From: Lachnospiraceae bacterium
GTDB taxonomy: Bacteria; Bacillota; Clostridia; Lachnospirales; Lachnospiraceae
DNA: 64,000 nucleotides
Reading direction: 5' to 3'
Assembly (NCBI GenBank): GCA_011959805.1
Contig: BLMC01000002.1
Span: 1-64,000 of the forward strand
Shown here piece after piece: positions 1-64,000 of the stretch (the stretch's first letter is position 1; each line of letters starts with the position of its first letter). The notes below the pieces were generated by a model that worked only from the letters and a program-made list of their open reading frames with translations, did no database searches and had not been told where the DNA came from. Made by a program: the position numbers and the translations under genes.

Positions 1-222
1 AGTGCGAAGTTTGAGTTACGACTTTATATGTAATTTTCCCAAAAAACATAGCACATACAAAAACATGCACAAAACTTATGCGCCCTATTGCATCTTACCT
101 ACTGCTCACGATAACTTGTCCAATCCCTCCGCCATTTCTTCAAGTGGAGCTATACTATAAAAGTAGGCACAGATATACACTATCTGTTATAATAAATCAT
201 ACACAAAAAAAGAAGGCTTCTT

Positions 223-400
223 ATGGCTGAAAATAATTACACAAAGTACGATGAAGATTTTAAAAATCTCTCGTCTCTCTCCATCAAAACGGAAAATCAC
301 AAGCCCAGCTCTACAAAGACTACGGCGTTTCAAAATCCGCCCTCGCCAAATGGGTAAAACAATACTCCACTATTGAAACCGATGATGGTGAAGTTTGTAG
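223..400 (+). pseudogene. IS3-family transposase OrfA remnant, frameshifted
   Basis: Reads MAENNYTKYDEDFKN..., then in another frame QNGKSQAQLYKDYGVSKSALAKWVKQYSTIETDDGEV, an IS3 OrfA-type HTH motif; no intact ORF. Confidence 0.6.
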
Positions 401-604
401 TGGTCAATCTTTTTTGTAACATTTGTGGCTAAAAATTTATTGAATTGTTGCCTGGAGTCAATCCAATCAGGAAGCATACTCCCACTGATGTGGTAAAGTA
501 AAGTTGTAACACCTACACAGGAATAAATGATATAATCAAAATGGAAGTGAAAATAAACAAAATGGCAAACACTAACAAAGTTACGAACCTGAATTCAAAA
601 AACA

Positions 605-990
605 GATGATTCGTTTGGTCTTAGAAGAAGAAAGAACCATTACAAGCATCAATATTATTGCTGCAGGATATATACAGCACAATCTATATCAGCAACCTTG
701 CAGAGGATATCATCCGTAATGCAGAGGAGAAATGGGACAAAAAAGAAAAGCAGAGAAAACATAAAATGATGATAAATCAGACATTAAGTATTGGGATACT
801 GAAAAATGACCTGATCTATATTCTGTTGGAAACAGACGGACAAAAACAGGACAGAGGGACAGCTTGCGGGAAAATATTCAAATACGTATAAAAGAGCGTA
901 TTGATCAGAAAAGTTATAAAACACGAGTATGTGCTGTATGATAAATTGATAAATACAATAGAATGGCATCAAGTATTAGAATTGATTTTC
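605..990 (+). pseudogene. Degenerate transposase-like fragment
   Basis: Short ORF 658-891 (RKHKMMINQTLSIGILKNDLIYILLETDGQKQ) with no complete domain, beside other IS debris. Confidence 0.3.
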
Positions 991-1398
991 CAAAACAATA
1001 CCAGATGTCTTTTATCCTATGGATGTAAAGCAATCTGGTATTGTTTTTTCTTAAGTTAATGGCATTGTGATTTTACTGGATTTCTTCTAACTTAGCCCTA
1101 TTATAACACGGACATCCACCTCTCAATCACCAACAATTCTTCACAAAACGCATTCCAACTATTCTATCAGCCGTACTAAGCGAACAAATAATTGGATTTT
1201 ATTGCACATCAAAATCTGATATGATATACTAAATTGACAAAAATTAAAATTGATTTTGCCGACATTCTTCTTTGGATATGTATACGCAAAACTATAACGA
1301 TATTGAAATGTCATAATTTATCCATGAAAAAAGTGGGAGTGTCCATTTTTCATAAAATATAACGATATTGAAGTGTTATTGAAAGGATCTACAATAAA

Positions 1399-3261
1399 AT
1401 GGAAACTGTAAAAACAAACGGATATCTCATTATAGAATGCCCTTCGGGCGATCAGTCACAAGTCCTATTTGCAGACAATACTGCATGTGTGATCACAGGT
1501 CTAAGCAAAGAGCAGCTCCTGTACTCCAACCCAGAACAATTCACAGAAAACATTCATGTTCGGCGGATTGTTCTGGATACCACACATGAACTTTGGATAC
1601 TTGAAAGCGGTGATGAATGTCTGTGTCAAACCGCATTTGAACAGCTCCAACACCAGAATGCAGAACTTTTGCAAACGCTGCGTGCATGTGAGAAAGAAAG
1701 CCGAGCAAAGAGCAGCTTCCTATCCAGTATGTCTCATGATATTCGCACTCCAATGAATGCAATTATAGGTATGACTTCTATCGGTCTGTCACACATTGAC
1801 GAAAAACCACGTGTGATTGATAGTTTGCAAAAGATACAAACAGCTTCCTCCCATCTAATGAGTCTTGTCAATGATGTACTTGATATGTCACGCATTGCAA
1901 GCGGATGCATGACCCTGAGCGAAGAATCTTTTTCGCTTGCAGATATGGTACACGATATTGCCATCTTTGTACGACCACAAGCAGCGCAAAAACACCAATC
2001 CTTTGAAATAGAAATCGGAAAGATTTATGAGGAAAATCTAGTTGGTGATCCTCTCCATCTACGTCAAATATTTGTTAACATTATTGGGAATGCGGTGAAG
2101 TACACTCAGGAAAAGGGAAGCATCCATGTAAAATTTTCACAGCATATTGACAACCCAAAGCCAGAAAAACAACCATGTATTTGGCTGGATTTTTCATGTG
2201 AAGACAATGGTGTTGGCATGAGTCCAGAATTTTTAAATCGAATATTCGTTCCTTTTTCACGTGTAAATAACTCTACTATCAATAAAATAGAAGGCACTGG
2301 TCTTGGTATGTCAATCGTAAAAAACTTACTTGACTGCATGGGCGGTGAAATCGCTGTCGAGAGCGAAGAAGGAAAAGGCAGCCGTTTTCAATTATCCATT
2401 CCGCTAACTATCACTAATCATAATCCTATTCAATACTCTCTTCCCAAAGGACAGACTGTGCTAGTTGCAGAGTCTATAGATAGCCGCGCACAACAGATAA
2501 TTGACCACTTGACAGAAGGCGAAATTAATGTGGTGCATCTTAACAGTGGTATGGAAACCGTGACTTGGTTGACTGAGGCGCAATATGAAAATCACATGCC
2601 TTGCGCACTGCTTATTGGTCAGGAACTTACTGATATGGCTGTATTGGACATGGCTTCCCATGTGCACCAGCTTGCCGGAAGGGATTTTCCAATCATTATG
2701 GTTGCGGATATCGATTGGGTACAGATTGAATATCGTGCAACTAGAGCCGGAATCTGCGGTTTTGTGCCCTGTCCACTGTTTCGGAGCAGACTTTTTGCAA
2801 CATTATCTGAAATCACTTCCAAAGCACAGCAAGGACAAAATGATTCTCTCGATACAACTCTTGATTATAGTCAATATCATATTTTGCTTGTGGAAGACAA
2901 TGAACTAAATCGTGAGATTGCTTTAGAATTACTGTCATTAACTGGTATTCAAGTAGAAACAGCAGAAAACGGACTGCGTGCTGTGGAAATTTTTGAGCAT
3001 TCACCAGAGGGATATTTTGACCTAATCTTTATGGATATTCAGATGCCTGTGATGAATGGTTATGATGCAGCCAAAAAGATTCGCCAACTTTCTCGCAAAG
3101 ACGCAAAATCTGTCTGGATTATTGCCATGACCGCAAACGCCTTTGTGGAGGACATTCGATTGTCGCGGGAAGCTGGTATGAATGAACATTGTTCCAAACC
3201 AGTAAATGCGGACCGCCTGCACGAAATACTGCGCAAGCGCTTTTCCCCCAACAATCTATAA
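1399..3261 (+). CDS. Hybrid sensor histidine kinase (HisKA, HATPase, degenerate REC, canonical REC)
   Basis: H box SSMSHDIRTPMNAIIG, N box IIGNAVKYT, G boxes DNGVGMS/GTGLGMSIV, C-terminal REC HILLVEDNELN...LIFMDIQMPVMNGYDA. Confidence 0.93.
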   Translation: METVKTNGYLIIECPSGDQSQVLFADNTACVITGLSKEQLLYSNPEQFTENIHVRRIVLDTTHELWILESGDECLCQTAFEQLQHQNAELLQTLRACEKESRAKSSFLSSMSHDIRTPMNAIIGMTSIGLSHIDEKPRVIDSLQKIQTASSHLMSLVNDVLDMSRIASGCMTLSEESFSLADMVHDIAIFVRPQAAQKHQSFEIEIGKIYEENLVGDPLHLRQIFVNIIGNAVKYTQEKGSIHVKFSQHIDNPKPEKQPCIWLDFSCEDNGVGMSPEFLNRIFVPFSRVNNSTINKIEGTGLGMSIVKNLLDCMGGEIAVESEEGKGSRFQLSIPLTITNHNPIQYSLPKGQTVLVAESIDSRAQQIIDHLTEGEINVVHLNSGMETVTWLTEAQYENHMPCALLIGQELTDMAVLDMASHVHQLAGRDFPIIMVADIDWVQIEYRATRAGICGFVPCPLFRSRLFATLSEITSKAQQGQNDSLDTTLDYSQYHILLVEDNELNREIALELLSLTGIQVETAENGLRAVEIFEHSPEGYFDLIFMDIQMPVMNGYDAAKKIRQLSRKDAKSVWIIAMTANAFVEDIRLSREAGMNEHCSKPVNADRLHEILRKRFSPNNL

Positions 3262-3290
3262 GAAATAAACGCGATGAGAGGAACGTATCT

Positions 3291-5138
3291 ATGCAACCCT
3301 ATCAAGAGGAATATATTGCAAACTTAAAGGACATCATTATGTTGCCTTTGCGCACACAAACTGCTGTGCACTCCCTAACTACATACCAAGAGCAAATATA
3401 CCATTATCGCCATCAGCTAGAAGACAAAATCAATCGCAATATGGATTTGCTGCGCGATGGGCTGTTTCCACTATTTGACAGACTCTTTGAAGCACAACCT
3501 GAAGAATTGGAAGATTTAGAGGAATTTGCCAGTAAACTATTAAATGGAAAAAATGAGTTGGATAGTGGTTTATTTTGTCAAATTTATCAAGCATTGTTAA
3601 GTCGTGCGCGGCACACTAAAGACCGCAATACAATTATACGTTGTCTATATTGGCTTGGAATCGGACGCCATAATATGTGCGCCAAAATGGTTGGTATCGA
3701 CTTGACAGACAGTGAATACTACATGTCACAAATGCGCTTATGCTTTGCAGAAGCAGCGGCATATCTTAAATATTTTGACGAGATTGACAACACCGAAACC
3801 AAGGGATTTATCCTGCGCTCCCGCGCCAATACAGCGCTTGGCCAGTTTAAATCTGCCAGTACCAAAATTCGTCTAACAAGGCAAACGCTACAAATATTAC
3901 AAGATGAGGAATATCATCAAAACGCACCAGACCTTCCTTGGGATAGATATATTTATATGACACGCCAACAAATGGCTTCTAGTATTTCTTACAGTCAAGA
4001 TAACGATATGTCAATTGAAGACATAGCAGCCATTATGGAGTCTGCCCATATTGTTCATCAACAGCGGATTATAGAAGCACTTCGCAAAAAAGAGACACCA
4101 CCGATTCGTTCCGCATTCTCTTGCCACGCCATAGATTACTACTGTGGACTTCTTACACTCGAAGAACTCCTTAGTAAAATGGAAACTCTAATGAATCATG
4201 CGGACTCTTCAGATTTTTCCGTAGAAAATATGTATGCCACAATCTCTCTTCCAGCATTTTACTGTCAGTATCTACGTGAATATCCAAAGCAATTATCAAA
4301 AAGGCAACAATATTTAGAAGGCCTATACCAAAAAGTCCTTTCGTACGCGATGTCTTTTCCCAAAAACGAAGCAAACGAGCAAATTTTTTTGTATCTTCGA
4401 CAGCTTTCGACCACCTTTATTGAGACAGAACATAGCATCTCCTACGGTGACTTTCAGCAGAACATTCTAAAGCATTTTGCTCCAGATGTCTACGTACATT
4501 CCCAAGTTGTAGGCAAAGTCGCTGCTGTTTTTTGCGATATCCTTCAACAGGAAGAACCAGACTTTTTTGATGACATTGAACAGATAAAAAAGATACAAAA
4601 TCCCAATACCAAACGACACGCAGTCCATAATTTTGCAATGAACTGTGGTGTGCTACACGATGTTGGCAAGATTAATTTCATCAGTCTCTTTACGCGAACT
4701 GCAAGACAATGGTTTGATGAGGAATACGAGATTGTACATTTACATACAATTGTTGGAAGTAAACGACTTGACACTTGTGCCTCAACACATGATTATGCTG
4801 CGGCAGCATTAGGACACCATAGTTGGTACGATGGTTCCCGCGGTTATCCCGATACTTACAAACGGTTGGAATGTCCCTGCCGCCAGATGGTAGATGTCGT
4901 TGGATTAATTGACTGGATTGACAATTCATTAAGTCGCCCTTGGCTTTACGGTCGTCCCAAAAAGAGTTTTGATGAAATTATTCAGGAAGCACTTTCATTG
5001 GAAGGAAAACGATTTTCACCACTGCTAACAGCGCGCCTCCGTGACCAGTTTATCTTGGAAAAAATTAAAGAAACATTTACTTCTTCGCGCCAAGAAGCAT
5101 ATGGTGCGCTATATGAGATAAGCAGTTACAATTCATAA
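3291..5138 (+). CDS. HD-GYP-like HD domain protein
   Basis: HDVGKINF and LGHHSWYDGSRGYPDTY motifs. The ATG at 3291 follows GAGAGGAACG and does not overlap the kinase, so it is preferred to 3189. Confidence 0.8.
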   Translation: MQPYQEEYIANLKDIIMLPLRTQTAVHSLTTYQEQIYHYRHQLEDKINRNMDLLRDGLFPLFDRLFEAQPEELEDLEEFASKLLNGKNELDSGLFCQIYQALLSRARHTKDRNTIIRCLYWLGIGRHNMCAKMVGIDLTDSEYYMSQMRLCFAEAAAYLKYFDEIDNTETKGFILRSRANTALGQFKSASTKIRLTRQTLQILQDEEYHQNAPDLPWDRYIYMTRQQMASSISYSQDNDMSIEDIAAIMESAHIVHQQRIIEALRKKETPPIRSAFSCHAIDYYCGLLTLEELLSKMETLMNHADSSDFSVENMYATISLPAFYCQYLREYPKQLSKRQQYLEGLYQKVLSYAMSFPKNEANEQIFLYLRQLSTTFIETEHSISYGDFQQNILKHFAPDVYVHSQVVGKVAAVFCDILQQEEPDFFDDIEQIKKIQNPNTKRHAVHNFAMNCGVLHDVGKINFISLFTRTARQWFDEEYEIVHLHTIVGSKRLDTCASTHDYAAAALGHHSWYDGSRGYPDTYKRLECPCRQMVDVVGLIDWIDNSLSRPWLYGRPKKSFDEIIQEALSLEGKRFSPLLTARLRDQFILEKIKETFTSSRQEAYGALYEISSYNS

Positions 5139-5187
5139 ACTTGAAAAAAACAATACTTTTTAAAAAGAAGTTGTCCACTTGTACAAT

Positions 5188-5216
5188 TTGACCAATTTCC
5201 ATTTCTGTGTTATACT
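5188..5216 (+). promoter_or_regulatory. Sigma-A-type promoter for the amylase
   Basis: TTGACC (5188-5193), 17-nt spacer, TATACT (5211-5216); RBS AAAGGGGGAC before ATG 5295. Confidence 0.65.
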
Positions 5217-5294
5217 TGAGTTCGGAATTTATAACTATAGATAGTACGTATCAACAGTTATAAATAATTTAATGATTTAAAGGGGGACATAAAA

Positions 5295-6977
5295 ATGGCT
5301 TGGTACGACGAAGCTATCTTTTACCACATTTATCCTTTAGGGCTGACTGGGGCGCCGAAGGAAAACTCTTATGGGGAACCAGAGCATCGGTTAAATACAC
5401 TGCTGCCGTGGATTGATCACATCAAAGGCATTGGCTGCAACGCTATCTATATCGGACCACTGTTTGAATCTGTAGGACATGGTTACGAGACCACCGATTA
5501 CAAAAAACTCGACAGCCGCCTTGGTGACAATCAGGATTTAAAAAACTTTGTAGCAGAATGCCATAAAAAAGATGTGCGTGTAATTTTTGATGGTGTTTTT
5601 AACCATACTGGACGTGATTTCTTTGCTTTTCAGGATATCAAAGAAAAACGCGAAGGTTCTATGTACAGAGATTGGTATTGCAACGTAAACTTCGGTGGCA
5701 ATAACGAGTACAACGACGGTTTCTGTTACGACAACTGGGGTGGTTATAATCTGCTTGTAAAGCTCAACCAAAGAAATCCAGCCGTAAAGGACTATATCTG
5801 TGATGTTATTCGTTTCTGGGTCAGTGAATTTGATGTGGATGGTATTCGTCTTGACGCGGCAGATGTTCTTGACTTTGATTTTATGAAAGCACTGCGTCAT
5901 GTTGCAAATGAAGTCAAACCTGAATTCTGGTTGATGGGTGAAGTAATCCACGGAGATTACTCCCGTTGGGTCAACGAGGGAACGCTACATTCTGTTACCA
6001 ACTATCAGTTGCACAAAGCATTGTATTCCGGCCATAACGACCATAACTTTTTTGAGATTGCACACACTGTAAAACGCCTTTATGATATGGGCAGCAACAA
6101 TCCAAACAACTTTAAACTCTATAATTTTGTGGACAACCATGATGTAGAACGCATCTACACAAAGTTAAATAATAAAGCACACTTTACACCTGTGCATATT
6201 TTGTTGTATACACTGCCTGGTATTCCATCGTTGTATTATGGTTCCGAGTTTGGAATCGAAGGCAGAAAAGAAAAGTTTTCTGATGCTTCTTTAAGACCTG
6301 CTCTCAATCTTAAGGAGTATGCGAACGCTTTGACAGATAATTCCTTTACGGCACTGATTGCCGCACTTGGACGCACCAGACAGCATTCCAAAGCATTGTC
6401 TTATGGCGATTATAAAGAGTTGAAGCTTATGAACCGTCAATATGCTTTCTCACGAAGCTTTGAAGGAGAAACAGTTGTTGTCACTGTCAACAATGATGAT
6501 AGTGACTTTACAATGACAATTCCTGCTGGAAATGCAGAAGAATATGTAGGGGCACTCTCCGGACAGAAAGTTCGCGTAGAAAACGGCAATATCTGTGTAA
6601 ATATAAAGGCAAATTCCGGTGATATCTGGTTGCCAATTACCAATAGCACTGCTAAGAAAATGCCGGATGTTACCCCTGTTGCACTTCATATAGAAGATGC
6701 AGTAAAATCTGCTCCTGAGAACAACACAGATATCCAGGAATCATCTGATACAATTGCTACCCCTACTGCAACAATAGAAACAACTTCTGTAAATCCTGAT
6801 AGCATATCTCCAACCATCTCTTCCGATGCGTTTGAGAAAGGAAAGATTGCTGGATTACAAGAAGCGATTCTTGCCATCATGGAAAAAAATGGTCCAGTTA
6901 CTGATCAGATGCGCAAAGATGTTATGAATAATGTATATCATGATTCATTAATCAATTGGATTAAAAGTTTCCGCTAA
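5295..6977 (+). CDS. Alpha-amylase family (GH13) glycosyl hydrolase
   Basis: GH13 motifs DGVFNH, DGIRLDAAD, GEV, FVDNHDVER; Ser/Thr-rich linker and helical C-terminal tail. Confidence 0.93.
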   Translation: MAWYDEAIFYHIYPLGLTGAPKENSYGEPEHRLNTLLPWIDHIKGIGCNAIYIGPLFESVGHGYETTDYKKLDSRLGDNQDLKNFVAECHKKDVRVIFDGVFNHTGRDFFAFQDIKEKREGSMYRDWYCNVNFGGNNEYNDGFCYDNWGGYNLLVKLNQRNPAVKDYICDVIRFWVSEFDVDGIRLDAADVLDFDFMKALRHVANEVKPEFWLMGEVIHGDYSRWVNEGTLHSVTNYQLHKALYSGHNDHNFFEIAHTVKRLYDMGSNNPNNFKLYNFVDNHDVERIYTKLNNKAHFTPVHILLYTLPGIPSLYYGSEFGIEGRKEKFSDASLRPALNLKEYANALTDNSFTALIAALGRTRQHSKALSYGDYKELKLMNRQYAFSRSFEGETVVVTVNNDDSDFTMTIPAGNAEEYVGALSGQKVRVENGNICVNIKANSGDIWLPITNSTAKKMPDVTPVALHIEDAVKSAPENNTDIQESSDTIATPTATIETTSVNPDSISPTISSDAFEKGKIAGLQEAILAIMEKNGPVTDQMRKDVMNNVYHDSLINWIKSFR

Positions 6978-6991
6978 TATCTACTAATTAA

Positions 6992-7022
6992 TTGAGCAGG
7001 AGAATAAACCATCTCCTGCTCA
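6992..7022. terminator. Bidirectional terminator-like hairpin
   Basis: GAGCAGGAGA...TCTCCTGCTC between convergent amylase and spoVAC. Confidence 0.65.
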
Positions 7023-7025
7023 AAC

Positions 7026-7487
7026 TTACATAACACCCATCATTTTTCCAATCCAATAAATAATTCCCAGTAGCCAACTTGTAAAAATTCCATACAAAAT
7101 TACAGGACCAGCAATTGTAAAAATTTTGCTTCCAATCCCATACACTTGCCCCTCTGTCTTGTACTCAATTGCAGATGCTACAACGGAATTTGCAAATCCA
7201 GTAATTGGCACAAGCGCACCTGCGCCACCCCATTTTACTAATTTGCCATAAATATTAAATCCTGTAAACACTGCACTTAGAAGAATTAAAATCATAGAAC
7301 ACCATCCAGCTGCTGTCTCCTTTTCAATATCAAACTGATTTATTGCCATATTGACAATAAACTGCCCCACACAGCAGATAGCGCCTCCCATTATAAATGC
7401 TTTTGCCATCTGTAATGGTAGATTTGTCTTTGGCGAATTCTGTTTTACGTACTCCTGATACGCTTCCTTTTTCTGTTCTGATGCCAT
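7026..7487 (-). CDS. spoVAC: Stage V sporulation protein AC
   Basis: MASEQKKEAYQEYVKQNSPK...KAFIMGGAICCVGQ...GGAGALVPITGFANSVVASAIEYKTEGQVYGIGSKIF; start at 7487 has a good RBS. Confidence 0.85.
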   Translation of the reverse strand: MASEQKKEAYQEYVKQNSPKTNLPLQMAKAFIMGGAICCVGQFIVNMAINQFDIEKETAAGWCSMILILLSAVFTGFNIYGKLVKWGGAGALVPITGFANSVVASAIEYKTEGQVYGIGSKIFTIAGPVILYGIFTSWLLGIIYWIGKMMGVM

Positions 7488-7500
7488 CAATGTATCCTCC

Positions 7501-7950
7501 CTATATCCCTTCATAAAATCCATTCATAAAGTAAACAATTGCGCCTACAGTTTTTCCAACTGCCACTGCGACCACTGCAATGCTCACGCCCATCTTAAAT
7601 CGTACTCTCCTAGCAAAAATCGGTATTCCGTCAAGTACCTCTGAAAGCGCAATCGACAGACATCCTACAAAGATTCCTGCAAATATGCCAATCAGAATCA
7701 ATAATCCTGTCAATAAGAGATTAGAACTATTGCCAAGTGACCCTTCAATAGGAAAAACACTGAGTATATCCGCCAACACTGCACCGCCAATTAGACACTC
7801 CTCATAAAAAATCTCGCACCATGCAGTGTCCGTTCTACCTGCAAATCGTGGAACCAATCCAACGACAAACAGCACTGTAAAAACCCCTGCTGAAACCATA
7901 AGTCCCGAACTAATTCCGACAATCCACAACAAAATTAGTTTCCACACCAT
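7501..7950 (-). CDS. spoVAB: Stage V sporulation protein AB
   Basis: Membrane protein with GVFTVLFVVGLVPRFAGRTDT...LGGA-like features, between spoVAA and spoVAC. Confidence 0.8.
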   Translation of the reverse strand: MVWKLILLWIVGISSGLMVSAGVFTVLFVVGLVPRFAGRTDTAWCEIFYEECLIGGAVLADILSVFPIEGSLGNSSNLLLTGLLILIGIFAGIFVGCLSIALSEVLDGIPIFARRVRFKMGVSIAVVAVAVGKTVGAIVYFMNGFYEGI

Positions 7951-8607
7951 CTAATCCACATCCTCTTCTAGTTTCTGCCTGTCTGCCATCTGTACAATCG
8001 CTTGGTTGACATCCCGCTCATAATTGCGCATCTCCACTTCTAATGGTGTTGGGTCTGAAGTAAGACGTTTCCCCCCAACATGGTTATAAAACACAATAAT
8101 TCCCACAGCTAATCCAATAGCATATGAGATTTCAAGTGCTGTATATCCGTCGGACTCTATTCCCATCACTAACTCATAAATTCGGCTGAGCACATCTGAC
8201 AATCCGACGTCATTATGAAACGCCATAATTGTAAACGCTGAGCCAAAAAAACAAATCAATGCAACAATAGCAATCTTTACATGCGCCCACGGACCATACT
8301 TCTGTTCTGGTTTATCATGTTCTAAAGATGCCTTCTGTATAATAATATCCGTCTCTCCAATATTTTCTACAGTAATCCCCGGGCAAAGTTTAGTGATTTG
8401 TTCTATTATTTTAAGAACACTAACCACTACACGCGGCTGTCCCTCATGCCGAAATCGATGGATTTTTAATGCTTTCACTTTTGCCTTGACAGTCTCATCT
8501 TCACAGTAGACACTCGCTACATCACTCAGTTCTACATCAGGCTTTGCCAAAGCTACATTCTGTTTTGCCATTAAATACAATACTACATTTGCCACAAAAA
8601 TAACCAT
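7951..8607 (-). CDS. spoVAA: Stage V sporulation protein AA
   Basis: Soluble N-terminal domain then TM helices; adjacent to spoVAB. Confidence 0.75.
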   Translation of the reverse strand: MVIFVANVVLYLMAKQNVALAKPDVELSDVASVYCEDETVKAKVKALKIHRFRHEGQPRVVVSVLKIIEQITKLCPGITVENIGETDIIIQKASLEHDKPEQKYGPWAHVKIAIVALICFFGSAFTIMAFHNDVGLSDVLSRIYELVMGIESDGYTALEISYAIGLAVGIIVFYNHVGGKRLTSDPTPLEVEMRNYERDVNQAIVQMADRQKLEEDVD

Positions 8608-8674
8608 GCCTTTCCGAAGTGCTTCTAAAACTTTTCAAACGCTTCTTAAATACATGGTCATTATTTGTAACTAT

Positions 8675-8920
8675 TCAAATTTTATTCATAATGCTTTCTT
8701 TTCCTGTCATAATATAATCGCATCCAGTGTCCAAATAGTTGGCAATCCGCAAAAGTACATCAGCGGAAAAGCCTTTTCTTCCAACCTCAATCTCATACAA
8801 AAATTTTCCCGACAATTTTGTATGCGCCGCCATACATTCTCTTGTATAACCTTTCTCAATTCTTAACGCTTTAATTCTTGCTCCTGCTTCTTTGTATAAT
8901 TTCATTCGTTCTGCTTCCAT
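8675..8920 (-). CDS. XRE-family HTH regulator
   Basis: GARIKALRIEKGYTRECMAAHTKLSGKFLYEIEVGRKGFSADVLLRIANYLD. Confidence 0.85.
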   Translation of the reverse strand: MEAERMKLYKEAGARIKALRIEKGYTRECMAAHTKLSGKFLYEIEVGRKGFSADVLLRIANYLDTGCDYIMTGKESIMNKI

Positions 8921-9043
8921 AAAATACCTCCTTGCATTGCAATATTTCCTATCATTTTTTAGAGTAAACCATTAAAAAAGAAAATACTGCTTTTACAAAT
9001 GAAGTGTGTATATTTGAAAACAAACTGCCAATATTTTACAATA

Positions 9044-9070
9044 TTCGACTATTTATTTTTCATTTCGACA
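9044..9070. promoter_or_regulatory. Tandem Spo0A-box-like sites
   Basis: TTCGACT (9044-9050) and TTCGACA (9064-9070; reverse complement TGTCGAA is the Spo0A box consensus core), 20 bp apart, in the divergent region between the XRE gene and agrB. Confidence 0.45.
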
Positions 9071-9252
9071 TATTTATTCTAAAAATTTAAAATTGATATT
9101 TCTTTCCAATATACTATGGATAGTAGTTGTAAATCCTAATTTGATGCAATTAAAACATTAGATTTTCTTATAGATATTGTGATGCTACATTATGTTCTGG
9201 CTAAAACAGCGTTAAAAATTCCTACAACACGCAATCATGAGAAGAGGAGACA

Positions 9253-9822
9253 TTGGCATTGAATTATATAAATAATTATATTCAACAAAATATGAACCTA
9301 ACCACACGAGAGCAAAAGCTCTTAGTATACTATCTAAAATGCATATTATATGATGTTAGCAAACTAATAATTTTTTTGTTTATTTTTTATATGTTACATA
9401 TGTTGCCAGAATTTTTGCTTGCTTTTGCAAGTCTATTTCCACTTCGTACCATTTGCGGTGGACTTCATTTCCGACATTATTGGTCCTGTTTTTTATTTTC
9501 TCTTCTATATATTTTTTTGATTACTGCATTGTTTAACAAGATTATTATTCCATTTCAAGTTGGATTTATCTTACTTGTGCTTTGTAGTGTAACCATCTAT
9601 CAAATTGGACAAGTGCGGTCTCCTTCAAAACCTAGTCTCTCTGACACAGAACTGCTTCAGCGAAAGCGTATCGCACTTCTCGCAGTGGGTTGTGAAATCA
9701 TATTCACAGTGCTAGTTTATCATCAAAATTTTGCACCTATTATCTACTGGTCCGTTATTCTGCATACAGTGCAGTTACTAATAGGAAAAATAAACTTGGT
9801 TCTTTTCAATCCTACACAATAA
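9253..9822 (+). CDS. agrB: AgrB-like accessory gene regulator protein
   Basis: Multi-TM protein with AgrB signature FPLRTICGGLHFRHYWSCFL. Confidence 0.88.
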   Translation: MALNYINNYIQQNMNLTTREQKLLVYYLKCILYDVSKLIIFLFIFYMLHMLPEFLLAFASLFPLRTICGGLHFRHYWSCFLFSLLYIFLITALFNKIIIPFQVGFILLVLCSVTIYQIGQVRSPSKPSLSDTELLQRKRIALLAVGCEIIFTVLVYHQNFAPIIYWSVILHTVQLLIGKINLVLFNPTQ

Positions 9823-9893
9823 AATTTGATTTTAGTCTACAATGATTGAAAAGAGCCCTCACAAAATTTTAATAACAAAAGGAGATTTGAAAG

Positions 9894-10055
9894 ATGATTC
9901 AGAATTTTACAAAGAATGCTGTTGACAAGGTTTTATTTGCTGTTCTTTCACTAGCAGCAGTTGTATTGTTTGGTGCGTTAGACGGAATGCCTCATTGTGG
10001 TCCAAGTATGTTTTTCTTTGGAGAGCCAGAATATCCTAATCCGGACGAAGAATAA
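9894..10055 (+). CDS. agrD: AgrD-like cyclic peptide precursor, 53 aa
   Basis: MIQNFTKNAVDKVLFAVLSLAAVVLFGALDGMPHCGPSMFFFGEPEYPNPDEE: amphipathic/hydrophobic leader, Cys core, acidic Pro-rich tail; RBS GGAG at 9881; follows agrB. Below ORF-track length cutoff. Confidence 0.85.
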   Translation: MIQNFTKNAVDKVLFAVLSLAAVVLFGALDGMPHCGPSMFFFGEPEYPNPDEE

Positions 10056-10093
10056 AGAACCTTTTGAAAATAATTTTATTCTCAAAAGGTTCT
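10056..10093. terminator. Bidirectional terminator between agrD and agrC
   Basis: Perfect 12-bp stem AGAACCTTTTGA...TCAAAAGGTTCT. Confidence 0.75.
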
Positions 10094-10130
10094 CACTCTA
10101 ACATAAGTTAATAGGGGTGTATCGATTGTC

Positions 10131-11426
10131 TTAATGTGAAAACAATCTATCCAATCGAAATATAATTCTAAAACTCAAGTAATTATCTCCATAATACTGT
10201 TGATTGGTAGCATGGAGTTCTGCCTTATATTTTTGTGTCAATAGTTTTACACGCGATAGTCCAACACCCCTGTTATTGCCTTTTGTACTTTTTCCTGTGA
10301 CAAAAAACTCCTCTATCTGTGCATTGGGATACATTCTGCTAAGATTTGCAACTTCCAGTAAAAGTTTTGTATCCTCAAGAGATGACAATCTTAAGATAAC
10401 CTGATTTGGACTATGGCTTTCTCTATCTCCATTAATTAACGCCTCTACTGCATTGTCAAACAAAATGCCTGTTATTTCTATAAAATGGTGTACCGCTATA
10501 AAACGTTCTACCTTTATTGGATCAACTTCATAAAAAACATTAATGTCTAAAGATTGTGCAAAGATCAACTTAGAGTACAAAAATCCGCACACTACCGGCG
10601 AAGATTCCAGCTTTAAAAGCTTTACAATTTGTGTATCCTCCAATACTGCATCACAATATCTATTCTGTTCCGCAATCAATTCTTTTGCACTTTTCGCTGT
10701 ATAGGGAAGACACTTAATAGCATTAATGTGATTATTAAACTCGTGTTGTTTAATTCTAATTGCCGTTATTAAATCTTCAAATGTCTTTGTATACAACTCA
10801 TACATTTTTAGTTCCTCTTGTTTTTCACTTTTCTCCATCTCTGAACTCATCCATAAAACCATAACTAGCACTAAACCACCAACGCTAACAAGTGCCTGTA
10901 TCTGTACTTGTGTAGTAATATACCCATCCTTTTTATACAGTAATAGCAGTTCAAAGAAAAATAAAACAAACAATATAACAAGAAAAACTTCCTTAAACCG
11001 AGTAATTTTTGTTCCAAGATTATAGATATATTTTTCTTTCCAAAGCAAAATTAGAACAAAAATAATACAGTTTACTAAAATACCATACCATCTATAATCA
11101 TCTAAATCTATCATAAAATCTTTAAACACATAATAAACCAATATTTGCATAACTGGAATTCCAATTAACATTGTTCCAAAAACTCTTACAGTTGGTTTCC
11201 AGTTATGTGTAATTTTTATTTTTGCATAGAGAAATAGCAACGAATAAATCATAATCATTCCAACTCTGTTATCAACATACTTGCCAGAACCCATCACGAT
11301 TCCATATTCCATTATTGCTATTACAAAAAATGTCTTATTCCACTGAAATCTTTGATTCGCTGCCTTATACATAAAAGCCATCACACTTAAATACTCTGTA
11401 AACACTTCAATAAAAGTAACCATCAT
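10131..11426 (-). CDS. agrC: AgrC-like GHKL histidine kinase
   Basis: N-terminal polytopic region, RIKQHEFNNHINAIK H box, ILFDNAVEAL N box, NNRGVGLSRVK G box. Confidence 0.88.
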   Translation of the reverse strand: MMVTFIEVFTEYLSVMAFMYKAANQRFQWNKTFFVIAIMEYGIVMGSGKYVDNRVGMIMIYSLLFLYAKIKITHNWKPTVRVFGTMLIGIPVMQILVYYVFKDFMIDLDDYRWYGILVNCIIFVLILLWKEKYIYNLGTKITRFKEVFLVILFVLFFFELLLLYKKDGYITTQVQIQALVSVGGLVLVMVLWMSSEMEKSEKQEELKMYELYTKTFEDLITAIRIKQHEFNNHINAIKCLPYTAKSAKELIAEQNRYCDAVLEDTQIVKLLKLESSPVVCGFLYSKLIFAQSLDINVFYEVDPIKVERFIAVHHFIEITGILFDNAVEALINGDRESHSPNQVILRLSSLEDTKLLLEVANLSRMYPNAQIEEFFVTGKSTKGNNRGVGLSRVKLLTQKYKAELHATNQQYYGDNYLSFRIIFRLDRLFSH

Positions 11427-12142
11427 AACTCTTCCAAAAAGCGCTTTCTTCTACTACTACCAATCTCAATTTTTCTTCCATCTTTCATTGTGAGATAGCA
11501 GTTTGTATTATCAATATTGTCAATATATTTCCTGTTGACAATCATGCTTTTACTACATTGTATAAAATAGCTTTGTGGTAATTCTCGCATAACAGTTTTC
11601 AATGTCTTATATGGCATTTTGGCTTCCTGTTCTGTTGTGTATGCTGTCAGTTTTCTATGTACTGATTCTATGCAGATAATCTTGTCTGTTTCTAAGCTGT
11701 AGATAACACCATCTTTCCTATAATAGTAAAATTTAATGTCATTCTCTCCACCTACTGGTTGTCCTAATGCTCTGGAAATCTCACGTTTCACACGCTCAAA
11801 ATCAATCGGCTTCTCAATATAACTCGAACAATATAAATTCTGATACGCAAACAATTTTTCATCGATAAGGCTTGTCACAAAAATAATCGGTGTGTATTGA
11901 TATCGCTCCATGTTTCTAATCTTATCTGCAAAAACCATGCCAGAAACATCTCCTGTTTTTGATGGTTCGAGCACTATATCGACCACAAACAGATGAATTT
12001 CCTCCTCAATTGCGTATCTATAAGCTTCTGCACAATTGTCAACACAAAAAACAGCACCGGCAGACTCACACTCCTGTGTTATTTCCGCCAGTGCATTTCT
12101 GCATGCCTCATTATCCTCTATAATCAACACATTTCTTTTCAT
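11423..12142 (-). CDS. agrA: AgrA-like LytTR response regulator
   Basis: REC domain (VLIIEDNEACRNAL...LFVVDIVLE) plus LytTR domain (FIQCSKSMIVNRKYIDNID); overlaps agrC by 4 nt. Confidence 0.88.
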   Translation of the reverse strand: MKRNVLIIEDNEACRNALAEITQECESAGAVFCVDNCAEAYRYAIEEEIHLFVVDIVLEPSKTGDVSGMVFADKIRNMERYQYTPIIFVTSLIDEKLFAYQNLYCSSYIEKPIDFERVKREISRALGQPVGGENDIKFYYYRKDGVIYSLETDKIICIESVHRKLTAYTTEQEAKMPYKTLKTVMRELPQSYFIQCSKSMIVNRKYIDNIDNTNCYLTMKDGRKIEIGSSRRKRFLEEL

Positions 12143-12169
12143 TTTCCATTATCTTTTGTAATTATATAC

Positions 12170-12418
12170 TTACTTAATTTCCTGCTCCAAATCCCGGAAC
12201 ACCCCATTGTGGAAAAAATCCTCCAGAGAAACATTTAATCCGTCACAAATCATCTTGATTGTCACAATCCCAGTATTTTTACTGTTTCCCTTCATAATAT
12301 TTTTGAGTGTTGAAGGCGGCATTCCTGAAACATATGCCAGCTGCGATATTTTCATATTTTTTTCGCTGCATAAGCTCTTTATCCTGGCCACCACGGCTTC
12401 CTGTGTCTTCAATACCAT
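12170..12418 (-). CDS. XRE-family HTH regulator
   Basis: KISQLAYVSGMPPSTLKNIMKGNSKNTGIVTIKMICDGLNVSLEDFF. Confidence 0.85.
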   Translation of the reverse strand: MVLKTQEAVVARIKSLCSEKNMKISQLAYVSGMPPSTLKNIMKGNSKNTGIVTIKMICDGLNVSLEDFFHNGVFRDLEQEIK

Positions 12419-12590
12419 TCACCCCAATACAAATTTCATAAACTCTAACAATATGGTCATGCAACGATACTATGCTGAAAATTCTCTTCGCCTCCAGCAA
12501 GCGTTACTTATTATTATCTTACAAAATTTGTATTTGCTTTTTGGGCTATATATGGCCTTCTGCACAATTTTTTACATTTTTTATTCTAAT

Positions 12591-13955
12591 TTATTTTTTT
12601 GTGTCAGAATACACAAGTACCTTGCGCGCTGCCAGCCAAAAGGTAACTGCATGAACAGACAACGTAATTGTCCATGTAAGAGGATAGGATAGATACACGA
12701 TGGTTAAATTATGGTATTCTGGTATCTTAAATACAGTTGCAATCCACAACAATCGTAATACGCAGGCTCCAACCAACGACACAATCATTGGGATAACAGA
12801 ATATCCTATACCGCGAAGTGCCCCCACAAGTACATCCATAACGCCACAGAGCGCATATAGAGTACAAATAATTTTTAATCGTTCCATTCCAGCCATAACG
12901 ACATCGGTACTTGGCGAATAAATCCCAAGCAATGTCTCTCCAAATACTACTGCTAAATTTCCCAATAGTACCCCTGTCACAATTACAAAAAGTTCTCCGG
13001 CAAACAATATTTTATAGATGCGTTTATATTCTCGCGCTCCATAGTTCTGACTTGTGAATGAAATCGTCGCCTGGTAAAACGCATTCATTGCCATATAGAC
13101 AAAACCTTCAATATTTGCTGCGGCAGAATTTCCAGCAACCGCAATATTTCCAAAAGAATTGACAGCGGACTGAATCACAACATTCGACAAGGAAAATACT
13201 GTTCCCTGAAATCCCGCAGGAAGTCCAATCTGCATAATTTTTCTTAATTTTTCCTTGGAAATTGCAAGCTCTTTTAATTCAAGATGAATACTACTTTGTT
13301 CTTTTATAAGACACCGCAACACCAGAAATGCAGAAATTGTCTGCGAAATAACTGTTGCCATAGCAACTCCCGCCACGCCTAAATGACATACAATCACAAA
13401 AAACAGATTGAGCAACACATTCACAATACCAGCACTCAACAAATAATACAACGGCCGCTTTGTGTCACCAATTGCTCTTAAAATCGCACTTCCAAAATTG
13501 TACACCATCATAGATGCCATTCCAAGAAAATAAATCCTTAGATACAACACTGCAAGGTCAAGCACTTCTGGAGGAGCTTGCATCAATTTCAAAAGTTTTG
13601 GCGCACCAACCAATCCAATTACGGTAAGCAGCAAACCACAATACAAACTTAAAAGCATCGAAGTATGTACTGTTTGTTTTAAATCATTGTCTTTTTTGGC
13701 ACCGTAATACTGTGCGGTCAACACATTGCTACCTACAGAAAGCCCCACAAAAATATTGGTCAACAAATTAATTAATGCTGTGTTGGAGCCTACTGCTGCC
13801 AATGCGTTATCTCCCGCAAAACGCCCTACCACAACAATATCCGCTGCGTTAAATAACAACTGCAATATACTTGAACACATCAACGGCAGTGCAAACAAAA
13901 GCATCTTGCCATATACCGAACCATTACACATATCAATCTCATATTTTTTGTTCAT
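12591..13955 (-). CDS. MATE-family efflux transporter
   Basis: MatE pattern; start MNKKYEIDMCNGSVYGKM at 13955 preceded by GGGAGGGAA. Confidence 0.9.
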   Translation of the reverse strand: MNKKYEIDMCNGSVYGKMLLFALPLMCSSILQLLFNAADIVVVGRFAGDNALAAVGSNTALINLLTNIFVGLSVGSNVLTAQYYGAKKDNDLKQTVHTSMLLSLYCGLLLTVIGLVGAPKLLKLMQAPPEVLDLAVLYLRIYFLGMASMMVYNFGSAILRAIGDTKRPLYYLLSAGIVNVLLNLFFVIVCHLGVAGVAMATVISQTISAFLVLRCLIKEQSSIHLELKELAISKEKLRKIMQIGLPAGFQGTVFSLSNVVIQSAVNSFGNIAVAGNSAAANIEGFVYMAMNAFYQATISFTSQNYGAREYKRIYKILFAGELFVIVTGVLLGNLAVVFGETLLGIYSPSTDVVMAGMERLKIICTLYALCGVMDVLVGALRGIGYSVIPMIVSLVGACVLRLLWIATVFKIPEYHNLTIVYLSYPLTWTITLSVHAVTFWLAARKVLVYSDTKK

Positions 13956-13981
13956 TTCAATTCCCTCCCTTCCCAATTTGG

Positions 13982-15343
13982 TCACTCTACTTGCTGTACT
14001 TTAATCACTGGATTGCGAAGCGTCATAACAATCAGTGGTATCACCATTAGAAACCAAATAATAGGTTCTGTCCATATAATTCCCCAATAACCAAACAGAC
14101 GAACAAACACAAATGTGAATACTAACTTTCCTACAAGTTCAATAAAACTTGATAAAATAGGAGTTTTGGGGTCTCCAAATCCCTGCATACAATTTCTCAA
14201 AATCACAATAAACAGACATACAAGCAGAAACGACATATCCACTCTTAAATACGTTGTTCCCCAATAGATAATCTCCTCATTATCTGAACTTGTAAGAAAA
14301 CGAATTAGATATGGTGAAATCGTGTGTGCAAGAACAAACACAATGCCATCCCACACAGCGCCTAGTATCAACACACTTTTCATTCCCTGTCGAATTCTGT
14401 CATATCTTCCTGCACCATAGTTTTGTCCGCAGTATGTCGCCATCGAGGACCCAAGTACACTCACTGGAAGTCCCCATATTTCAAACATTTTTCGAGCAGC
14501 TGTATGTGCCACAATAATATTTGTCCCAAGCTGGTTAATACCACTCTGTAATACTAGCGAACCAAAATTTACAAGACTGGACATCAATCCCATAGACAAT
14601 CCACTCTCATATAACGGAATTATCTGTTTTTTTGATAAAACAAAGTGTTGTCTGGAAAGATGCAATATTGGAAATCCCTTCCAAATCCGAATCAGACAGA
14701 GCACCACCGATAACATCTGGGAAAACAATGTTGCCACTGCTGCCCCTCTTACCCCCATCTTAAAAACAAGAATCAATAAATAATCCAAAGCAACGTTAGT
14801 CAATGCTGCTATCACCAGAAAAATTAAAGGCGTTATCGAATCCCCAATCGCGCGGAGCGTATTTGCACAAAGGTTATATGCCAATGTCACAAACATTCCC
14901 CATACAAGCAGCACAATATAGGATAACGCCATCTCCAACTGCTGTGACGGCACGTTTAATAATGTCAATATTGGTCGAATAAAAACTACAACAGAGGTGA
15001 GAATCACACTCGCTGTCAGATATCCAAGCACAATAGCACCTGCCACATTCTCCTTTAACTTACGCTTTTCACCGCTTCCATAAAAACGCGCAGTTATCAC
15101 GCTAAATCCAAGGCTTAATCCATTAAAAAAACCTGTCAGAAGTGTGTACAAAATAGATACTGACCCCACTGCTGCCAACGCTTCCTCCCCCAAAATTCTT
15201 CCCACAATCTTTGTGTCGACAAGGCTGTAGCAAATTTGAAACAGATTGCCCAAAAATACCGGAATAGCAAACCGCAAAATCAGATAAATTGGTCTGCCCT
15301 CAGTAAGATTCAATGCAGTTTTTGCTGTTTTCATATCCCTCAC
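13982..15343 (-). CDS. MATE-family efflux transporter
   Basis: TEGRPIYLILRFAIPVFLGNLFQICYSLVDTKIVGRILGEEALAAVGS. Confidence 0.9.
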   Translation of the reverse strand: MRDMKTAKTALNLTEGRPIYLILRFAIPVFLGNLFQICYSLVDTKIVGRILGEEALAAVGSVSILYTLLTGFFNGLSLGFSVITARFYGSGEKRKLKENVAGAIVLGYLTASVILTSVVVFIRPILTLLNVPSQQLEMALSYIVLLVWGMFVTLAYNLCANTLRAIGDSITPLIFLVIAALTNVALDYLLILVFKMGVRGAAVATLFSQMLSVVLCLIRIWKGFPILHLSRQHFVLSKKQIIPLYESGLSMGLMSSLVNFGSLVLQSGINQLGTNIIVAHTAARKMFEIWGLPVSVLGSSMATYCGQNYGAGRYDRIRQGMKSVLILGAVWDGIVFVLAHTISPYLIRFLTSSDNEEIIYWGTTYLRVDMSFLLVCLFIVILRNCMQGFGDPKTPILSSFIELVGKLVFTFVFVRLFGYWGIIWTEPIIWFLMVIPLIVMTLRNPVIKVQQVE

Positions 15344-15354
15344 ACTTTCCTAAT

Positions 15355-16794
15355 TTATATTTTCCGAAGTCCTTTCGGGTAGTGGTTTTTCATAACCTCC
15401 TTTGTAAGCTTTCCCCAACCGATACTATAGCCCTGAAAAGTTATGAGATACCAACCATTTTCTCCGCAATAATTCAATGTCATTCCACTCAAATAATCTT
15501 TTGCAATCTTATCTTTTTCTAGTTCCATTGTGCGCTGTACTTGTTCTTTTTTTAAAGCAAGCGCCAATGCATGCGACGGTTCAAAACGATTTTTCTTAAA
15601 TGTGCCAAGATGTAATCCTGCGCGCTGCACTTTCAGTCCATTGATGGACGGCATCTCTCTTGGCATTAGATAAAGCTGATTCCCAAAATTTAACAAGGAC
15701 TCCCTACCCTCTGCAGTCAAATCTATCTTTAACGTTTCCTTCTGAAACTGTAAAAACTCCTTTACTTCTTTGATTGGAATCCCTTTTTGCAAACCATTTG
15801 CCGGAAATTCCCGCGATTCGCTTAGTTTTTTACCTGGTTTTTGTAATACTGCCAAAAAATGCCCTTCTCCCTGAATCAAATGCGGAAATAGTCGAATAGT
15901 ACGCTCAATTGCACAATAATTTCCAGTTGTATTAATATTACGACTATCCCGGCAGTCTGTATCATAATACGCCCACAAAGGAACCCCCGCCGACATACCA
16001 TTATACTTGTATCTATCTAAAACTTGATATTCTGGGTGTCGCTCTAAAAAACGCATAATACTACCTTCATTCTCAGCTGGTGCAAATGTACAGGTTGCGT
16101 ATACTAGCCTTCCACCAGGACGAAGTAATCTATCTGCACAGTCAAGAATCTCATTTTGCCTTTTTGCACAGATTTGCACATTTTCCAAGCTCCATTCATT
16201 ACATGCCGCCTCGTTCTTCCGAAACATTCCCTCTCCAGAGCAAGGTGCATCCACCAAAACACGGTCAAAATATGCACCAAATGCCTCAACTAGACGCTGC
16301 GGTGTCTCATTCGTAACAATGGCATTGCGTATCCCCATGCGCTCCACATTTTCCGAAAGGATTTTTGCCCGTGTAGGATGAATCTCATTGCAAACTAATA
16401 TCCCCTGATTGTTCATAGAAGATGCAATCTGTGTTGTCTTGCCGCCGGGAGCCGCACATAAATCAAGCACACACTCTCCCGGCTGTGCGTCCAAATACGT
16501 TGCGGGCGCCATAGCACTTGGTTCCTGTATGTAGTACACTCCCGCCTCATGAAATGGGTGTTTTCCAGGCATAAAATCCAGACTTTCATTGTAATAAAAT
16601 CCGTTTTCTTCCCATGGAACTTCTCTCAAGTTTACCACGGGCATTTTTTTAAGAAATTCTTCTCTTGTACCCTTTAAAGCATTCACTCGCAACGCCTGAA
16701 CTTTTTCTTCCTCATAGCTACGCAGGAAAGCAGGATACGCTTCCCCGAGCATATCCTGCATCCTAATCATAAAATCTTGTGGTAATTGAATCAT
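15355..16794 (-). CDS. RsmB/NOP (RsmF-like) rRNA m5C methyltransferase
   Basis: VLDLCAAPGGKTTQIAS, VDAPCSGEGMFRK, ATCTFAPAENE motifs; C-terminal PUA-like region. Confidence 0.9.
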   Translation of the reverse strand: MIQLPQDFMIRMQDMLGEAYPAFLRSYEEEKVQALRVNALKGTREEFLKKMPVVNLREVPWEENGFYYNESLDFMPGKHPFHEAGVYYIQEPSAMAPATYLDAQPGECVLDLCAAPGGKTTQIASSMNNQGILVCNEIHPTRAKILSENVERMGIRNAIVTNETPQRLVEAFGAYFDRVLVDAPCSGEGMFRKNEAACNEWSLENVQICAKRQNEILDCADRLLRPGGRLVYATCTFAPAENEGSIMRFLERHPEYQVLDRYKYNGMSAGVPLWAYYDTDCRDSRNINTTGNYCAIERTIRLFPHLIQGEGHFLAVLQKPGKKLSESREFPANGLQKGIPIKEVKEFLQFQKETLKIDLTAEGRESLLNFGNQLYLMPREMPSINGLKVQRAGLHLGTFKKNRFEPSHALALALKKEQVQRTMELEKDKIAKDYLSGMTLNYCGENGWYLITFQGYSIGWGKLTKEVMKNHYPKGLRKI

Positions 16795-17735
16795 AACACC
16801 AATCCCTTACTTTCCTCGCATCCAAGGATAATATTCAAACACTGAATCGCAGCACCCGACGCACCTTTTCCCAAATTGTCGAAACGTGTACTCACAAGCA
16901 ACCTGTCTTCATTCCCTGTCACATAGAGTTCAATACCATCCCAACCTGAACATGTATTCCCAGCTAAAAATCCATTATAATCAGTTTCTTTTCCAAAAGG
17001 CATCACTTTAATAAACCGCTCTTTCGCATAATAATTTGCAAACATTTCGTGTATCTGTTCTGGAGTTGGCTTGTCCTGCAAAAGTTCCGTATAAAATTGC
17101 AATGTTACCACCATACCACTGTAATAATCACAAATTAAAGGCGAAAACAACGGTGCTCTTTCTAATCCAGTCACTACTTGCATCTCTTTCAAGTGCTTAT
17201 GATTCTGACTCAGTGCATACTCTCTTGGCGCGTCAAGTTCCTTGTCTCGCTGTTGTGCCTCGTACACTGCAATGGTTTTCTTGCCAGCTCCACTGTAGCC
17301 TGACATCGCAAACGCTGCAACTGGGTAACTTTTTGGAAGTATTTCTTTTACTACCATCGGATACGCAATTGTAATAAATCCTGTCGCATAACAACCTGGC
17401 ACTGCAATACGCTTACTACATCGAATCGCATCCCGATGTGCTTTTGATAACTCTGGATAACCATATGCCCATCCCGACTCAGTGCGATGCGCTGTAGAAG
17501 TATCAATGATAATTGTATTGTCATTCTCAACCATTGCTACCGCTTCCCGCGCCGCTGCATCTGGCAAACACAGAAATGTAATATCCGATGTATTGATATA
17601 TTTTTTAATTTCTGTCGGATCTTTTCTTAGCTCAGACGGAATCTTTAAAATCTCAATATCATCTCTTTTTTCAAAGCGCTCAAAGATGCGCAATCCAGTT
17701 GTTCCCTCACTTCCATCAATAAAAATTTTTTTCAT
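16791..17735 (-). CDS. argC: N-acetyl-gamma-glutamyl-phosphate reductase
   Basis: MKKIFIDGSEGTTGLRIFERF, VPGCYATGFI, SGYSGAGKK; start at 17735 with RBS-like AGAGGAGAATT. Confidence 0.92.
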   Translation of the reverse strand: MKKIFIDGSEGTTGLRIFERFEKRDDIEILKIPSELRKDPTEIKKYINTSDITFLCLPDAAAREAVAMVENDNTIIIDTSTAHRTESGWAYGYPELSKAHRDAIRCSKRIAVPGCYATGFITIAYPMVVKEILPKSYPVAAFAMSGYSGAGKKTIAVYEAQQRDKELDAPREYALSQNHKHLKEMQVVTGLERAPLFSPLICDYYSGMVVTLQFYTELLQDKPTPEQIHEMFANYYAKERFIKVMPFGKETDYNGFLAGNTCSGWDGIELYVTGNEDRLLVSTRFDNLGKGASGAAIQCLNIILGCEESKGLVL

Positions 17736-17815
17736 TTGAATTCTCCTCTTTCTTAAAACCTCTGAGAGATTCTTTTTCTTTGTCATAAATATCATAAGGC
17801 GATTGCATTCAAAAG

Positions 17816-19053
17816 TCAAATAGAGCTTGCATGAAATATAATATATTCCCAGCAAACAATAAATCCCAAAAGCACAAAGCCAATTCCCATAAGAACTATT
17901 GTAAGTCCCCACTTATCCGCCAACATCCCTGCAAGCGGAAACAACAGAATCATTGCAATAGAAAAAACATACTATTCACAGAGATTAAAGTCGCTCGCTG
18001 TTTTGATGGTATCAAGGAATTCAACAGTTTTGACTGAATTGGATACAACATCGAATTACAAAATCCTGCTGCTGTCAATCCAATAACCGACAAAAAGATA
18101 TTTTGAAACCCACATCCCATAAATGCTACTGCTATGACCACCGATGCAATCCGAACCGTCGATTTTCCCAATCTATAATAAATATGCTCACTCGCAATTG
18201 CTCCTATACAAGAAGCACCACCCACCACCAGTAAAATCAAACTAATTTGAATCTTGTTATAACCTTGTTCAAAAAAATATTGTTGACTATAGAAAAACAA
18301 TAATGTCTCCGCTGCAAAAACAACAGCGTAGTATATGATAATCTTTAGAATCCTATTGTCTGACTGCAAAATCTGAAAGCACGCGCGGAAATGCAATGTA
18401 ATCATCTCTCGAACTGACATACTATTATTATATTCTGCATAAGGAGGCTCTACCATCCATACAATTGGTATGAGTGCAAGCACTGCAATCATCACACATG
18501 CACAATAACACCAAAAATAGGAAAACTCTGCTAAAATACCACCTATAACTGTCGCAATTCCTTGTGATACTTCAATTATCATATTTAGTTTTCCACATAC
18601 ACTCATATAGCGTTCTTCCTGTCCAGCATACTTCATACTATCGTACACTAACGCCTCCTCAGAGCCAGAATTTAGATTATTTCCTAACGCTTGAATTGCA
18701 AAACTTAATGCAAAAAACCAAACATTTCTGGCAAATAGCATAATTACACAAGAAATTGCAATGCAAATTCTACTAAAAACCATACTCTTCTTCCTGCCAA
18801 GCAAATCTGCTACTGCCCCAGACGGAATTTCAAACACAATACTCGTCGCGTGGTAAATCCCCTCGACAAAACCAATCTGTGCCAGATTTAACCCACAATA
18901 TGCAAGATAAAGCACCCATATAGAACTTTGCATATTCAAGTTTGATACAAATGTACCTATATAATCCAATGTGACATTTCTCAATAATTTATTCTTTATA
19001 GCATTCTCTTTTTTTATATAATCCATCGGTAATTCCTTTCTGATATGTAACAA
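17816..19053 (-). pseudogene. MFS transporter with a C-terminal frameshift
   Basis: ORF stops after NSMFFLLQ (17950); another frame continues IAMILLFPLAGMLADKWGLTIVLMGIGFVLLGFIVCWEYIIF to a stop at 17816. Shift maps to a homopolymer at 17962-17967. Confidence 0.8.
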
Positions 19054-19149
19054 TTTTTATCTTGCTATCACTTTTCTTCTATGTTTTATATCCTCAACCT
19101 AATCATCAAGTCAAATAAAATTAATGTTGCCCTAATTATCGCGCCAACC

Positions 19150-19285
19150 CCCGTCAATCTTAGCTGACTCTCTTCCTTTGGGTGCTTGTGTGTAATCGAG
19201 TAGGAAAGATTCTTCTTCTCCTACTCGCGCGCCGGGCACCCGTCAGCCTTAGCTGACTCTCTTCCTTTGGGTGCCCGTGTGCATA
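19150..19285. repeat. Hairpin-rich repeat with internal direct duplication
   Basis: Two copies of CCCGTCAxxCTTAGCTGACTCTCTTCCTTTGGGTGC; hairpins CGAGTAGGA/TCCTACTCG and GGGCACCC/GGGTGCCC. Confidence 0.8.
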
Positions 19286-19554
19286 AAAAAACAGCCTAAC
19301 CATTTTCTTGGTCAAACTGTTTTGGAATTCCTGTGGTTTTTATTATTTTCTACACAAATGTTTATAGTATTTTTGTAAAAAAGACACAGTAATCCCATAA
19401 ACACAATTTTTTGCATGTTTTAGATATAGAACTACTGCTGCATACTGGTATATAGCCTAATCCGTTCATACTGTATCCTCCTTTCAAATAGTTAATTTAT
19501 TTTATCATACAATCAAAATTTGTCAATTCTTTTTGACAAAACTATTGATTTATC

Positions 19555-19693
19555 TGTAACAGTTCATCCTAGGACTTTGCACTTGCTGCAAAGTCCGTGA
19601 AACAGCGTAGTGGAAGAGATGCATCAAGCTACCACGAAGTGGTTTTGCATGGCTTGATGCTTATAACAGGAAGCCGAAGGCTGAACTGTTACA
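19555..19693. repeat. Structured 139-bp palindromic element
   Basis: Perfect 12-bp terminal inverted repeats TGTAACAGTTCA/TGAACTGTTACA enclosing several nested hairpins. Confidence 0.75.
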
Positions 19694-19737
19694 TTTATCT
19701 TGCAATGTTAAACCCAAATCTACAAGAATCACATTGA

Positions 19738-20853
19738 TTATTCCTGTACAGTTTCTACTCGAAATGTCACTCTCCAATCTCCCTCGACGAATTCCCCAGA
19801 ATCATGAAAAATACCATACATAGAGTAATTCTCTATTTGATTAATATCCTCTATATACCAAAATTCATAAAACTGATAACTGGTATCACCGATCTCCTCA
19901 TTCCAACCCACACTCCGATCATTATGTCTCTCGTTTCCATCTGAATCCTTTAAGAACAATTGGACATGTCTGTCTGCTTTCCAATTATCCCCCATACACA
20001 TTTGTACACGCAATACGCCATCCATATATGCAATTCCTGTCACAGTAAAATCGTCTGCTGCACAATCCGCCGCTTTTATACCATCCAAGACTTTCGTTTT
20101 AGTTTGTGGGTCTTCTGGAGTGCCCAAATATACTTGTAAGGAATCCGGCAGCATTTCATCAGATATAAGTCCGCCACCGCCACTTAGCGTTACCAACTTT
20201 GTATCTGCCGAGTAGACAATTCCTGATAAATCAACGTTTTTCGTTTCCTTGTATTTATCACACAAAATCGAGCGCACCGAAAACTGAAGTTTATCCGACT
20301 GATATACCTTGTTCGACTGAACTGTCACCTGAAAATATGCCTTGTCAACCTCTGCATCATAAGTTAAAAAATGGCATCCGCCAAGAACACTATCATTTGT
20401 ATAATCTGATAGGTTATAACTATCATACAAGTCCATAACACCATGCACCAAATCCAGTCCGCTTCCCTCTGCATCTCGCAATGATATAATAATCTGTGCC
20501 TTATTTCCCTCTAAATGAATAGCTTCTACTTCCATTGTGATTCCTTGGCTAGTGCTGCTCTTCTCAATTGGAACAAGCTGGTCTGCCAAATTAGGTGACA
20601 CAAACTCCACAATTCTGTAAAATGTTGGAATATGCGCAGCACAAACTGGAATCGTCACCACAAAACATAACATTGCTGCTGATACAATTACTGCCTTTTG
20701 TGGAAATCTGCATTTTCTAAATCGTTTCTTGCCAATATTTTTTTCTACTTTCGCTCTTGCAATCATATTTGACACAAGTTGTTGTGATGGGGAAATGGCG
20801 TTGTATGCTTCCTTATATCTGTTCTCAAACATTAAATCCTCTCCTTTATCCAC
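19738..20853 (-). CDS. DUF4179-like anti-sigma membrane protein
   Basis: Cytosolic N-terminus, one TM (AVIVSAAMLCFVVTIPVCAA), large extracytoplasmic domain; downstream of an ECF sigma gene. Confidence 0.75.
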   Translation of the reverse strand: MDKGEDLMFENRYKEAYNAISPSQQLVSNMIARAKVEKNIGKKRFRKCRFPQKAVIVSAAMLCFVVTIPVCAAHIPTFYRIVEFVSPNLADQLVPIEKSSTSQGITMEVEAIHLEGNKAQIIISLRDAEGSGLDLVHGVMDLYDSYNLSDYTNDSVLGGCHFLTYDAEVDKAYFQVTVQSNKVYQSDKLQFSVRSILCDKYKETKNVDLSGIVYSADTKLVTLSGGGGLISDEMLPDSLQVYLGTPEDPQTKTKVLDGIKAADCAADDFTVTGIAYMDGVLRVQMCMGDNWKADRHVQLFLKDSDGNERHNDRSVGWNEEIGDTSYQFYEFWYIEDINQIENYSMYGIFHDSGEFVEGDWRVTFRVETVQE

Positions 20854-21443
20854 TCTTGATTCTCATTTAACAGACTTTTCAGTTTCCGTCTCGCCCTTGT
20901 TAGCCTTGTCCGAACAGTCGATGCTTTCGCCCCTGTAATCTTCCCGATTTCCTCAACAGATAATTCTTCGTAATAAAATAGATGAATCACTACACGATAC
21001 TTGCCAGATAGTTGTTTGACAGTATCAATCAAAACAGAGGCTTTCTCGTCTATCTCGTACGTCAGTTCTCCAATTCTTTCCTCATTTCTTGCTGCAGCTT
21101 TTTCCATATCATCAATTTCCATTGCAACTTTTCGCTGCATCCACGGCGACTTCCAAAAGTTTTTACTACAATTAATTGTCACTCGCAAAAACCAAGCTCT
21201 TTCGTGCTCTGCACTTTCAAATACTGGGGCTTTCTGCATGTAGCGCAAAAAAACTTCTTGATAGATATCATCTGCATCAGCGCGAGTTTTGACAAGAGCA
21301 TACGCCAACCTGTAAACCATTGTCGAATTTCTCCATATCACCGCTTCGTATGAAAAATAAGAAATTTCTGATTTCAGGTTTTTTGATTCTAAACTTTGTA
21401 ATTTCAAATTTTCTTCTCCAAATCCTGTGTTTATCGATTCCAT
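20832..21443 (-). CDS. ECF-type sigma-70 family factor
   Basis: Sigma-70 region 2 (YRLAYALVKTRADADDIYQEVFLRYMQ) and region 4 (YEELSVEEIGKITGAKASTVRTRLTRARRKLK). Confidence 0.9.
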   Translation of the reverse strand: MESINTGFGEENLKLQSLESKNLKSEISYFSYEAVIWRNSTMVYRLAYALVKTRADADDIYQEVFLRYMQKAPVFESAEHERAWFLRVTINCSKNFWKSPWMQRKVAMEIDDMEKAAARNEERIGELTYEIDEKASVLIDTVKQLSGKYRVVIHLFYYEELSVEEIGKITGAKASTVRTRLTRARRKLKSLLNENQEWIKERI

Positions 21444-21619
21444 TTTGTACCTCCTTCTTTAGGAATACAACACAGAATCCAAAAAAGCTACACACTTTTT
21501 CATTTCCTAAAAATATTTATTATAATTAAAATCATTGTTGTGTCAAAAAATATCATATTATCACAAAATGATTTTGTATAACTTACTGCCTGTAAAAAAT
21601 CCAAAAGCTTAATTGTCCA

Positions 21620-21790
21620 GAATACCACCAGTATTCTTGTTGCAACGTGCAAATCCACTCTGCTTACATAAAACCAATTCCCACGTCTGCAATCCTACCA
21701 AAGACTTATCCTGGTTGGAGATTGTACACCCACTCAGACAAAATTATCGTTTGTCATCACTGATAGAAATAGATGTTTTCTCCATCTGAA
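21620..21790. repeat. Dispersed intergenic element, copy A
   Basis: Shares ordered blocks with 40411-40595 and 49191-49370 (AATCCTxCCA, CTTATC, CACTGATA). Confidence 0.75.
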
Positions 21791-21906
21791 ATCAATATTT
21801 CACAATCTGATTAATATAACTCTTGAAAAAAATATCACTTTCTTGTATGATAAATTTATATAGTAACTTGCTCTTTTCAGGAAAATCATAGATAGTATTA
21901 TTTTTT

Positions 21907-21996
21907 GGAGACGTACCGAAGTGGCCATAACGGGACTGACTCGAAATCAGTTTATCGGTATTTACTGATACGAGGGTTCAAATCCCTCCGTCTCCG
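21907..21996 (+). tRNA. tRNA-Ser (anticodon CGA)
   Basis: GGAGACG/CGTCTCC acceptor, long variable arm, GGTTCAAATCC T arm, CTCGAAA anticodon loop. Confidence 0.95.
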
Positions 21997-22392
21997 TTTT
22001 TTATTTCTTTTTGCATAGCCTTTTAATTTGATATTATATTTTTTTAACACAAGGCGAAAAATATCGACAATAGCTATGGATTCTAACTGTATTGTAAAGT
22101 GTTTATCCATATTCTTCTTTTGCTTTGCCTTTTCTAATCCCAAAAAAGACGCTTGTCACCAAATTCCGTTGTCCTAAAACATCTCTTTAGAATACCATTT
22201 GATTTTTCAATCAATTCAGAAAATTTTACTCTTCATTACAGTTACCCTTTAAAATATAGGAGCAAAAAAAGAACCTGTTTCCAAGCCCTATATTTTTTCT
22301 ATTCTGAATATCTCGCAAAAATATGCTATTCCTCCATTATAATCCGCCATAATCTTCTTCCCGTTTTTCATTTAAAAAAGCGATAGATTTTT

Positions 22393-23109
22393 CTATCGCC
22401 TAAAGCTATTATTAACAGACCCGCGAAGTCCATTTCTCCAAATATGAAATCCATTTACTTTTTTATGCAAGTAATCTGCTCTTATAAATGATATTAGTAC
22501 AATTGTCAAAAAAAATATCAAATCATATCCAAATGTATTCTTTGTTATTATAATAAATATTATATTTAGAAATCCTGCAAAGAGATAAGCAACTCCAGAA
22601 ATAAAAGACGCTCTCCAATTTCCATACTCAAAAACAGAAAACAATCCGCCTAAAGCAAGAAACGCCATCTCTACAATTTGTAATACTGGAAATTTTATAT
22701 TATCTGCTTTCCACATGGTTATCAATGCTAAAATTCCCATAATAAAAACAAACATTCCTACATATTTTGTAAGCCAAAAACCATTCGTCCCTAACGGTAT
22801 TTTATTTTTATCCCATAAAAGTACATTTGTTTTACTTGCCAAGTCTTTTGCGGATCGTGTAAACGTATTATTAGTCATTACAACAGCAACGTTGCAATTA
22901 TAATACCTTGCTCCTGCAAAGGCTTCCTGCACCGCATGGTTTCCAACAGGGGAAGCATAGTGCTTGCATTGTATCCCATATTTTTTTCCTCCACTGTATG
23001 CAATAACGTCGATTCCTTGATCACCGCTACTTTTTGTAACTGTTACATTATAAAAACCTTTACTTTTTAGTCTTTTTGCGCATTGACGTTCATACTGATA
23101 TCCGTTCAT
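22393..23109 (-). CDS. Mrr-like restriction endonuclease domain fused to TM helices
   Basis: YERQCAKRLKSKGFYNVTVTKSSGDQGIDVIAYSGGKKYGIQCKHY (D...QxK nuclease core) followed by TM helices. Confidence 0.85.
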   Translation of the reverse strand: MNGYQYERQCAKRLKSKGFYNVTVTKSSGDQGIDVIAYSGGKKYGIQCKHYASPVGNHAVQEAFAGARYYNCNVAVVMTNNTFTRSAKDLASKTNVLLWDKNKIPLGTNGFWLTKYVGMFVFIMGILALITMWKADNIKFPVLQIVEMAFLALGGLFSVFEYGNWRASFISGVAYLFAGFLNIIFIIITKNTFGYDLIFFLTIVLISFIRADYLHKKVNGFHIWRNGLRGSVNNSFRR

Positions 23110-23500
23110 CCCTTTTTCCTCCTAAAGTACATTTTTAATATTTTATCACAAATTATGATAAAATGAAACATTTTAGAACAAAAAGAGGGTGAAATTCCCA
23201 CCCTCTGATCATATTTGTCAACGTTATCTGTTCATAATTGGCACATTTATAAAATCCTCTATAATTCAATGCCGAACTGTGTAGCTACTTTTTTGAAATT
23301 CTCTGCAATCTTGTATAATACAAAATTCTGATGATGGGTTATTAAATACGATAGGAATTGTAAAATGTCCAAATAGAGCAAAAAAGTTTGCAACAAAATT
23401 TTTATTCCATTACACTATTTATAAGTTTACAAAAGAGCGCATCAAAAGCGAGGAAAAATAAGCAGCCAAAAGGTATACTTATATTAAAGGAGGCACACAA

Positions 23501-24382
23501 ATGGAATGGTTGAAAAAATTAAGCGCAGCCATAAACTACATAGAAAATAATTTAGACAGCGATATATCGTATGATGAAGCTGCGAAAATCGCCGGCTGTT
23601 CAACCTTTTACTTTCAACGGATTTTCTCTTATGTGACGGGTATTTCGCTGTCAGAATATATCCGGCGCAGAAGAATGACACAGGCTGCGTTCGAATTGCA
23701 GAGGACAGGTGCGAAAGTGATTGATATTGCCTTAAAATATGGTTATACTTCTCCCACTTCATTTAATCGGGCATTTCAGAGCGTTCATAATATCACACCT
23801 GCCGCCGCACGCAATATAGGGAACACATTCCATGCTTATCCAGCAATTCGCTTTTCAGTTCATGTTACAGGAGAAAATGCTATGGCATATCACATTACAC
23901 AAAAACCTCCTATGCGTATGGTAGGTGTCCGCATTTTGCTGACGGAAAACATGGAAGAAAATTATAGAATGATTCCAGAATTTTGGAAATCTGTTTTGAG
24001 CAGCAATTTATTTTCTGAAATATGCAGTCTATCAAATCAATTTCCGAAAGGAATATTAGGAGTTAGCGTTTATGAAAATCCCAAAAGAATATTTTACTAT
24101 ATTGCAGCAGCCACAAACAAACCAGCCCCGTCTGGTATGTTTGAATTTGAAATCCCATCTGCTATATGGGCTGTCTTTGAAAACAAAGGTTATTTTAAAG
24201 AGAATGTGCAAAGCATTTTTAGAAGATTTTATACGGAGTGGCTACCATTTTCGGGATATGAATATGCAAAACTTCCAGATGTAGAAGTATATCCTATCAG
24301 TAAAGAGACTCTGGTAAGTGGTCATTCTGAAGTGTGGATTGCTATAACGAAGGACAAGGAGGACAAAACATGTATCATTTAA
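23501..24382 (+). CDS. AraC-family regulator with GyrI-like effector domain
   Basis: Double HTH (SYDEAAKIAGCSTFYFQRIFSYVTGISLSEYIRRRR) and C-terminal effector-binding-like region. Confidence 0.9.
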   Translation: MEWLKKLSAAINYIENNLDSDISYDEAAKIAGCSTFYFQRIFSYVTGISLSEYIRRRRMTQAAFELQRTGAKVIDIALKYGYTSPTSFNRAFQSVHNITPAAARNIGNTFHAYPAIRFSVHVTGENAMAYHITQKPPMRMVGVRILLTENMEENYRMIPEFWKSVLSSNLFSEICSLSNQFPKGILGVSVYENPKRIFYYIAAATNKPAPSGMFEFEIPSAIWAVFENKGYFKENVQSIFRRFYTEWLPFSGYEYAKLPDVEVYPISKETLVSGHSEVWIAITKDKEDKTCII

Positions 24383-25413
24383 GATTGAAAGGCGACCATT
24401 ATCAAATGGGTGTAAAGAGAGGGAAAATTTTTCAAAAAAGCAATCTTTCCTTTCCTCTGCATCTTGATAATTTTCAGCTTGAGCATGGAAGAAAAAGCGA
24501 ACAGATATTGAAAAAAATTTTCCCCGAAGTATGTGAAGAAATAAAAGGGGTCAGCGATACAATTGGTGCCGACTATTTATCCTTTGTATCATGGATGTTA
24601 TGTATGGGTTGCTGCCTGTATAATCTGGAAGATAATATTCCCATAGAAATTAGAGGGTGTACAGCTTTTGCCTATTCTAAAGACAACAGCGTCATTTATG
24701 GCAGAAACAATGATTTGCCGCCATATTTGAAAAATGGCAGTAACAGTGAAATCTATTCTCCATTGAATGGAAACAGATTTAATATAACGACTTCTTCTTT
24801 TATTAATGGGGAAGAAGGTTTAAATGAACATGGATTGGTAGTTGCTATGACTTTTGTTATGACCAGTCTGGAAAAGATACAAGCAGGTTTTAATTCATGT
24901 TTTATCGTAAGGTACCTCCTTGAAAAAGCGTACAACGTAGAAAATGCACTGTTCTTGCTAATGAAGTTGCCAATAGCATCTAACTGTAATATCCTTATTG
25001 CAGATAAGAACGGAGAAATGATAGTTATTGAATGTACTCCTTATGAAAAAAGGCTCCGTAAAGCTGTAAGTGTGGACAACAATAAAATTGTATGTACTGT
25101 TAATAGTTTTACATCCAATGAAATGAAACCGCACGACGCAGCTAAGGGGAATGATTATCATTCTGCAAAGCGATATTATACTGTTATACAAAACTTCAGC
25201 ACTCACATAAAAGGAAATCTGATTGAAGCAACCGAACAGCTTCTAAAAGGCAATTACGGATTCATTTGTCAATATGATAACCTTGATTTTGAAACAGTAT
25301 GGAGTTCTGTATTTGATTTGAAAAATCTGATGATATATCGCGCAGAAGGCGACCCGAGAAAAAAGAAATTTGTCGTGGACAGCAGGTTACATGATATTGT
25401 GCAAAGAAAATAG
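24370..25413 (+). CDS. C45-like (acyltransferase/choloylglycine hydrolase-like) protein
   Basis: GCTAFAYSKDNSVIYGRNNDLPPYL...GLNEHGLVVAMTFV Ntn-hydrolase pattern; ATG at 24370 after AGGAGGAC, overlapping the AraC gene. Confidence 0.75.
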   Translation: MYHLRLKGDHYQMGVKRGKIFQKSNLSFPLHLDNFQLEHGRKSEQILKKIFPEVCEEIKGVSDTIGADYLSFVSWMLCMGCCLYNLEDNIPIEIRGCTAFAYSKDNSVIYGRNNDLPPYLKNGSNSEIYSPLNGNRFNITTSSFINGEEGLNEHGLVVAMTFVMTSLEKIQAGFNSCFIVRYLLEKAYNVENALFLLMKLPIASNCNILIADKNGEMIVIECTPYEKRLRKAVSVDNNKIVCTVNSFTSNEMKPHDAAKGNDYHSAKRYYTVIQNFSTHIKGNLIEATEQLLKGNYGFICQYDNLDFETVWSSVFDLKNLMIYRAEGDPRKKKFVVDSRLHDIVQRK

Positions 25414-25568
25414 AATTTTAGAAAAATCTCATTGAATAATATGCTCTGTCTACAAAAATCAAATATGTAATAAATTAAGGTAGAACATAATTTTCATAGT
25501 CTCCTATTGATGTCAAACAAATAAAAATAAGGAATCCGAAGGTTATAAAAGCTTCCGAATTCGTTATT

Positions 25569-27023
25569 TTATGCACCGAGTACGGATAAATCCGAACCCT
25601 CAACTTCCTCCAGTGTGATAGTCTTAGAACCGTCCTTATAGTTGAAAGTAAGGATTATCTTGTCCTCATAAAGATACACCGCATTTACAAAACTGTCAAT
25701 CAGTCTTTGCCGCTGTTCCCGCTTTGTCACATCAAATTTGCGGAATCGGTAAATGAAAAATGCTATCTGTTCTCTTGTAAGCAGGGGCTTGTGCATTTCC
25801 TCCTGCAAAATGCTGATTTCAAGCTGGCTTTTGGTTTCCTCCAACTCGTCCAGTCTTTGCTTGGTGGACGGAGTAAAAATCCCTGCTTGAATGGCGTTGA
25901 GCATATTGTTAATACCTTTTTCCGTTTCTGCAAGCTGCTTTTTCAAAAGGGGCAGATCGGTGCTTTCTTTCTTCTGCAACTCCATCAGCGTATCAATCAG
26001 CCGTTCCATGACTTCATCATTCATAATTGCTTTCATGGTATAGTTGACAACCAAATCTTCAATCCAGTCTTTCTTGACAGTTTTCTTGTCGCAGAGCTTC
26101 TTTTTCTTAGTATTCACACAGCGATAATAACGGTGTACTTTCATTGTATGGCTTGTGCCGCTTTCTCCCACCATAAAGGAGCCGCATTTCCCACAGTACA
26201 GCTTCGTTGTCAAAAGGTAATCGTCCTCGGCTTTGTGACGGGCGGGAGCATTTTTGTTCTTCGCCAGCCGTTCCTGTACCCGTTCAAATAATTCTTTCGG
26301 GATAATCGCCGGAATACCGCCCTCTTTGACTACATCACGATAACTGTACTCGTCCATATAGCGGCGGTTTTTCAACAGATGGTTCATAATATTCAGCGTG
26401 ATTTTCCCGCCACGAATGGAACGCATACCCCGACTGTTCAATAGATTAACAAGCTCCTGCATGGTCGCCCCCTCGCTGTACTTTGTAAACATTTCCAGTA
26501 CCACCGGGGCAGTCTTGGGGTCGATTTGATAATACTGCTGTTGGTCAATATAATATCCCATTGGAACAGTACCGCCGTTGTATTTACATTTCAGCGCATT
26601 GTCGGTCAGTCCCCGGATAACCTTTTCAGAGAGCTCCGCAGAATAGTATTCCGCATACCCCTCCAACATGGCTTCCAGAATAATTCCCTTACTGCCCTCG
26701 GAGATATTTTCCCTTGCAGAAATGACTTTCACGCCGTTCTTTTTCAAAAGGTTTTTATATCGTGCGCTGTCGTAACGGTTCCGGGCAAAGCGGTCTAATT
26801 TCCACACAAGAACAACATCAAATAAGCCCTTTGCGCTGTCTTTAATCATGTGTTGAAATTCGGGGCGGTTATCTGTTTTTGCTGACAATGCCCTGTCAAT
26901 ATAAGTCCCTAAAATAGTAATATCATTGCGCTCTGCATACTCCTTACATTCCCGTAACTGTCCCTCAATACTTTCTTCCCGTTGGTTATCAGAAGAATAA
27001 CGGGCGTAAATCACACCTTTCAT
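25569..27023 (-). CDS. Large serine recombinase
   Basis: YARYSSDNQREESIEGQLRECKEYA resolvase domain, recombinase domain, zinc ribbon CGKCGSFM...YYRCVNTKKKKLC, coiled coil. Confidence 0.95.
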   Translation of the reverse strand: MKGVIYARYSSDNQREESIEGQLRECKEYAERNDITILGTYIDRALSAKTDNRPEFQHMIKDSAKGLFDVVLVWKLDRFARNRYDSARYKNLLKKNGVKVISARENISEGSKGIILEAMLEGYAEYYSAELSEKVIRGLTDNALKCKYNGGTVPMGYYIDQQQYYQIDPKTAPVVLEMFTKYSEGATMQELVNLLNSRGMRSIRGGKITLNIMNHLLKNRRYMDEYSYRDVVKEGGIPAIIPKELFERVQERLAKNKNAPARHKAEDDYLLTTKLYCGKCGSFMVGESGTSHTMKVHRYYRCVNTKKKKLCDKKTVKKDWIEDLVVNYTMKAIMNDEVMERLIDTLMELQKKESTDLPLLKKQLAETEKGINNMLNAIQAGIFTPSTKQRLDELEETKSQLEISILQEEMHKPLLTREQIAFFIYRFRKFDVTKREQRQRLIDSFVNAVYLYEDKIILTFNYKDGSKTITLEEVEGSDLSVLGA

Positions 27024-27376
27024 TTTCTTTCCACCTCCATCATTTCAAGAAGCGTCTGTTTTAATTTTTCATTTAACGGAGATTGCGGGTCAAAACACAT
27101 TTCAATAAACTGTTTCATTTCCTCACTCCCTGATACAATCTTCGGACGGTGTTCATATAGCTTACCTTGCGGATTGTCTGTCCGGGCAAGCAGGTAATCC
27201 AATGATACATCAAAATAATCCGCATACCTTACAAGCGTTTCCAAAGAGGGAGCCGACTGCCCCTGCTCATAACGATTGATACTGGACTGCTTCACTCCCA
27301 AAAGTTCCGCCATCTTTACCTGCGACAGCTTCACACTTTCCCGCAATCTCCGCAGGCGTTCTCCTAATTCTTTCAT
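27020..27376 (-). CDS. XRE-family HTH regulator
   Basis: MKELGERLRRLRESVKLSQVKMAELLGVKQSSINRYEQGQSAPSLETLVRYADYFDVSLDYLL. Confidence 0.9.
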   Translation of the reverse strand: MKELGERLRRLRESVKLSQVKMAELLGVKQSSINRYEQGQSAPSLETLVRYADYFDVSLDYLLARTDNPQGKLYEHRPKIVSGSEEMKQFIEMCFDPQSPLNEKLKQTLLEMMEVERK

Positions 27377-27560
27377 GGGCTGTAACCTCCTTGTTTCCTC
27401 TATGCTTAGTATATCACTTTTACGGTTTCTTTTCAACCCGTATTAAGCATATTTTTAAGAAACATATTCGCAAATCGAATAGAGAAAACAGGGAAGCTAT
27501 AACAAAATAAGCGGTCAATCCGACTGTGGTTTTACAGCAGATTGTGACCGCTTATTTTTC

Positions 27561-27725
27561 ATTTTGGAGGAAGTGCGGCTACACACTTCCTCCAAAATAG
27601 GGTTTCCAAAGGGTACCCCTTTGGCACACGACTTTGCTTGCAAAGTGTAGTGTGTTATACACTCTGTCGGCGTTGCTGCTTCAAATGCCGTTGCCGCCGG
27701 GAAGGGCAAGGGCATTTGAAGCAGC
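27561..27725. repeat. Cluster of strong palindromes in the mobile element
   Basis: ATTTTGGAGGAAGTG/CACTTCCTCCAAAAT; CCAAAGGG/CCCTTTGG; ACTTTGC/GCAAAGT; GCTGCTTCAAATGCC/GGCATTTGAAGCAGC. Confidence 0.8.
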
Positions 27726-28054
27726 AGGAAAACAGGGTTGTCATTGCGTGGCGTGAAGCCGCAAAGCACAGGACTGGTTTCGTCAGCAGACAGGGCGTAT
27801 ATGAAAGCCCCGTCCCTAGTCCCATGCCGGACTATGGAACAAAATCTCCCATACAGATAGCCACACTCATGAAAAACTGGGCGGGACTGTCAACGGCGGC
27901 GCATTATGCGCCGTTCATCTTGTCGTTGACTGGCTCGGCTGTCTTTGCTATCTCTCCGATGAACGATAATTTATGCACATCTTATTCGATAGGGAGATTG
28001 TGTCTTTTATTATGATAGTTTGTTTAAATAATTTTCATCTCCACAACCTCTAAA

Positions 28055-29470
28055 CTATTTCATGGCGTTGATATTGGTTTGCCAACTGTAATCTGCTTCA
28101 TTGATATACCCACTGAAATGATAAGCCGGTCTAAAAAATCCTTTTGTATCATAGGTATAGCTCAAAACGCAATCCTGTATGACGATTTTATCTCCCTTTT
28201 CAAAAGGCGGGTACTGTTCAAAATTACCGTCCATAAGCTCTGCATAAGCAGCTTCTTCCGAAACGATCTCCACATTTTTTATATGCTCGTTTGGGATTAT
28301 GAAATAGTGAAACATGGAAATAGTGCCGTCGGTATCATACTCTACCATGATACTGCCAGAGAAAAAATCCTCCTGCGGGTCGATTTCTTCAGAAGCAGGT
28401 GCGTCCCATCGCAGGGTGGAGTGATTCTGTACGGTAAAAACAGAACCCTCCGGTAGTAAATTATATTCATTCAACCATGCTTCCAATTCTGCTTTCCTTG
28501 CAGATACTTCCTGCTCGGTTAAGGCTTTCTTTTCCTCTGCCCATGTAGTGTAAGACCATTCGCCGCTGTCTGTAAAAACTGTCAACTGCGCATCCGATGA
28601 GCTGTCCTCAAAAATTTTATTTTTTCCGTCGCTGCGGTTAAAAGATTTGAACTCGATTCCCAACAGCTTTTCAAAAGCCTGCGATATTGTTTTGCTGTAC
28701 TGCTTATCATTTGCCCTTGGATTTTTGTAAACACCGGCTTGTTCCGCCTGAGCCGATAAGGCAGCTTCATTCTCCACAGAAATCATAGACATATTCTGTT
28801 TTTCCGCCGGAATAATCGGCAGATTGCCGTATTCTTGATTTAGATATACAAGGATTGCACAGCAGATACCGACGCCGTAGAGAAGCGGCAGCGCCGACAT
28901 TTTCATAAACGGCTTCCACTTCCATTTTTTCTCCCGGAAGCAGGAAAGAAAGAACATGATGACAAAATACCCAAAGAGACTTCCTGTAAAGTTGTGGAGC
29001 AAATCGTCCAGCTCAAAAATCCCATGTCCGGTCACAAGCTGCAATACCTCAATAAAGAAAGTAACTAAAAAAGAAACCAGACAGACAAAGGAAAATCGTT
29101 CTCCACGCTTTGCTAAAAACGGCAGAAGAAATCCCAGCGGCGCAAACATCAGCATATTGAAGATAATAAGCTGCAATTCGGTATAAGACCATTCGTGCCA
29201 TGCGTTTGCATAACTGCTGAACAGGGAAAGGTTGATGGAACCGCCGAAGTTTGCCCCTCTGCTAAAGGTGGTCAGTCCCAAAACAAGCAGCAGCCAACCG
29301 GACAGAAGAATTAGGGAAATCCACTGCCCGATTCTTAATTTTTTTGTTCCATGAAATACCTTTTTGTAAATCAGAAACCCTGCTGCATACAGCGGAATGA
29401 GGATTGCAATCCCTCCTAAAGCCAGCAGCGAATATTTGAAAATTGTTGCTAAAATTACGAATATATCCAT
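28055..29470 (-). CDS. VanZ-like membrane protein with extra C-terminal domain
   Basis: VanZ pattern (NMLMFAPLGFLLPFL...FFIEVLQLVTGHGIFELDDLLHNFTGSLFGY) then a soluble domain of about 270 aa. Confidence 0.8.
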   Translation of the reverse strand: MDIFVILATIFKYSLLALGGIAILIPLYAAGFLIYKKVFHGTKKLRIGQWISLILLSGWLLLVLGLTTFSRGANFGGSINLSLFSSYANAWHEWSYTELQLIIFNMLMFAPLGFLLPFLAKRGERFSFVCLVSFLVTFFIEVLQLVTGHGIFELDDLLHNFTGSLFGYFVIMFFLSCFREKKWKWKPFMKMSALPLLYGVGICCAILVYLNQEYGNLPIIPAEKQNMSMISVENEAALSAQAEQAGVYKNPRANDKQYSKTISQAFEKLLGIEFKSFNRSDGKNKIFEDSSSDAQLTVFTDSGEWSYTTWAEEKKALTEQEVSARKAELEAWLNEYNLLPEGSVFTVQNHSTLRWDAPASEEIDPQEDFFSGSIMVEYDTDGTISMFHYFIIPNEHIKNVEIVSEEAAYAELMDGNFEQYPPFEKGDKIVIQDCVLSYTYDTKGFFRPAYHFSGYINEADYSWQTNINAMK

Positions 29471-29492
29471 AAAAACTCCTTTTAAACTTATG

Positions 29493-30293
29493 TTATTTTG
29501 ACTGTTCCATCATCTTTTTTGCAAGTATTTGAAATTGCTTGGTTGTTTCCCCGTCCATTGGAAGAAGCTGCCCAATCTGTCCGGCAATCACAGCCGTTAC
29601 ATCGTCCATTGTCACCGGCTCCTGCTGTTGCTCTGCCAGCGTGTCCCTCATGGTTTGAAGCATTGTTGCCGTGGCGACTTCTCCCGGCTGTTCTCCGCTG
29701 TCCATATCTTTTTTAATATCCCGCAGGATAGCAAAAAATACATTCTTGATTTTTTCAATCTCCGCTTCATGTTCCCCCATTTTCTGTGCGTTCAGAAGCT
29801 GCAAATCCTGTCTTGCTTCTGCCCGATGTTCCAGGTGTTCTTTCATCAGATCGGACCGGGAAGCCGTTGCCAGTTCAATCAGCTGGTTTCGTGCCATGAT
29901 ACCTTTTGCCGCTGTGTCCTGAAAATAAATCCGTATCAAATCCATCAGTTTCGGGAAATTCCTGTGTTCCAACAGGCGGTTGAGGATTTGCACATCGACT
30001 GTACCTGTCACAAGCCCTCTCACAGCTCCCTCGGACAAGCCCAATTCTGAAATATCATAGCTTTTACGGACACTCAAAGTAGACAAACCCAGTATGTAGT
30101 TCGTTGATACCTTAAATTCCTTTGCCACGCCTATGAGAATATCGCTGCTGACCGTCTTTGTTTCACCGCTGACAATGCGGCTCAACTGGGAAGCAGATAC
30201 GCCTATTTTCTCTGCAAGCTGCTTTTGGGAAATATGATTGCCATTGCACAAATCGGAAATTCGCTATCCGGGTGTTCCGGGTAAAGCCATACA
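29493..30293 (-). CDS. XRE-family regulator, probable 5' frameshift
   Basis: ISQKQLAEKIGVSASQLSRIVSGETKTVSSDILIGVAKEFKVSTNYILG. RBS and ATG (MYGFTRNTRI) lie upstream in another frame, with an in-frame TAG just before RISDL. Confidence 0.65.
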
Positions 30294-30549
30294 TAGCACC
30301 TCCTTTGCCTGCTTTCATTATACAGAAAAATTGCAGAAATGCAATTCCAAAATTGAATATTGCCCTAAAATGCAATTCTCGCAAAATTCCGGGAATTGCA
30401 TTTTTTTCGTGTAGACTTATCTTAGTTCATCGATGAGCTGCACCTTGAAAAATGAATGACCATCCGAAAAGGAATACCTCTCCCGGAGAAGTGCACTGGT
30501 CAACAAAAATTGGACACTTAAATTGTATTTTTTCGCATACAATCCGCAA

Positions 30550-31484
30550 TTACTGTACGGTTGCATATGTTTCCCTGTACTGTCTGGGTGTCAGATATCC
30601 CAGTGTGTATGCTGGCCGTTCCTCGTTGAAAAATTTTATATATGCCTCCATCTCTTCCGGAACGTTTTCGCCCTGCAGATGAAAGTCTGTAAACAGTTCT
30701 GACTTTATCCATCCATTGATTGACTCCATTGCTGCATTGTCTGTCGGTGTTCCGGCGCGTGACATGGAATATATGATGCCGCAGGGGCCAAGTAGATCAT
30801 TGTAGTTTTTTGACGCGTACACCGAACCCTGGTCTGAATGCAGAATCATTTGGTATTCTGGATGCTGTTTTTTCAGCTCTATCAGGTCATTTAGCCCGCT
30901 TATATATGTCATCCTGTCTCCACGTTTTGCTGACAGCGAATGGCTGAGTATTTCATTGTTCCATAAATCCATGTACAGAGTCAGTTCATAATAAATGCCT
31001 TTTACACGGAATGCTGTCATGTCGCTTACAATACACTGCATCGGCCCGTCAATGTCAATCCCGGCAAGTATCAGGTTCGGATATACTTTACGCGGTTCAC
31101 CAGGCTTTTTGTACCGGTAATGCTTCGACCTGCTTTTGATTCCAGCCAGTTTACAGCACTTGTGCGCATACAGATCTGAAACAGAAAGGCCTGTATCGAG
31201 TTTTATCTTTGCATTCAGCCACCGGTAGCCGTGCGATGGATATTTTATGTGGTATTCCCGGAAAAGAGTGGTATTGTCTGCAAGCGCTTTTTTTTCGGTG
31301 CTGGAGCTGCAAGGCGTTTTTTCCAGTAATAGAAACTGCTTCTTTGCATTCCCATTGTTTCACATAACATCTGAACCGGAAATTCGCCGGACAGCTCCAG
31401 AATTATTTCATATTCCAGTTGTCGAAGATTGTGACTGTCCTGTCCGCACCAACTCCTTTCACTTCGTATCCTTTTTTTAACCAC
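30550..31484 (-). pseudogene. IS3 OrfB (rve integrase), split by a frame change at poly-A
   Basis: N-part QLEYEIILELSGEFPVQMLCETMGMQRSSFYYWKKRLAAPAPKK and C-part ALADNTTLFREYHIKYPSHGYRWLNAKIK...GPMQCIVSDMTAF...MDLWNNEIL are in different frames, joined at A8. Confidence 0.75.
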
Positions 31485-31771
31485 GCCTCACGGATCCGGG
31501 ATTTCACCAGCTCCTTAACCAGCTCTTCTTTTGTCATGGATTCATATTCAGACAAATCTGGTTCAGAGGAATATACGCTTATCTTCACGGTGTTTTCTTC
31601 TTTGTGAACCCGATTTTTGGGCGGCAGTCCGTTTACATCTCGGTAAAGCCTCATGTAATCCCTGGCTGTGCCCTCGCTTATTTTGTATTTTATGGCTGCG
31701 TCGCTTTTGCTTATTTCATTGTTGTAAATCTGTTTTCCGATGTCCAGTCTTTCTTCTCTTGTGTAGCCCAT
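31403..31771 (-). CDS. IS3 OrfA
   Basis: MGYTREERLDIGKQIYNNEISKSDAAIKYKISEGTARDYMRLYR; A7G slippery tract near the orfB junction. Confidence 0.85.
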   Translation of the reverse strand: MGYTREERLDIGKQIYNNEISKSDAAIKYKISEGTARDYMRLYRDVNGLPPKNRVHKEENTVKISVYSSEPDLSEYESMTKEELVKELVKSRIREAWLKKGYEVKGVGADRTVTIFDNWNMK

Positions 31772-31890
31772 TGGTAAACCTCCTGTTCATTTTGCTGGGA
31801 GAGATGTTCATGTGTAATATAGACCGTGTTTAATCTTACCCTTTTTGCTGTCTAATTTCCACCCCCTCCGTGTCCAATTTTAGTTTACCA

Positions 31891-32341
31891 CTTCAATATG
31901 GTGGAGAAATATCCCAACTTGGAGCGTGGGGAAAGTGCTGGCAAGACAGGCAGGAAGCATATCCCCACCCGGCTGTTCAAGCAGGCGGTCAATCTCTCAA
32001 AACAGGCAAGAGCCATTGAAGCCACGCTGGACGGTATTACCCCGTTCAATGCCGGAAAGAAGAAAGAGGAAGCCCTCTCCATGCTGAAAAAGTGGTTCCC
32101 GCAGATGGAGAATTTCTCCGGGCAACTGAAAAAGTACAAGGTCACAATCAATGACCTGTTGGCGGAAAATGAAAAGCTGGAAGCAAGGGCAAAGGCCAGC
32201 GAAAAAGGCAAGATGAAAGATACGCTGGAACGGGCAAAGCTAGAAAGCGAGCTACACGACATTCAGCGGCTGGTAGACCATATCCCGCCGGAGGTGCTGG
32301 CAGAACTGAAACTCCAACAGCGGCATACAAAGGAACGGTGA
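31891..32341 (+). pseudogene. C-terminal fragment of a plasmid mobilization/recombination (Mob-type relaxase) protein
   Basis: MVEKYPNLERGESAGKTGRKHIPTRLFKQA...IPPEVLAELK; no N-terminal catalytic part; begins at the IS end. Confidence 0.65.
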
Positions 32342-32417
32342 TAGATGACAGAAAACATTTCACGCCGCAGCATGGCAGCATTGTACCTTGAAAACTGAAT
32401 ACAGAGAAAGGCGATAT

Positions 32418-32588
32418 ATGGCAAAAAAGCAACCGGACACAAATATCCCCCAACATGAAATAGAAGCCCTTGCCCGGTGCTTACTTCCAGAAATCCAAAA
32501 ATTCTTTGAAAGCCCGGAAGGACAAAAAGAATTTGAGGAGTGGAAAGCACAGAGGGCAAAGAAAACGGAAAAGGAAAGGAGCGTATGA
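32418..32588 (+). CDS. Small hypothetical mobile-element protein
   Basis: MAKKQPDTNIPQHEIEALARCLLPEIQKFFESPEGQKEFEEWKAQRAKKTEKERSV. Confidence 0.65.
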   Translation: MAKKQPDTNIPQHEIEALARCLLPEIQKFFESPEGQKEFEEWKAQRAKKTEKERSV

Positions 32589-32590
32589 CA

Positions 32591-32628
32591 AAAGCGGCGG
32601 TATCACTCACGATACCGCCGCTTTTGCT
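32591..32628 (+). terminator. Strong hairpin at right end of mobile element
   Basis: AAAGCGGCGGTATC...GATACCGCCGCTTT followed by T-rich sequence. Confidence 0.75.
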
Positions 32629-32697
32629 TTAGCACTCAAGATATACTAAAAATCCGAAGCCGTCCCCGATTGGAACCGGGTTCGGATTATCATTATC

Positions 32698-32780
32698 TGG
32701 TGCGGATAACAGGACTTGAACCTGCACGGTCGCCCACCAGAACCTAAATCTGGCGCGTCTGCCAATTCCGCCATATCCGC
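32698..32780 (-). tRNA. tRNA-Leu (anticodon TAG)
   Basis: GCGGATATGGCGGAATTGGCAGACGCGCCAGATTTAGGTTCTGG...TATCCGCACCA; CCA encoded. Confidence 0.95.
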
Positions 32781-32879
32781 ATATTATGTTTTTCTCAAAC
32801 ATACTTCTGTATTTTAACAGATTAAAATACAGAAGTCAACTATTTCATTAAGAATTTTATTGAAATATTTTTTTGTTTG

Positions 32880-33650
32880 TTACACGTGAACAGCAGCCTT
32901 CGTTTCTCCTTCTGTATCCAGTTCAATACTACCAAGTCCACATTTTAAAATAGCCACTCTATCCACATTATTGCTAGAAGATATTTTCCGAGAGCCCAAA
33001 CATTGAATACTGTTTTTGTTTATTCTGACACTGCCCAGAGCACAAGAAACATCATAATCAAACTCACTTTCCTTATTGTTCAGGTGAAATTTGCAACTTC
33101 CTACACCACAGTTTACTTTGATGTCTTTTGTGACACAGCCTTCGTAAATACAAGACCCTACACCACATTCTAAACACAATATTCCAACACTTGTCTCTTT
33201 CATCTTTGCCTCGCCAGCACCTATCTGCATGTCAAGCCTTCCTGTCACACTCAAATGTGCAACGCGCAATTTTCCTGCACCAATCTCTGCCACCATATCG
33301 TGGCAAGAAATCGCGACACCTCTCATGTCAAGTTCACCCGCACCAATTTCCAATACAATATGTTCAAACGTCTTTCCTTCTGGAAGATACAAAATAACTT
33401 GCACTTCCTTCCAATCAAAATTAATAAGATGCTTTTTACCTTTTACACGATAAATCACAATTAGTTTCTGATCCTGCACTTCACAAGTATAATCTATATC
33501 CTGTAAGTTTTCTTCTCTCTGTAGATTCTCTACCTCTACACGAATCAGTTCATCCACCGCTTTCTTAACAACTACACTTGCCGTCTCTACTCGTATTTCA
33601 AGATTTTTGATGGTATCTGCCACAAACACATTCCCTGTTTTGTTTTCCAT
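32880..33650 (-). CDS. DUF4097-like beta-solenoid protein
   Basis: Repeats of the form IGAGELDMRGV...IGAGKLRVAHL...IGAGEAKMKE...CGVGSCIYEG. Confidence 0.65.
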   Translation of the reverse strand: MENKTGNVFVADTIKNLEIRVETASVVVKKAVDELIRVEVENLQREENLQDIDYTCEVQDQKLIVIYRVKGKKHLINFDWKEVQVILYLPEGKTFEHIVLEIGAGELDMRGVAISCHDMVAEIGAGKLRVAHLSVTGRLDMQIGAGEAKMKETSVGILCLECGVGSCIYEGCVTKDIKVNCGVGSCKFHLNNKESEFDYDVSCALGSVRINKNSIQCLGSRKISSSNNVDRVAILKCGLGSIELDTEGETKAAVHV

Positions 33651-33672
33651 ATTTTTATTGACCTCCTTTTTA

Positions 33673-34386
33673 TTAAATATAATAGATTTCTATGTTTCCA
33701 AAACTTGTATCACCATGTAAGTGCAATGTCGCACTACTAGTCTCAATTGGTTTCCCATGTTCATTAATGTTCCCAAAACAGTGGTCTAAATTATTTTGAA
33801 TCCTCCACTCTTTTGGCAAATAGAGAATTGTCTCACCAAAGTTATTTTCAACTTTCACATACGCAGAACCTTCTTGAATTATCACATTATCAAAATATAC
33901 AGTCATGCTTCCAAAGTTATTCTCAAGATGTGCTTTGCAAAAACAATCTGAGTGAATATATCGTATTGCTGTACCAAAGTTATTTTCACAGCGGATATAT
34001 TCGCCGCTGCACTGCTCACTGCTTTTTCCAACACTATCACGATGGTTGTTGTCCCACTCAAATTCAATTGCATGTTTATACTGCTTTTTGCTCCCAAATA
34101 ACATAGAAAACCCAATACTGAGAAACAGTGCGGCAGCAAGAACTGTCCACGGAGTCAACATCTCAATTTTCAAGACTTTATTATAAAGAATACACAGAAA
34201 TGCTATTGGAAATAAAATTTCATAAAAATTTCTATGGCGAATACCATCCACCACAATCCAGCACAACAACATTGTGGAAAGAAAGGAAAACAAACTTACA
34301 TTTGGCAAGATATTAAGTCTGCCGATAACAACAACAATTGCCATTATTATAAAAAAAATACCCCAAAAATTTTTTCTATTTTTCAT
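33673..34386 (-). CDS. LiaF-like membrane protein
   Basis: TM helices then repeated ENNFGTAIRYI / ENNFGSMTVYFDN / ENNFGETILYLPK. Confidence 0.75.
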   Translation of the reverse strand: MKNRKNFWGIFFIIMAIVVVIGRLNILPNVSLFSFLSTMLLCWIVVDGIRHRNFYEILFPIAFLCILYNKVLKIEMLTPWTVLAAALFLSIGFSMLFGSKKQYKHAIEFEWDNNHRDSVGKSSEQCSGEYIRCENNFGTAIRYIHSDCFCKAHLENNFGSMTVYFDNVIIQEGSAYVKVENNFGETILYLPKEWRIQNNLDHCFGNINEHGKPIETSSATLHLHGDTSFGNIEIYYI

Positions 34387-34844
34387 CGATATAACCTCTT
34401 TTCCTCCAATTTCCGAATCAATGGTTTATAATAATATCGGGAAACATAGACCTGCTTATGTGTTCCCAAAAATGCCACTACACTTGATGCCGTCAAATTT
34501 CGATCGATAGAATAAATGTGATTAATATTTAAAATCGTCGATTTGGACACTCTCATAAAAAATCCCGGCAAAATACTTTCCAGTTCATAGAGCTTATATT
34601 TGCTTTGATATGTGTCTGTGCTTGTGTGCGCACTAATTCCTTTTTCATCCGTCTCAAAGAATAATATATTATCTAGGACAAGATAGAACTCTGTGTTTCC
34701 TTTGTAAAAAACAAATTTTTGCTTTGAACTGGATGCTTCAAGCACTGCTTTTTGGACTGCTGCAATTTCCTCTGTCAATCCACGGCAACGAATCAGCACT
34801 TCATCGTCCTCCAGCGCTTCCTCAATCTCAATTTTTACTTTCAT
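34383..34844 (-). CDS. LytTR-domain transcriptional regulator
   Basis: IEEALEDDEVLIRC...FYKGNTEFYLVLDNILFFETDEKGISAHT...FFMRVSKSTILNINHIYSI. Confidence 0.9.
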   Translation of the reverse strand: MKVKIEIEEALEDDEVLIRCRGLTEEIAAVQKAVLEASSSKQKFVFYKGNTEFYLVLDNILFFETDEKGISAHTSTDTYQSKYKLYELESILPGFFMRVSKSTILNINHIYSIDRNLTASSVVAFLGTHKQVYVSRYYYKPLIRKLEEKRLYR

Positions 34845-34978
34845 ATATCACACTTCCCACCATTTTATCCAAAGAACTTTTTCTCACTTCCTTGAACTTT
34901 CTTACATCATAACGAAACAAACCACCAATGTAAATTGTTTTACATCAAGTGGTTTGTTTTTTGCACTAAGAGGTTATA

Positions 34979-35062
34979 TTATAAGAAGCAAAAGCTGCTT
35001 CTTATAATCCAATACACGGCGCAAAGGCCAGCGCCTTTTATCAGAAGTAAAGGGCAACTTCT
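34979..35062. repeat. Three consecutive hairpins
   Basis: TTATAAGAAGCA/TGCTTCTTATAA, GGCGC/GCGCC, AGAAGT/ACTTCT with A-rich loops. Confidence 0.7.
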
Positions 35063-36452
35063 AATAAGTTATATTATCGGGTATATTTTGTATTACTTTC
35101 TTATTTATTAAAATCATAAAGAGGGATGATACACATAAAGACATCACCTCTGCAATCGGAAACGCCCACCAAACTGCATGTAATCCGCCAAGTCTTGCTA
35201 GAATAAATGCTACTGGCAGCAACACCACAAGCTGTCTAGCAACTGATACAATAAGACTGTACACCCCATTTCCAAGTGCTTGGAACACAGATCCCGCTAT
35301 AATGCAAAACCATGCAACCAAAAAATGTATTCCAATTACACGCAATGCTGGCACACCAATGGCAAGCATCTCATCTGATGCCTCGAACATACTAAGCAAT
35401 ACTTCTGGTATTGTCTCAAACACAGTAAAACCGGCACAAAGTAGTACAAATGCATATGCAAGACTACATTTGATTGCCTTAATCAATCGACTTCTTTTTC
35501 CAGCCCCATAATTATAGGCAACAATCGGTATTAAACCATTGTTTAGTCCAAATACTGGCATAAAGAAAAAGCTCTGAAGCTTAAAATAAACGCCAAACAC
35601 GGCGGTCGCAGTCGACGAAAACGTAATTAATATCATATTCATTCCATAAGTCATGACAGACCCTATGGCCTGCATAATAATAGATGGTATACCGACCTTA
35701 TAAATATTCCCAATCGTACGTGCATCAGGTTTAAATTTCTTCACAGAAAGTTTTATTTCCCCATTTTTGCGAATATTAAAATAGAATCCAAGTATTCCTC
35801 CTACAATCTGTCCAATAACAGTAGCAATTGCTGCGCCAGCTACCCCAAGTTTTGGCATACCCAAAAGTCCAAAGATTAAAATTGGGTCCAATATAATATT
35901 GGTCACTGCACCAACTGCTTGCGTAACCATCGAATATAGTGTTTTTCCTGTAGACTGCAAAAGCTTTTCAAAAATAAGCTGTGCATATAGTCCAAAAGAA
36001 CATACACATACAATTGTCAGGTATTGTATTCCCAATGAGAGAATCTCTGGATCTGCATCCTTTACCTGACTGGCATAAAATGGTCTGACCCCCACAATTC
36101 CAATAATCACAAATACAATATAATTCATAACTGCCAAAAATATACCATTCATAGCAGTCACACTTACCTGTTTATAATTTTTCTCTCCCAGTTGCTTAGA
36201 AAGAAGCGAATTTACACCAACTCCAGTTCCTGTACCAAGTGCAATCAAGAGCGTCTGTATGGGAAATGCCAACGACACCGCAGTCAATGCATTTTCGCTA
36301 AGTTTGGCAACAAAAATACTATCCACAATATTATAAAGCGCCTGAACCAACATAGAAACCATCATTGGCAAAGACATATTTAACAATAGCTTGTCCACAG
36401 GCATTACACCCATTTTATTTTCTTGCGTTTTTGTATCTACTTCACCACTCAT
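35061..36452 (-). CDS. MATE-family efflux transporter
   Basis: KLLLNMSLPMMVSMLVQALYNIVDSIFVAKLSENALTAVSLAFPIQ. Confidence 0.9.
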   Translation of the reverse strand: MSGEVDTKTQENKMGVMPVDKLLLNMSLPMMVSMLVQALYNIVDSIFVAKLSENALTAVSLAFPIQTLLIALGTGTGVGVNSLLSKQLGEKNYKQVSVTAMNGIFLAVMNYIVFVIIGIVGVRPFYASQVKDADPEILSLGIQYLTIVCVCSFGLYAQLIFEKLLQSTGKTLYSMVTQAVGAVTNIILDPILIFGLLGMPKLGVAGAAIATVIGQIVGGILGFYFNIRKNGEIKLSVKKFKPDARTIGNIYKVGIPSIIMQAIGSVMTYGMNMILITFSSTATAVFGVYFKLQSFFFMPVFGLNNGLIPIVAYNYGAGKRSRLIKAIKCSLAYAFVLLCAGFTVFETIPEVLLSMFEASDEMLAIGVPALRVIGIHFLVAWFCIIAGSVFQALGNGVYSLIVSVARQLVVLLPVAFILARLGGLHAVWWAFPIAEVMSLCVSSLFMILINKKVIQNIPDNITY

Positions 36453-36906
36453 TAGTTCTCCTCCAATCCTTTATTATTTCCTGTTTATCTTATTATGTAT
36501 ACCCAAAAAACAAGCCCATAGCTGCCGAATGACAGATATGACCCTGTTTTATGATTATGATATATATTTTAAGTATAATTTGCAACATTCATACACACAA
36601 ATTTATTCTATCAAATGTAAAATGACTTTCACCTCTATAAGCAGTGAGCAACTTATTTGTATCAGTGGCAAAATTCAATCCCTATCTGATATGCTTTCGG
36701 CGGATTCCAGAAGCACGCAGAAGAATGTATTGATGCGCGCTTCGCAGCAAAAACACCGATGGCGTTCTTGAATTTTCTTACTTACTGCGTTTCTATCATC
36801 CCTCAAAAAATTGTTGTGCCTAAAAATTGTTGCTGTCTGTACACTTACAATACACCAAATTATAGCAAATATAATCAGATGCCAACTATAATATCTCTTT
36901 GTTAGA

Positions 36907-38226
36907 TTACAGTGTTGTATCCACAAAAATTGCATAAATTGCCTTAATGGCTGTCTCAAAATCCTCATTTGCAACGCCAACAATAACATTTTGCTCACTG
37001 GACCCTTGGTCAATCATTCTCACATTCACATTCGCGTGGGCAAGCGCTGCAAAAATCCTACCTACCGTTCCTCGCTGTGATTTCATACAACGACCTACTA
37101 CCGCAATCAATGCCAAATCCGATTGAATATCAACATTATCTGGACTCACTGCCTTATTAATTCCTGACAGGATATTTTGTTCTTTGTCAACAAACTCCGA
37201 CTGATGGACCATCACATTTAATGTGTCGATTCCTGAAGGCATATGCTCAAAAGAAATGTTATATTCTTCAAATACTTGAAGCACTTTTCTTCCAAAACCG
37301 ACCTCAGCGTTCATCATATCCTTCTCAATATTAATGGAAGCAAATCCCTTCTTTCCCGCAATACCTGTAATCGTGTATTTTGCCTTCTTACAGGTATGTC
37401 CGACAATCCATGTTCCCTCATCTTCTGGCTGATTCGTATTTTTTATATTAATAGGAATTCCTTCTTTGCGAACCGGGAAAATCGCATCCTCATGCAAAAC
37501 ATTAAATCCCATATAAGAAAGTTCCCGCAGTTCACCGTAAGTAATAATATCAATTACTTTAGGGTTCTCAATAATGTGTGGATCTGCAACCAAAACGCCA
37601 GACACATCAGTCCAATTTTCATAGACATCTGCCTGTATTGCCTTTGCCACAATAGAACCAGTAATATCAGAACCTCCTCTCGAAAAAGTCACGACAGTGC
37701 CATCTTCTTTTGCACCATAAAATCCCGGAATAACAGCTCTCTCCACACCCTCGAGCCTTTGAGAGAGCAATTCCTGAGTTTTTCTTGCATCAAATATTCC
37801 TTCCTCATTAAAACGAATATAATCTGCCGGATCAATAAATTCATAGCCAAGATAGTTCGCCATAATGATTCCATTGAGATACTCACCGCGACTAGCTGCA
37901 TAATTTGAACCTACTTTCCGCTTAAAATTATCAATAAGCTTATCAAACTCAGGAGAGAGGTCAAGATCAAGTTTCAATCCGTCAATAATCTCCTGATAGC
38001 GATTCTCAATCTGCGCCATCTGCGCATTAAAATTATGGTCCTTTTCTGCCAGCGCATAACACGTGTACAGCATATCTGTAACTTTTGTATCCTTGTCAAA
38101 TCGCTTTCCCGGCGCTGACGGAACAACAAATTTTCTATCTTCATCTGCATGAATAATATTCCCGACCTTCACAAACTGTTCTGCACTTGCCAGTGAACTT
38201 CCGCCAAATTTCACTACCTTTTTCAT
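36907..38226 (-). CDS. Aspartate kinase
   Basis: MKKVVKFGGSSLASAEQFVKVG, FSRGGSDITGSIVAKA, tandem ACT region; start at 38226. Confidence 0.93.
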   Translation of the reverse strand: MKKVVKFGGSSLASAEQFVKVGNIIHADEDRKFVVPSAPGKRFDKDTKVTDMLYTCYALAEKDHNFNAQMAQIENRYQEIIDGLKLDLDLSPEFDKLIDNFKRKVGSNYAASRGEYLNGIIMANYLGYEFIDPADYIRFNEEGIFDARKTQELLSQRLEGVERAVIPGFYGAKEDGTVVTFSRGGSDITGSIVAKAIQADVYENWTDVSGVLVADPHIIENPKVIDIITYGELRELSYMGFNVLHEDAIFPVRKEGIPINIKNTNQPEDEGTWIVGHTCKKAKYTITGIAGKKGFASINIEKDMMNAEVGFGRKVLQVFEEYNISFEHMPSGIDTLNVMVHQSEFVDKEQNILSGINKAVSPDNVDIQSDLALIAVVGRCMKSQRGTVGRIFAALAHANVNVRMIDQGSSEQNVIVGVANEDFETAIKAIYAIFVDTTL

Positions 38227-38426
38227 CTTACACAATTCCTTTCTCATAACCAATGTTCATACATTGTGTTTTTCTCTATCCTTTATTAATATTCAAAAAT
38301 ACAATACATGTTCGTAACCGTTTTCCTTCGCATTGCTGTTTCAGGAGGTAAACCATACAGAATCACTTTTTGTGATTTATTTTCTAAACTAACACTTTTT
38401 CACAAACTTTACAACAAATATTTATT

Positions 38427-39629
38427 TTAATCTACCCTAATCATTGACAATACATTGCCAAGTTGCGCTGCTTTTTCTCGATATTCTGCCTCACTCATCT
38501 CCTCTGTAACAAATCCAAACTCACCATCTATTACTTCTGTAAACATCTCAACTTCACCAAATACCTTTTTAATCTGTTCCTCATTCGTTGAAGCCACACG
38601 CACAAAAAACTTTCGTACAGCGCCATCAATTGACGCAATCTCAAGTTTCTCATCTATCCATTTAATATCCAAATGTTTGCCGAGATGTCGTGCACAGTCT
38701 AGTACATCTGCCACAACCGCACTCGCTGTTGCAAGCTTCCCTGCCCCTTTGCCATAATACATTGTTTCTCCGCCCATATTAGCATTTATCAAAATGGCAT
38801 TAAATACCCCTTTTACTGCATAAAGCGGATTGTCTGGTTTTACAATAAACGGCGCTACAATCGCATAATGTTTCTCGCCCTTTTTTACACTCTTTGCAAA
38901 AAGCTTAATTGTTGTGCCCATTTTTTTTGCGTAGGCAAAATCTATATCTGTAATTGCTGTAATTCCCTCTGTCATAATATCTTGAAAATCAACTTTTTTT
39001 CCATATGCCAACGATGTTAGAATTGATATTTTTCTACATGCATCATATCCAAGAATATCTGCATCTGGATTCTTTTCCGCATACCCTTTCTCCTGTGCCC
39101 TTGCCAGTACATCATCAAAAGCAAGTCCTTCCATCTCCATCTTTGTCAATATATAATTAGTAGTACCATTTAGAATACCTGTGATAGAAAGAATCTCCTC
39201 CTGTGCAAGTGACGTCCTTAGTGGTCTAATAATCGGAATACCACCTCCCACACTCGCCTCAAATAGATAGCTACATTGATGTTTTTCTGCAATTTTTATC
39301 AATTCTGGACCATGTTTTTCTACAAGTTCTTTGTTAGAAGAACATACGCTTTTCCCACGTTCAAGTGCACTTCTTGTAAACTCATACGCCGGATGCTCAC
39401 CACCCATAGTTTCACACACAATCGCTATCTCTGGGTCATCAAGAATTACACTAATATCATGAACTAATACTTCCTGTACTGGGTCTCCCTCAAATTCTCT
39501 TAAGTCGAGCACATATTTGACTTGTATCTCTTCTCCCAGTTTACCAGTAATTACATCCTTATTCTTTTTGAGGACTTCATATACACCGCTTCCCACCGTA
39601 CCATATCCCAATATTGCTGTCTTAATCAT
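38427..39629 (-). CDS. hom: Homoserine dehydrogenase
   Basis: AILGYGTVGSGVYEVL, GILNGTTNYILTKM, C-terminal ACT domain. Confidence 0.93.
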   Translation of the reverse strand: MIKTAILGYGTVGSGVYEVLKKNKDVITGKLGEEIQVKYVLDLREFEGDPVQEVLVHDISVILDDPEIAIVCETMGGEHPAYEFTRSALERGKSVCSSNKELVEKHGPELIKIAEKHQCSYLFEASVGGGIPIIRPLRTSLAQEEILSITGILNGTTNYILTKMEMEGLAFDDVLARAQEKGYAEKNPDADILGYDACRKISILTSLAYGKKVDFQDIMTEGITAITDIDFAYAKKMGTTIKLFAKSVKKGEKHYAIVAPFIVKPDNPLYAVKGVFNAILINANMGGETMYYGKGAGKLATASAVVADVLDCARHLGKHLDIKWIDEKLEIASIDGAVRKFFVRVASTNEEQIKKVFGEVEMFTEVIDGEFGFVTEEMSEAEYREKAAQLGNVLSMIRVD

Positions 39630-39658
39630 ATTATATTGACCTCCTATATATTCTCTAC

Positions 39659-40102
39659 TTATTCCCTACCCAACACTTTTACGTTGTGCACCCCACTGCG
39701 TTTTTCCATCTCTGTCACCATCGCTGACACATCACTGGTGGTATCCAATATCTGAATGCTTAGTGAAAGAGATGCGATACCATTGATTGGTATCGTTTGA
39801 TGTATAGTAAGGATATTGGCGCCAAACTCTGCCACTACCTTTAGCACATCTGATAAGAGTCCTGGTTCATCATCCATTCTACAAGCCAATGTAATTGTCG
39901 TTCCCTGTGCAGAATCGTGAAACGGAAAAATGTCTTCCTTATATTTATAGTAAGAACTTCTGCTAATTCCAACTCGCTCGACTGCTTCCTGCACCGATGA
40001 CACTTTTTGCGCCTCCAAAAGCCTGTTCACCTCGACCACTTTCAACAAAACCTCAGGTAGTGCTCTTTTTTTTACAACAAAATAGGTTGTTGACTCTTCC
40101 AT
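39659..40102 (-). CDS. ACT domain-containing protein
   Basis: YFVVKKRALPEVLLKVVEVNRLLEAQKVSSVQEAVERVGISRSSYYKYKEDIFPF plus ACT domain; upstream of hom. Confidence 0.88.
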   Translation of the reverse strand: MEESTTYFVVKKRALPEVLLKVVEVNRLLEAQKVSSVQEAVERVGISRSSYYKYKEDIFPFHDSAQGTTITLACRMDDEPGLLSDVLKVVAEFGANILTIHQTIPINGIASLSLSIQILDTTSDVSAMVTEMEKRSGVHNVKVLGRE

Positions 40103-40410
40103 TTGATCTTCATTCCCTTTTTCCTATTACACAATACCACAAATTATGTTTTTCCAACAAAGACATTTGTGCGTCACTGCAATACATATTATCATAGTAC
40201 ACAAAAAAGTGCAACCTATTTGTTGCACTTTTTAAAATACACTTTTGAAAAACACTCTGTCTTGCATATGAAACAATCATTCTGCGTTAATATCCCATTT
40301 TAATACACTGGAACAAATAAGTCAGAACTTTAACTAAAAATTTCTTATTTTTGCACATAAACTCCAGTCCAAAACTATTAGCTTATCATACACTAACTTC
40401 CCAACCTTTC

Positions 40411-40595
40411 AAAAATACCATCGACATTCTTACTACGACTTGCGAATCAGCTCTACGAACATAAAATTAATTTGCACACCCACAATCCTGCCAGAAGCTT
40501 ATCGCAATCGAAGATTGTTCCCCTACTCAGATAAGATTGTATTTTTCTCACCACTGATAGAAGCGCAAGTCCTCTCCGACTGAGGTGAGATAGGC
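40411..40595. repeat. Dispersed intergenic element, copy B
   Basis: AATACCATCGACATTCTT...TTTGCACACCCACAATCCTGCCA...CTTATC...CTACTCAGATAAGATTGT...CACTGATAGAAG. Confidence 0.75.
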
Positions 40596-40755
40596 ATACA
40601 ATATTCTTATTGAGTCAACAAAATTTTATATTATAATAAAATTGCAACGAATATACAAATGTATTATTCATGCCATTTTAGAAGCATTTACTTTTTAAAA
40701 CAAAAAGAAAGGTAGAAATCCTTGACTTAATAAATTTCTTACCTTTCTTTTTTCG

Positions 40756-40828
40756 TGAGGCATCGGGGACTCGAACCCCGGACAACTTGATTAAAAGTCA
40801 AGTGCTCTACCGCCTGAGCTAATACCCC
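40756..40828 (-). tRNA. tRNA-Lys (anticodon TTT)
   Basis: GGGGTATTAGCTCAGGCGGTAGAGCACTTGACTTTTAATCAAGT... Confidence 0.93.
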
Positions 40829-40886
40829 TTATTTAAAAACTGTCTTTATAAGATTGAACAACAATACCAGTCTTATTATGACAAAA

Positions 40887-40958
40887 CTGGGCTAGCTGGA
40901 TTCGAACCAGCGACTGCAAGGATCAAAACCTTGTGCCTTACCGCTTGGCGATAGCCCA
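40887..40958 (-). tRNA. tRNA-Gln (anticodon TTG)
   Basis: TGGGCTATCGCCAAGCGGTAAGGCACAAGGTTTTGATCCTTG... Confidence 0.93.
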
Positions 40959-40961
40959 AAA

Positions 40962-41037
40962 GGGTGGATACTGGGAGTCGAACCCAGGACCTTCAGAGCC
41001 ACAATCTGACGCGCTAACCAACTGCGCTATACCCACC
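40962..41037 (-). tRNA. tRNA-His (anticodon GTG)
   Basis: GGTGGGTATAGCGCAGTTGGTTAGCGCGTCAGATTGTGGCTCTG... Confidence 0.93.
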
Positions 41038-41068
41038 ATATATGAGATAAGGCAAGCTCAATCTCAAA

Positions 41069-41142
<74 letters not shown>

Positions 41143-41185
41143 ATCCCATAAATACTATTCTGTGAAGTAGGAAATTTCCTACTCA

Positions 41186-41256
41186 AGCGGGTGATGGGAA
41201 TCGAACCCACGTATCCAGCTTGGAAGGCTGGTGTTCTACCATTGAACTACACCCGC
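41186..41256 (-). tRNA. tRNA-Gly (anticodon TCC)
   Basis: GCGGGTGTAGTTCAATGGTAGAACACCAGCCTTCCAAGCTGG... Confidence 0.93.
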
Positions 41257-41280
41257 ATAAACCGAAAACTGTATTTATAA

Positions 41281-41355
41281 TCGGGGTGACAGGATTCGAA
41301 CCTGCGACCTCCTGGTCCCAAACCAGGCGCTCTAGCCAAGCTGAGCCACACCCCG
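41281..41355 (-). tRNA. tRNA-Pro (anticodon TGG)
   Basis: CGGGGTGTGGCTCAGCTTGGCTAGAGCGCCTGGTTTGGGACCAGG... Confidence 0.93.
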
Positions 41356-41603
41356 TTGTCCAATTTTCTTTTTTTATTTCTCACAGCGACGAATATCATT
41401 ATATACAATAATATCACTAATGTCAACACCTATTTGAAAAATTTTTAATTTTATTTTTTATTCAGCGTTTTGCACAATATCTTGTTTGATTTAATATTTT
41501 ATTTGCAAAAAAGATAAAATACCAAATCAATTTTTGCATCTCTATCCATTAAAAGCATTTGTTTACTTTGCTACATTGATGTGCAGACAAACAATAATAA
41601 ATT

Positions 41604-42086
41604 CTAATCAATATAATGTAACTTAAATTCTGCTTTACCGTCCGCGTCAATCTCCATTATTATGTAGGATGGCTTACGGTTCTCCTGCCTAGGATATGAC
41701 AAGCTTCCCGGATTGATTGCTATAATACTGTCTGAGATATCAATCACAGGCTTGTGCGTATGGCCATACATTACAATATCTATCCCCTGAGCAATCGCTT
41801 CTTTCTTTAACATCTCACTCCCCATACTAATATAATAACGATGACCGTGTGTAATCATAACACAATAATTCCCTATTTGTAAAGTCTTTTCGGAAGGTAA
41901 ACTGGAAAAAAAATCATTGTTTCCAGCAACCATCTCCACTGGACAGTCTGCAGCTTCCTGAATGGTATACTCACTGCCCTCAATATCTCCCAGATGAATC
42001 ACCAAATCTAACTTTCCAACAATTTGTAAAGCTTTCCTATAATTTTCATTTTTTCTATGTGTATCACTGACAATCAATATTTTCAT
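41604..42086 (-). CDS. YfcE/MJ0936-type metallophosphoesterase
   Basis: MKILIVSDTHRKNENY, HLGDIEG, VAGNNDF, YGHTHKP, NPGSLSYPR. Confidence 0.93.
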   Translation of the reverse strand: MKILIVSDTHRKNENYRKALQIVGKLDLVIHLGDIEGSEYTIQEAADCPVEMVAGNNDFFSSLPSEKTLQIGNYCVMITHGHRYYISMGSEMLKKEAIAQGIDIVMYGHTHKPVIDISDSIIAINPGSLSYPRQENRKPSYIIMEIDADGKAEFKLHYID

Positions 42087-42114
42087 AATTGCTCCCTATG
42101 TCCTTACACCGCTG

Positions 42115-42729
42115 TCACAACTCCATCTTTAACACCTTTTTCATTTCATTCAAGGCTTTTCCTCTGTGACTAATACGATTTTTCTCTTCTGGTGTAAGTT
42201 CAGCAGAATACTTTCCGTACTCTGGAAGATAAAAAATTGGATCATATCCAAATCCATTGTTTCCTTTCTCTTCATAACCAATTCTTCCCTCAATTGCAGC
42301 TTTAGTATCAAATGTCTTGCCATCTGGAAAAACAGCTGCAATTGCACAAACAAATCGTGCTGTGCGCTTTTCATCTGGCACTCCTGCAAGACGCTCGATT
42401 AAGTTTGCATTTTTAATCGAATAAGAAGTATTCTCACCCAGATATCTTGCCGAATAAATTCCTGGTTCTTTATTTAGATAATCAATCTCAAGTCCAGAAT
42501 CATCGGCAAGCACAACTGCATTAACTCCGCGCTTTTTCAGTTCGTCTGCAATCGCCTCAGCCTTAATCCTAGCATTTTCCTCAAAGGTTTTTCCATCCTC
42601 TACAATCTCTATATTCACCCCAGCTTCTTTCATTGATTGAATTTCAAGTCCAAGGTCATCCAATATCATTTGTATCTCTTTCATTTTATCAAAGTTACCT
42701 GTTGCAAATATAATTCGATCTACCTTCAT
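42115..42729 (-). CDS. rdgB: RdgB/HAM1 XTP/dITP diphosphatase
   Basis: FATGNFDKMKEIQMIL, DDSGLEIDYL, GPGIYSARY-like, GFGYDPIFY, SHRGKAL. Confidence 0.93.
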   Translation of the reverse strand: MKVDRIIFATGNFDKMKEIQMILDDLGLEIQSMKEAGVNIEIVEDGKTFEENARIKAEAIADELKKRGVNAVVLADDSGLEIDYLNKEPGIYSARYLGENTSYSIKNANLIERLAGVPDEKRTARFVCAIAAVFPDGKTFDTKAAIEGRIGYEEKGNNGFGYDPIFYLPEYGKYSAELTPEEKNRISHRGKALNEMKKVLKMEL

Positions 42730-42743
42730 TTTTATCCCTCTTT

Positions 42744-43919
42744 TTAGACTTTTATTACACTGTTTTCTATATTTGATGTTTTTCTTGGCGGGCGTGGCCC
42801 CATAAACTGATAGTAATAAGTTTTTATCATGCCATTATATACTTTTCTGTTCCTATCTGCTTTTCGTCCAATATCCCTTTGTGCTTCTTCATAAGATGTA
42901 ATTAAATATAGCGACCATGTGTCCAAAGCTCGAAACTGTTCTCCCAATTTTTTATAGAGAGTTGGTATTGTTGTCTTCTCCTCAAGTCGTTCGCCATACG
43001 GTGGATTTGTTATAATAAAACCATATTTCCCTTCATTTGCAAGTTGTCCCACATCCTTAATGTCAAAATGAATCAGGTGCTCTACTCCCGCAAGATGTGC
43101 ATTCTGTTTTGCAATTTTGACCATCTCTGGATCAATATCATATCCTTCTATTTTGACGGAAACCGACAAATCAACCTGTTCTCTTGCTTCCTCATAACAA
43201 TCATCCCATATTTTTTTTGAAATGAGATGTTCCCAACGAAGTGCTGTAAATCCTCTTTTCATGCCTGGAGCTATATTCGCCGCCATCAACGCTGCCTCAA
43301 TTGGTATTGTACCACTTCCACAAAATGGGTCTACAAGAATCCGCTCGCTTTTCCAAGGCGTCAACATAATCATTGCCGCAGCAAGATTCTCCGCAATTGG
43401 TGCCTTCGCAATATATTTTCGATATCCTCTTTTATGCAAAGAATCCCCTGTCGTATCAAGTCCCACTGTCACAGTATCCTTCATCAGAAAAACACGAACT
43501 GGAAAGTTTTGTCCCTCCTCGGCAAACCAGTTTACATGGTACACTTGTTTTAACCGTTCCACCATCGCCTTTTTCATAATAGATTGTATATCGGAAGGGG
43601 AAAAAAGCCTGCTCTTTATGCTGGCCGCCTTTGCAATCCAAAACTTTCCATCGACGGGAATATACATTTCCCAAGGAAGTTCTTTCGTATTTTCAAACAG
43701 CTCATCAAAAGTTTCCGCATGGAAACTTCCCACTTTAACCAAAATCCGTTCAGCAGTTCTCAGCCCAATATTAGCACGACATATTGCCTCATCATCACCG
43801 ATAAATGTTACTCTTCCATCTTCTACATGGGATACATCATATCCAAGATCAGTAATTTCTCGTTTTAATACTGCTTCCATTCCAAAGTGACAGGGTGCTA
43901 TTAATTCATATCTCTTCAT
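42744..43919 (-). CDS. THUMP-domain RlmL/YpsC-like RNA methyltransferase
   Basis: DPFCGSGTIPIEAA, ITNPPYGERL motifs. Confidence 0.92.
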   Translation of the reverse strand: MKRYELIAPCHFGMEAVLKREITDLGYDVSHVEDGRVTFIGDDEAICRANIGLRTAERILVKVGSFHAETFDELFENTKELPWEMYIPVDGKFWIAKAASIKSRLFSPSDIQSIMKKAMVERLKQVYHVNWFAEEGQNFPVRVFLMKDTVTVGLDTTGDSLHKRGYRKYIAKAPIAENLAAAMIMLTPWKSERILVDPFCGSGTIPIEAALMAANIAPGMKRGFTALRWEHLISKKIWDDCYEEAREQVDLSVSVKIEGYDIDPEMVKIAKQNAHLAGVEHLIHFDIKDVGQLANEGKYGFIITNPPYGERLEEKTTIPTLYKKLGEQFRALDTWSLYLITSYEEAQRDIGRKADRNRKVYNGMIKTYYYQFMGPRPPRKTSNIENSVIKV

Positions 43920-44326
43920 CTCTTATTTTACGCTCCGTTATTCAAAGGATTGCAAATCCTGTTATCTTTTAATATATTATATTCATTCGCTTTATCTGTC
44001 AAATAGAATTTGTATAGAAAACTCGAACCATCAAAAAATAGTCACTTGACCTATGCAAGAGAATTATATCGAACTGGCACAAGACATTCATTGTTCACCA
44101 CAAAAAAGAAAAGCGATAAGATATATTTGCAAATGCAAAAGAAAAATATAGAATAAAACACTCACAGTACCGATAAGACTTAAATATGATGTTATAAGCC
44201 TGAAAAACTGACAATATAGAACAGGACAGCTTCCATCCTAAACCTTTCAATCGCAACAATATCCTTACACACAAAAAAGAACCTCTATTTTATGTGGCTC
44301 AATAGGGTTCTTTGACAGTCTGGCAA

Positions 44327-44355
44327 GACTTGATAACAAGTCTTGCCTTTTTCTG
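44327..44355 (+). terminator. Terminator-like hairpin
   Basis: GGCAAGACTTGATAACAAGTCTTGCCTTTTT. Confidence 0.6.
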
Positions 44356-44367
44356 TTCTGACAACAA

Positions 44368-44526
44368 TTATTTGTTATTGTTGTTTGTGCTGTTCTTGCA
44401 GTTCTTCTGATTGTTCTCAGAATTGCTGTTGTTTGTGCTGTTAGAACCCTGAGAATTCTGTGCGTTCTGAGAATTCTGATAGCTGTTATTTGACTTGTTC
44501 TGCTCGTTGTTGTTTGTTCCAGACAT
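44368..44526 (-). CDS. 52-aa Asn/Ser-rich low-complexity protein
   Basis: MSGTNNNEQNKSNNSYQNSQNAQNSQGSNSTNNSNSENNQKNCKNSTNNNNK; RBS-like GGAGGTATAATT upstream. Confidence 0.7.
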   Translation of the reverse strand: MSGTNNNEQNKSNNSYQNSQNAQNSQGSNSTNNSNSENNQKNCKNSTNNNNK

Positions 44527-44926
44527 AATTATACCTCCAATTATTTGGGATTCAAATCCCTTTATTCTGACATACAACTGCACTTGCATATATTTTGCAT
44601 GTCATCAGCACTTAATTCATGCTACACAGATATCATTTGCACAAATGCACTTTTTTATTCAAGAATTTTTATTTACATATCATGTTAACTTTGGATACAC
44701 TGCCCAAATCTGACAATTATTGTTTGTTAAGTTTTATTTTCAGAAATTAGTTGACCTTTGAAAATATACTTGATATACTAATATTAGTAAAGAGATACTC
44801 CTTCAATCCTCTTTACAACCCTTATATATTAATTATTTATACTCCCCTTAATGAAAAACGACCTTTCGTGAAATGGTCGTTTTTCTATTTATCAATGTAT
44901 TTATTTAACATATTTCTTTTTGCTAT

Positions 44927-45385
44927 TTATTTTCTTTGCCACCAATTGCGAACAGCTCGAACTAAAAAAACAGTCAACATACAGACAATAATATATGGTG
45001 CCAAAAACAAAAACACACGAAACATGAATGAAAGTATCAATAAAATCACTACTACAACAATACAAGTCATAAGCCATGTGGGAAACTTTTTGTGCTTTTC
45101 CTCTTCAGAGTTTGTATAGGTATCATTTCCACTATATGTTGTGTGAGATTTCCCATAATCAGCTCCACCCCGGTTCTCAAACGCAAACTTTCGACTCTCC
45201 TCAATTGTCTTTGCCAAAAGTCTAGGATCACCAAGCGAATGCAGCACATCAGATTCATTCTTGCCTATTGCGGTCTGACTATTAATATAGGATCTATAAT
45301 AGTTCACATTCTCTTGTATCAAACTCTCTGAGACCTTACCATCTAGCGCATCCCGAAATTGCCTTAAAAATTCCTCACAGTTCAT
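44927..45385 (-). CDS. DUF1700-like (HAAS) membrane protein
   Basis: MNCEEFLRQFRDALDGKVSESLIQENVNYYRSYI...LGDPRLLAKTIEES then TM helices. Confidence 0.7.
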   Translation of the reverse strand: MNCEEFLRQFRDALDGKVSESLIQENVNYYRSYINSQTAIGKNESDVLHSLGDPRLLAKTIEESRKFAFENRGGADYGKSHTTYSGNDTYTNSEEEKHKKFPTWLMTCIVVVVILLILSFMFRVFLFLAPYIIVCMLTVFLVRAVRNWWQRK

Positions 45386-45405
45386 AAATAACCCCCAATA
45401 TCTGT

Positions 45406-45792
45406 TTATGCCTGATCCATTCCTCTACCCATTGTTAATTTTTTTACATATGTTGCAGGTTCTTTCTTCATATCAATCATGTCCCTAAATGCATAAAGTA
45501 CCATTCTATCCTTATTGCAGGCTGCTGTGTTCTTACCGGAATCACCAATAAGATTATATCGACTCATCTGCCATATATACAAATCTGTCAATCCATATCC
45601 CTGGCAACGCACCTTGTCCATTAAATAATGATGTTCCAAATAAAATATTAATTCCTCTGTTAACTCTGAATCAAATATTAGTTCTTCCCAAAGTGCATCA
45701 CACCACTGTGCGGACTCACATGCAAGCTCTCCAAGTGCCAAAAAACCTTCATACACTTTGATACGTCTAACATCATACAATATTCCTGCCAT
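45406..45792 (-). CDS. Hypothetical protein
   Basis: Acidic helical protein MAGILYDVRRIKVYEGFLALGELACESAQWCDALWEELIF... Confidence 0.6.
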   Translation of the reverse strand: MAGILYDVRRIKVYEGFLALGELACESAQWCDALWEELIFDSELTEELIFYLEHHYLMDKVRCQGYGLTDLYIWQMSRYNLIGDSGKNTAACNKDRMVLYAFRDMIDMKKEPATYVKKLTMGRGMDQA

Positions 45793-46113
45793 TTTATTGC
45801 CTCGCTTTTCTGACATAGTATCGTTTCCAAAACAATATACTAATACACTATTTTCTTCGTCTTTAACTGCTAAGTATCAAATGTTTTATTTGCGCAAAGC
45901 AAAAGAAAAAAATGATATAGTAGCTACAACTTATACTGCTGCCTTACAAGATAATAAAACACATTTTTAGAAAATATTACTACATCATTGTAATTTTGCC
46001 TAACACTGACACAAACTAGAACGCATTTCAATCCTTGTCTAAAAAAGGTACTAAAATATGTTTGAATAATTTTATCATAGCATACGAAACGAATAAGGTA
46101 AATTAACGAAATA

Positions 46114-46335
46114 TTAAATTTTTTGTGAAAGTTGTGCAACTGAACTGCCCAAAATCAATTTACCATGTATTGTATACTGGCAGATAGGAGTTTCCTGTAG
46201 ATTTTCAACAAATGAATCAGTTTCTCTGCCGCCATATACCCTATTCCTTTTGTATCTTGCCGATATGTTGTAAGTTGTGGTTCTAGCTGAGAAGCTATTA
46301 AATCTAACGTACTGGTAGAGGTGCTTATGGGTTGA
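46114..46335 (-). pseudogene. LacI/GalR-family regulator C-terminal remnant, frameshifted
   Basis: One frame reads LDLIASQLEPQLTTYRQDTKGIGYMAAEKLIHLLK; another continues QETPICQYTIHGKLILGSSVAQLSQKI, matching the LacI C-terminal pattern (LTTxRQDTxxIGxxAAxxLI). Confidence 0.65.
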
Positions 46336-46394
46336 TATCCCTACAATGAAATAATCAATACACAACACGCAAGTAGGGGAAGATAACTCTTCCC

Positions 46395-46622
46395 CTACTC
46401 AATTTCTCTATCTGAAGTTCCCGCGCTAATATCAGTGTACATATCAAGCAGTCCCACGGTTTCTGTTGCTGGTCTACCATAGCTGTGACAACACTTGTGC
46501 GACACAGTTTTTGCATCCTTAGCTGTCTCGTCGAAAATAACACTCATACGAGCCGCCCCCTGTGCCAACTCGCTATCCAGATGTTTCAATATTTCATTAA
46601 TCATATGGTCATCATAATCCAT
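46395..46622 (-). CDS. Small hypothetical protein downstream of feoB
   Basis: MDYDDHMINEILKHLDSELAQGAARMSVIFDETAKDAKTVSHKCCHSYGRPATETVGLLDMYTDISAGTSDREIE; GGAGGG upstream. Confidence 0.55.
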   Translation of the reverse strand: MDYDDHMINEILKHLDSELAQGAARMSVIFDETAKDAKTVSHKCCHSYGRPATETVGLLDMYTDISAGTSDREIE

Positions 46623-46639
46623 AATATTAGACCCTCCCT

Positions 46640-48997
46640 TCAAAAACCAAGCATCATTCCAATCCATCTAATTACAAACGCGCATACCCATGCAACTGCA
46701 CACTGACCAAAAACCATAATTATTGCAGATTTCCCTCCCAGTTCTCGCTTCACTGAAGCAATTGCCGCAATACACGGTGTATAGAGTAAACAAAAGATTA
46801 GAAGACTAATTATAGTAAGTGGTGTGAATACAGCGAGAAGATTTGCCGTATCTCCAAACAAAATAGATACTGTTGAAACCACACTTTCTTTTGCCATGAA
46901 TCCTGTCATCAATGCCGTTGAAATTCTCCAGTCACCAAATCCCAATGGCGCAAAAAGCGGTGCAATTATGCCAGCAGCTATCGCAAGTATACTATCTTTA
47001 GAATCTGTGACTACATTTAAGCGAAGATCAAAATTCTGTAACCCCCAGATTAGTATTGTTGCAACAAAAATTACTGTAAATGCTCTTTGTAAAAAATCCT
47101 TTGCCTTTTCCCATAAAAGCAGCGCAACATTTCTTACCCCAGGCATACGATAATTTGGCAATTCCATAACAAATGGAACCGCTTCTCCTCGAAAACGAAA
47201 TCTACGCATAACAAGTGCTGTTAGAATACCGACAAAGATACCTGCAAAATAAAGCCCTACCATGACAGCAGCACCTTTTCTCGGAAAAAATACTGCTGTA
47301 AAAAAAGCATAAATAGGAAGCTTTGCAGAACAACTCATAAATGGCGTCAGAAAAATCGTGAGTTTCCTATCACGTTCTGACGGTAATGTCCTACTGGCCA
47401 TTACACCTGGAACTGTACAACCAAATCCAATTAACATCGGAACAATGCTTCTGCCGGACAATCCAATCTTGCGCAGAAGCTTATCCATGACAAACGCCAC
47501 TCTGGCCATATATCCACTATCTTCAAGCATAGACAAGAAAAAGAATAGTGTCACAATCGTCGGCAAAAAACTCAACACACTTCCTACACCATTAAAAATA
47601 CCATCGACAACAAGGGATTGAAGTACACAGTTGACCCTCCCCGCCTGCATCGCCATTGCAACACCATCCGTCAAGTATCCGATTGCTATCTCCAAAAGGC
47701 CAGAAAACCATGCACCGACAACATTAAATGTCAGCCAAAAAACTGCTGCCATAATAAGGATAAATGTTGGAATCGCAGTGTATTTTCCTGTTAAAATACG
47801 ATCAATGGCAGTGCTGCGTTTATGCTCTTTGCTCTCGTTTGGCTTAATCACTGTCTCACTGCAAATTTTACTAATATATGAAAATCGCATATCTGCAATA
47901 GCAGCAGCTCGATCTAATCCTCGCTCTTTTTCCATCTGACAGATAATGTGTTCCAAGGTTTCCTTCTCATTTGCATCTAATTTGAGTCGTTCAAGCACAC
48001 GCCTATCTCCTTCTGCAAGTTTGGCAGCCGCAAAACGAACAGGAACGCCTGCCGCTGATGCATGGTCATCAACCAAGTGCATAATACTGTGTAGACACCG
48101 ATGTACTGCCCCACCATGATCTTCCGCATCACAAAAGTCCTGCCTGTTTGGTCGTTCCTGATATTTCGCCACATGTATTGCATGATCTATCAGTTCATCT
48201 ATTCCTTCATTTTTTGCTGCTGATATCGGTATCACTGGTATTCCTAAAAGTTCCTCAAGCTCATTCACCCTGATTGAGCCGCCATTTTCTCGCACTTCAT
48301 CCATCATATTGAGCGCAAGCACCATTGGAATATCTAGTTCCAAAAGTTGCATAGTCAAATATAAATTTCGTTCAATATTAGTCGCATCCACAATATTGAT
48401 AATTCCTCTAGGATTTTCATTTAATACAAACTGCCTAGTGACAATCTCCTCACTTGTATAAGGTGAAAGGGAATAGATACCTGGTAAATCTGTCACAAGT
48501 GTATTAAACTTTCCTTTGATGCTACCATCCTTCCTGTCAACTGTCACTCCTGGAAAATTACCTACATGCTGATTAGATCCTGTCAACTGGTTAAACAGAG
48601 TTGTCTTTCCACAATTTTGATTTCCTGCTAGTGCAAAGGTCAGTTTTTCCCCTTCGGGCAACGGGTTCTCACCCTCCTTCACATGATACCTTCCACCTTC
48701 ACCCAATCCAGGATGATGTGTCTTTCGTCGCATCTGTTTCTGTATATCTTTTTGAGATTCTTGTTTTGCTTCGTATACTTCTTCAATAATAATTTTCTCA
48801 GCGTCCGCCAATCTTAGCGTAAGCTCATAACCATGAATTAGAAGTTCCACTGGATCACCCATCGGCGCATATTTTACCATTGTCACCTCCACGCCTGGTA
48901 TTACACCCATATCCAGAAAATGCTGTCGCAGTGCACCTTCGCCACCTACCGAAACGACAACTGCCGCCTTTCCAATTGGTAATTCCTTCAATGTCAT
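46640..48997 (-). CDS. feoB: FeoA-FeoB fusion ferrous iron transporter
   Basis: N-terminal FeoA domain (MTLKELPIGKAAVVVSVGGEGALRQHFLDMGVIPGVEV) then FeoB G domain (GNQNCGKTTLFNQLTGSNQHVGNFPGVTVD) and Gate regions. Confidence 0.95.
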   Translation of the reverse strand: MTLKELPIGKAAVVVSVGGEGALRQHFLDMGVIPGVEVTMVKYAPMGDPVELLIHGYELTLRLADAEKIIIEEVYEAKQESQKDIQKQMRRKTHHPGLGEGGRYHVKEGENPLPEGEKLTFALAGNQNCGKTTLFNQLTGSNQHVGNFPGVTVDRKDGSIKGKFNTLVTDLPGIYSLSPYTSEEIVTRQFVLNENPRGIINIVDATNIERNLYLTMQLLELDIPMVLALNMMDEVRENGGSIRVNELEELLGIPVIPISAAKNEGIDELIDHAIHVAKYQERPNRQDFCDAEDHGGAVHRCLHSIMHLVDDHASAAGVPVRFAAAKLAEGDRRVLERLKLDANEKETLEHIICQMEKERGLDRAAAIADMRFSYISKICSETVIKPNESKEHKRSTAIDRILTGKYTAIPTFILIMAAVFWLTFNVVGAWFSGLLEIAIGYLTDGVAMAMQAGRVNCVLQSLVVDGIFNGVGSVLSFLPTIVTLFFFLSMLEDSGYMARVAFVMDKLLRKIGLSGRSIVPMLIGFGCTVPGVMASRTLPSERDRKLTIFLTPFMSCSAKLPIYAFFTAVFFPRKGAAVMVGLYFAGIFVGILTALVMRRFRFRGEAVPFVMELPNYRMPGVRNVALLLWEKAKDFLQRAFTVIFVATILIWGLQNFDLRLNVVTDSKDSILAIAAGIIAPLFAPLGFGDWRISTALMTGFMAKESVVSTVSILFGDTANLLAVFTPLTIISLLIFCLLYTPCIAAIASVKRELGGKSAIIMVFGQCAVAWVCAFVIRWIGMMLGF

Positions 48998-49190
48998 GAT
49001 GTTATCTCCCTTATGTATCTTTTATATTCATTTTGCCCAATTATCTATGTTTCGTAATACTACAATTACTTCTCTTCTACCAACGATAACCACATACAAT
49101 TTTAAATTCTCATTTTTAGTATCAAAATCACGTCTATTTCTCCAAAAATCCATCTGAGTTGCAAACATTGGTTATTTTTTGTACTATCTT

Positions 49191-49370
49191 TAAAAATACT
49201 ATCAATATTGTTTCTGTGGCGTGCGCCTTAAGTCTATTGACGCAAAATCAATTTGCACATCTGTAATCCTACCAAGACTTATCTCAGTCAAGATTATTCA
49301 TCCACTGAGACAAAGTTATATTGTTCTTGCCACTGATAAGAGTGGAAATCTTCTTTGGCTGAGATAAAAT
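49191..49370. repeat. Dispersed intergenic element, copy C
   Basis: TTTGCACATCTGTAATCCTACCAAGACTTATCTCAGTCAAGATT...CACTGAGACAAAGTTAT...CACTGATAAGAGTGG...TTGGCTGAGATAA; end-to-end complementary arms. Confidence 0.75.
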
Positions 49371-49517
49371 TATGCAACCACATTATAGCAAAGTACCATG
49401 TTTTTTGCAACTCATGATTCCTTATAATAAAAGCAATCGGTTACTGAGAAAAACGTTACATTTAGTTTTGGAAGTCATATACAAAAACATTTAATGTCTT
49501 TTAACACTAGGTCAATT

Positions 49518-49925
49518 TTATAATAAGTGCAAAGTTTTAAAAGAAACTGTAATAGCGGTTTCGTCTAACAAAGTGCTTTCTTCCAATAACTTAGTTTCTT
49601 CCAATAACTGCGTCTCAAATTCTTCATCAAGTAACATTGTCTTATTGCTTCTTTCCTGTTTTAATACAACCATTTCATGAAATTTTTTTCGTGCACAATG
49701 CACTATGGACGCATTTCTTTTCTTATACTCTCTAATTTTCCTCTTTGCTGTTATGCCTGTCAGTTCTCCCAATATTTTGGGAATTTCAAATACCATAAAT
49801 AATATCACTACTCCCCCGCTACATATCACCGCAATAAGACGACAAACGTAAAAAATCTGGTGAAAAAATATTATTGATTCCTGAACCTGTAAAATATCTG
49901 TCATTAGCATATCACTACTCATCAC
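49518..49925 (-). CDS. Small membrane protein with Thr-motif repeat tail
   Basis: TM (LIAVICSGGVVILFMVFEI), basic segment, tail FETQLLEETKLLEESTLLDETAITV; overlaps the upstream kinase gene. Confidence 0.75.
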   Translation of the reverse strand: MMSSDMLMTDILQVQESIIFFHQIFYVCRLIAVICSGGVVILFMVFEIPKILGELTGITAKRKIREYKKRNASIVHCARKKFHEMVVLKQERSNKTMLLDEEFETQLLEETKLLEESTLLDETAITVSFKTLHLL

Positions 49926-51612
49926 ACTTCTCCTTTTTTAATACTCTCTGCGCCCGCGAAATATTTCTATTTAATTGTTCTGCAAGCTGTTTTATCCTAT
50001 CGGTTTCTTGTAAAGAATCCACATCAATATCCTCATTGAAATGTTTCTTAATCTCGTTTAGTTGTCTTTGTAACTCTTCTTTTGAGATTCCTGCCTGTTC
50101 AAATTTTAAAGCATTTACATAAATCTGATATACCATCTCTTGATATACCATCAATGCTGTCGTTGTATTATCAAATGCTGTTATATCTCCTTTTGTGACT
50201 TCGCAGAGGTCTTTCCAGTATTCTGCATAGTTAATATTATTATCTCCAGATTTACTCTCAATTCCTAATCGTGCATAGTATTCCGCAATTCGACCAAGTT
50301 TGGAAGCTCTTTGAACTTTACGTGTATCAAGCGTTGAAGCATTTGCTGCAACTGTCAACCATTTGGCAGATAACGCTTTGTTTCCATGCTCCTCATAAGA
50401 ATAAAAATAAGCAATTCCAAGCTGATATGCCAATTTCTCATATCCTGAAACATTTTCTCTTAATTCTTCCTCATATGTTTTTCCAGTATTTGTACGTCGA
50501 ATCAACAGCGCTCGCAACTGCTGATCTTCTGCAGTTGTCAAGATATCATCCTTAAGATATAACTTGTCAACTAATTCTAAATACGCTCGTTCTTCACCGG
50601 GCATCAACTGTAATGCCTTCTCAAAATATGCAAATTGTTCACTGGCAGTCGCACCACTTTTTGCAGCCTCTATATAATCATTATATTTTTGTGTAACAAT
50701 AGATATCTCTGTGTGATACGCCCACACAGCTGTCAAAGAAAAAATTACAGCAAAGAAAAACATTCCCAAAAAAGACAACAACCTAAGTTTCTGTTGCAAA
50801 GAGTATCTACTATCCAACTCCTGAAAGTGTTCTAAATCATATTGTATCTCCGCACAAGATTGATAGCGTTCATTTGGATTCTTTTGCACACATTTCCATA
50901 TAATTTTTTCTAAACCTTGTGATAATGTTGCATTCCAATGGCGAATTGGAAAAACCTCATAAGGAGGTTTTGCTGGATTCTGTCCTGTTACAAGGTGATA
51001 CAATGTCGCTCCAAGTCCATAAATATCAGTTCTTGCATCGGTCTGCCCTTGTCCTCCAAACTGCTCTGGTGCTGCATATCCCTGTGTTCCTAATGCTCTA
51101 GTATCTTGCAATGCATATGATTTATATTCTCTAGCAATGCCAAAGTCAATCAATGTAATACTTCCATCTGGTTTTAACATAATATTATCTGGTTTCATAT
51201 CCCTATAAATAATTGGAATTGGTCTACTATGAAGATATCCCAAAACCTCACATAATTGTTTAGCCCATTCAATTACATGCTCTTGTGGCAGTGGACCATA
51301 CTCCTCAAGTGCCTTACAAAATGGTATCCCTTCAATATAATCCATTACAATCAAAAAACTGTCCTCTAAGTCAATTACATCAATAATCGTTGGCAGATAT
51401 GGATGTCTCAACCTTTTTAACATTTCCATCTCAACAATCAATCCTTGATGCACAAACGCAAAATCTTGCGTTCCATCTTTTCTAACTTCCTTTATTGCCC
51501 ATTGCTTATTGGCGCGTTCATTCATCGCAAGATATACGATGCTCATTCCTCCTCTGCCAATCTGATTTAATATTTTATATTTTCCATCGACGATGGCGCC
51601 AATATCAAGCAT
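49915..51612 (-). CDS. Membrane Ser/Thr protein kinase with TPR-like extracytoplasmic region
   Basis: IGRGGMSIVYLA, IYRDMKPDNIM, LIDFGIARE, GTQGYAAPEQFGG; TM near residue 290; no PASTA repeats evident. Confidence 0.92.
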   Translation of the reverse strand: MLDIGAIVDGKYKILNQIGRGGMSIVYLAMNERANKQWAIKEVRKDGTQDFAFVHQGLIVEMEMLKRLRHPYLPTIIDVIDLEDSFLIVMDYIEGIPFCKALEEYGPLPQEHVIEWAKQLCEVLGYLHSRPIPIIYRDMKPDNIMLKPDGSITLIDFGIAREYKSYALQDTRALGTQGYAAPEQFGGQGQTDARTDIYGLGATLYHLVTGQNPAKPPYEVFPIRHWNATLSQGLEKIIWKCVQKNPNERYQSCAEIQYDLEHFQELDSRYSLQQKLRLLSFLGMFFFAVIFSLTAVWAYHTEISIVTQKYNDYIEAAKSGATASEQFAYFEKALQLMPGEERAYLELVDKLYLKDDILTTAEDQQLRALLIRRTNTGKTYEEELRENVSGYEKLAYQLGIAYFYSYEEHGNKALSAKWLTVAANASTLDTRKVQRASKLGRIAEYYARLGIESKSGDNNINYAEYWKDLCEVTKGDITAFDNTTTALMVYQEMVYQIYVNALKFEQAGISKEELQRQLNEIKKHFNEDIDVDSLQETDRIKQLAEQLNRNISRAQRVLKKEKCDE

Positions 51613-51626
51613 AATTTCCTCCTGAT

Positions 51627-54600
51627 TTATTCTCTCTTTTGTCGTCTCTTTCTAACAAAAATAATTCCTGCTGTTATCAGTATTGCCGCCAGCATAGCAG
51701 CACTGACACCATACAGCACATGATTCTCATTCTGATAGGTTGGAACAATAATACCTTCTATATGTTGTGATGAAACAGTTTCCGTAGTTTCATTATGCTC
51801 TGCAGTTTTTTCAATTATTTTATTCTTTGTATTTTTTGATTTTTTTAGAGTGATGTCTTCCATTACTTCCTTTTGTGAAGATATCAGTACACTAGAAAAC
51901 TTAAGGATTTGCTCATTCTTTGCTCTGTCCTTAGCTATTATGAAAATGTCCCTTGTTGTATCTTTTTCTTGCAAAAGAAAGGGAATGACTCCCTCCTTTT
52001 CTTGTAGTTCATTCGCTGACATATCTAATATTGTTTCCCCATTATCCATAATTTGCAGGTTTGTAAGATACATATTATCTTTTACATCTATTGTAATCTT
52101 TCTCTCTCGCTCTTTATAGGTCCTATCTGATTCTATACCATCGACCACAATACTTGGCGCTATTGTGTCCAAAGCAAACGTTATTTCTTTCCCTTTCATA
52201 CGATTATCCGATGTATTTCTCGCCTTATCGATGGAATAAAATTCTACAGAATAAACACCATCCGACTCAAAATTATTCGGCTTTATTTTGTAAGTATACG
52301 ATTTCCAATCTACATCAGTGCCCTCTTTGGTAACTATATAATCCTTTTCACGGATTAGTGTACGGGTCTGTCCTTCTCTACTAACTGTAACTTCCCCATA
52401 TTCCAGAGCATCAATATTAACTTCTGTAATTGTGATTATAGGTGCTTTTGCGGTATAATAATTCTCAATTAATTGTTGTGTATCTTCACTGATTTTATAA
52501 GTTGACCCAAATCGATTGACAGAAAAATTTATCTCTTCCTCACTCTTATTTCCCGCCAAATCTATCGCCTTCACGCTTAATGTATAAAAATCGTCCATCT
52601 CCTTTATGTATGTAAAATCAGGATAACTAAGCTGTATTCCATTTGTAATCACACTTTTTTGTGCCCCGGAAATTTGCTCCTTATGATTTGTTCCTGTGAG
52701 TGTCACTATTGTTTCATCTTCATCCAGATAAGAATCTGTATATTTCACAATAGGTATTACAGATTTATTATTTGCAGAATTTGCACACACCCCTTCAATA
52801 ATAATTTGAGGCGCTGTTTTATCAATAACAAAAATCGGACTTACATAGTCTTTAGCGGTATTGCCTGCTAAATCACTGCAAACAATACGAAATCCATAGA
52901 TTCCTTCTTGGGTAAAACGAATTGTAGCAATCCGTTTTTCGCCCTCTGTCTTCCATCGGCTTATGACAGGAAGCTTGTCTACTTCTAAAGTATTTTGTTC
53001 TTCGATTACAACAAGTTTTTCTGAAAAAGCTTGTTCTGTTATAGTGATTGTCGCTGTCCTTGAGGTATTATAATAATTACTATTTTTAGCATTGTTCTGG
53101 TCAAACGTAACTGTAATTTTTGGCTCTATCGTATCAATCACAAAATTACCGCCATCTACTTTATTTGATGGATTACCTGCCTTATCCTTACAAGAAAATT
53201 GAACATGATATTCCCCATCTTTTTCAAAAAAAATCTCACAAATATAATCTGTCTCAATTTGTCTCCACTTGCTCATTTTAGGACGAATATTCCCTGCACC
53301 AAAGTCAAAATTTATCTCGCAATTCTCATCAAAGTTGGCATCTGTCACAATCACTTTCGCTGTCCGAAAAGCATAGTAACGCTTATCACCTTTTAATGTA
53401 TCTTTATTATATTCAATCCTTACGGATGGAGCTGTACTGTCAATAATAAAAAGTTTTTCACAATCTAACGCTATCTTTCCCTCATTTCCTGCTTTATCTT
53501 TACATTTTATGCGCAATCCGTAAATACCATCTTCTGCAAAGCTTAATGTTGCACTATGTACAATTCCATCTGATGACCATTCCCCTATTGTAGGCAACAC
53601 ATTGGTTATTGTTAGACCAATTGGCTCAATCAAAACATTTTCCTTAATAAAATTTTGCTCGGCTATTTTAATCATTGCCGTTTTTGTACTGTGATAATTT
53701 TTTTGCTCTATTATATTTGTATGTTCAAACTCCACTTGTATATTAGGCATTGTATTGTCAATGATAAAACTGCCACCATCAATAGTCCCCGATAAATTTC
53801 CGGCCTGATCCATGCAGGAAAACTGAAAAGTATACGCTCCGTCTTGTTCAAATGTCACTGTACATGTATACTCTGTCACATTTATAAATTCGATATCCCT
53901 TTTTGTCCATTTACTAATTGATACAGGTATATTTTGAGGAGAGATATTAAAATTTGCAGTACAATTTTCATTAAAAGAAATATCTCTTACGGTAATTTTT
54001 GCTATCCTCGACCCTTTATAATAATTGTCTGTTTGTTTTACACCCTCATAGCTAATATTGACAACTGGTTTATTTTTGTCAACAAGAAAAATTTCACTCT
54101 GATAGACTTCTGATTCGTTGCCTGCCTGGTCTTTACATAACACTGTAACACTATAGATACCATCTTCCTGTATTTGATAAACCGTTTTGTTTGTCTGCTC
54201 ATCTATTTCTTTCCAAGAAACTTTTAATTTTGTTTTCTTTGCATCCTTTTGGTTGTACAAGATTACTGTAACATTTTCCTTAGAAAAATTTTCTTCAATT
54301 ATTTGTATTATTAATTCTCCAGAAATATTTAAGTTCATTCCTGTTTTACTTTTTTTATCCATATAAGAAGTATGAATCAAGGGAGGCGTATGGTCGGTCA
54401 CTAAATAATCACTTATTACAGTGTTCGATTTATTGCCTGCTTTATCCTTGTATTCACACTGAAAACGATATGCACCATCTTCTTCAAAATGAACTGTACA
54501 AGTATATTCATCCGTATTTTCTGCTTTTTTCCACTTGCTGATAATGGGACTTTTTCCTTCTGGTATTACAGTCAAATTATGATTTTGTGTAGTATCAAAG

Positions 54601-57017
54601 TTTTTGTCTATCACTGTAATGGTAGCTGTTTGATTGTAATAAATCTCTTGGTCTTGATTATAATTTCCATATGTAATTTTGACCTTTGGTGCAACAGTAT
54701 CAATCACTAATTGATTTACTTTATATATCGATTGGTTACCCGCTTTATCGGTGCAGATAATTTCAAAACAATACACTCCATCTTCCGTGAAGGTAAGTGT
54801 TGTACTGTGTCCTATTTCTTCTGTCTTCCAACTATTAATCTTAAAATTTATCTTTTTCTCTGAGGAATCGGCACACAAAATATCGATTTTATTTTCATCA
54901 AAATTTGATTCTTTTATCAACAGATTTAACTGATGCTTATTTTGATATATTTTATTCTGTTTTTCTTCCAATTCTACTATTGTTATTATTGGCTTAACAG
55001 AATCATATATCAATTCAAATGTATATTCTTGGCTGTTTCCAACTTTATCACAAGCTAATAATGTGTATACTTTGCTGTTATATTGCTTTTGTGTAAATTC
55101 TGCTGTAATTTCACAAACACCATTTTCGAGTTTTATTCTCTTCTCGCAACTCTTTCCATCATTCTCCTTTGTCAATGCTGACAATACAATCTCTCCCGAC
55201 GAGTATCCACCATTTGTTTTATCTGTAATAGTAATCCTCATCTTGCAATCTGTATTGGTATAATATCGCTCTATTGTTCCTGACATTTCATATGAAATTG
55301 GAATTTCGCATTCTTTGTGATTTGGATACACGAAAAGGCTTATTTGCGGTGCAGTAAAGTCAAACAGAACACTTACCTCATCAGAATATATGTTTCCTGC
55401 TTTGTCTATTAAATATAGTGTATAATCAATTCTTTCCGTACTCTTGTCAATTTCTTCCTCCAAGAATGTATATTCATAACCTGTATTATTTGCTATTAAC
55501 GGATATTGTTTTCCATTTCTCTCAATAAATGCTTTCCATATTCCAGATATATCCTGACAAACTGGGATTTGAAATGTTCTGTTTCGTTCTGCCACAATCT
55601 CTTTATTTTCAATCTCGCATTTGGGCGCTGTTTGATCTAAAAATACTTCATATGTTATCTCAATACAATTTCCTGCATGGTCTGTTGCAATATATGTTAT
55701 CAATTCCTTGAGTTGTCTAATCTCAAAATCAAATTGGTATAATATTACTTTTCCTTCTTCTTTCATTATTTTTGATGGTTTTATTTTTATTCCAGCAAAT
55801 TCTGCTTCTACTGATGCAATCCCAGAAATATAATCCTGTACTTTAATTTCTCCAAAAAATTGTTCTTTGTTTGTGTAAATCCTCCAAATATTATTTTCAA
55901 TCTTCTCCTTATAAAGATTGCGTCTTTGTGTCTGCTCTTGAACAAAATGTGTTATTTGACTCTCAGGCAATTCTGTATCGAGAAAAATTGTCAACATAGC
56001 ACTTTTATTCCCAGCATAGTCCTGCATAAATACTTCAAGAATTGTATTTGTAAATGATTTTGTGAAAGTACATGTTACTATATTTGCACTTATATTTGTA
56101 TAACAATCAATTTCTTTCTTATCTGTGTCGAATATATGAACTTCTTTCACTCCAGATGTACTGTTTTCTATCTCGTCAACTTCAAATACAAGCGCTTGCC
56201 CTACATTAATTATTTTCTTTTGATATACTTTATTGTCGACAATTTCTTTTCCATCGACATTTTTAATAATTGGCGGAACATCATCTTGTATTATTGTCAA
56301 TTCCTTTTCATCCTGTTCTATCCCATCTATCAACAATAACACCTTAATTTTATTGCATCCTTCCGATAATAATATCTCTTTTGTATAGATATCATGCTCA
56401 TCATTAATAATACACAAAACAGTATCATTAATTTGCAAAACAATCTCTTTTGTAATATTGAATTCTCCTGCTATGCAAATTTCGATTTCTAAGCAATTTT
56501 GTTGTGTATAGTAACACATTCTGTTTTCATCCCAAATATAATCTCCTACAAACCCTATTTTCTTAATATATACATACTCTTCTTCCTCAATTTGAGTTGT
56601 ACTTTCTTCTTCAATCTCAGTTGCACTCTCTTCTTCAGTCTCAATTTCACTCTCTTTTTCAGTCTCAATTTCACTCTCTTTTTCAGTCTCAACTTCACTC
56701 TCTTTTTCAGTTGTACTTTCTTCTTCAGTCTCAGTTGTATTTTCTTCTTTCTCGGTCTCCATTTGTTCCTGACTTATCTCTGACTCTGAAATGCCTTCTT
56801 CGCCATCTTCTGTCACAATTAAATTCCCTTTATTTTCTGAATCACTCTTTATTTCCTCACTCTGCATTATTTCTTGATTCAACTTTGTTTCCATGTTTTG
56901 TACATCTTGTTGATTGTCAATCATATCAGCTCCCCTTACCAAATCTACTGGAGCAATATAATAAAACGTTAGCATCAATAATATGATAAAAGCAATAATT
57001 GGGGTAATTTTCTTCAT
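51627..57017 (-). CDS. 1796-aa membrane-anchored protein with about 14 Ig-like modules
   Basis: Signal-like N-terminus, Glu/Thr/Ser repeat region, recurring D-x-A-G-N motifs (DKAGN/DQAGN/DLAGN) with F-x-x-D-G-x-Y patterns, C-terminal TM plus RKRRQKRE. Confidence 0.88.
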   Translation of the reverse strand: MKKITPIIAFIILLMLTFYYIAPVDLVRGADMIDNQQDVQNMETKLNQEIMQSEEIKSDSENKGNLIVTEDGEEGISESEISQEQMETEKEENTTETEEESTTEKESEVETEKESEIETEKESEIETEEESATEIEEESTTQIEEEEYVYIKKIGFVGDYIWDENRMCYYTQQNCLEIEICIAGEFNITKEIVLQINDTVLCIINDEHDIYTKEILLSEGCNKIKVLLLIDGIEQDEKELTIIQDDVPPIIKNVDGKEIVDNKVYQKKIINVGQALVFEVDEIENSTSGVKEVHIFDTDKKEIDCYTNISANIVTCTFTKSFTNTILEVFMQDYAGNKSAMLTIFLDTELPESQITHFVQEQTQRRNLYKEKIENNIWRIYTNKEQFFGEIKVQDYISGIASVEAEFAGIKIKPSKIMKEEGKVILYQFDFEIRQLKELITYIATDHAGNCIEITYEVFLDQTAPKCEIENKEIVAERNRTFQIPVCQDISGIWKAFIERNGKQYPLIANNTGYEYTFLEEEIDKSTERIDYTLYLIDKAGNIYSDEVSVLFDFTAPQISLFVYPNHKECEIPISYEMSGTIERYYTNTDCKMRITITDKTNGGYSSGEIVLSALTKENDGKSCEKRIKLENGVCEITAEFTQKQYNSKVYTLLACDKVGNSQEYTFELIYDSVKPIITIVELEEKQNKIYQNKHQLNLLIKESNFDENKIDILCADSSEKKINFKINSWKTEEIGHSTTLTFTEDGVYCFEIICTDKAGNQSIYKVNQLVIDTVAPKVKITYGNYNQDQEIYYNQTATITVIDKNFDTTQNHNLTVIPEGKSPIISKWKKAENTDEYTCTVHFEEDGAYRFQCEYKDKAGNKSNTVISDYLVTDHTPPLIHTSYMDKKSKTGMNLNISGELIIQIIEENFSKENVTVILYNQKDAKKTKLKVSWKEIDEQTNKTVYQIQEDGIYSVTVLCKDQAGNESEVYQSEIFLVDKNKPVVNISYEGVKQTDNYYKGSRIAKITVRDISFNENCTANFNISPQNIPVSISKWTKRDIEFINVTEYTCTVTFEQDGAYTFQFSCMDQAGNLSGTIDGGSFIIDNTMPNIQVEFEHTNIIEQKNYHSTKTAMIKIAEQNFIKENVLIEPIGLTITNVLPTIGEWSSDGIVHSATLSFAEDGIYGLRIKCKDKAGNEGKIALDCEKLFIIDSTAPSVRIEYNKDTLKGDKRYYAFRTAKVIVTDANFDENCEINFDFGAGNIRPKMSKWRQIETDYICEIFFEKDGEYHVQFSCKDKAGNPSNKVDGGNFVIDTIEPKITVTFDQNNAKNSNYYNTSRTATITITEQAFSEKLVVIEEQNTLEVDKLPVISRWKTEGEKRIATIRFTQEGIYGFRIVCSDLAGNTAKDYVSPIFVIDKTAPQIIIEGVCANSANNKSVIPIVKYTDSYLDEDETIVTLTGTNHKEQISGAQKSVITNGIQLSYPDFTYIKEMDDFYTLSVKAIDLAGNKSEEEINFSVNRFGSTYKISEDTQQLIENYYTAKAPIITITEVNIDALEYGEVTVSREGQTRTLIREKDYIVTKEGTDVDWKSYTYKIKPNNFESDGVYSVEFYSIDKARNTSDNRMKGKEITFALDTIAPSIVVDGIESDRTYKERERKITIDVKDNMYLTNLQIMDNGETILDMSANELQEKEGVIPFLLQEKDTTRDIFIIAKDRAKNEQILKFSSVLISSQKEVMEDITLKKSKNTKNKIIEKTAEHNETTETVSSQHIEGIIVPTYQNENHVLYGVSAAMLAAILITAGIIFVRKRRQKRE
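56590..56760 (-). repeat. In-frame tandem repeats coding E/S/T-rich linker
   Basis: Repeated cactctctttttcagtctcaattt units encoding ETEKESEIETEKESE. Confidence 0.85.
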
Positions 57018-57239
57018 TGCAAACCTCCTGTAATTTACCTATTTGAAAATTTTCTGTCATATTGCTTTATCATACTTTTTCATAATCCTGTTATATATAG
57101 AACTTTAGTACCATTTTATCTATATATTTATTTACATACTTTCTTTGTTTTGCATGTGCAATTAGCTTGACACTGCGCACTTATTACTTCATGCGACAGC
57201 CCCAACGCGGGCAGCTTTCGCTGCATATTACCTTTTTGT

Positions 57240-57345
57240 ATTCGTGTGCAATCAATTAGGGAAGATTTATCTTCCCCTACTCCTGCATCGGGCACCCGTC
57301 AGCTTCTGCTGACAAATTTCACTTGAACGCCTATATGCATAAAAA
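57240..57345. repeat. Hairpin-rich intergenic repeat related to 19150-19285
   Basis: GGAAGATTTATCTTCC, GGGCACCCGTCAGC...GCTGAC, ending in TATGCATAAAAAA, same block order as 19150-19285. Confidence 0.65.
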
Positions 57346-57351
57346 ATCACC

Positions 57352-57374
57352 GGAAAATCCGGTGATTTTTAATA
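57352..57374. terminator. Terminator hairpin downstream of rqcH
   Basis: AAATCACCGGAAAATCCGGTGATTTTT. Confidence 0.75.
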
Positions 57375-57403
57375 GAAAGTACACAATTAATCCCTTTCCA
57401 AAA

Positions 57404-59155
57404 TTATTTTATTTTCTCTTCTTCCACCTGCTGTATGCCAGTAATATCTGAGTCAATCACAAGAGAATAATTAGTATAGTACACCACAAATCCAGGTTTT
57501 GAACCATTGGGTTTCTTGACATTTTTCTTTTGCGTATAATCAATCTCAACCTTTTCCTGACCTCTAGCCTGCGAATAATGCGCCGCAAGCCTTCCAGCTT
57601 CCTCAAATACTCTGTCTGGAAGCTCCTCCCCATTCGCTTTTACTACCACATGGGAACCGGGAATTCCTTTTGTGTGAAACCACCAATCATTCCCAGTTGC
57701 AAGTTTAAAGGTAAGCTCCTCATTCTGATAATTATTTTTGCCGACATAGATATGATATCCATCACTGCTAATATAGTGAAACGGCTTGCTTGTCACTTTT
57801 TCTCGTTTTGCATTGCCCTTTCTTCTAATATAGCCACTCTCGATTAATTCCTCCTTAATCTGAACCAAATCTTCTTCTCGCAGTGCAATATCAAGTGCCG
57901 TACTAATAGATGAGAGATGTTCAATTTCCTCTTTTGTCTCTTTTGTCAGTGTTGTCAATGCTTCACAGGTACGCTTTAACTTTTGATATTTGTCAAAATA
58001 CCTTTTGGCATTCTCTCCTGCGGAGAGTGTTGGATCAAGTGGTATTGTTATTGTTTGACCATCATAGTAATTTAAAGCTTCCATCGACTTTGCGCCAGTT
58101 TGCACCTCATAACCATAAGTGTTCAAAAGTTCACCGTACACTTTGTACTTCTCTCGTTTTTCTGTATCTTGAAGCTGTTTCACCTGCAAGTCATATTTCT
58201 TGACATTTCGCTCAAGCGCAGTCTGAACAATTCTGCGCAGATCTACAGAGCGTTGCCGAATACGTGTAATTGTATTTTTCTCGGCATAATAATATTCCAA
58301 AAGTCCAGAGATTTGCGAAAACTCTCTACTCTGTTCCTGTGGATAAGAACTTAGCCTTATGGCTGCGTACTCAACCGGCTGACGATTCTCATACACAACA
58401 TTGTAATAGAATTTTTCTTCTCGCACATCATCTGCCAATCTGCCTAGCACAGCAATCAACTGTGCAAATGCATCTTCTTCTAGTTCAGAGGAAGGCCAAT
58501 CCGCATCAATTCCTGCCCTGACACACAGTTCATGAGCAACACAAGGCGATATTCCTGTAAAACCTGTGTAGATTGCTTTGAATATTGGCATATTCCGCGC
58601 CCTTAACACTGCTGCAATCTCCTCTGCTGTACAGTTTAACAACTCTGCTTTTTCCTGTGTCTTTGGAATAAAATATGTGCGCCCTGGCAAAACCTCTCTG
58701 ACTGAACTTACCATTCCAGAGATATGCTTAATGCTGTCGATAATCATGTCCTTATCATCACAGAATATAATATTACTGTGTTTTCCCATCAGTTCTATAA
58801 TAAGATATTTCTTACACAAATCACCCAATTCATTTAAGTGTTCCAACTCAAATCGCACAATGCGCTCTAAGCCTGGTTGTGTCACAGATACAATCCTTGC
58901 ATTTTGCAAATGTTTTCTCAAAAGCATACAAAAATTAGGGGCTGTCATGGGACTTGTTTTGTTCTTTTCTGTTAGGTAAAGCAATGGTAATGATGCGTCT
59001 GCTGACATCAACATCCTAACTTGGCCACAACTTCCCTTCACAGTCAGAAGCAACTCATCTTTTTCAGGTTGGGCAATCTTATATATTCGATTCCCTACCA
59101 ATTTGTCTTTTAGTTCACTGACAATTCCTGCAATTGTCACTCCGTCAAATGCCAT
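57404..59155 (-). CDS. rqcH: RqcH/NFACT (fibronectin-binding-like) family protein
   Basis: MAFDGVTIAGIVSELKDKLVGNRIYKIAQPEKDELLL, NDWWFHTKGIPGSHVVVK, YTQKKNVKKPNGSKPGFVVY. Confidence 0.93.
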   Translation of the reverse strand: MAFDGVTIAGIVSELKDKLVGNRIYKIAQPEKDELLLTVKGSCGQVRMLMSADASLPLLYLTEKNKTSPMTAPNFCMLLRKHLQNARIVSVTQPGLERIVRFELEHLNELGDLCKKYLIIELMGKHSNIIFCDDKDMIIDSIKHISGMVSSVREVLPGRTYFIPKTQEKAELLNCTAEEIAAVLRARNMPIFKAIYTGFTGISPCVAHELCVRAGIDADWPSSELEEDAFAQLIAVLGRLADDVREEKFYYNVVYENRQPVEYAAIRLSSYPQEQSREFSQISGLLEYYYAEKNTITRIRQRSVDLRRIVQTALERNVKKYDLQVKQLQDTEKREKYKVYGELLNTYGYEVQTGAKSMEALNYYDGQTITIPLDPTLSAGENAKRYFDKYQKLKRTCEALTTLTKETKEEIEHLSSISTALDIALREEDLVQIKEELIESGYIRRKGNAKREKVTSKPFHYISSDGYHIYVGKNNYQNEELTFKLATGNDWWFHTKGIPGSHVVVKANGEELPDRVFEEAGRLAAHYSQARGQEKVEIDYTQKKNVKKPNGSKPGFVVYYTNYSLVIDSDITGIQQVEEEKIK

Positions 59156-59159
59156 CGTC

Positions 59160-60608
59160 TTAACCTATCATCCAGTCATACATTTCCTGATATTTCATTG
59201 CGGACATACCCCAAGAATAGTCTACAGCCATCGCTCGATCTACAATCTTATTCCACTCACGTTTTCTGTCATAATATACCTGCTCTGCATAACGAATTGT
59301 ATTGAGCATCTCATGTGCATTATAATTTACAAAGCTAAATCCTGTACCCTTATTTTCATACTCGTTGTATGGCTCCACTGTATCCTTAAGTCCACCTGTC
59401 TCACGCACAATAGGAACCGTTCCATAGCGCAGTGACATTAGCTGGCTAAGTCCGCAAGGCTCAAACAAAGATGGCATAAGAAATGCATCGCAAGCTGCAT
59501 AGATTCTATGGGAAAGCTCCTCCGAATAATAAATATGTGCAGAAACTTTTCCATGATATTTCCAGTCAAAATGGCGGAACATATTTTCATAGCGCTCTTC
59601 TCCCGTACCGAGCACTACCAACTGAATATCATCCTTGCTACAAAGCTCATCCATAATGTATGCGACCAAATCCATACCCTTTTGATCGGTAAGTCTGGAT
59701 ACAATACCAATGAGCATCTTTTTATCATTCTCCTCAAGGCCAATCTGTTTTTGCAAATCCCGCTTATTCTTAGCCTTTTCCTTCCTGAAATTGGAAGCAT
59801 TGTAATGATGTACAATAAACTGATCTGTGTCTGGATTGTATTCATTGTAGTCAATACCATTTACAATCCCTCTCAAATCATGGGTTCTCGCTGTCAAAAG
59901 TCCATTAAGCTTCTCTCCGTAGAAATCCGTTTTAATCTCCTCTGCATAGGTCGCACTTACTGTGGTGATTGCATCTGCATAAGTCAATCCGCCTTTTAAA
60001 AGATTTCCATCCTTAAAGTATCCTAGTTTGTCTGGTGCAAAGTATGAACCATCAAGCCCTGTAATATTCTGGATTGTCTTGATGTCATAAATCCCTTGAA
60101 ACTTAAGATTGTGAATGGTCATAATTGTTTTAATCCCTCTGTAAAATTCACCTTGCGCAAACCGTTCCTTTAAGTATACTGGAATAATCGCAGCCTGCCA
60201 GTCATGGCAATGCACAATTTCAGGCCGGAATCCAACGACCGGCAGAATAGACAATGCTGCCTTTGAGAAAAATACAAATTTTGTAATCTCACTAACATGG
60301 TCATCGCTGTACGGTTTGAATCCACCGAACATCTTTTCATTGTCAATAAAATAATATGTGATACCATCATACTGTGCCTCAAGCACTCCAACATACTCGC
60401 TCTGCCCCATAAAATCCATATAAAAATGTGTTCTATACTGCATTAATGATTTCATGTTGTCTGACATACACATGTATTTTGGCAGTATCACTCTTGAATC
60501 AAAATACCGCTTATCATAATACTTCGGAAGAGAACCTACCACATCTGCAAGTCCTCCTGTCTTAATAAATGGTACACCTTCTGAAGCCACAAATAAAATG
60601 TTTTTCAT
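59160..60608 (-). CDS. glgA: Glycogen synthase
   Basis: KTGGLADVVGSLPK, GIVNGIDYNEYNP, EPCGLSQLMSLRYGTVPIVRETGGLKDTV. Confidence 0.95.
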   Translation of the reverse strand: MKNILFVASEGVPFIKTGGLADVVGSLPKYYDKRYFDSRVILPKYMCMSDNMKSLMQYRTHFYMDFMGQSEYVGVLEAQYDGITYYFIDNEKMFGGFKPYSDDHVSEITKFVFFSKAALSILPVVGFRPEIVHCHDWQAAIIPVYLKERFAQGEFYRGIKTIMTIHNLKFQGIYDIKTIQNITGLDGSYFAPDKLGYFKDGNLLKGGLTYADAITTVSATYAEEIKTDFYGEKLNGLLTARTHDLRGIVNGIDYNEYNPDTDQFIVHHYNASNFRKEKAKNKRDLQKQIGLEENDKKMLIGIVSRLTDQKGMDLVAYIMDELCSKDDIQLVVLGTGEERYENMFRHFDWKYHGKVSAHIYYSEELSHRIYAACDAFLMPSLFEPCGLSQLMSLRYGTVPIVRETGGLKDTVEPYNEYENKGTGFSFVNYNAHEMLNTIRYAEQVYYDRKREWNKIVDRAMAVDYSWGMSAMKYQEMYDWMIG

Positions 60609-60721
60609 ACTATCAAATCCCTTTCTACACGAATCCCAAAGTTCGCGAATTAATTAATATAGTTATTATACACCAACCGCAGCAGGAATGTAAAGGAATT
60701 TGTCCTATTATCGCTCTGTGT

Positions 60722-61327
60722 CTATGCCCTATAATGAAGCCTGATCTTATCTGCAATGAGGGCAATAAACTCCGAGTTCGTCGGCTTGCCCTTACCGATA
60801 TTGATCGTATACCCAAACAGAGAGTCGAGCGTCTCCATTTTTCCTCTGCTCCATGCCACCTCAATCGCGTGCCTTATCGCACGCTCAACACGGCTTGGTG
60901 TTGTCTGATATTTCTTTGCGATCGATGGGTAAAGTATCTTGGTAATAGAGTTCAACATCTCTATATCCTCCACCGACATCATAATCGCCTCACGAAGATA
61001 CTGATACCCTTTAATATGCGCAGGTACACCGATTTCGTGTATCATATCTGTAACGTCTTTCTCAAGATCATGCGCATTTTCTCCCAAGCTTAATTCCGAT
61101 CTGCTGTCTGTTTTCTTTTGCACTAAACTGTTGTCACTGTCTGTAAGCTTTGACCCTGCCGGAACTGTGATCATTATTTGGAATTCCTTGTCTTTCGTTA
61201 ATAAATCACTGAGAATTCTGAATATCTTCTCGTTATCCTGCTGTGTCATTACGTTCAACTGTTCCATTAACTTCTCCTCCATTCCAATCATTTGACTGCC
61301 AACTGCCACCCTAATCATGTCTCCCAA
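60722..61327 (-). CDS. Spo0A C-terminal DNA-binding domain protein without a receiver domain
   Basis: [72 protein letters not shown] matches Spo0A-C; N-terminus lacks the REC acidic pocket and phosphoacceptor pattern. Confidence 0.88.
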
Positions 61328-61576
61328 TCATAATCATGGCTTAAAGAATTTATACACGTCACTTTGAATTTACGTATACTTACAAATTCTAGCAGGATTT
61401 GGCAATGTCCATTATATAAGAATGTCAATTTATCTTGCAACAGTTACTTATCGCACTTTTTGCGCTTAATATACAGCATCCGTCAAAATTCCACATATTC
61501 CGTTAAAATCCCGTAAAAATGGCTGTTCTTTCTTGTTGAAAGAGCTGATATTTTTATGATGATTTCCTCGATTTTT

Positions 61577-62206
61577 TTAATTTTGCGCGATTTTTACGCG
61601 ATTACTTTTTTTAACATGTCGGTTCAATTTTCTAATATATTCTTTTCTTGACACCTCCTTTGGATGAATATACACATCTGTTCCTTGCATCCTCTCTCGG
61701 GCAAACAATGCTTGTTCCTGTAAAACTCCCAACCGAAAATCGATTATCTGTTTTCTTAACCGTCTCCACAAACTATTTTTTACCGAAATAGTTTCCAGCT
61801 TATTGCCACCAATCCCCAAACCTCTACCCCAAGTAATATTCGCGCGAGAACAAAAGTTTTTCAAAATTTCCATTGCAACGCTAGTCTGCTCACCCTCATA
61901 CAATTCTGTGTAGAGAACTGCATAGAATATAGCACCAATACTCTCTCCTCCAATCACCGCCTGCTCAACCTTCTCCAAAAACTTAAGAACCTCAGAGGAT
62001 ACACTGTCCAGATAAACATCTGCTGCCAGCACAATAGCCTGTGCCTCTTCCAGATTTCTACACACTCTATCCCAGTCCATATTCTCTGTGATTTTAGTTG
62101 TGATCAGCTCCTCCTGTTGCAAATATCCACACATACTGTTCATAATAAACTCGTTTTCTATCGCTGATACACATCCGCCATCCAGAAACAGAACCACATT
62201 CCCCAC
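61577..62206 (-). CDS. Flavodoxin/NADPH-FMN-reductase-like protein (putative)
   Basis: Alpha/beta pattern with AQAIVLAADVYLDSVSSEVLKFLEKVE...GAIFYAVLYTELYEGEQTSVAMEIL. Confidence 0.5.
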   Translation of the reverse strand: MGNVVLFLDGGCVSAIENEFIMNSMCGYLQQEELITTKITENMDWDRVCRNLEEAQAIVLAADVYLDSVSSEVLKFLEKVEQAVIGGESIGAIFYAVLYTELYEGEQTSVAMEILKNFCSRANITWGRGLGIGGNKLETISVKNSLWRRLRKQIIDFRLGVLQEQALFARERMQGTDVYIHPKEVSRKEYIRKLNRHVKKSNRVKIAQN

Positions 62207-62228
62207 CTCCTTAAATTAAGCAACTATA

Positions 62229-62678
62229 TTAAATCTCTTTACAGTTTCTCAACGCATCAATAGTATTAAAAAATACAATTTTTACTCCCCTCGCTTGAAG
62301 GGAAATTCCATCTGATACAGACTGTATTCTCGCTGACTCTTCCTCTCTGTCAGTAATTTGATCCCCATAAAAACAGCACACCATACCAAATTCATTTTTA
62401 TTTCCATTGTGTACCTGATAGTGTGTCTGCCCATGTCGGATTTCAAGAAGTGGCCCGAAATGTCTTCTGCATTTATTCAACACGCTCTGAATATAAGGAC
62501 TAAATCCTCCATATACGCATCGGCTAATCAAAACTAACTGGCGACAACCTCCAATCAATTTTCCAATATCTCTTTCTGTGGCTTCTATTCCTTCTCCAAT
62601 AACAATATCTTTCTCTTGAAGTTTCATTCCGAGTGCCTGCCATGACTTTTCTTGCAGGTCATGCACAATCACTTTCAT
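62229..62678 (-). CDS. Flavodoxin-like protein (putative)
   Basis: GGCRQLVLISRCVYGGFSPYIQSVLNKCRRHFGPLLEIRHGQTHY. Confidence 0.5.
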   Translation of the reverse strand: MKVIVHDLQEKSWQALGMKLQEKDIVIGEGIEATERDIGKLIGGCRQLVLISRCVYGGFSPYIQSVLNKCRRHFGPLLEIRHGQTHYQVHNGNKNEFGMVCCFYGDQITDREEESARIQSVSDGISLQARGVKIVFFNTIDALRNCKEI

Positions 62679-62820
62679 TCTGCAATTCCCTCTTACAAAA
62701 ATCTGTACTGTTATTTCTTTCCAGATCCTTATCCCTTCACCAAATCTTTATCATAATCTTATCATATATCCTCCAAATTAAAAAGACCTATTCCAAATAT
62801 AAATTTTTAGAATAAAAGTA

Positions 62821-62849
62821 TTGACATTTTTGTTGAAAACTAGTATAGT
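62821..62849 (+). promoter_or_regulatory. Promoter for tRNA-Val
   Basis: TTGACA (62821-62826), 17-nt spacer, TATAGT (62844-62849). Confidence 0.75.
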
Positions 62850-62879
62850 TAAAAAGTCAGTTGAAACAACTGTGTTATT

Positions 62880-62952
62880 GGGGTCTTAGCTCAGCTGGGA
62901 GAGCATCTGCCTTACAAGCAGAGGGTCACAGGTTCGAGCCCTGTAGGCCCCA
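62880..62952 (+). tRNA. tRNA-Val (anticodon TAC)
   Basis: GGGGTCTTAGCTCAGCTGGGAGAGCATCTGCCTTACAAGCAGAGGGTCACAGGTTCGAGCCCTGTAGGCCCCA. Confidence 0.95.
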
Positions 62953-62984
62953 TTTTTTTATGCACATGGACGCAAAAAGAACTA

Positions 62985-63066
62985 TGCAATTAAGTAGAGG
63001 AAAGACATTTCCCTACTTAATTGCGTATATGCGCCAAGTAGGGGAAGATTTATCTTCCCCTACTTG
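62985..63066. repeat. Two consecutive AGTAGGG-type palindromes
   Basis: AATTAAGTAGAGGAAA...TTTCCCTACTTAATT and CAAGTAGGGGAAGATTTATCTTCCCCTACTTG. Confidence 0.8.
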
Positions 63067-63073
63067 CTTTCTA

Positions 63074-64000
63074 TTATTCTACAACTTTTGGCAAAGATGC
63101 AATGCTCTTTGCAAGTTCCTCATCTGAAGGAATATAATCTGACATTTTACCATCATTAAATTTCTGGTATGCAACCATATCAAAGTATCCTGTTCCTGTA
63201 AGACCAAAGACAATATTTTTCTCCTCTCCAGTCTCTTTGCATTTCAAAGCCTCGTCAATCGCTACTTTGATTGCATGACTGCTTTCAGGCGCTGGCAGAA
63301 TCCCCTCTACTTTTGCAAAGGTCTGTGCAGCCTTAAACACTTCTGTCTGCTCCACGCTTCTTGCAGAGAGAATACCATCTTCATACAGTTGTGATACAAT
63401 CGAACTCATGCCATGATAGCGCAGTCCTCCGGCATGATTTGCAGATGGAATAAATCCACTTCCCAGTGTATACATCTTTGCCAATGGACAAATTTTTCCT
63501 GTGTCACAATAGTCATATGCATAGACTCCTCTTGTTAAACTAGGGCAAGAAGCCGGCTCCACTGCTATAATTTCATAATTGGCCTCACCGCGAAGCATGT
63601 CACCCACAAATGGAGAAATCAATCCGCCCAAGTTAGAACCGCCACCTGCACAGCCGATAATCATGTCCGCTTTAATTCCATATTTATCCAGCGCAGACTT
63701 TGTTTCTAATCCAATAATTGTCTGGTGCAAAAGAACTTGGGAAAGCACAGACCCGAGCACATAGCGATATCCTTCCTGTGTTGTAGCGGCCTCCACCGCC
63801 TCTGAAATCGCACAGCCAAGGCTTCCCGATGTCCCCGGAAATTGCTCGTTAATCTTACGGCCAACACTCGTCAGCATAGAAGGTGAAGGTGTCACTTTTG
63901 CCCCGTAGGTTCTCATAACCTCGCGCCGAAAAGGTTTTTGTTCATAGGATACTTTTACCATATATACCTGACAATCCAGTTCAAAATAAGAACATGCCAT
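63074..64000 (-). CDS. TrpB-like PLP-dependent enzyme, partial (5' end beyond window)
   Basis: GCAGGGSNLGGLISPFVGD, EPASCPSLTRGVYAYDY, GLRYHGMSSIVSQL; open at window edge. Confidence 0.85.
   Translation of the reverse strand: MACSYFELDCQVYMVKVSYEQKPFRREVMRTYGAKVTPSPSMLTSVGRKINEQFPGTSGSLGCAISEAVEAATTQEGYRYVLGSVLSQVLLHQTIIGLETKSALDKYGIKADMIIGCAGGGSNLGGLISPFVGDMLRGEANYEIIAVEPASCPSLTRGVYAYDYCDTGKICPLAKMYTLGSGFIPSANHAGGLRYHGMSSIVSQLYEDGILSARSVEQTEVFKAAQTFAKVEGILPAPESSHAIKVAIDEALKCKETGEEKNIVFGLTGTGYFDMVAYQKFNDGKMSDYIPSDEELAKSIASLPKVVE

Follow-up and report, generated by a model that had tools for sequence, protein, structure and literature searches.

What signal would the agr-like genes of this Lachnospiraceae genome make, and which residue of the precursor would close its ring? 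The window considered here is a stretch of 64,000 nucleotides from contig BLMC01000002.1 of assembly GCA_011959805.1 (4.2 Mb, 431 contigs). A preliminary description had listed agrB, an agrD encoding 53 aa, and agrC and agrA genes converging on them, and had placed a thiolactone on Cys35. The genes form a complete quorum-sensing locus of the Agr type, and comparison with related genomes makes it rather likely that its signal is a serine lactone. The features of the locus are as follows.

8675–8920, − strand: HTH regulator of the XRE/Cro-CI type (PF12844, 44.9 bits), divergent from agrB
9044–9115, + strand: candidate promoter region of agrB, with TTCGAC at 9044 and again 20 bp on at 9064, −35 TTAAAA (9087), −10 TATACT (9110)
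9259–9822, + strand: agrB, 187 aa from TTG 9259 (189 aa from the alternative TTG 9253), catalytic-type His70 and Cys77
9894–10055, + strand: agrD, 53-aa precursor with a hydrophobic leader, core PHCGP-SMFFF and tail GEPEYPNPDEE
9996–9998, + strand: Cys35, position −8, predicted to be exocyclic
10005–10019, + strand: predicted lactone ring, Ser38 to Phe42 (SMFFF)
10056–10093, no strand assigned: hairpin between the convergent units, 12-bp stem formed by repeat arms
10131–11426, − strand: agrC-like sensor kinase, 431 aa, seven predicted transmembrane segments, H-box HEFNNH (His228)
11423–12142, − strand: agrA-like response regulator, 239 aa, receiver (VVDI, Asp55) and LytTR domains
12170–12418, − strand: second small HTH gene, upstream of agrA (PF13443, 42.6 bits)

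All four agr genes lie where the preliminary description had placed them, and their domains match the assignments. In profile searches AgrB matches PF04647 with 106 bits (cut-off 23) and, as befits an AgrB-family peptidase, His70 and Cys77, seven residues apart, are invariant in an alignment of nine relatives. The start of agrB was moved from position 9253 to the TTG codon at 9259, which is shared by the orthologues. AgrC is a multi-pass membrane kinase with a GHKL ATPase domain (PF14501, 33.3 bits, cut-off 22). AgrA combines a receiver domain (PF00072, 39.8 bits) with a LytTR domain (PF04397, 67.3 bits), both above the cut-offs. The curated staphylococcal models give 39 bits for AgrC (cut-off 500) and 20 bits for AgrA (cut-off 400). 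No solved structures matching AgrB or AgrA by sequence were found.

The gene order HTH (−), agrB (+), agrD (+), agrC (−), agrA (−) is kept in the same-genus copies with contigs long enough to show it, and agrA is kept beside agrC. The single rearranged copy, L051, has agrC on the opposite side of agrB. It might be argued that agrBD and agrCA are not cognate, the kinase sensing something else and the peptide being read by another receptor of the genome, as the units converge instead of forming one operon and the genome has eight AgrB matches. We find this most improbable: the BD and CA units occur together in every same-genus copy with sufficient contig reach, and close AgrC orthologues (E < 1e-70) are observed solely beside the agrB type of the window.

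The divergent HTH gene lies outside the coordinates covered by the preliminary description. It is found beside all 15 copies of the window agrB type, and genus-wide 16 of its 24 relatives are within 2 kb of an agrB. By this conservation of neighbourhood it belongs to the conserved agr locus, and its product is probably a local regulator. The second HTH gene is present in most copies and absent at L053 and L054; it is conserved like the adjoining MATE genes, and its linkage to agr is less specific.

A ribosome-binding site, AAGGAG, precedes the ATG of the small ORF after agrB by 9 nt. The product of this ORF has a leader, a core and an acidic P-x-x-P tail, with a hydrophobic segment at residues 13–31 and PEYP at residues 45–48; P-x-x-P is named as an AgrB-binding motif by PMC3901668. 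The preliminary description would have given up the assignment if related genomes contained no conserved small ORF after agrB. A counterpart follows agrB directly in 13 of the 15 same-genus copies, and in the remaining two the contigs stop inside agrB. Of 23 nucleotide differences between the window agrD and that of L043, a relative with an AgrB match of 73%, 18 are at the third codon position (15 synonymous and 5 non-synonymous codons). Residues F42, G43, E44, P45 and P48 are invariant in an alignment of 12 sequences. Judging by its conserved place and these codon patterns, the 53-aa ORF is a genuine AgrD gene under purifying selection. Homology, synteny and codon-level conservation back the preliminary description in that the locus is of the Agr type, has an AgrD of its own and is laid out convergently. 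The peptide has no match to AgrD models in the whole Pfam and NCBIfam libraries at E up to 1. This says more about the reach of the models than about the peptide, and automated annotation could therefore miss agrD. No relative of the peptide was found in the phage collection.

In order to locate the ring, we collected 39 distinct agrB-adjacent precursors across the order using a motif for the GE-x-x-x-P type of tail. To avoid bias, neither Cys nor Ser was demanded. A further 29 AgrB loci have no peptide with a GE-type motif, and the proportions given below are therefore valid for GE-type precursors only. Position −5, five residues before the GE cleavage motif, is occupied by Cys or Ser in 37 of the 39 precursors (18 Cys, 19 Ser). 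At all other positions from −12 to −1, Cys and Ser together account for at most nine of the 39. The relatives are built to one geometry, in which a single nucleophile is followed by three residues, mostly hydrophobic, then by an aromatic one and finally by GEPEYP. The nucleophile is Cys in most same-genus relatives (CTFFF, CVFFF, CGFFF). The window and the two genomes closest to it have Ser instead (SMFFF, SIFFF), with Cys35 three residues earlier. Thus the window precursor has Ser38 at position −5, where a classical thiolactone AgrD would have Cys, and its Cys is at position −8. Cys35 aligns with an extra Cys of G014 (LPYCCP-CVFFF), where the ring Cys is also present. Ser without any core Cys is observed in G023, the second copy of G014 and G106. 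The lactone precursor of S. pseudintermedius has the same geometry: RIPTSTGFF is followed by DEPEIP, and the AIP is RIPT[STGFF] (PMC4774685). This geometry and the composition of the −5 column lead us to expect a lactone on Ser38. The likeliest signal is a lactone ring of five residues, [SMFFF], that carries a tail, and the thiolactone on Cys35 proposed earlier is probably wrong, as the alignment assigns Cys35 to the exocyclic tail.

Several observations weigh against a lactone on Ser38. The thiol is the stronger nucleophile, and all three members of the window lineage have kept Cys35; a Ser precursor is not processed by the AgrB of S. aureus (PMC10482373); no AgrB residue was found to track Ser versus Cys; and the survey was confined to GE-type precursors. 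AgrB could cut at the same place and Cys35 could then close an eight-residue thiolactone [CGPSMFFF], in agreement with the presence of Cys35 in the three closest genomes and with the easier attack on a thioester by thiols than by hydroxyls. The nine-residue macrocycle of GBAP (PMC12312760) would be a precedent, although that ring is itself closed by Ser. Since Cys at −8 is observed in just four of the 39 precursors, as against 37 with Cys or Ser at −5, and since the aligned Cys of G014 coexists with a ring Cys, we consider this thiolactone unlikely. Even less likely, and purely speculative, is a two-step reaction, in which the lactone forms on Ser38 and is then attacked by Cys35 at or near the N-terminus, yielding either a ring in rearranged form or a species linked by a disulfide. 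PMC11297923 reports the conversion of AIPs with an N-terminal ring Cys to homodetic cyclopeptides, and in G347, too, a Cys lies close to the Ser (DCASFLFF). However, such a reaction requires cleavage of the leader near Cys35, and esters react less readily than thioesters.

If the signal is the Ser38 lactone, the following scheme may be suggested by analogy with the Agr family (PMC12312760). Cleavage of AgrD by AgrB would fall between Phe42 and GEPEYP and leave the core held by AgrB as a thioester. Attack by Ser38 would yield the five-residue ring, and Cys35 would probably be part of its N-terminal tail. The leader would be trimmed by another peptidase and the peptide exported. AgrC would sense the lactone and phosphorylate AgrA, which would raise the expression of agrBD and other targets, with the divergent HTH protein as a likely second regulator of the locus.

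The AgrB tree of the 39 precursor loci, in which several rows are on long branches of unsure placement, requires at least eight changes between Ser and Cys by parsimony (bootstrap range 7–9), of which four are forced by well-supported branches. In the genus set Cys is encoded by TGT and Ser by AGT or AGC, and thus the change from TGT to AGT takes one base. G014 has two copies of the window agr type on two contigs (L045 and L053), one with Cys (CVFFF) and one with Ser (SLFFF). AgrB residues were also compared between the Ser and Cys types in six contrasts; the true labels ranked 14 of 32 among the label flips, which is no better than chance. As the S. aureus enzyme refuses the Ser precursor, the AgrB proteins of this clade must differ in a way not seen, or else the peptides are processed otherwise. 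There is about an even chance that ring chemistry is an evolutionary switch in the Lachnospirales: among GE-type precursors of this AgrB clade, Ser-lactones would be about as frequent as Cys-thiolactones, and the one would several times have given way to the other, even within a single genome that has two copies, perhaps limiting cross-talk between neighbouring systems. Lactone Agr signals, such as those of S. pseudintermedius and GBAP, are listed as exceptions. If the alignment is right, they are widespread in one of the major orders of gut bacteria, and predictions or probes that seek Cys would overlook or wrongly draw roughly half of the clade's signals. The close Ser/Cys pairs could be used to ask what lets AgrB and AgrC use either chemistry. 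The present analysis adds the corrected ring residue, the high share of Ser in this clade with its repeated exchange for Cys, and the constant HTH partner. Nothing specific on Lachnospiraceae AgrD or serine rings was found among the open-access papers searched, and given this limit no priority is claimed.

Among known systems, those of S. pseudintermedius and S. intermedius share with the window the AgrB, AgrD, AgrC and AgrA parts, a Ser five residues before the cleavage site (PMC4774685, PMC12312760) and an acidic tail (DEPEIP there, GEPEYP here). However, they form an agrBDCA operon instead of convergent units and their core sequence is unrelated; the window has an additional Cys in the tail and the divergent HTH gene. 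The S. aureus system has the same four families and P-x-x-P in the AgrD tail, but differs in its Cys thiolactone, single operon and RNAIII. The contrast with the staphylococcal agrBDCA operon drawn in the preliminary description holds, as agrBD and agrCA converge here; separate operons have already been described in clostridia (PMC12312760). Indeed, clostridial systems, e.g. that of C. acetobutylicum, have signal and sensing genes in two units, agrBD and agrCA (PMC12312760). There, however, a Cys ring is listed, whereas in the window the units converge, Ser is predicted and the HTH gene diverges from agrB. Fsr of Enterococcus faecalis also makes a serine lactone, GBAP (QN[SPNIFGQWM]), and has AgrB/C/A-like parts (PMC3673130, PMC12312760), but its ring has nine residues, fsrD lies inside fsrB and the genes form one operon. 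The window locus is not of the staphylococcal type, with a single agrBDCA operon and RNAIII. No match to RNAIII was observed among the Rfam hits at positions 7000–14000 of the window at E up to 1; the weak hits in this region are all on the hairpin between the convergent units and far below the cut-offs.

This hairpin had been described as a terminator shared by the two units. The 12-bp stem was confirmed, with folding z-scores relative to shuffled sequences of −4.4 on the + strand and −7.0 on the − strand. However, the terminator scan calls it on the − strand alone, that of agrC, and no such fold is present at this place in the nearest relative, L043, so that the shared role is only half borne out. 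Promoter-like matches such as the candidate agrB promoter occur at chance density; its second TTCGAC and its −10 box are kept in L043, and we treat the region as a lead only. A repeat search found no direct repeats for AgrA binding. Upstream of agrB, the Spo0A-box-like word TGTCGAA is observed in 7 of 14 regions, with 0.56 expected. It was picked by eye, stems from approximately two lineages and is not more frequent than the commonest 7-mers of shuffled sequence, and it was set aside as a lead only. The genes spoVAC, spoVAB and spoVAA (7026–8607, − strand) adjoin the agr locus of the window, and spoVA genes are near agr in some relatives too. Taken with the TGTCGAA boxes, this makes a link between agr and sporulation possible. 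L046 and L047 have a long inverted repeat between the HTH gene and agrB (GTATGCGAAATCGCGT ... ACGCGATTTCACATAC in L046), a possible operator that is not seen in the window.

Other types of agr locus were also observed. The eight AgrB matches above the cut-off in the window genome (G000) are on contigs named 2, 35, 41, 58, 98, 111 and 129, and at two of them another type of AgrD, ending in QPKAPKELAKFRRAK or QPKAPKELARYRRQK, is encoded upstream of agrB. On contig 29 of G094 (L028/L113), two tandem agrD-like ORFs have cores RSVVTTW-SEPDYP and RSPISSW-GEPDYP, with neither Cys nor Ser at −5 and Ser at −6. Finally, on contig 93 of G232 (L069/L083, approximately 45443–45979), the AgrB frame continues into an AgrD-like tail (KIPSIIFF-GEPEYPTAKKKDDKKKK), and the AgrB profile match stops at position 152 of 187. 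This may be a fusion of AgrB with AgrD, reminiscent of FsrB/FsrD.
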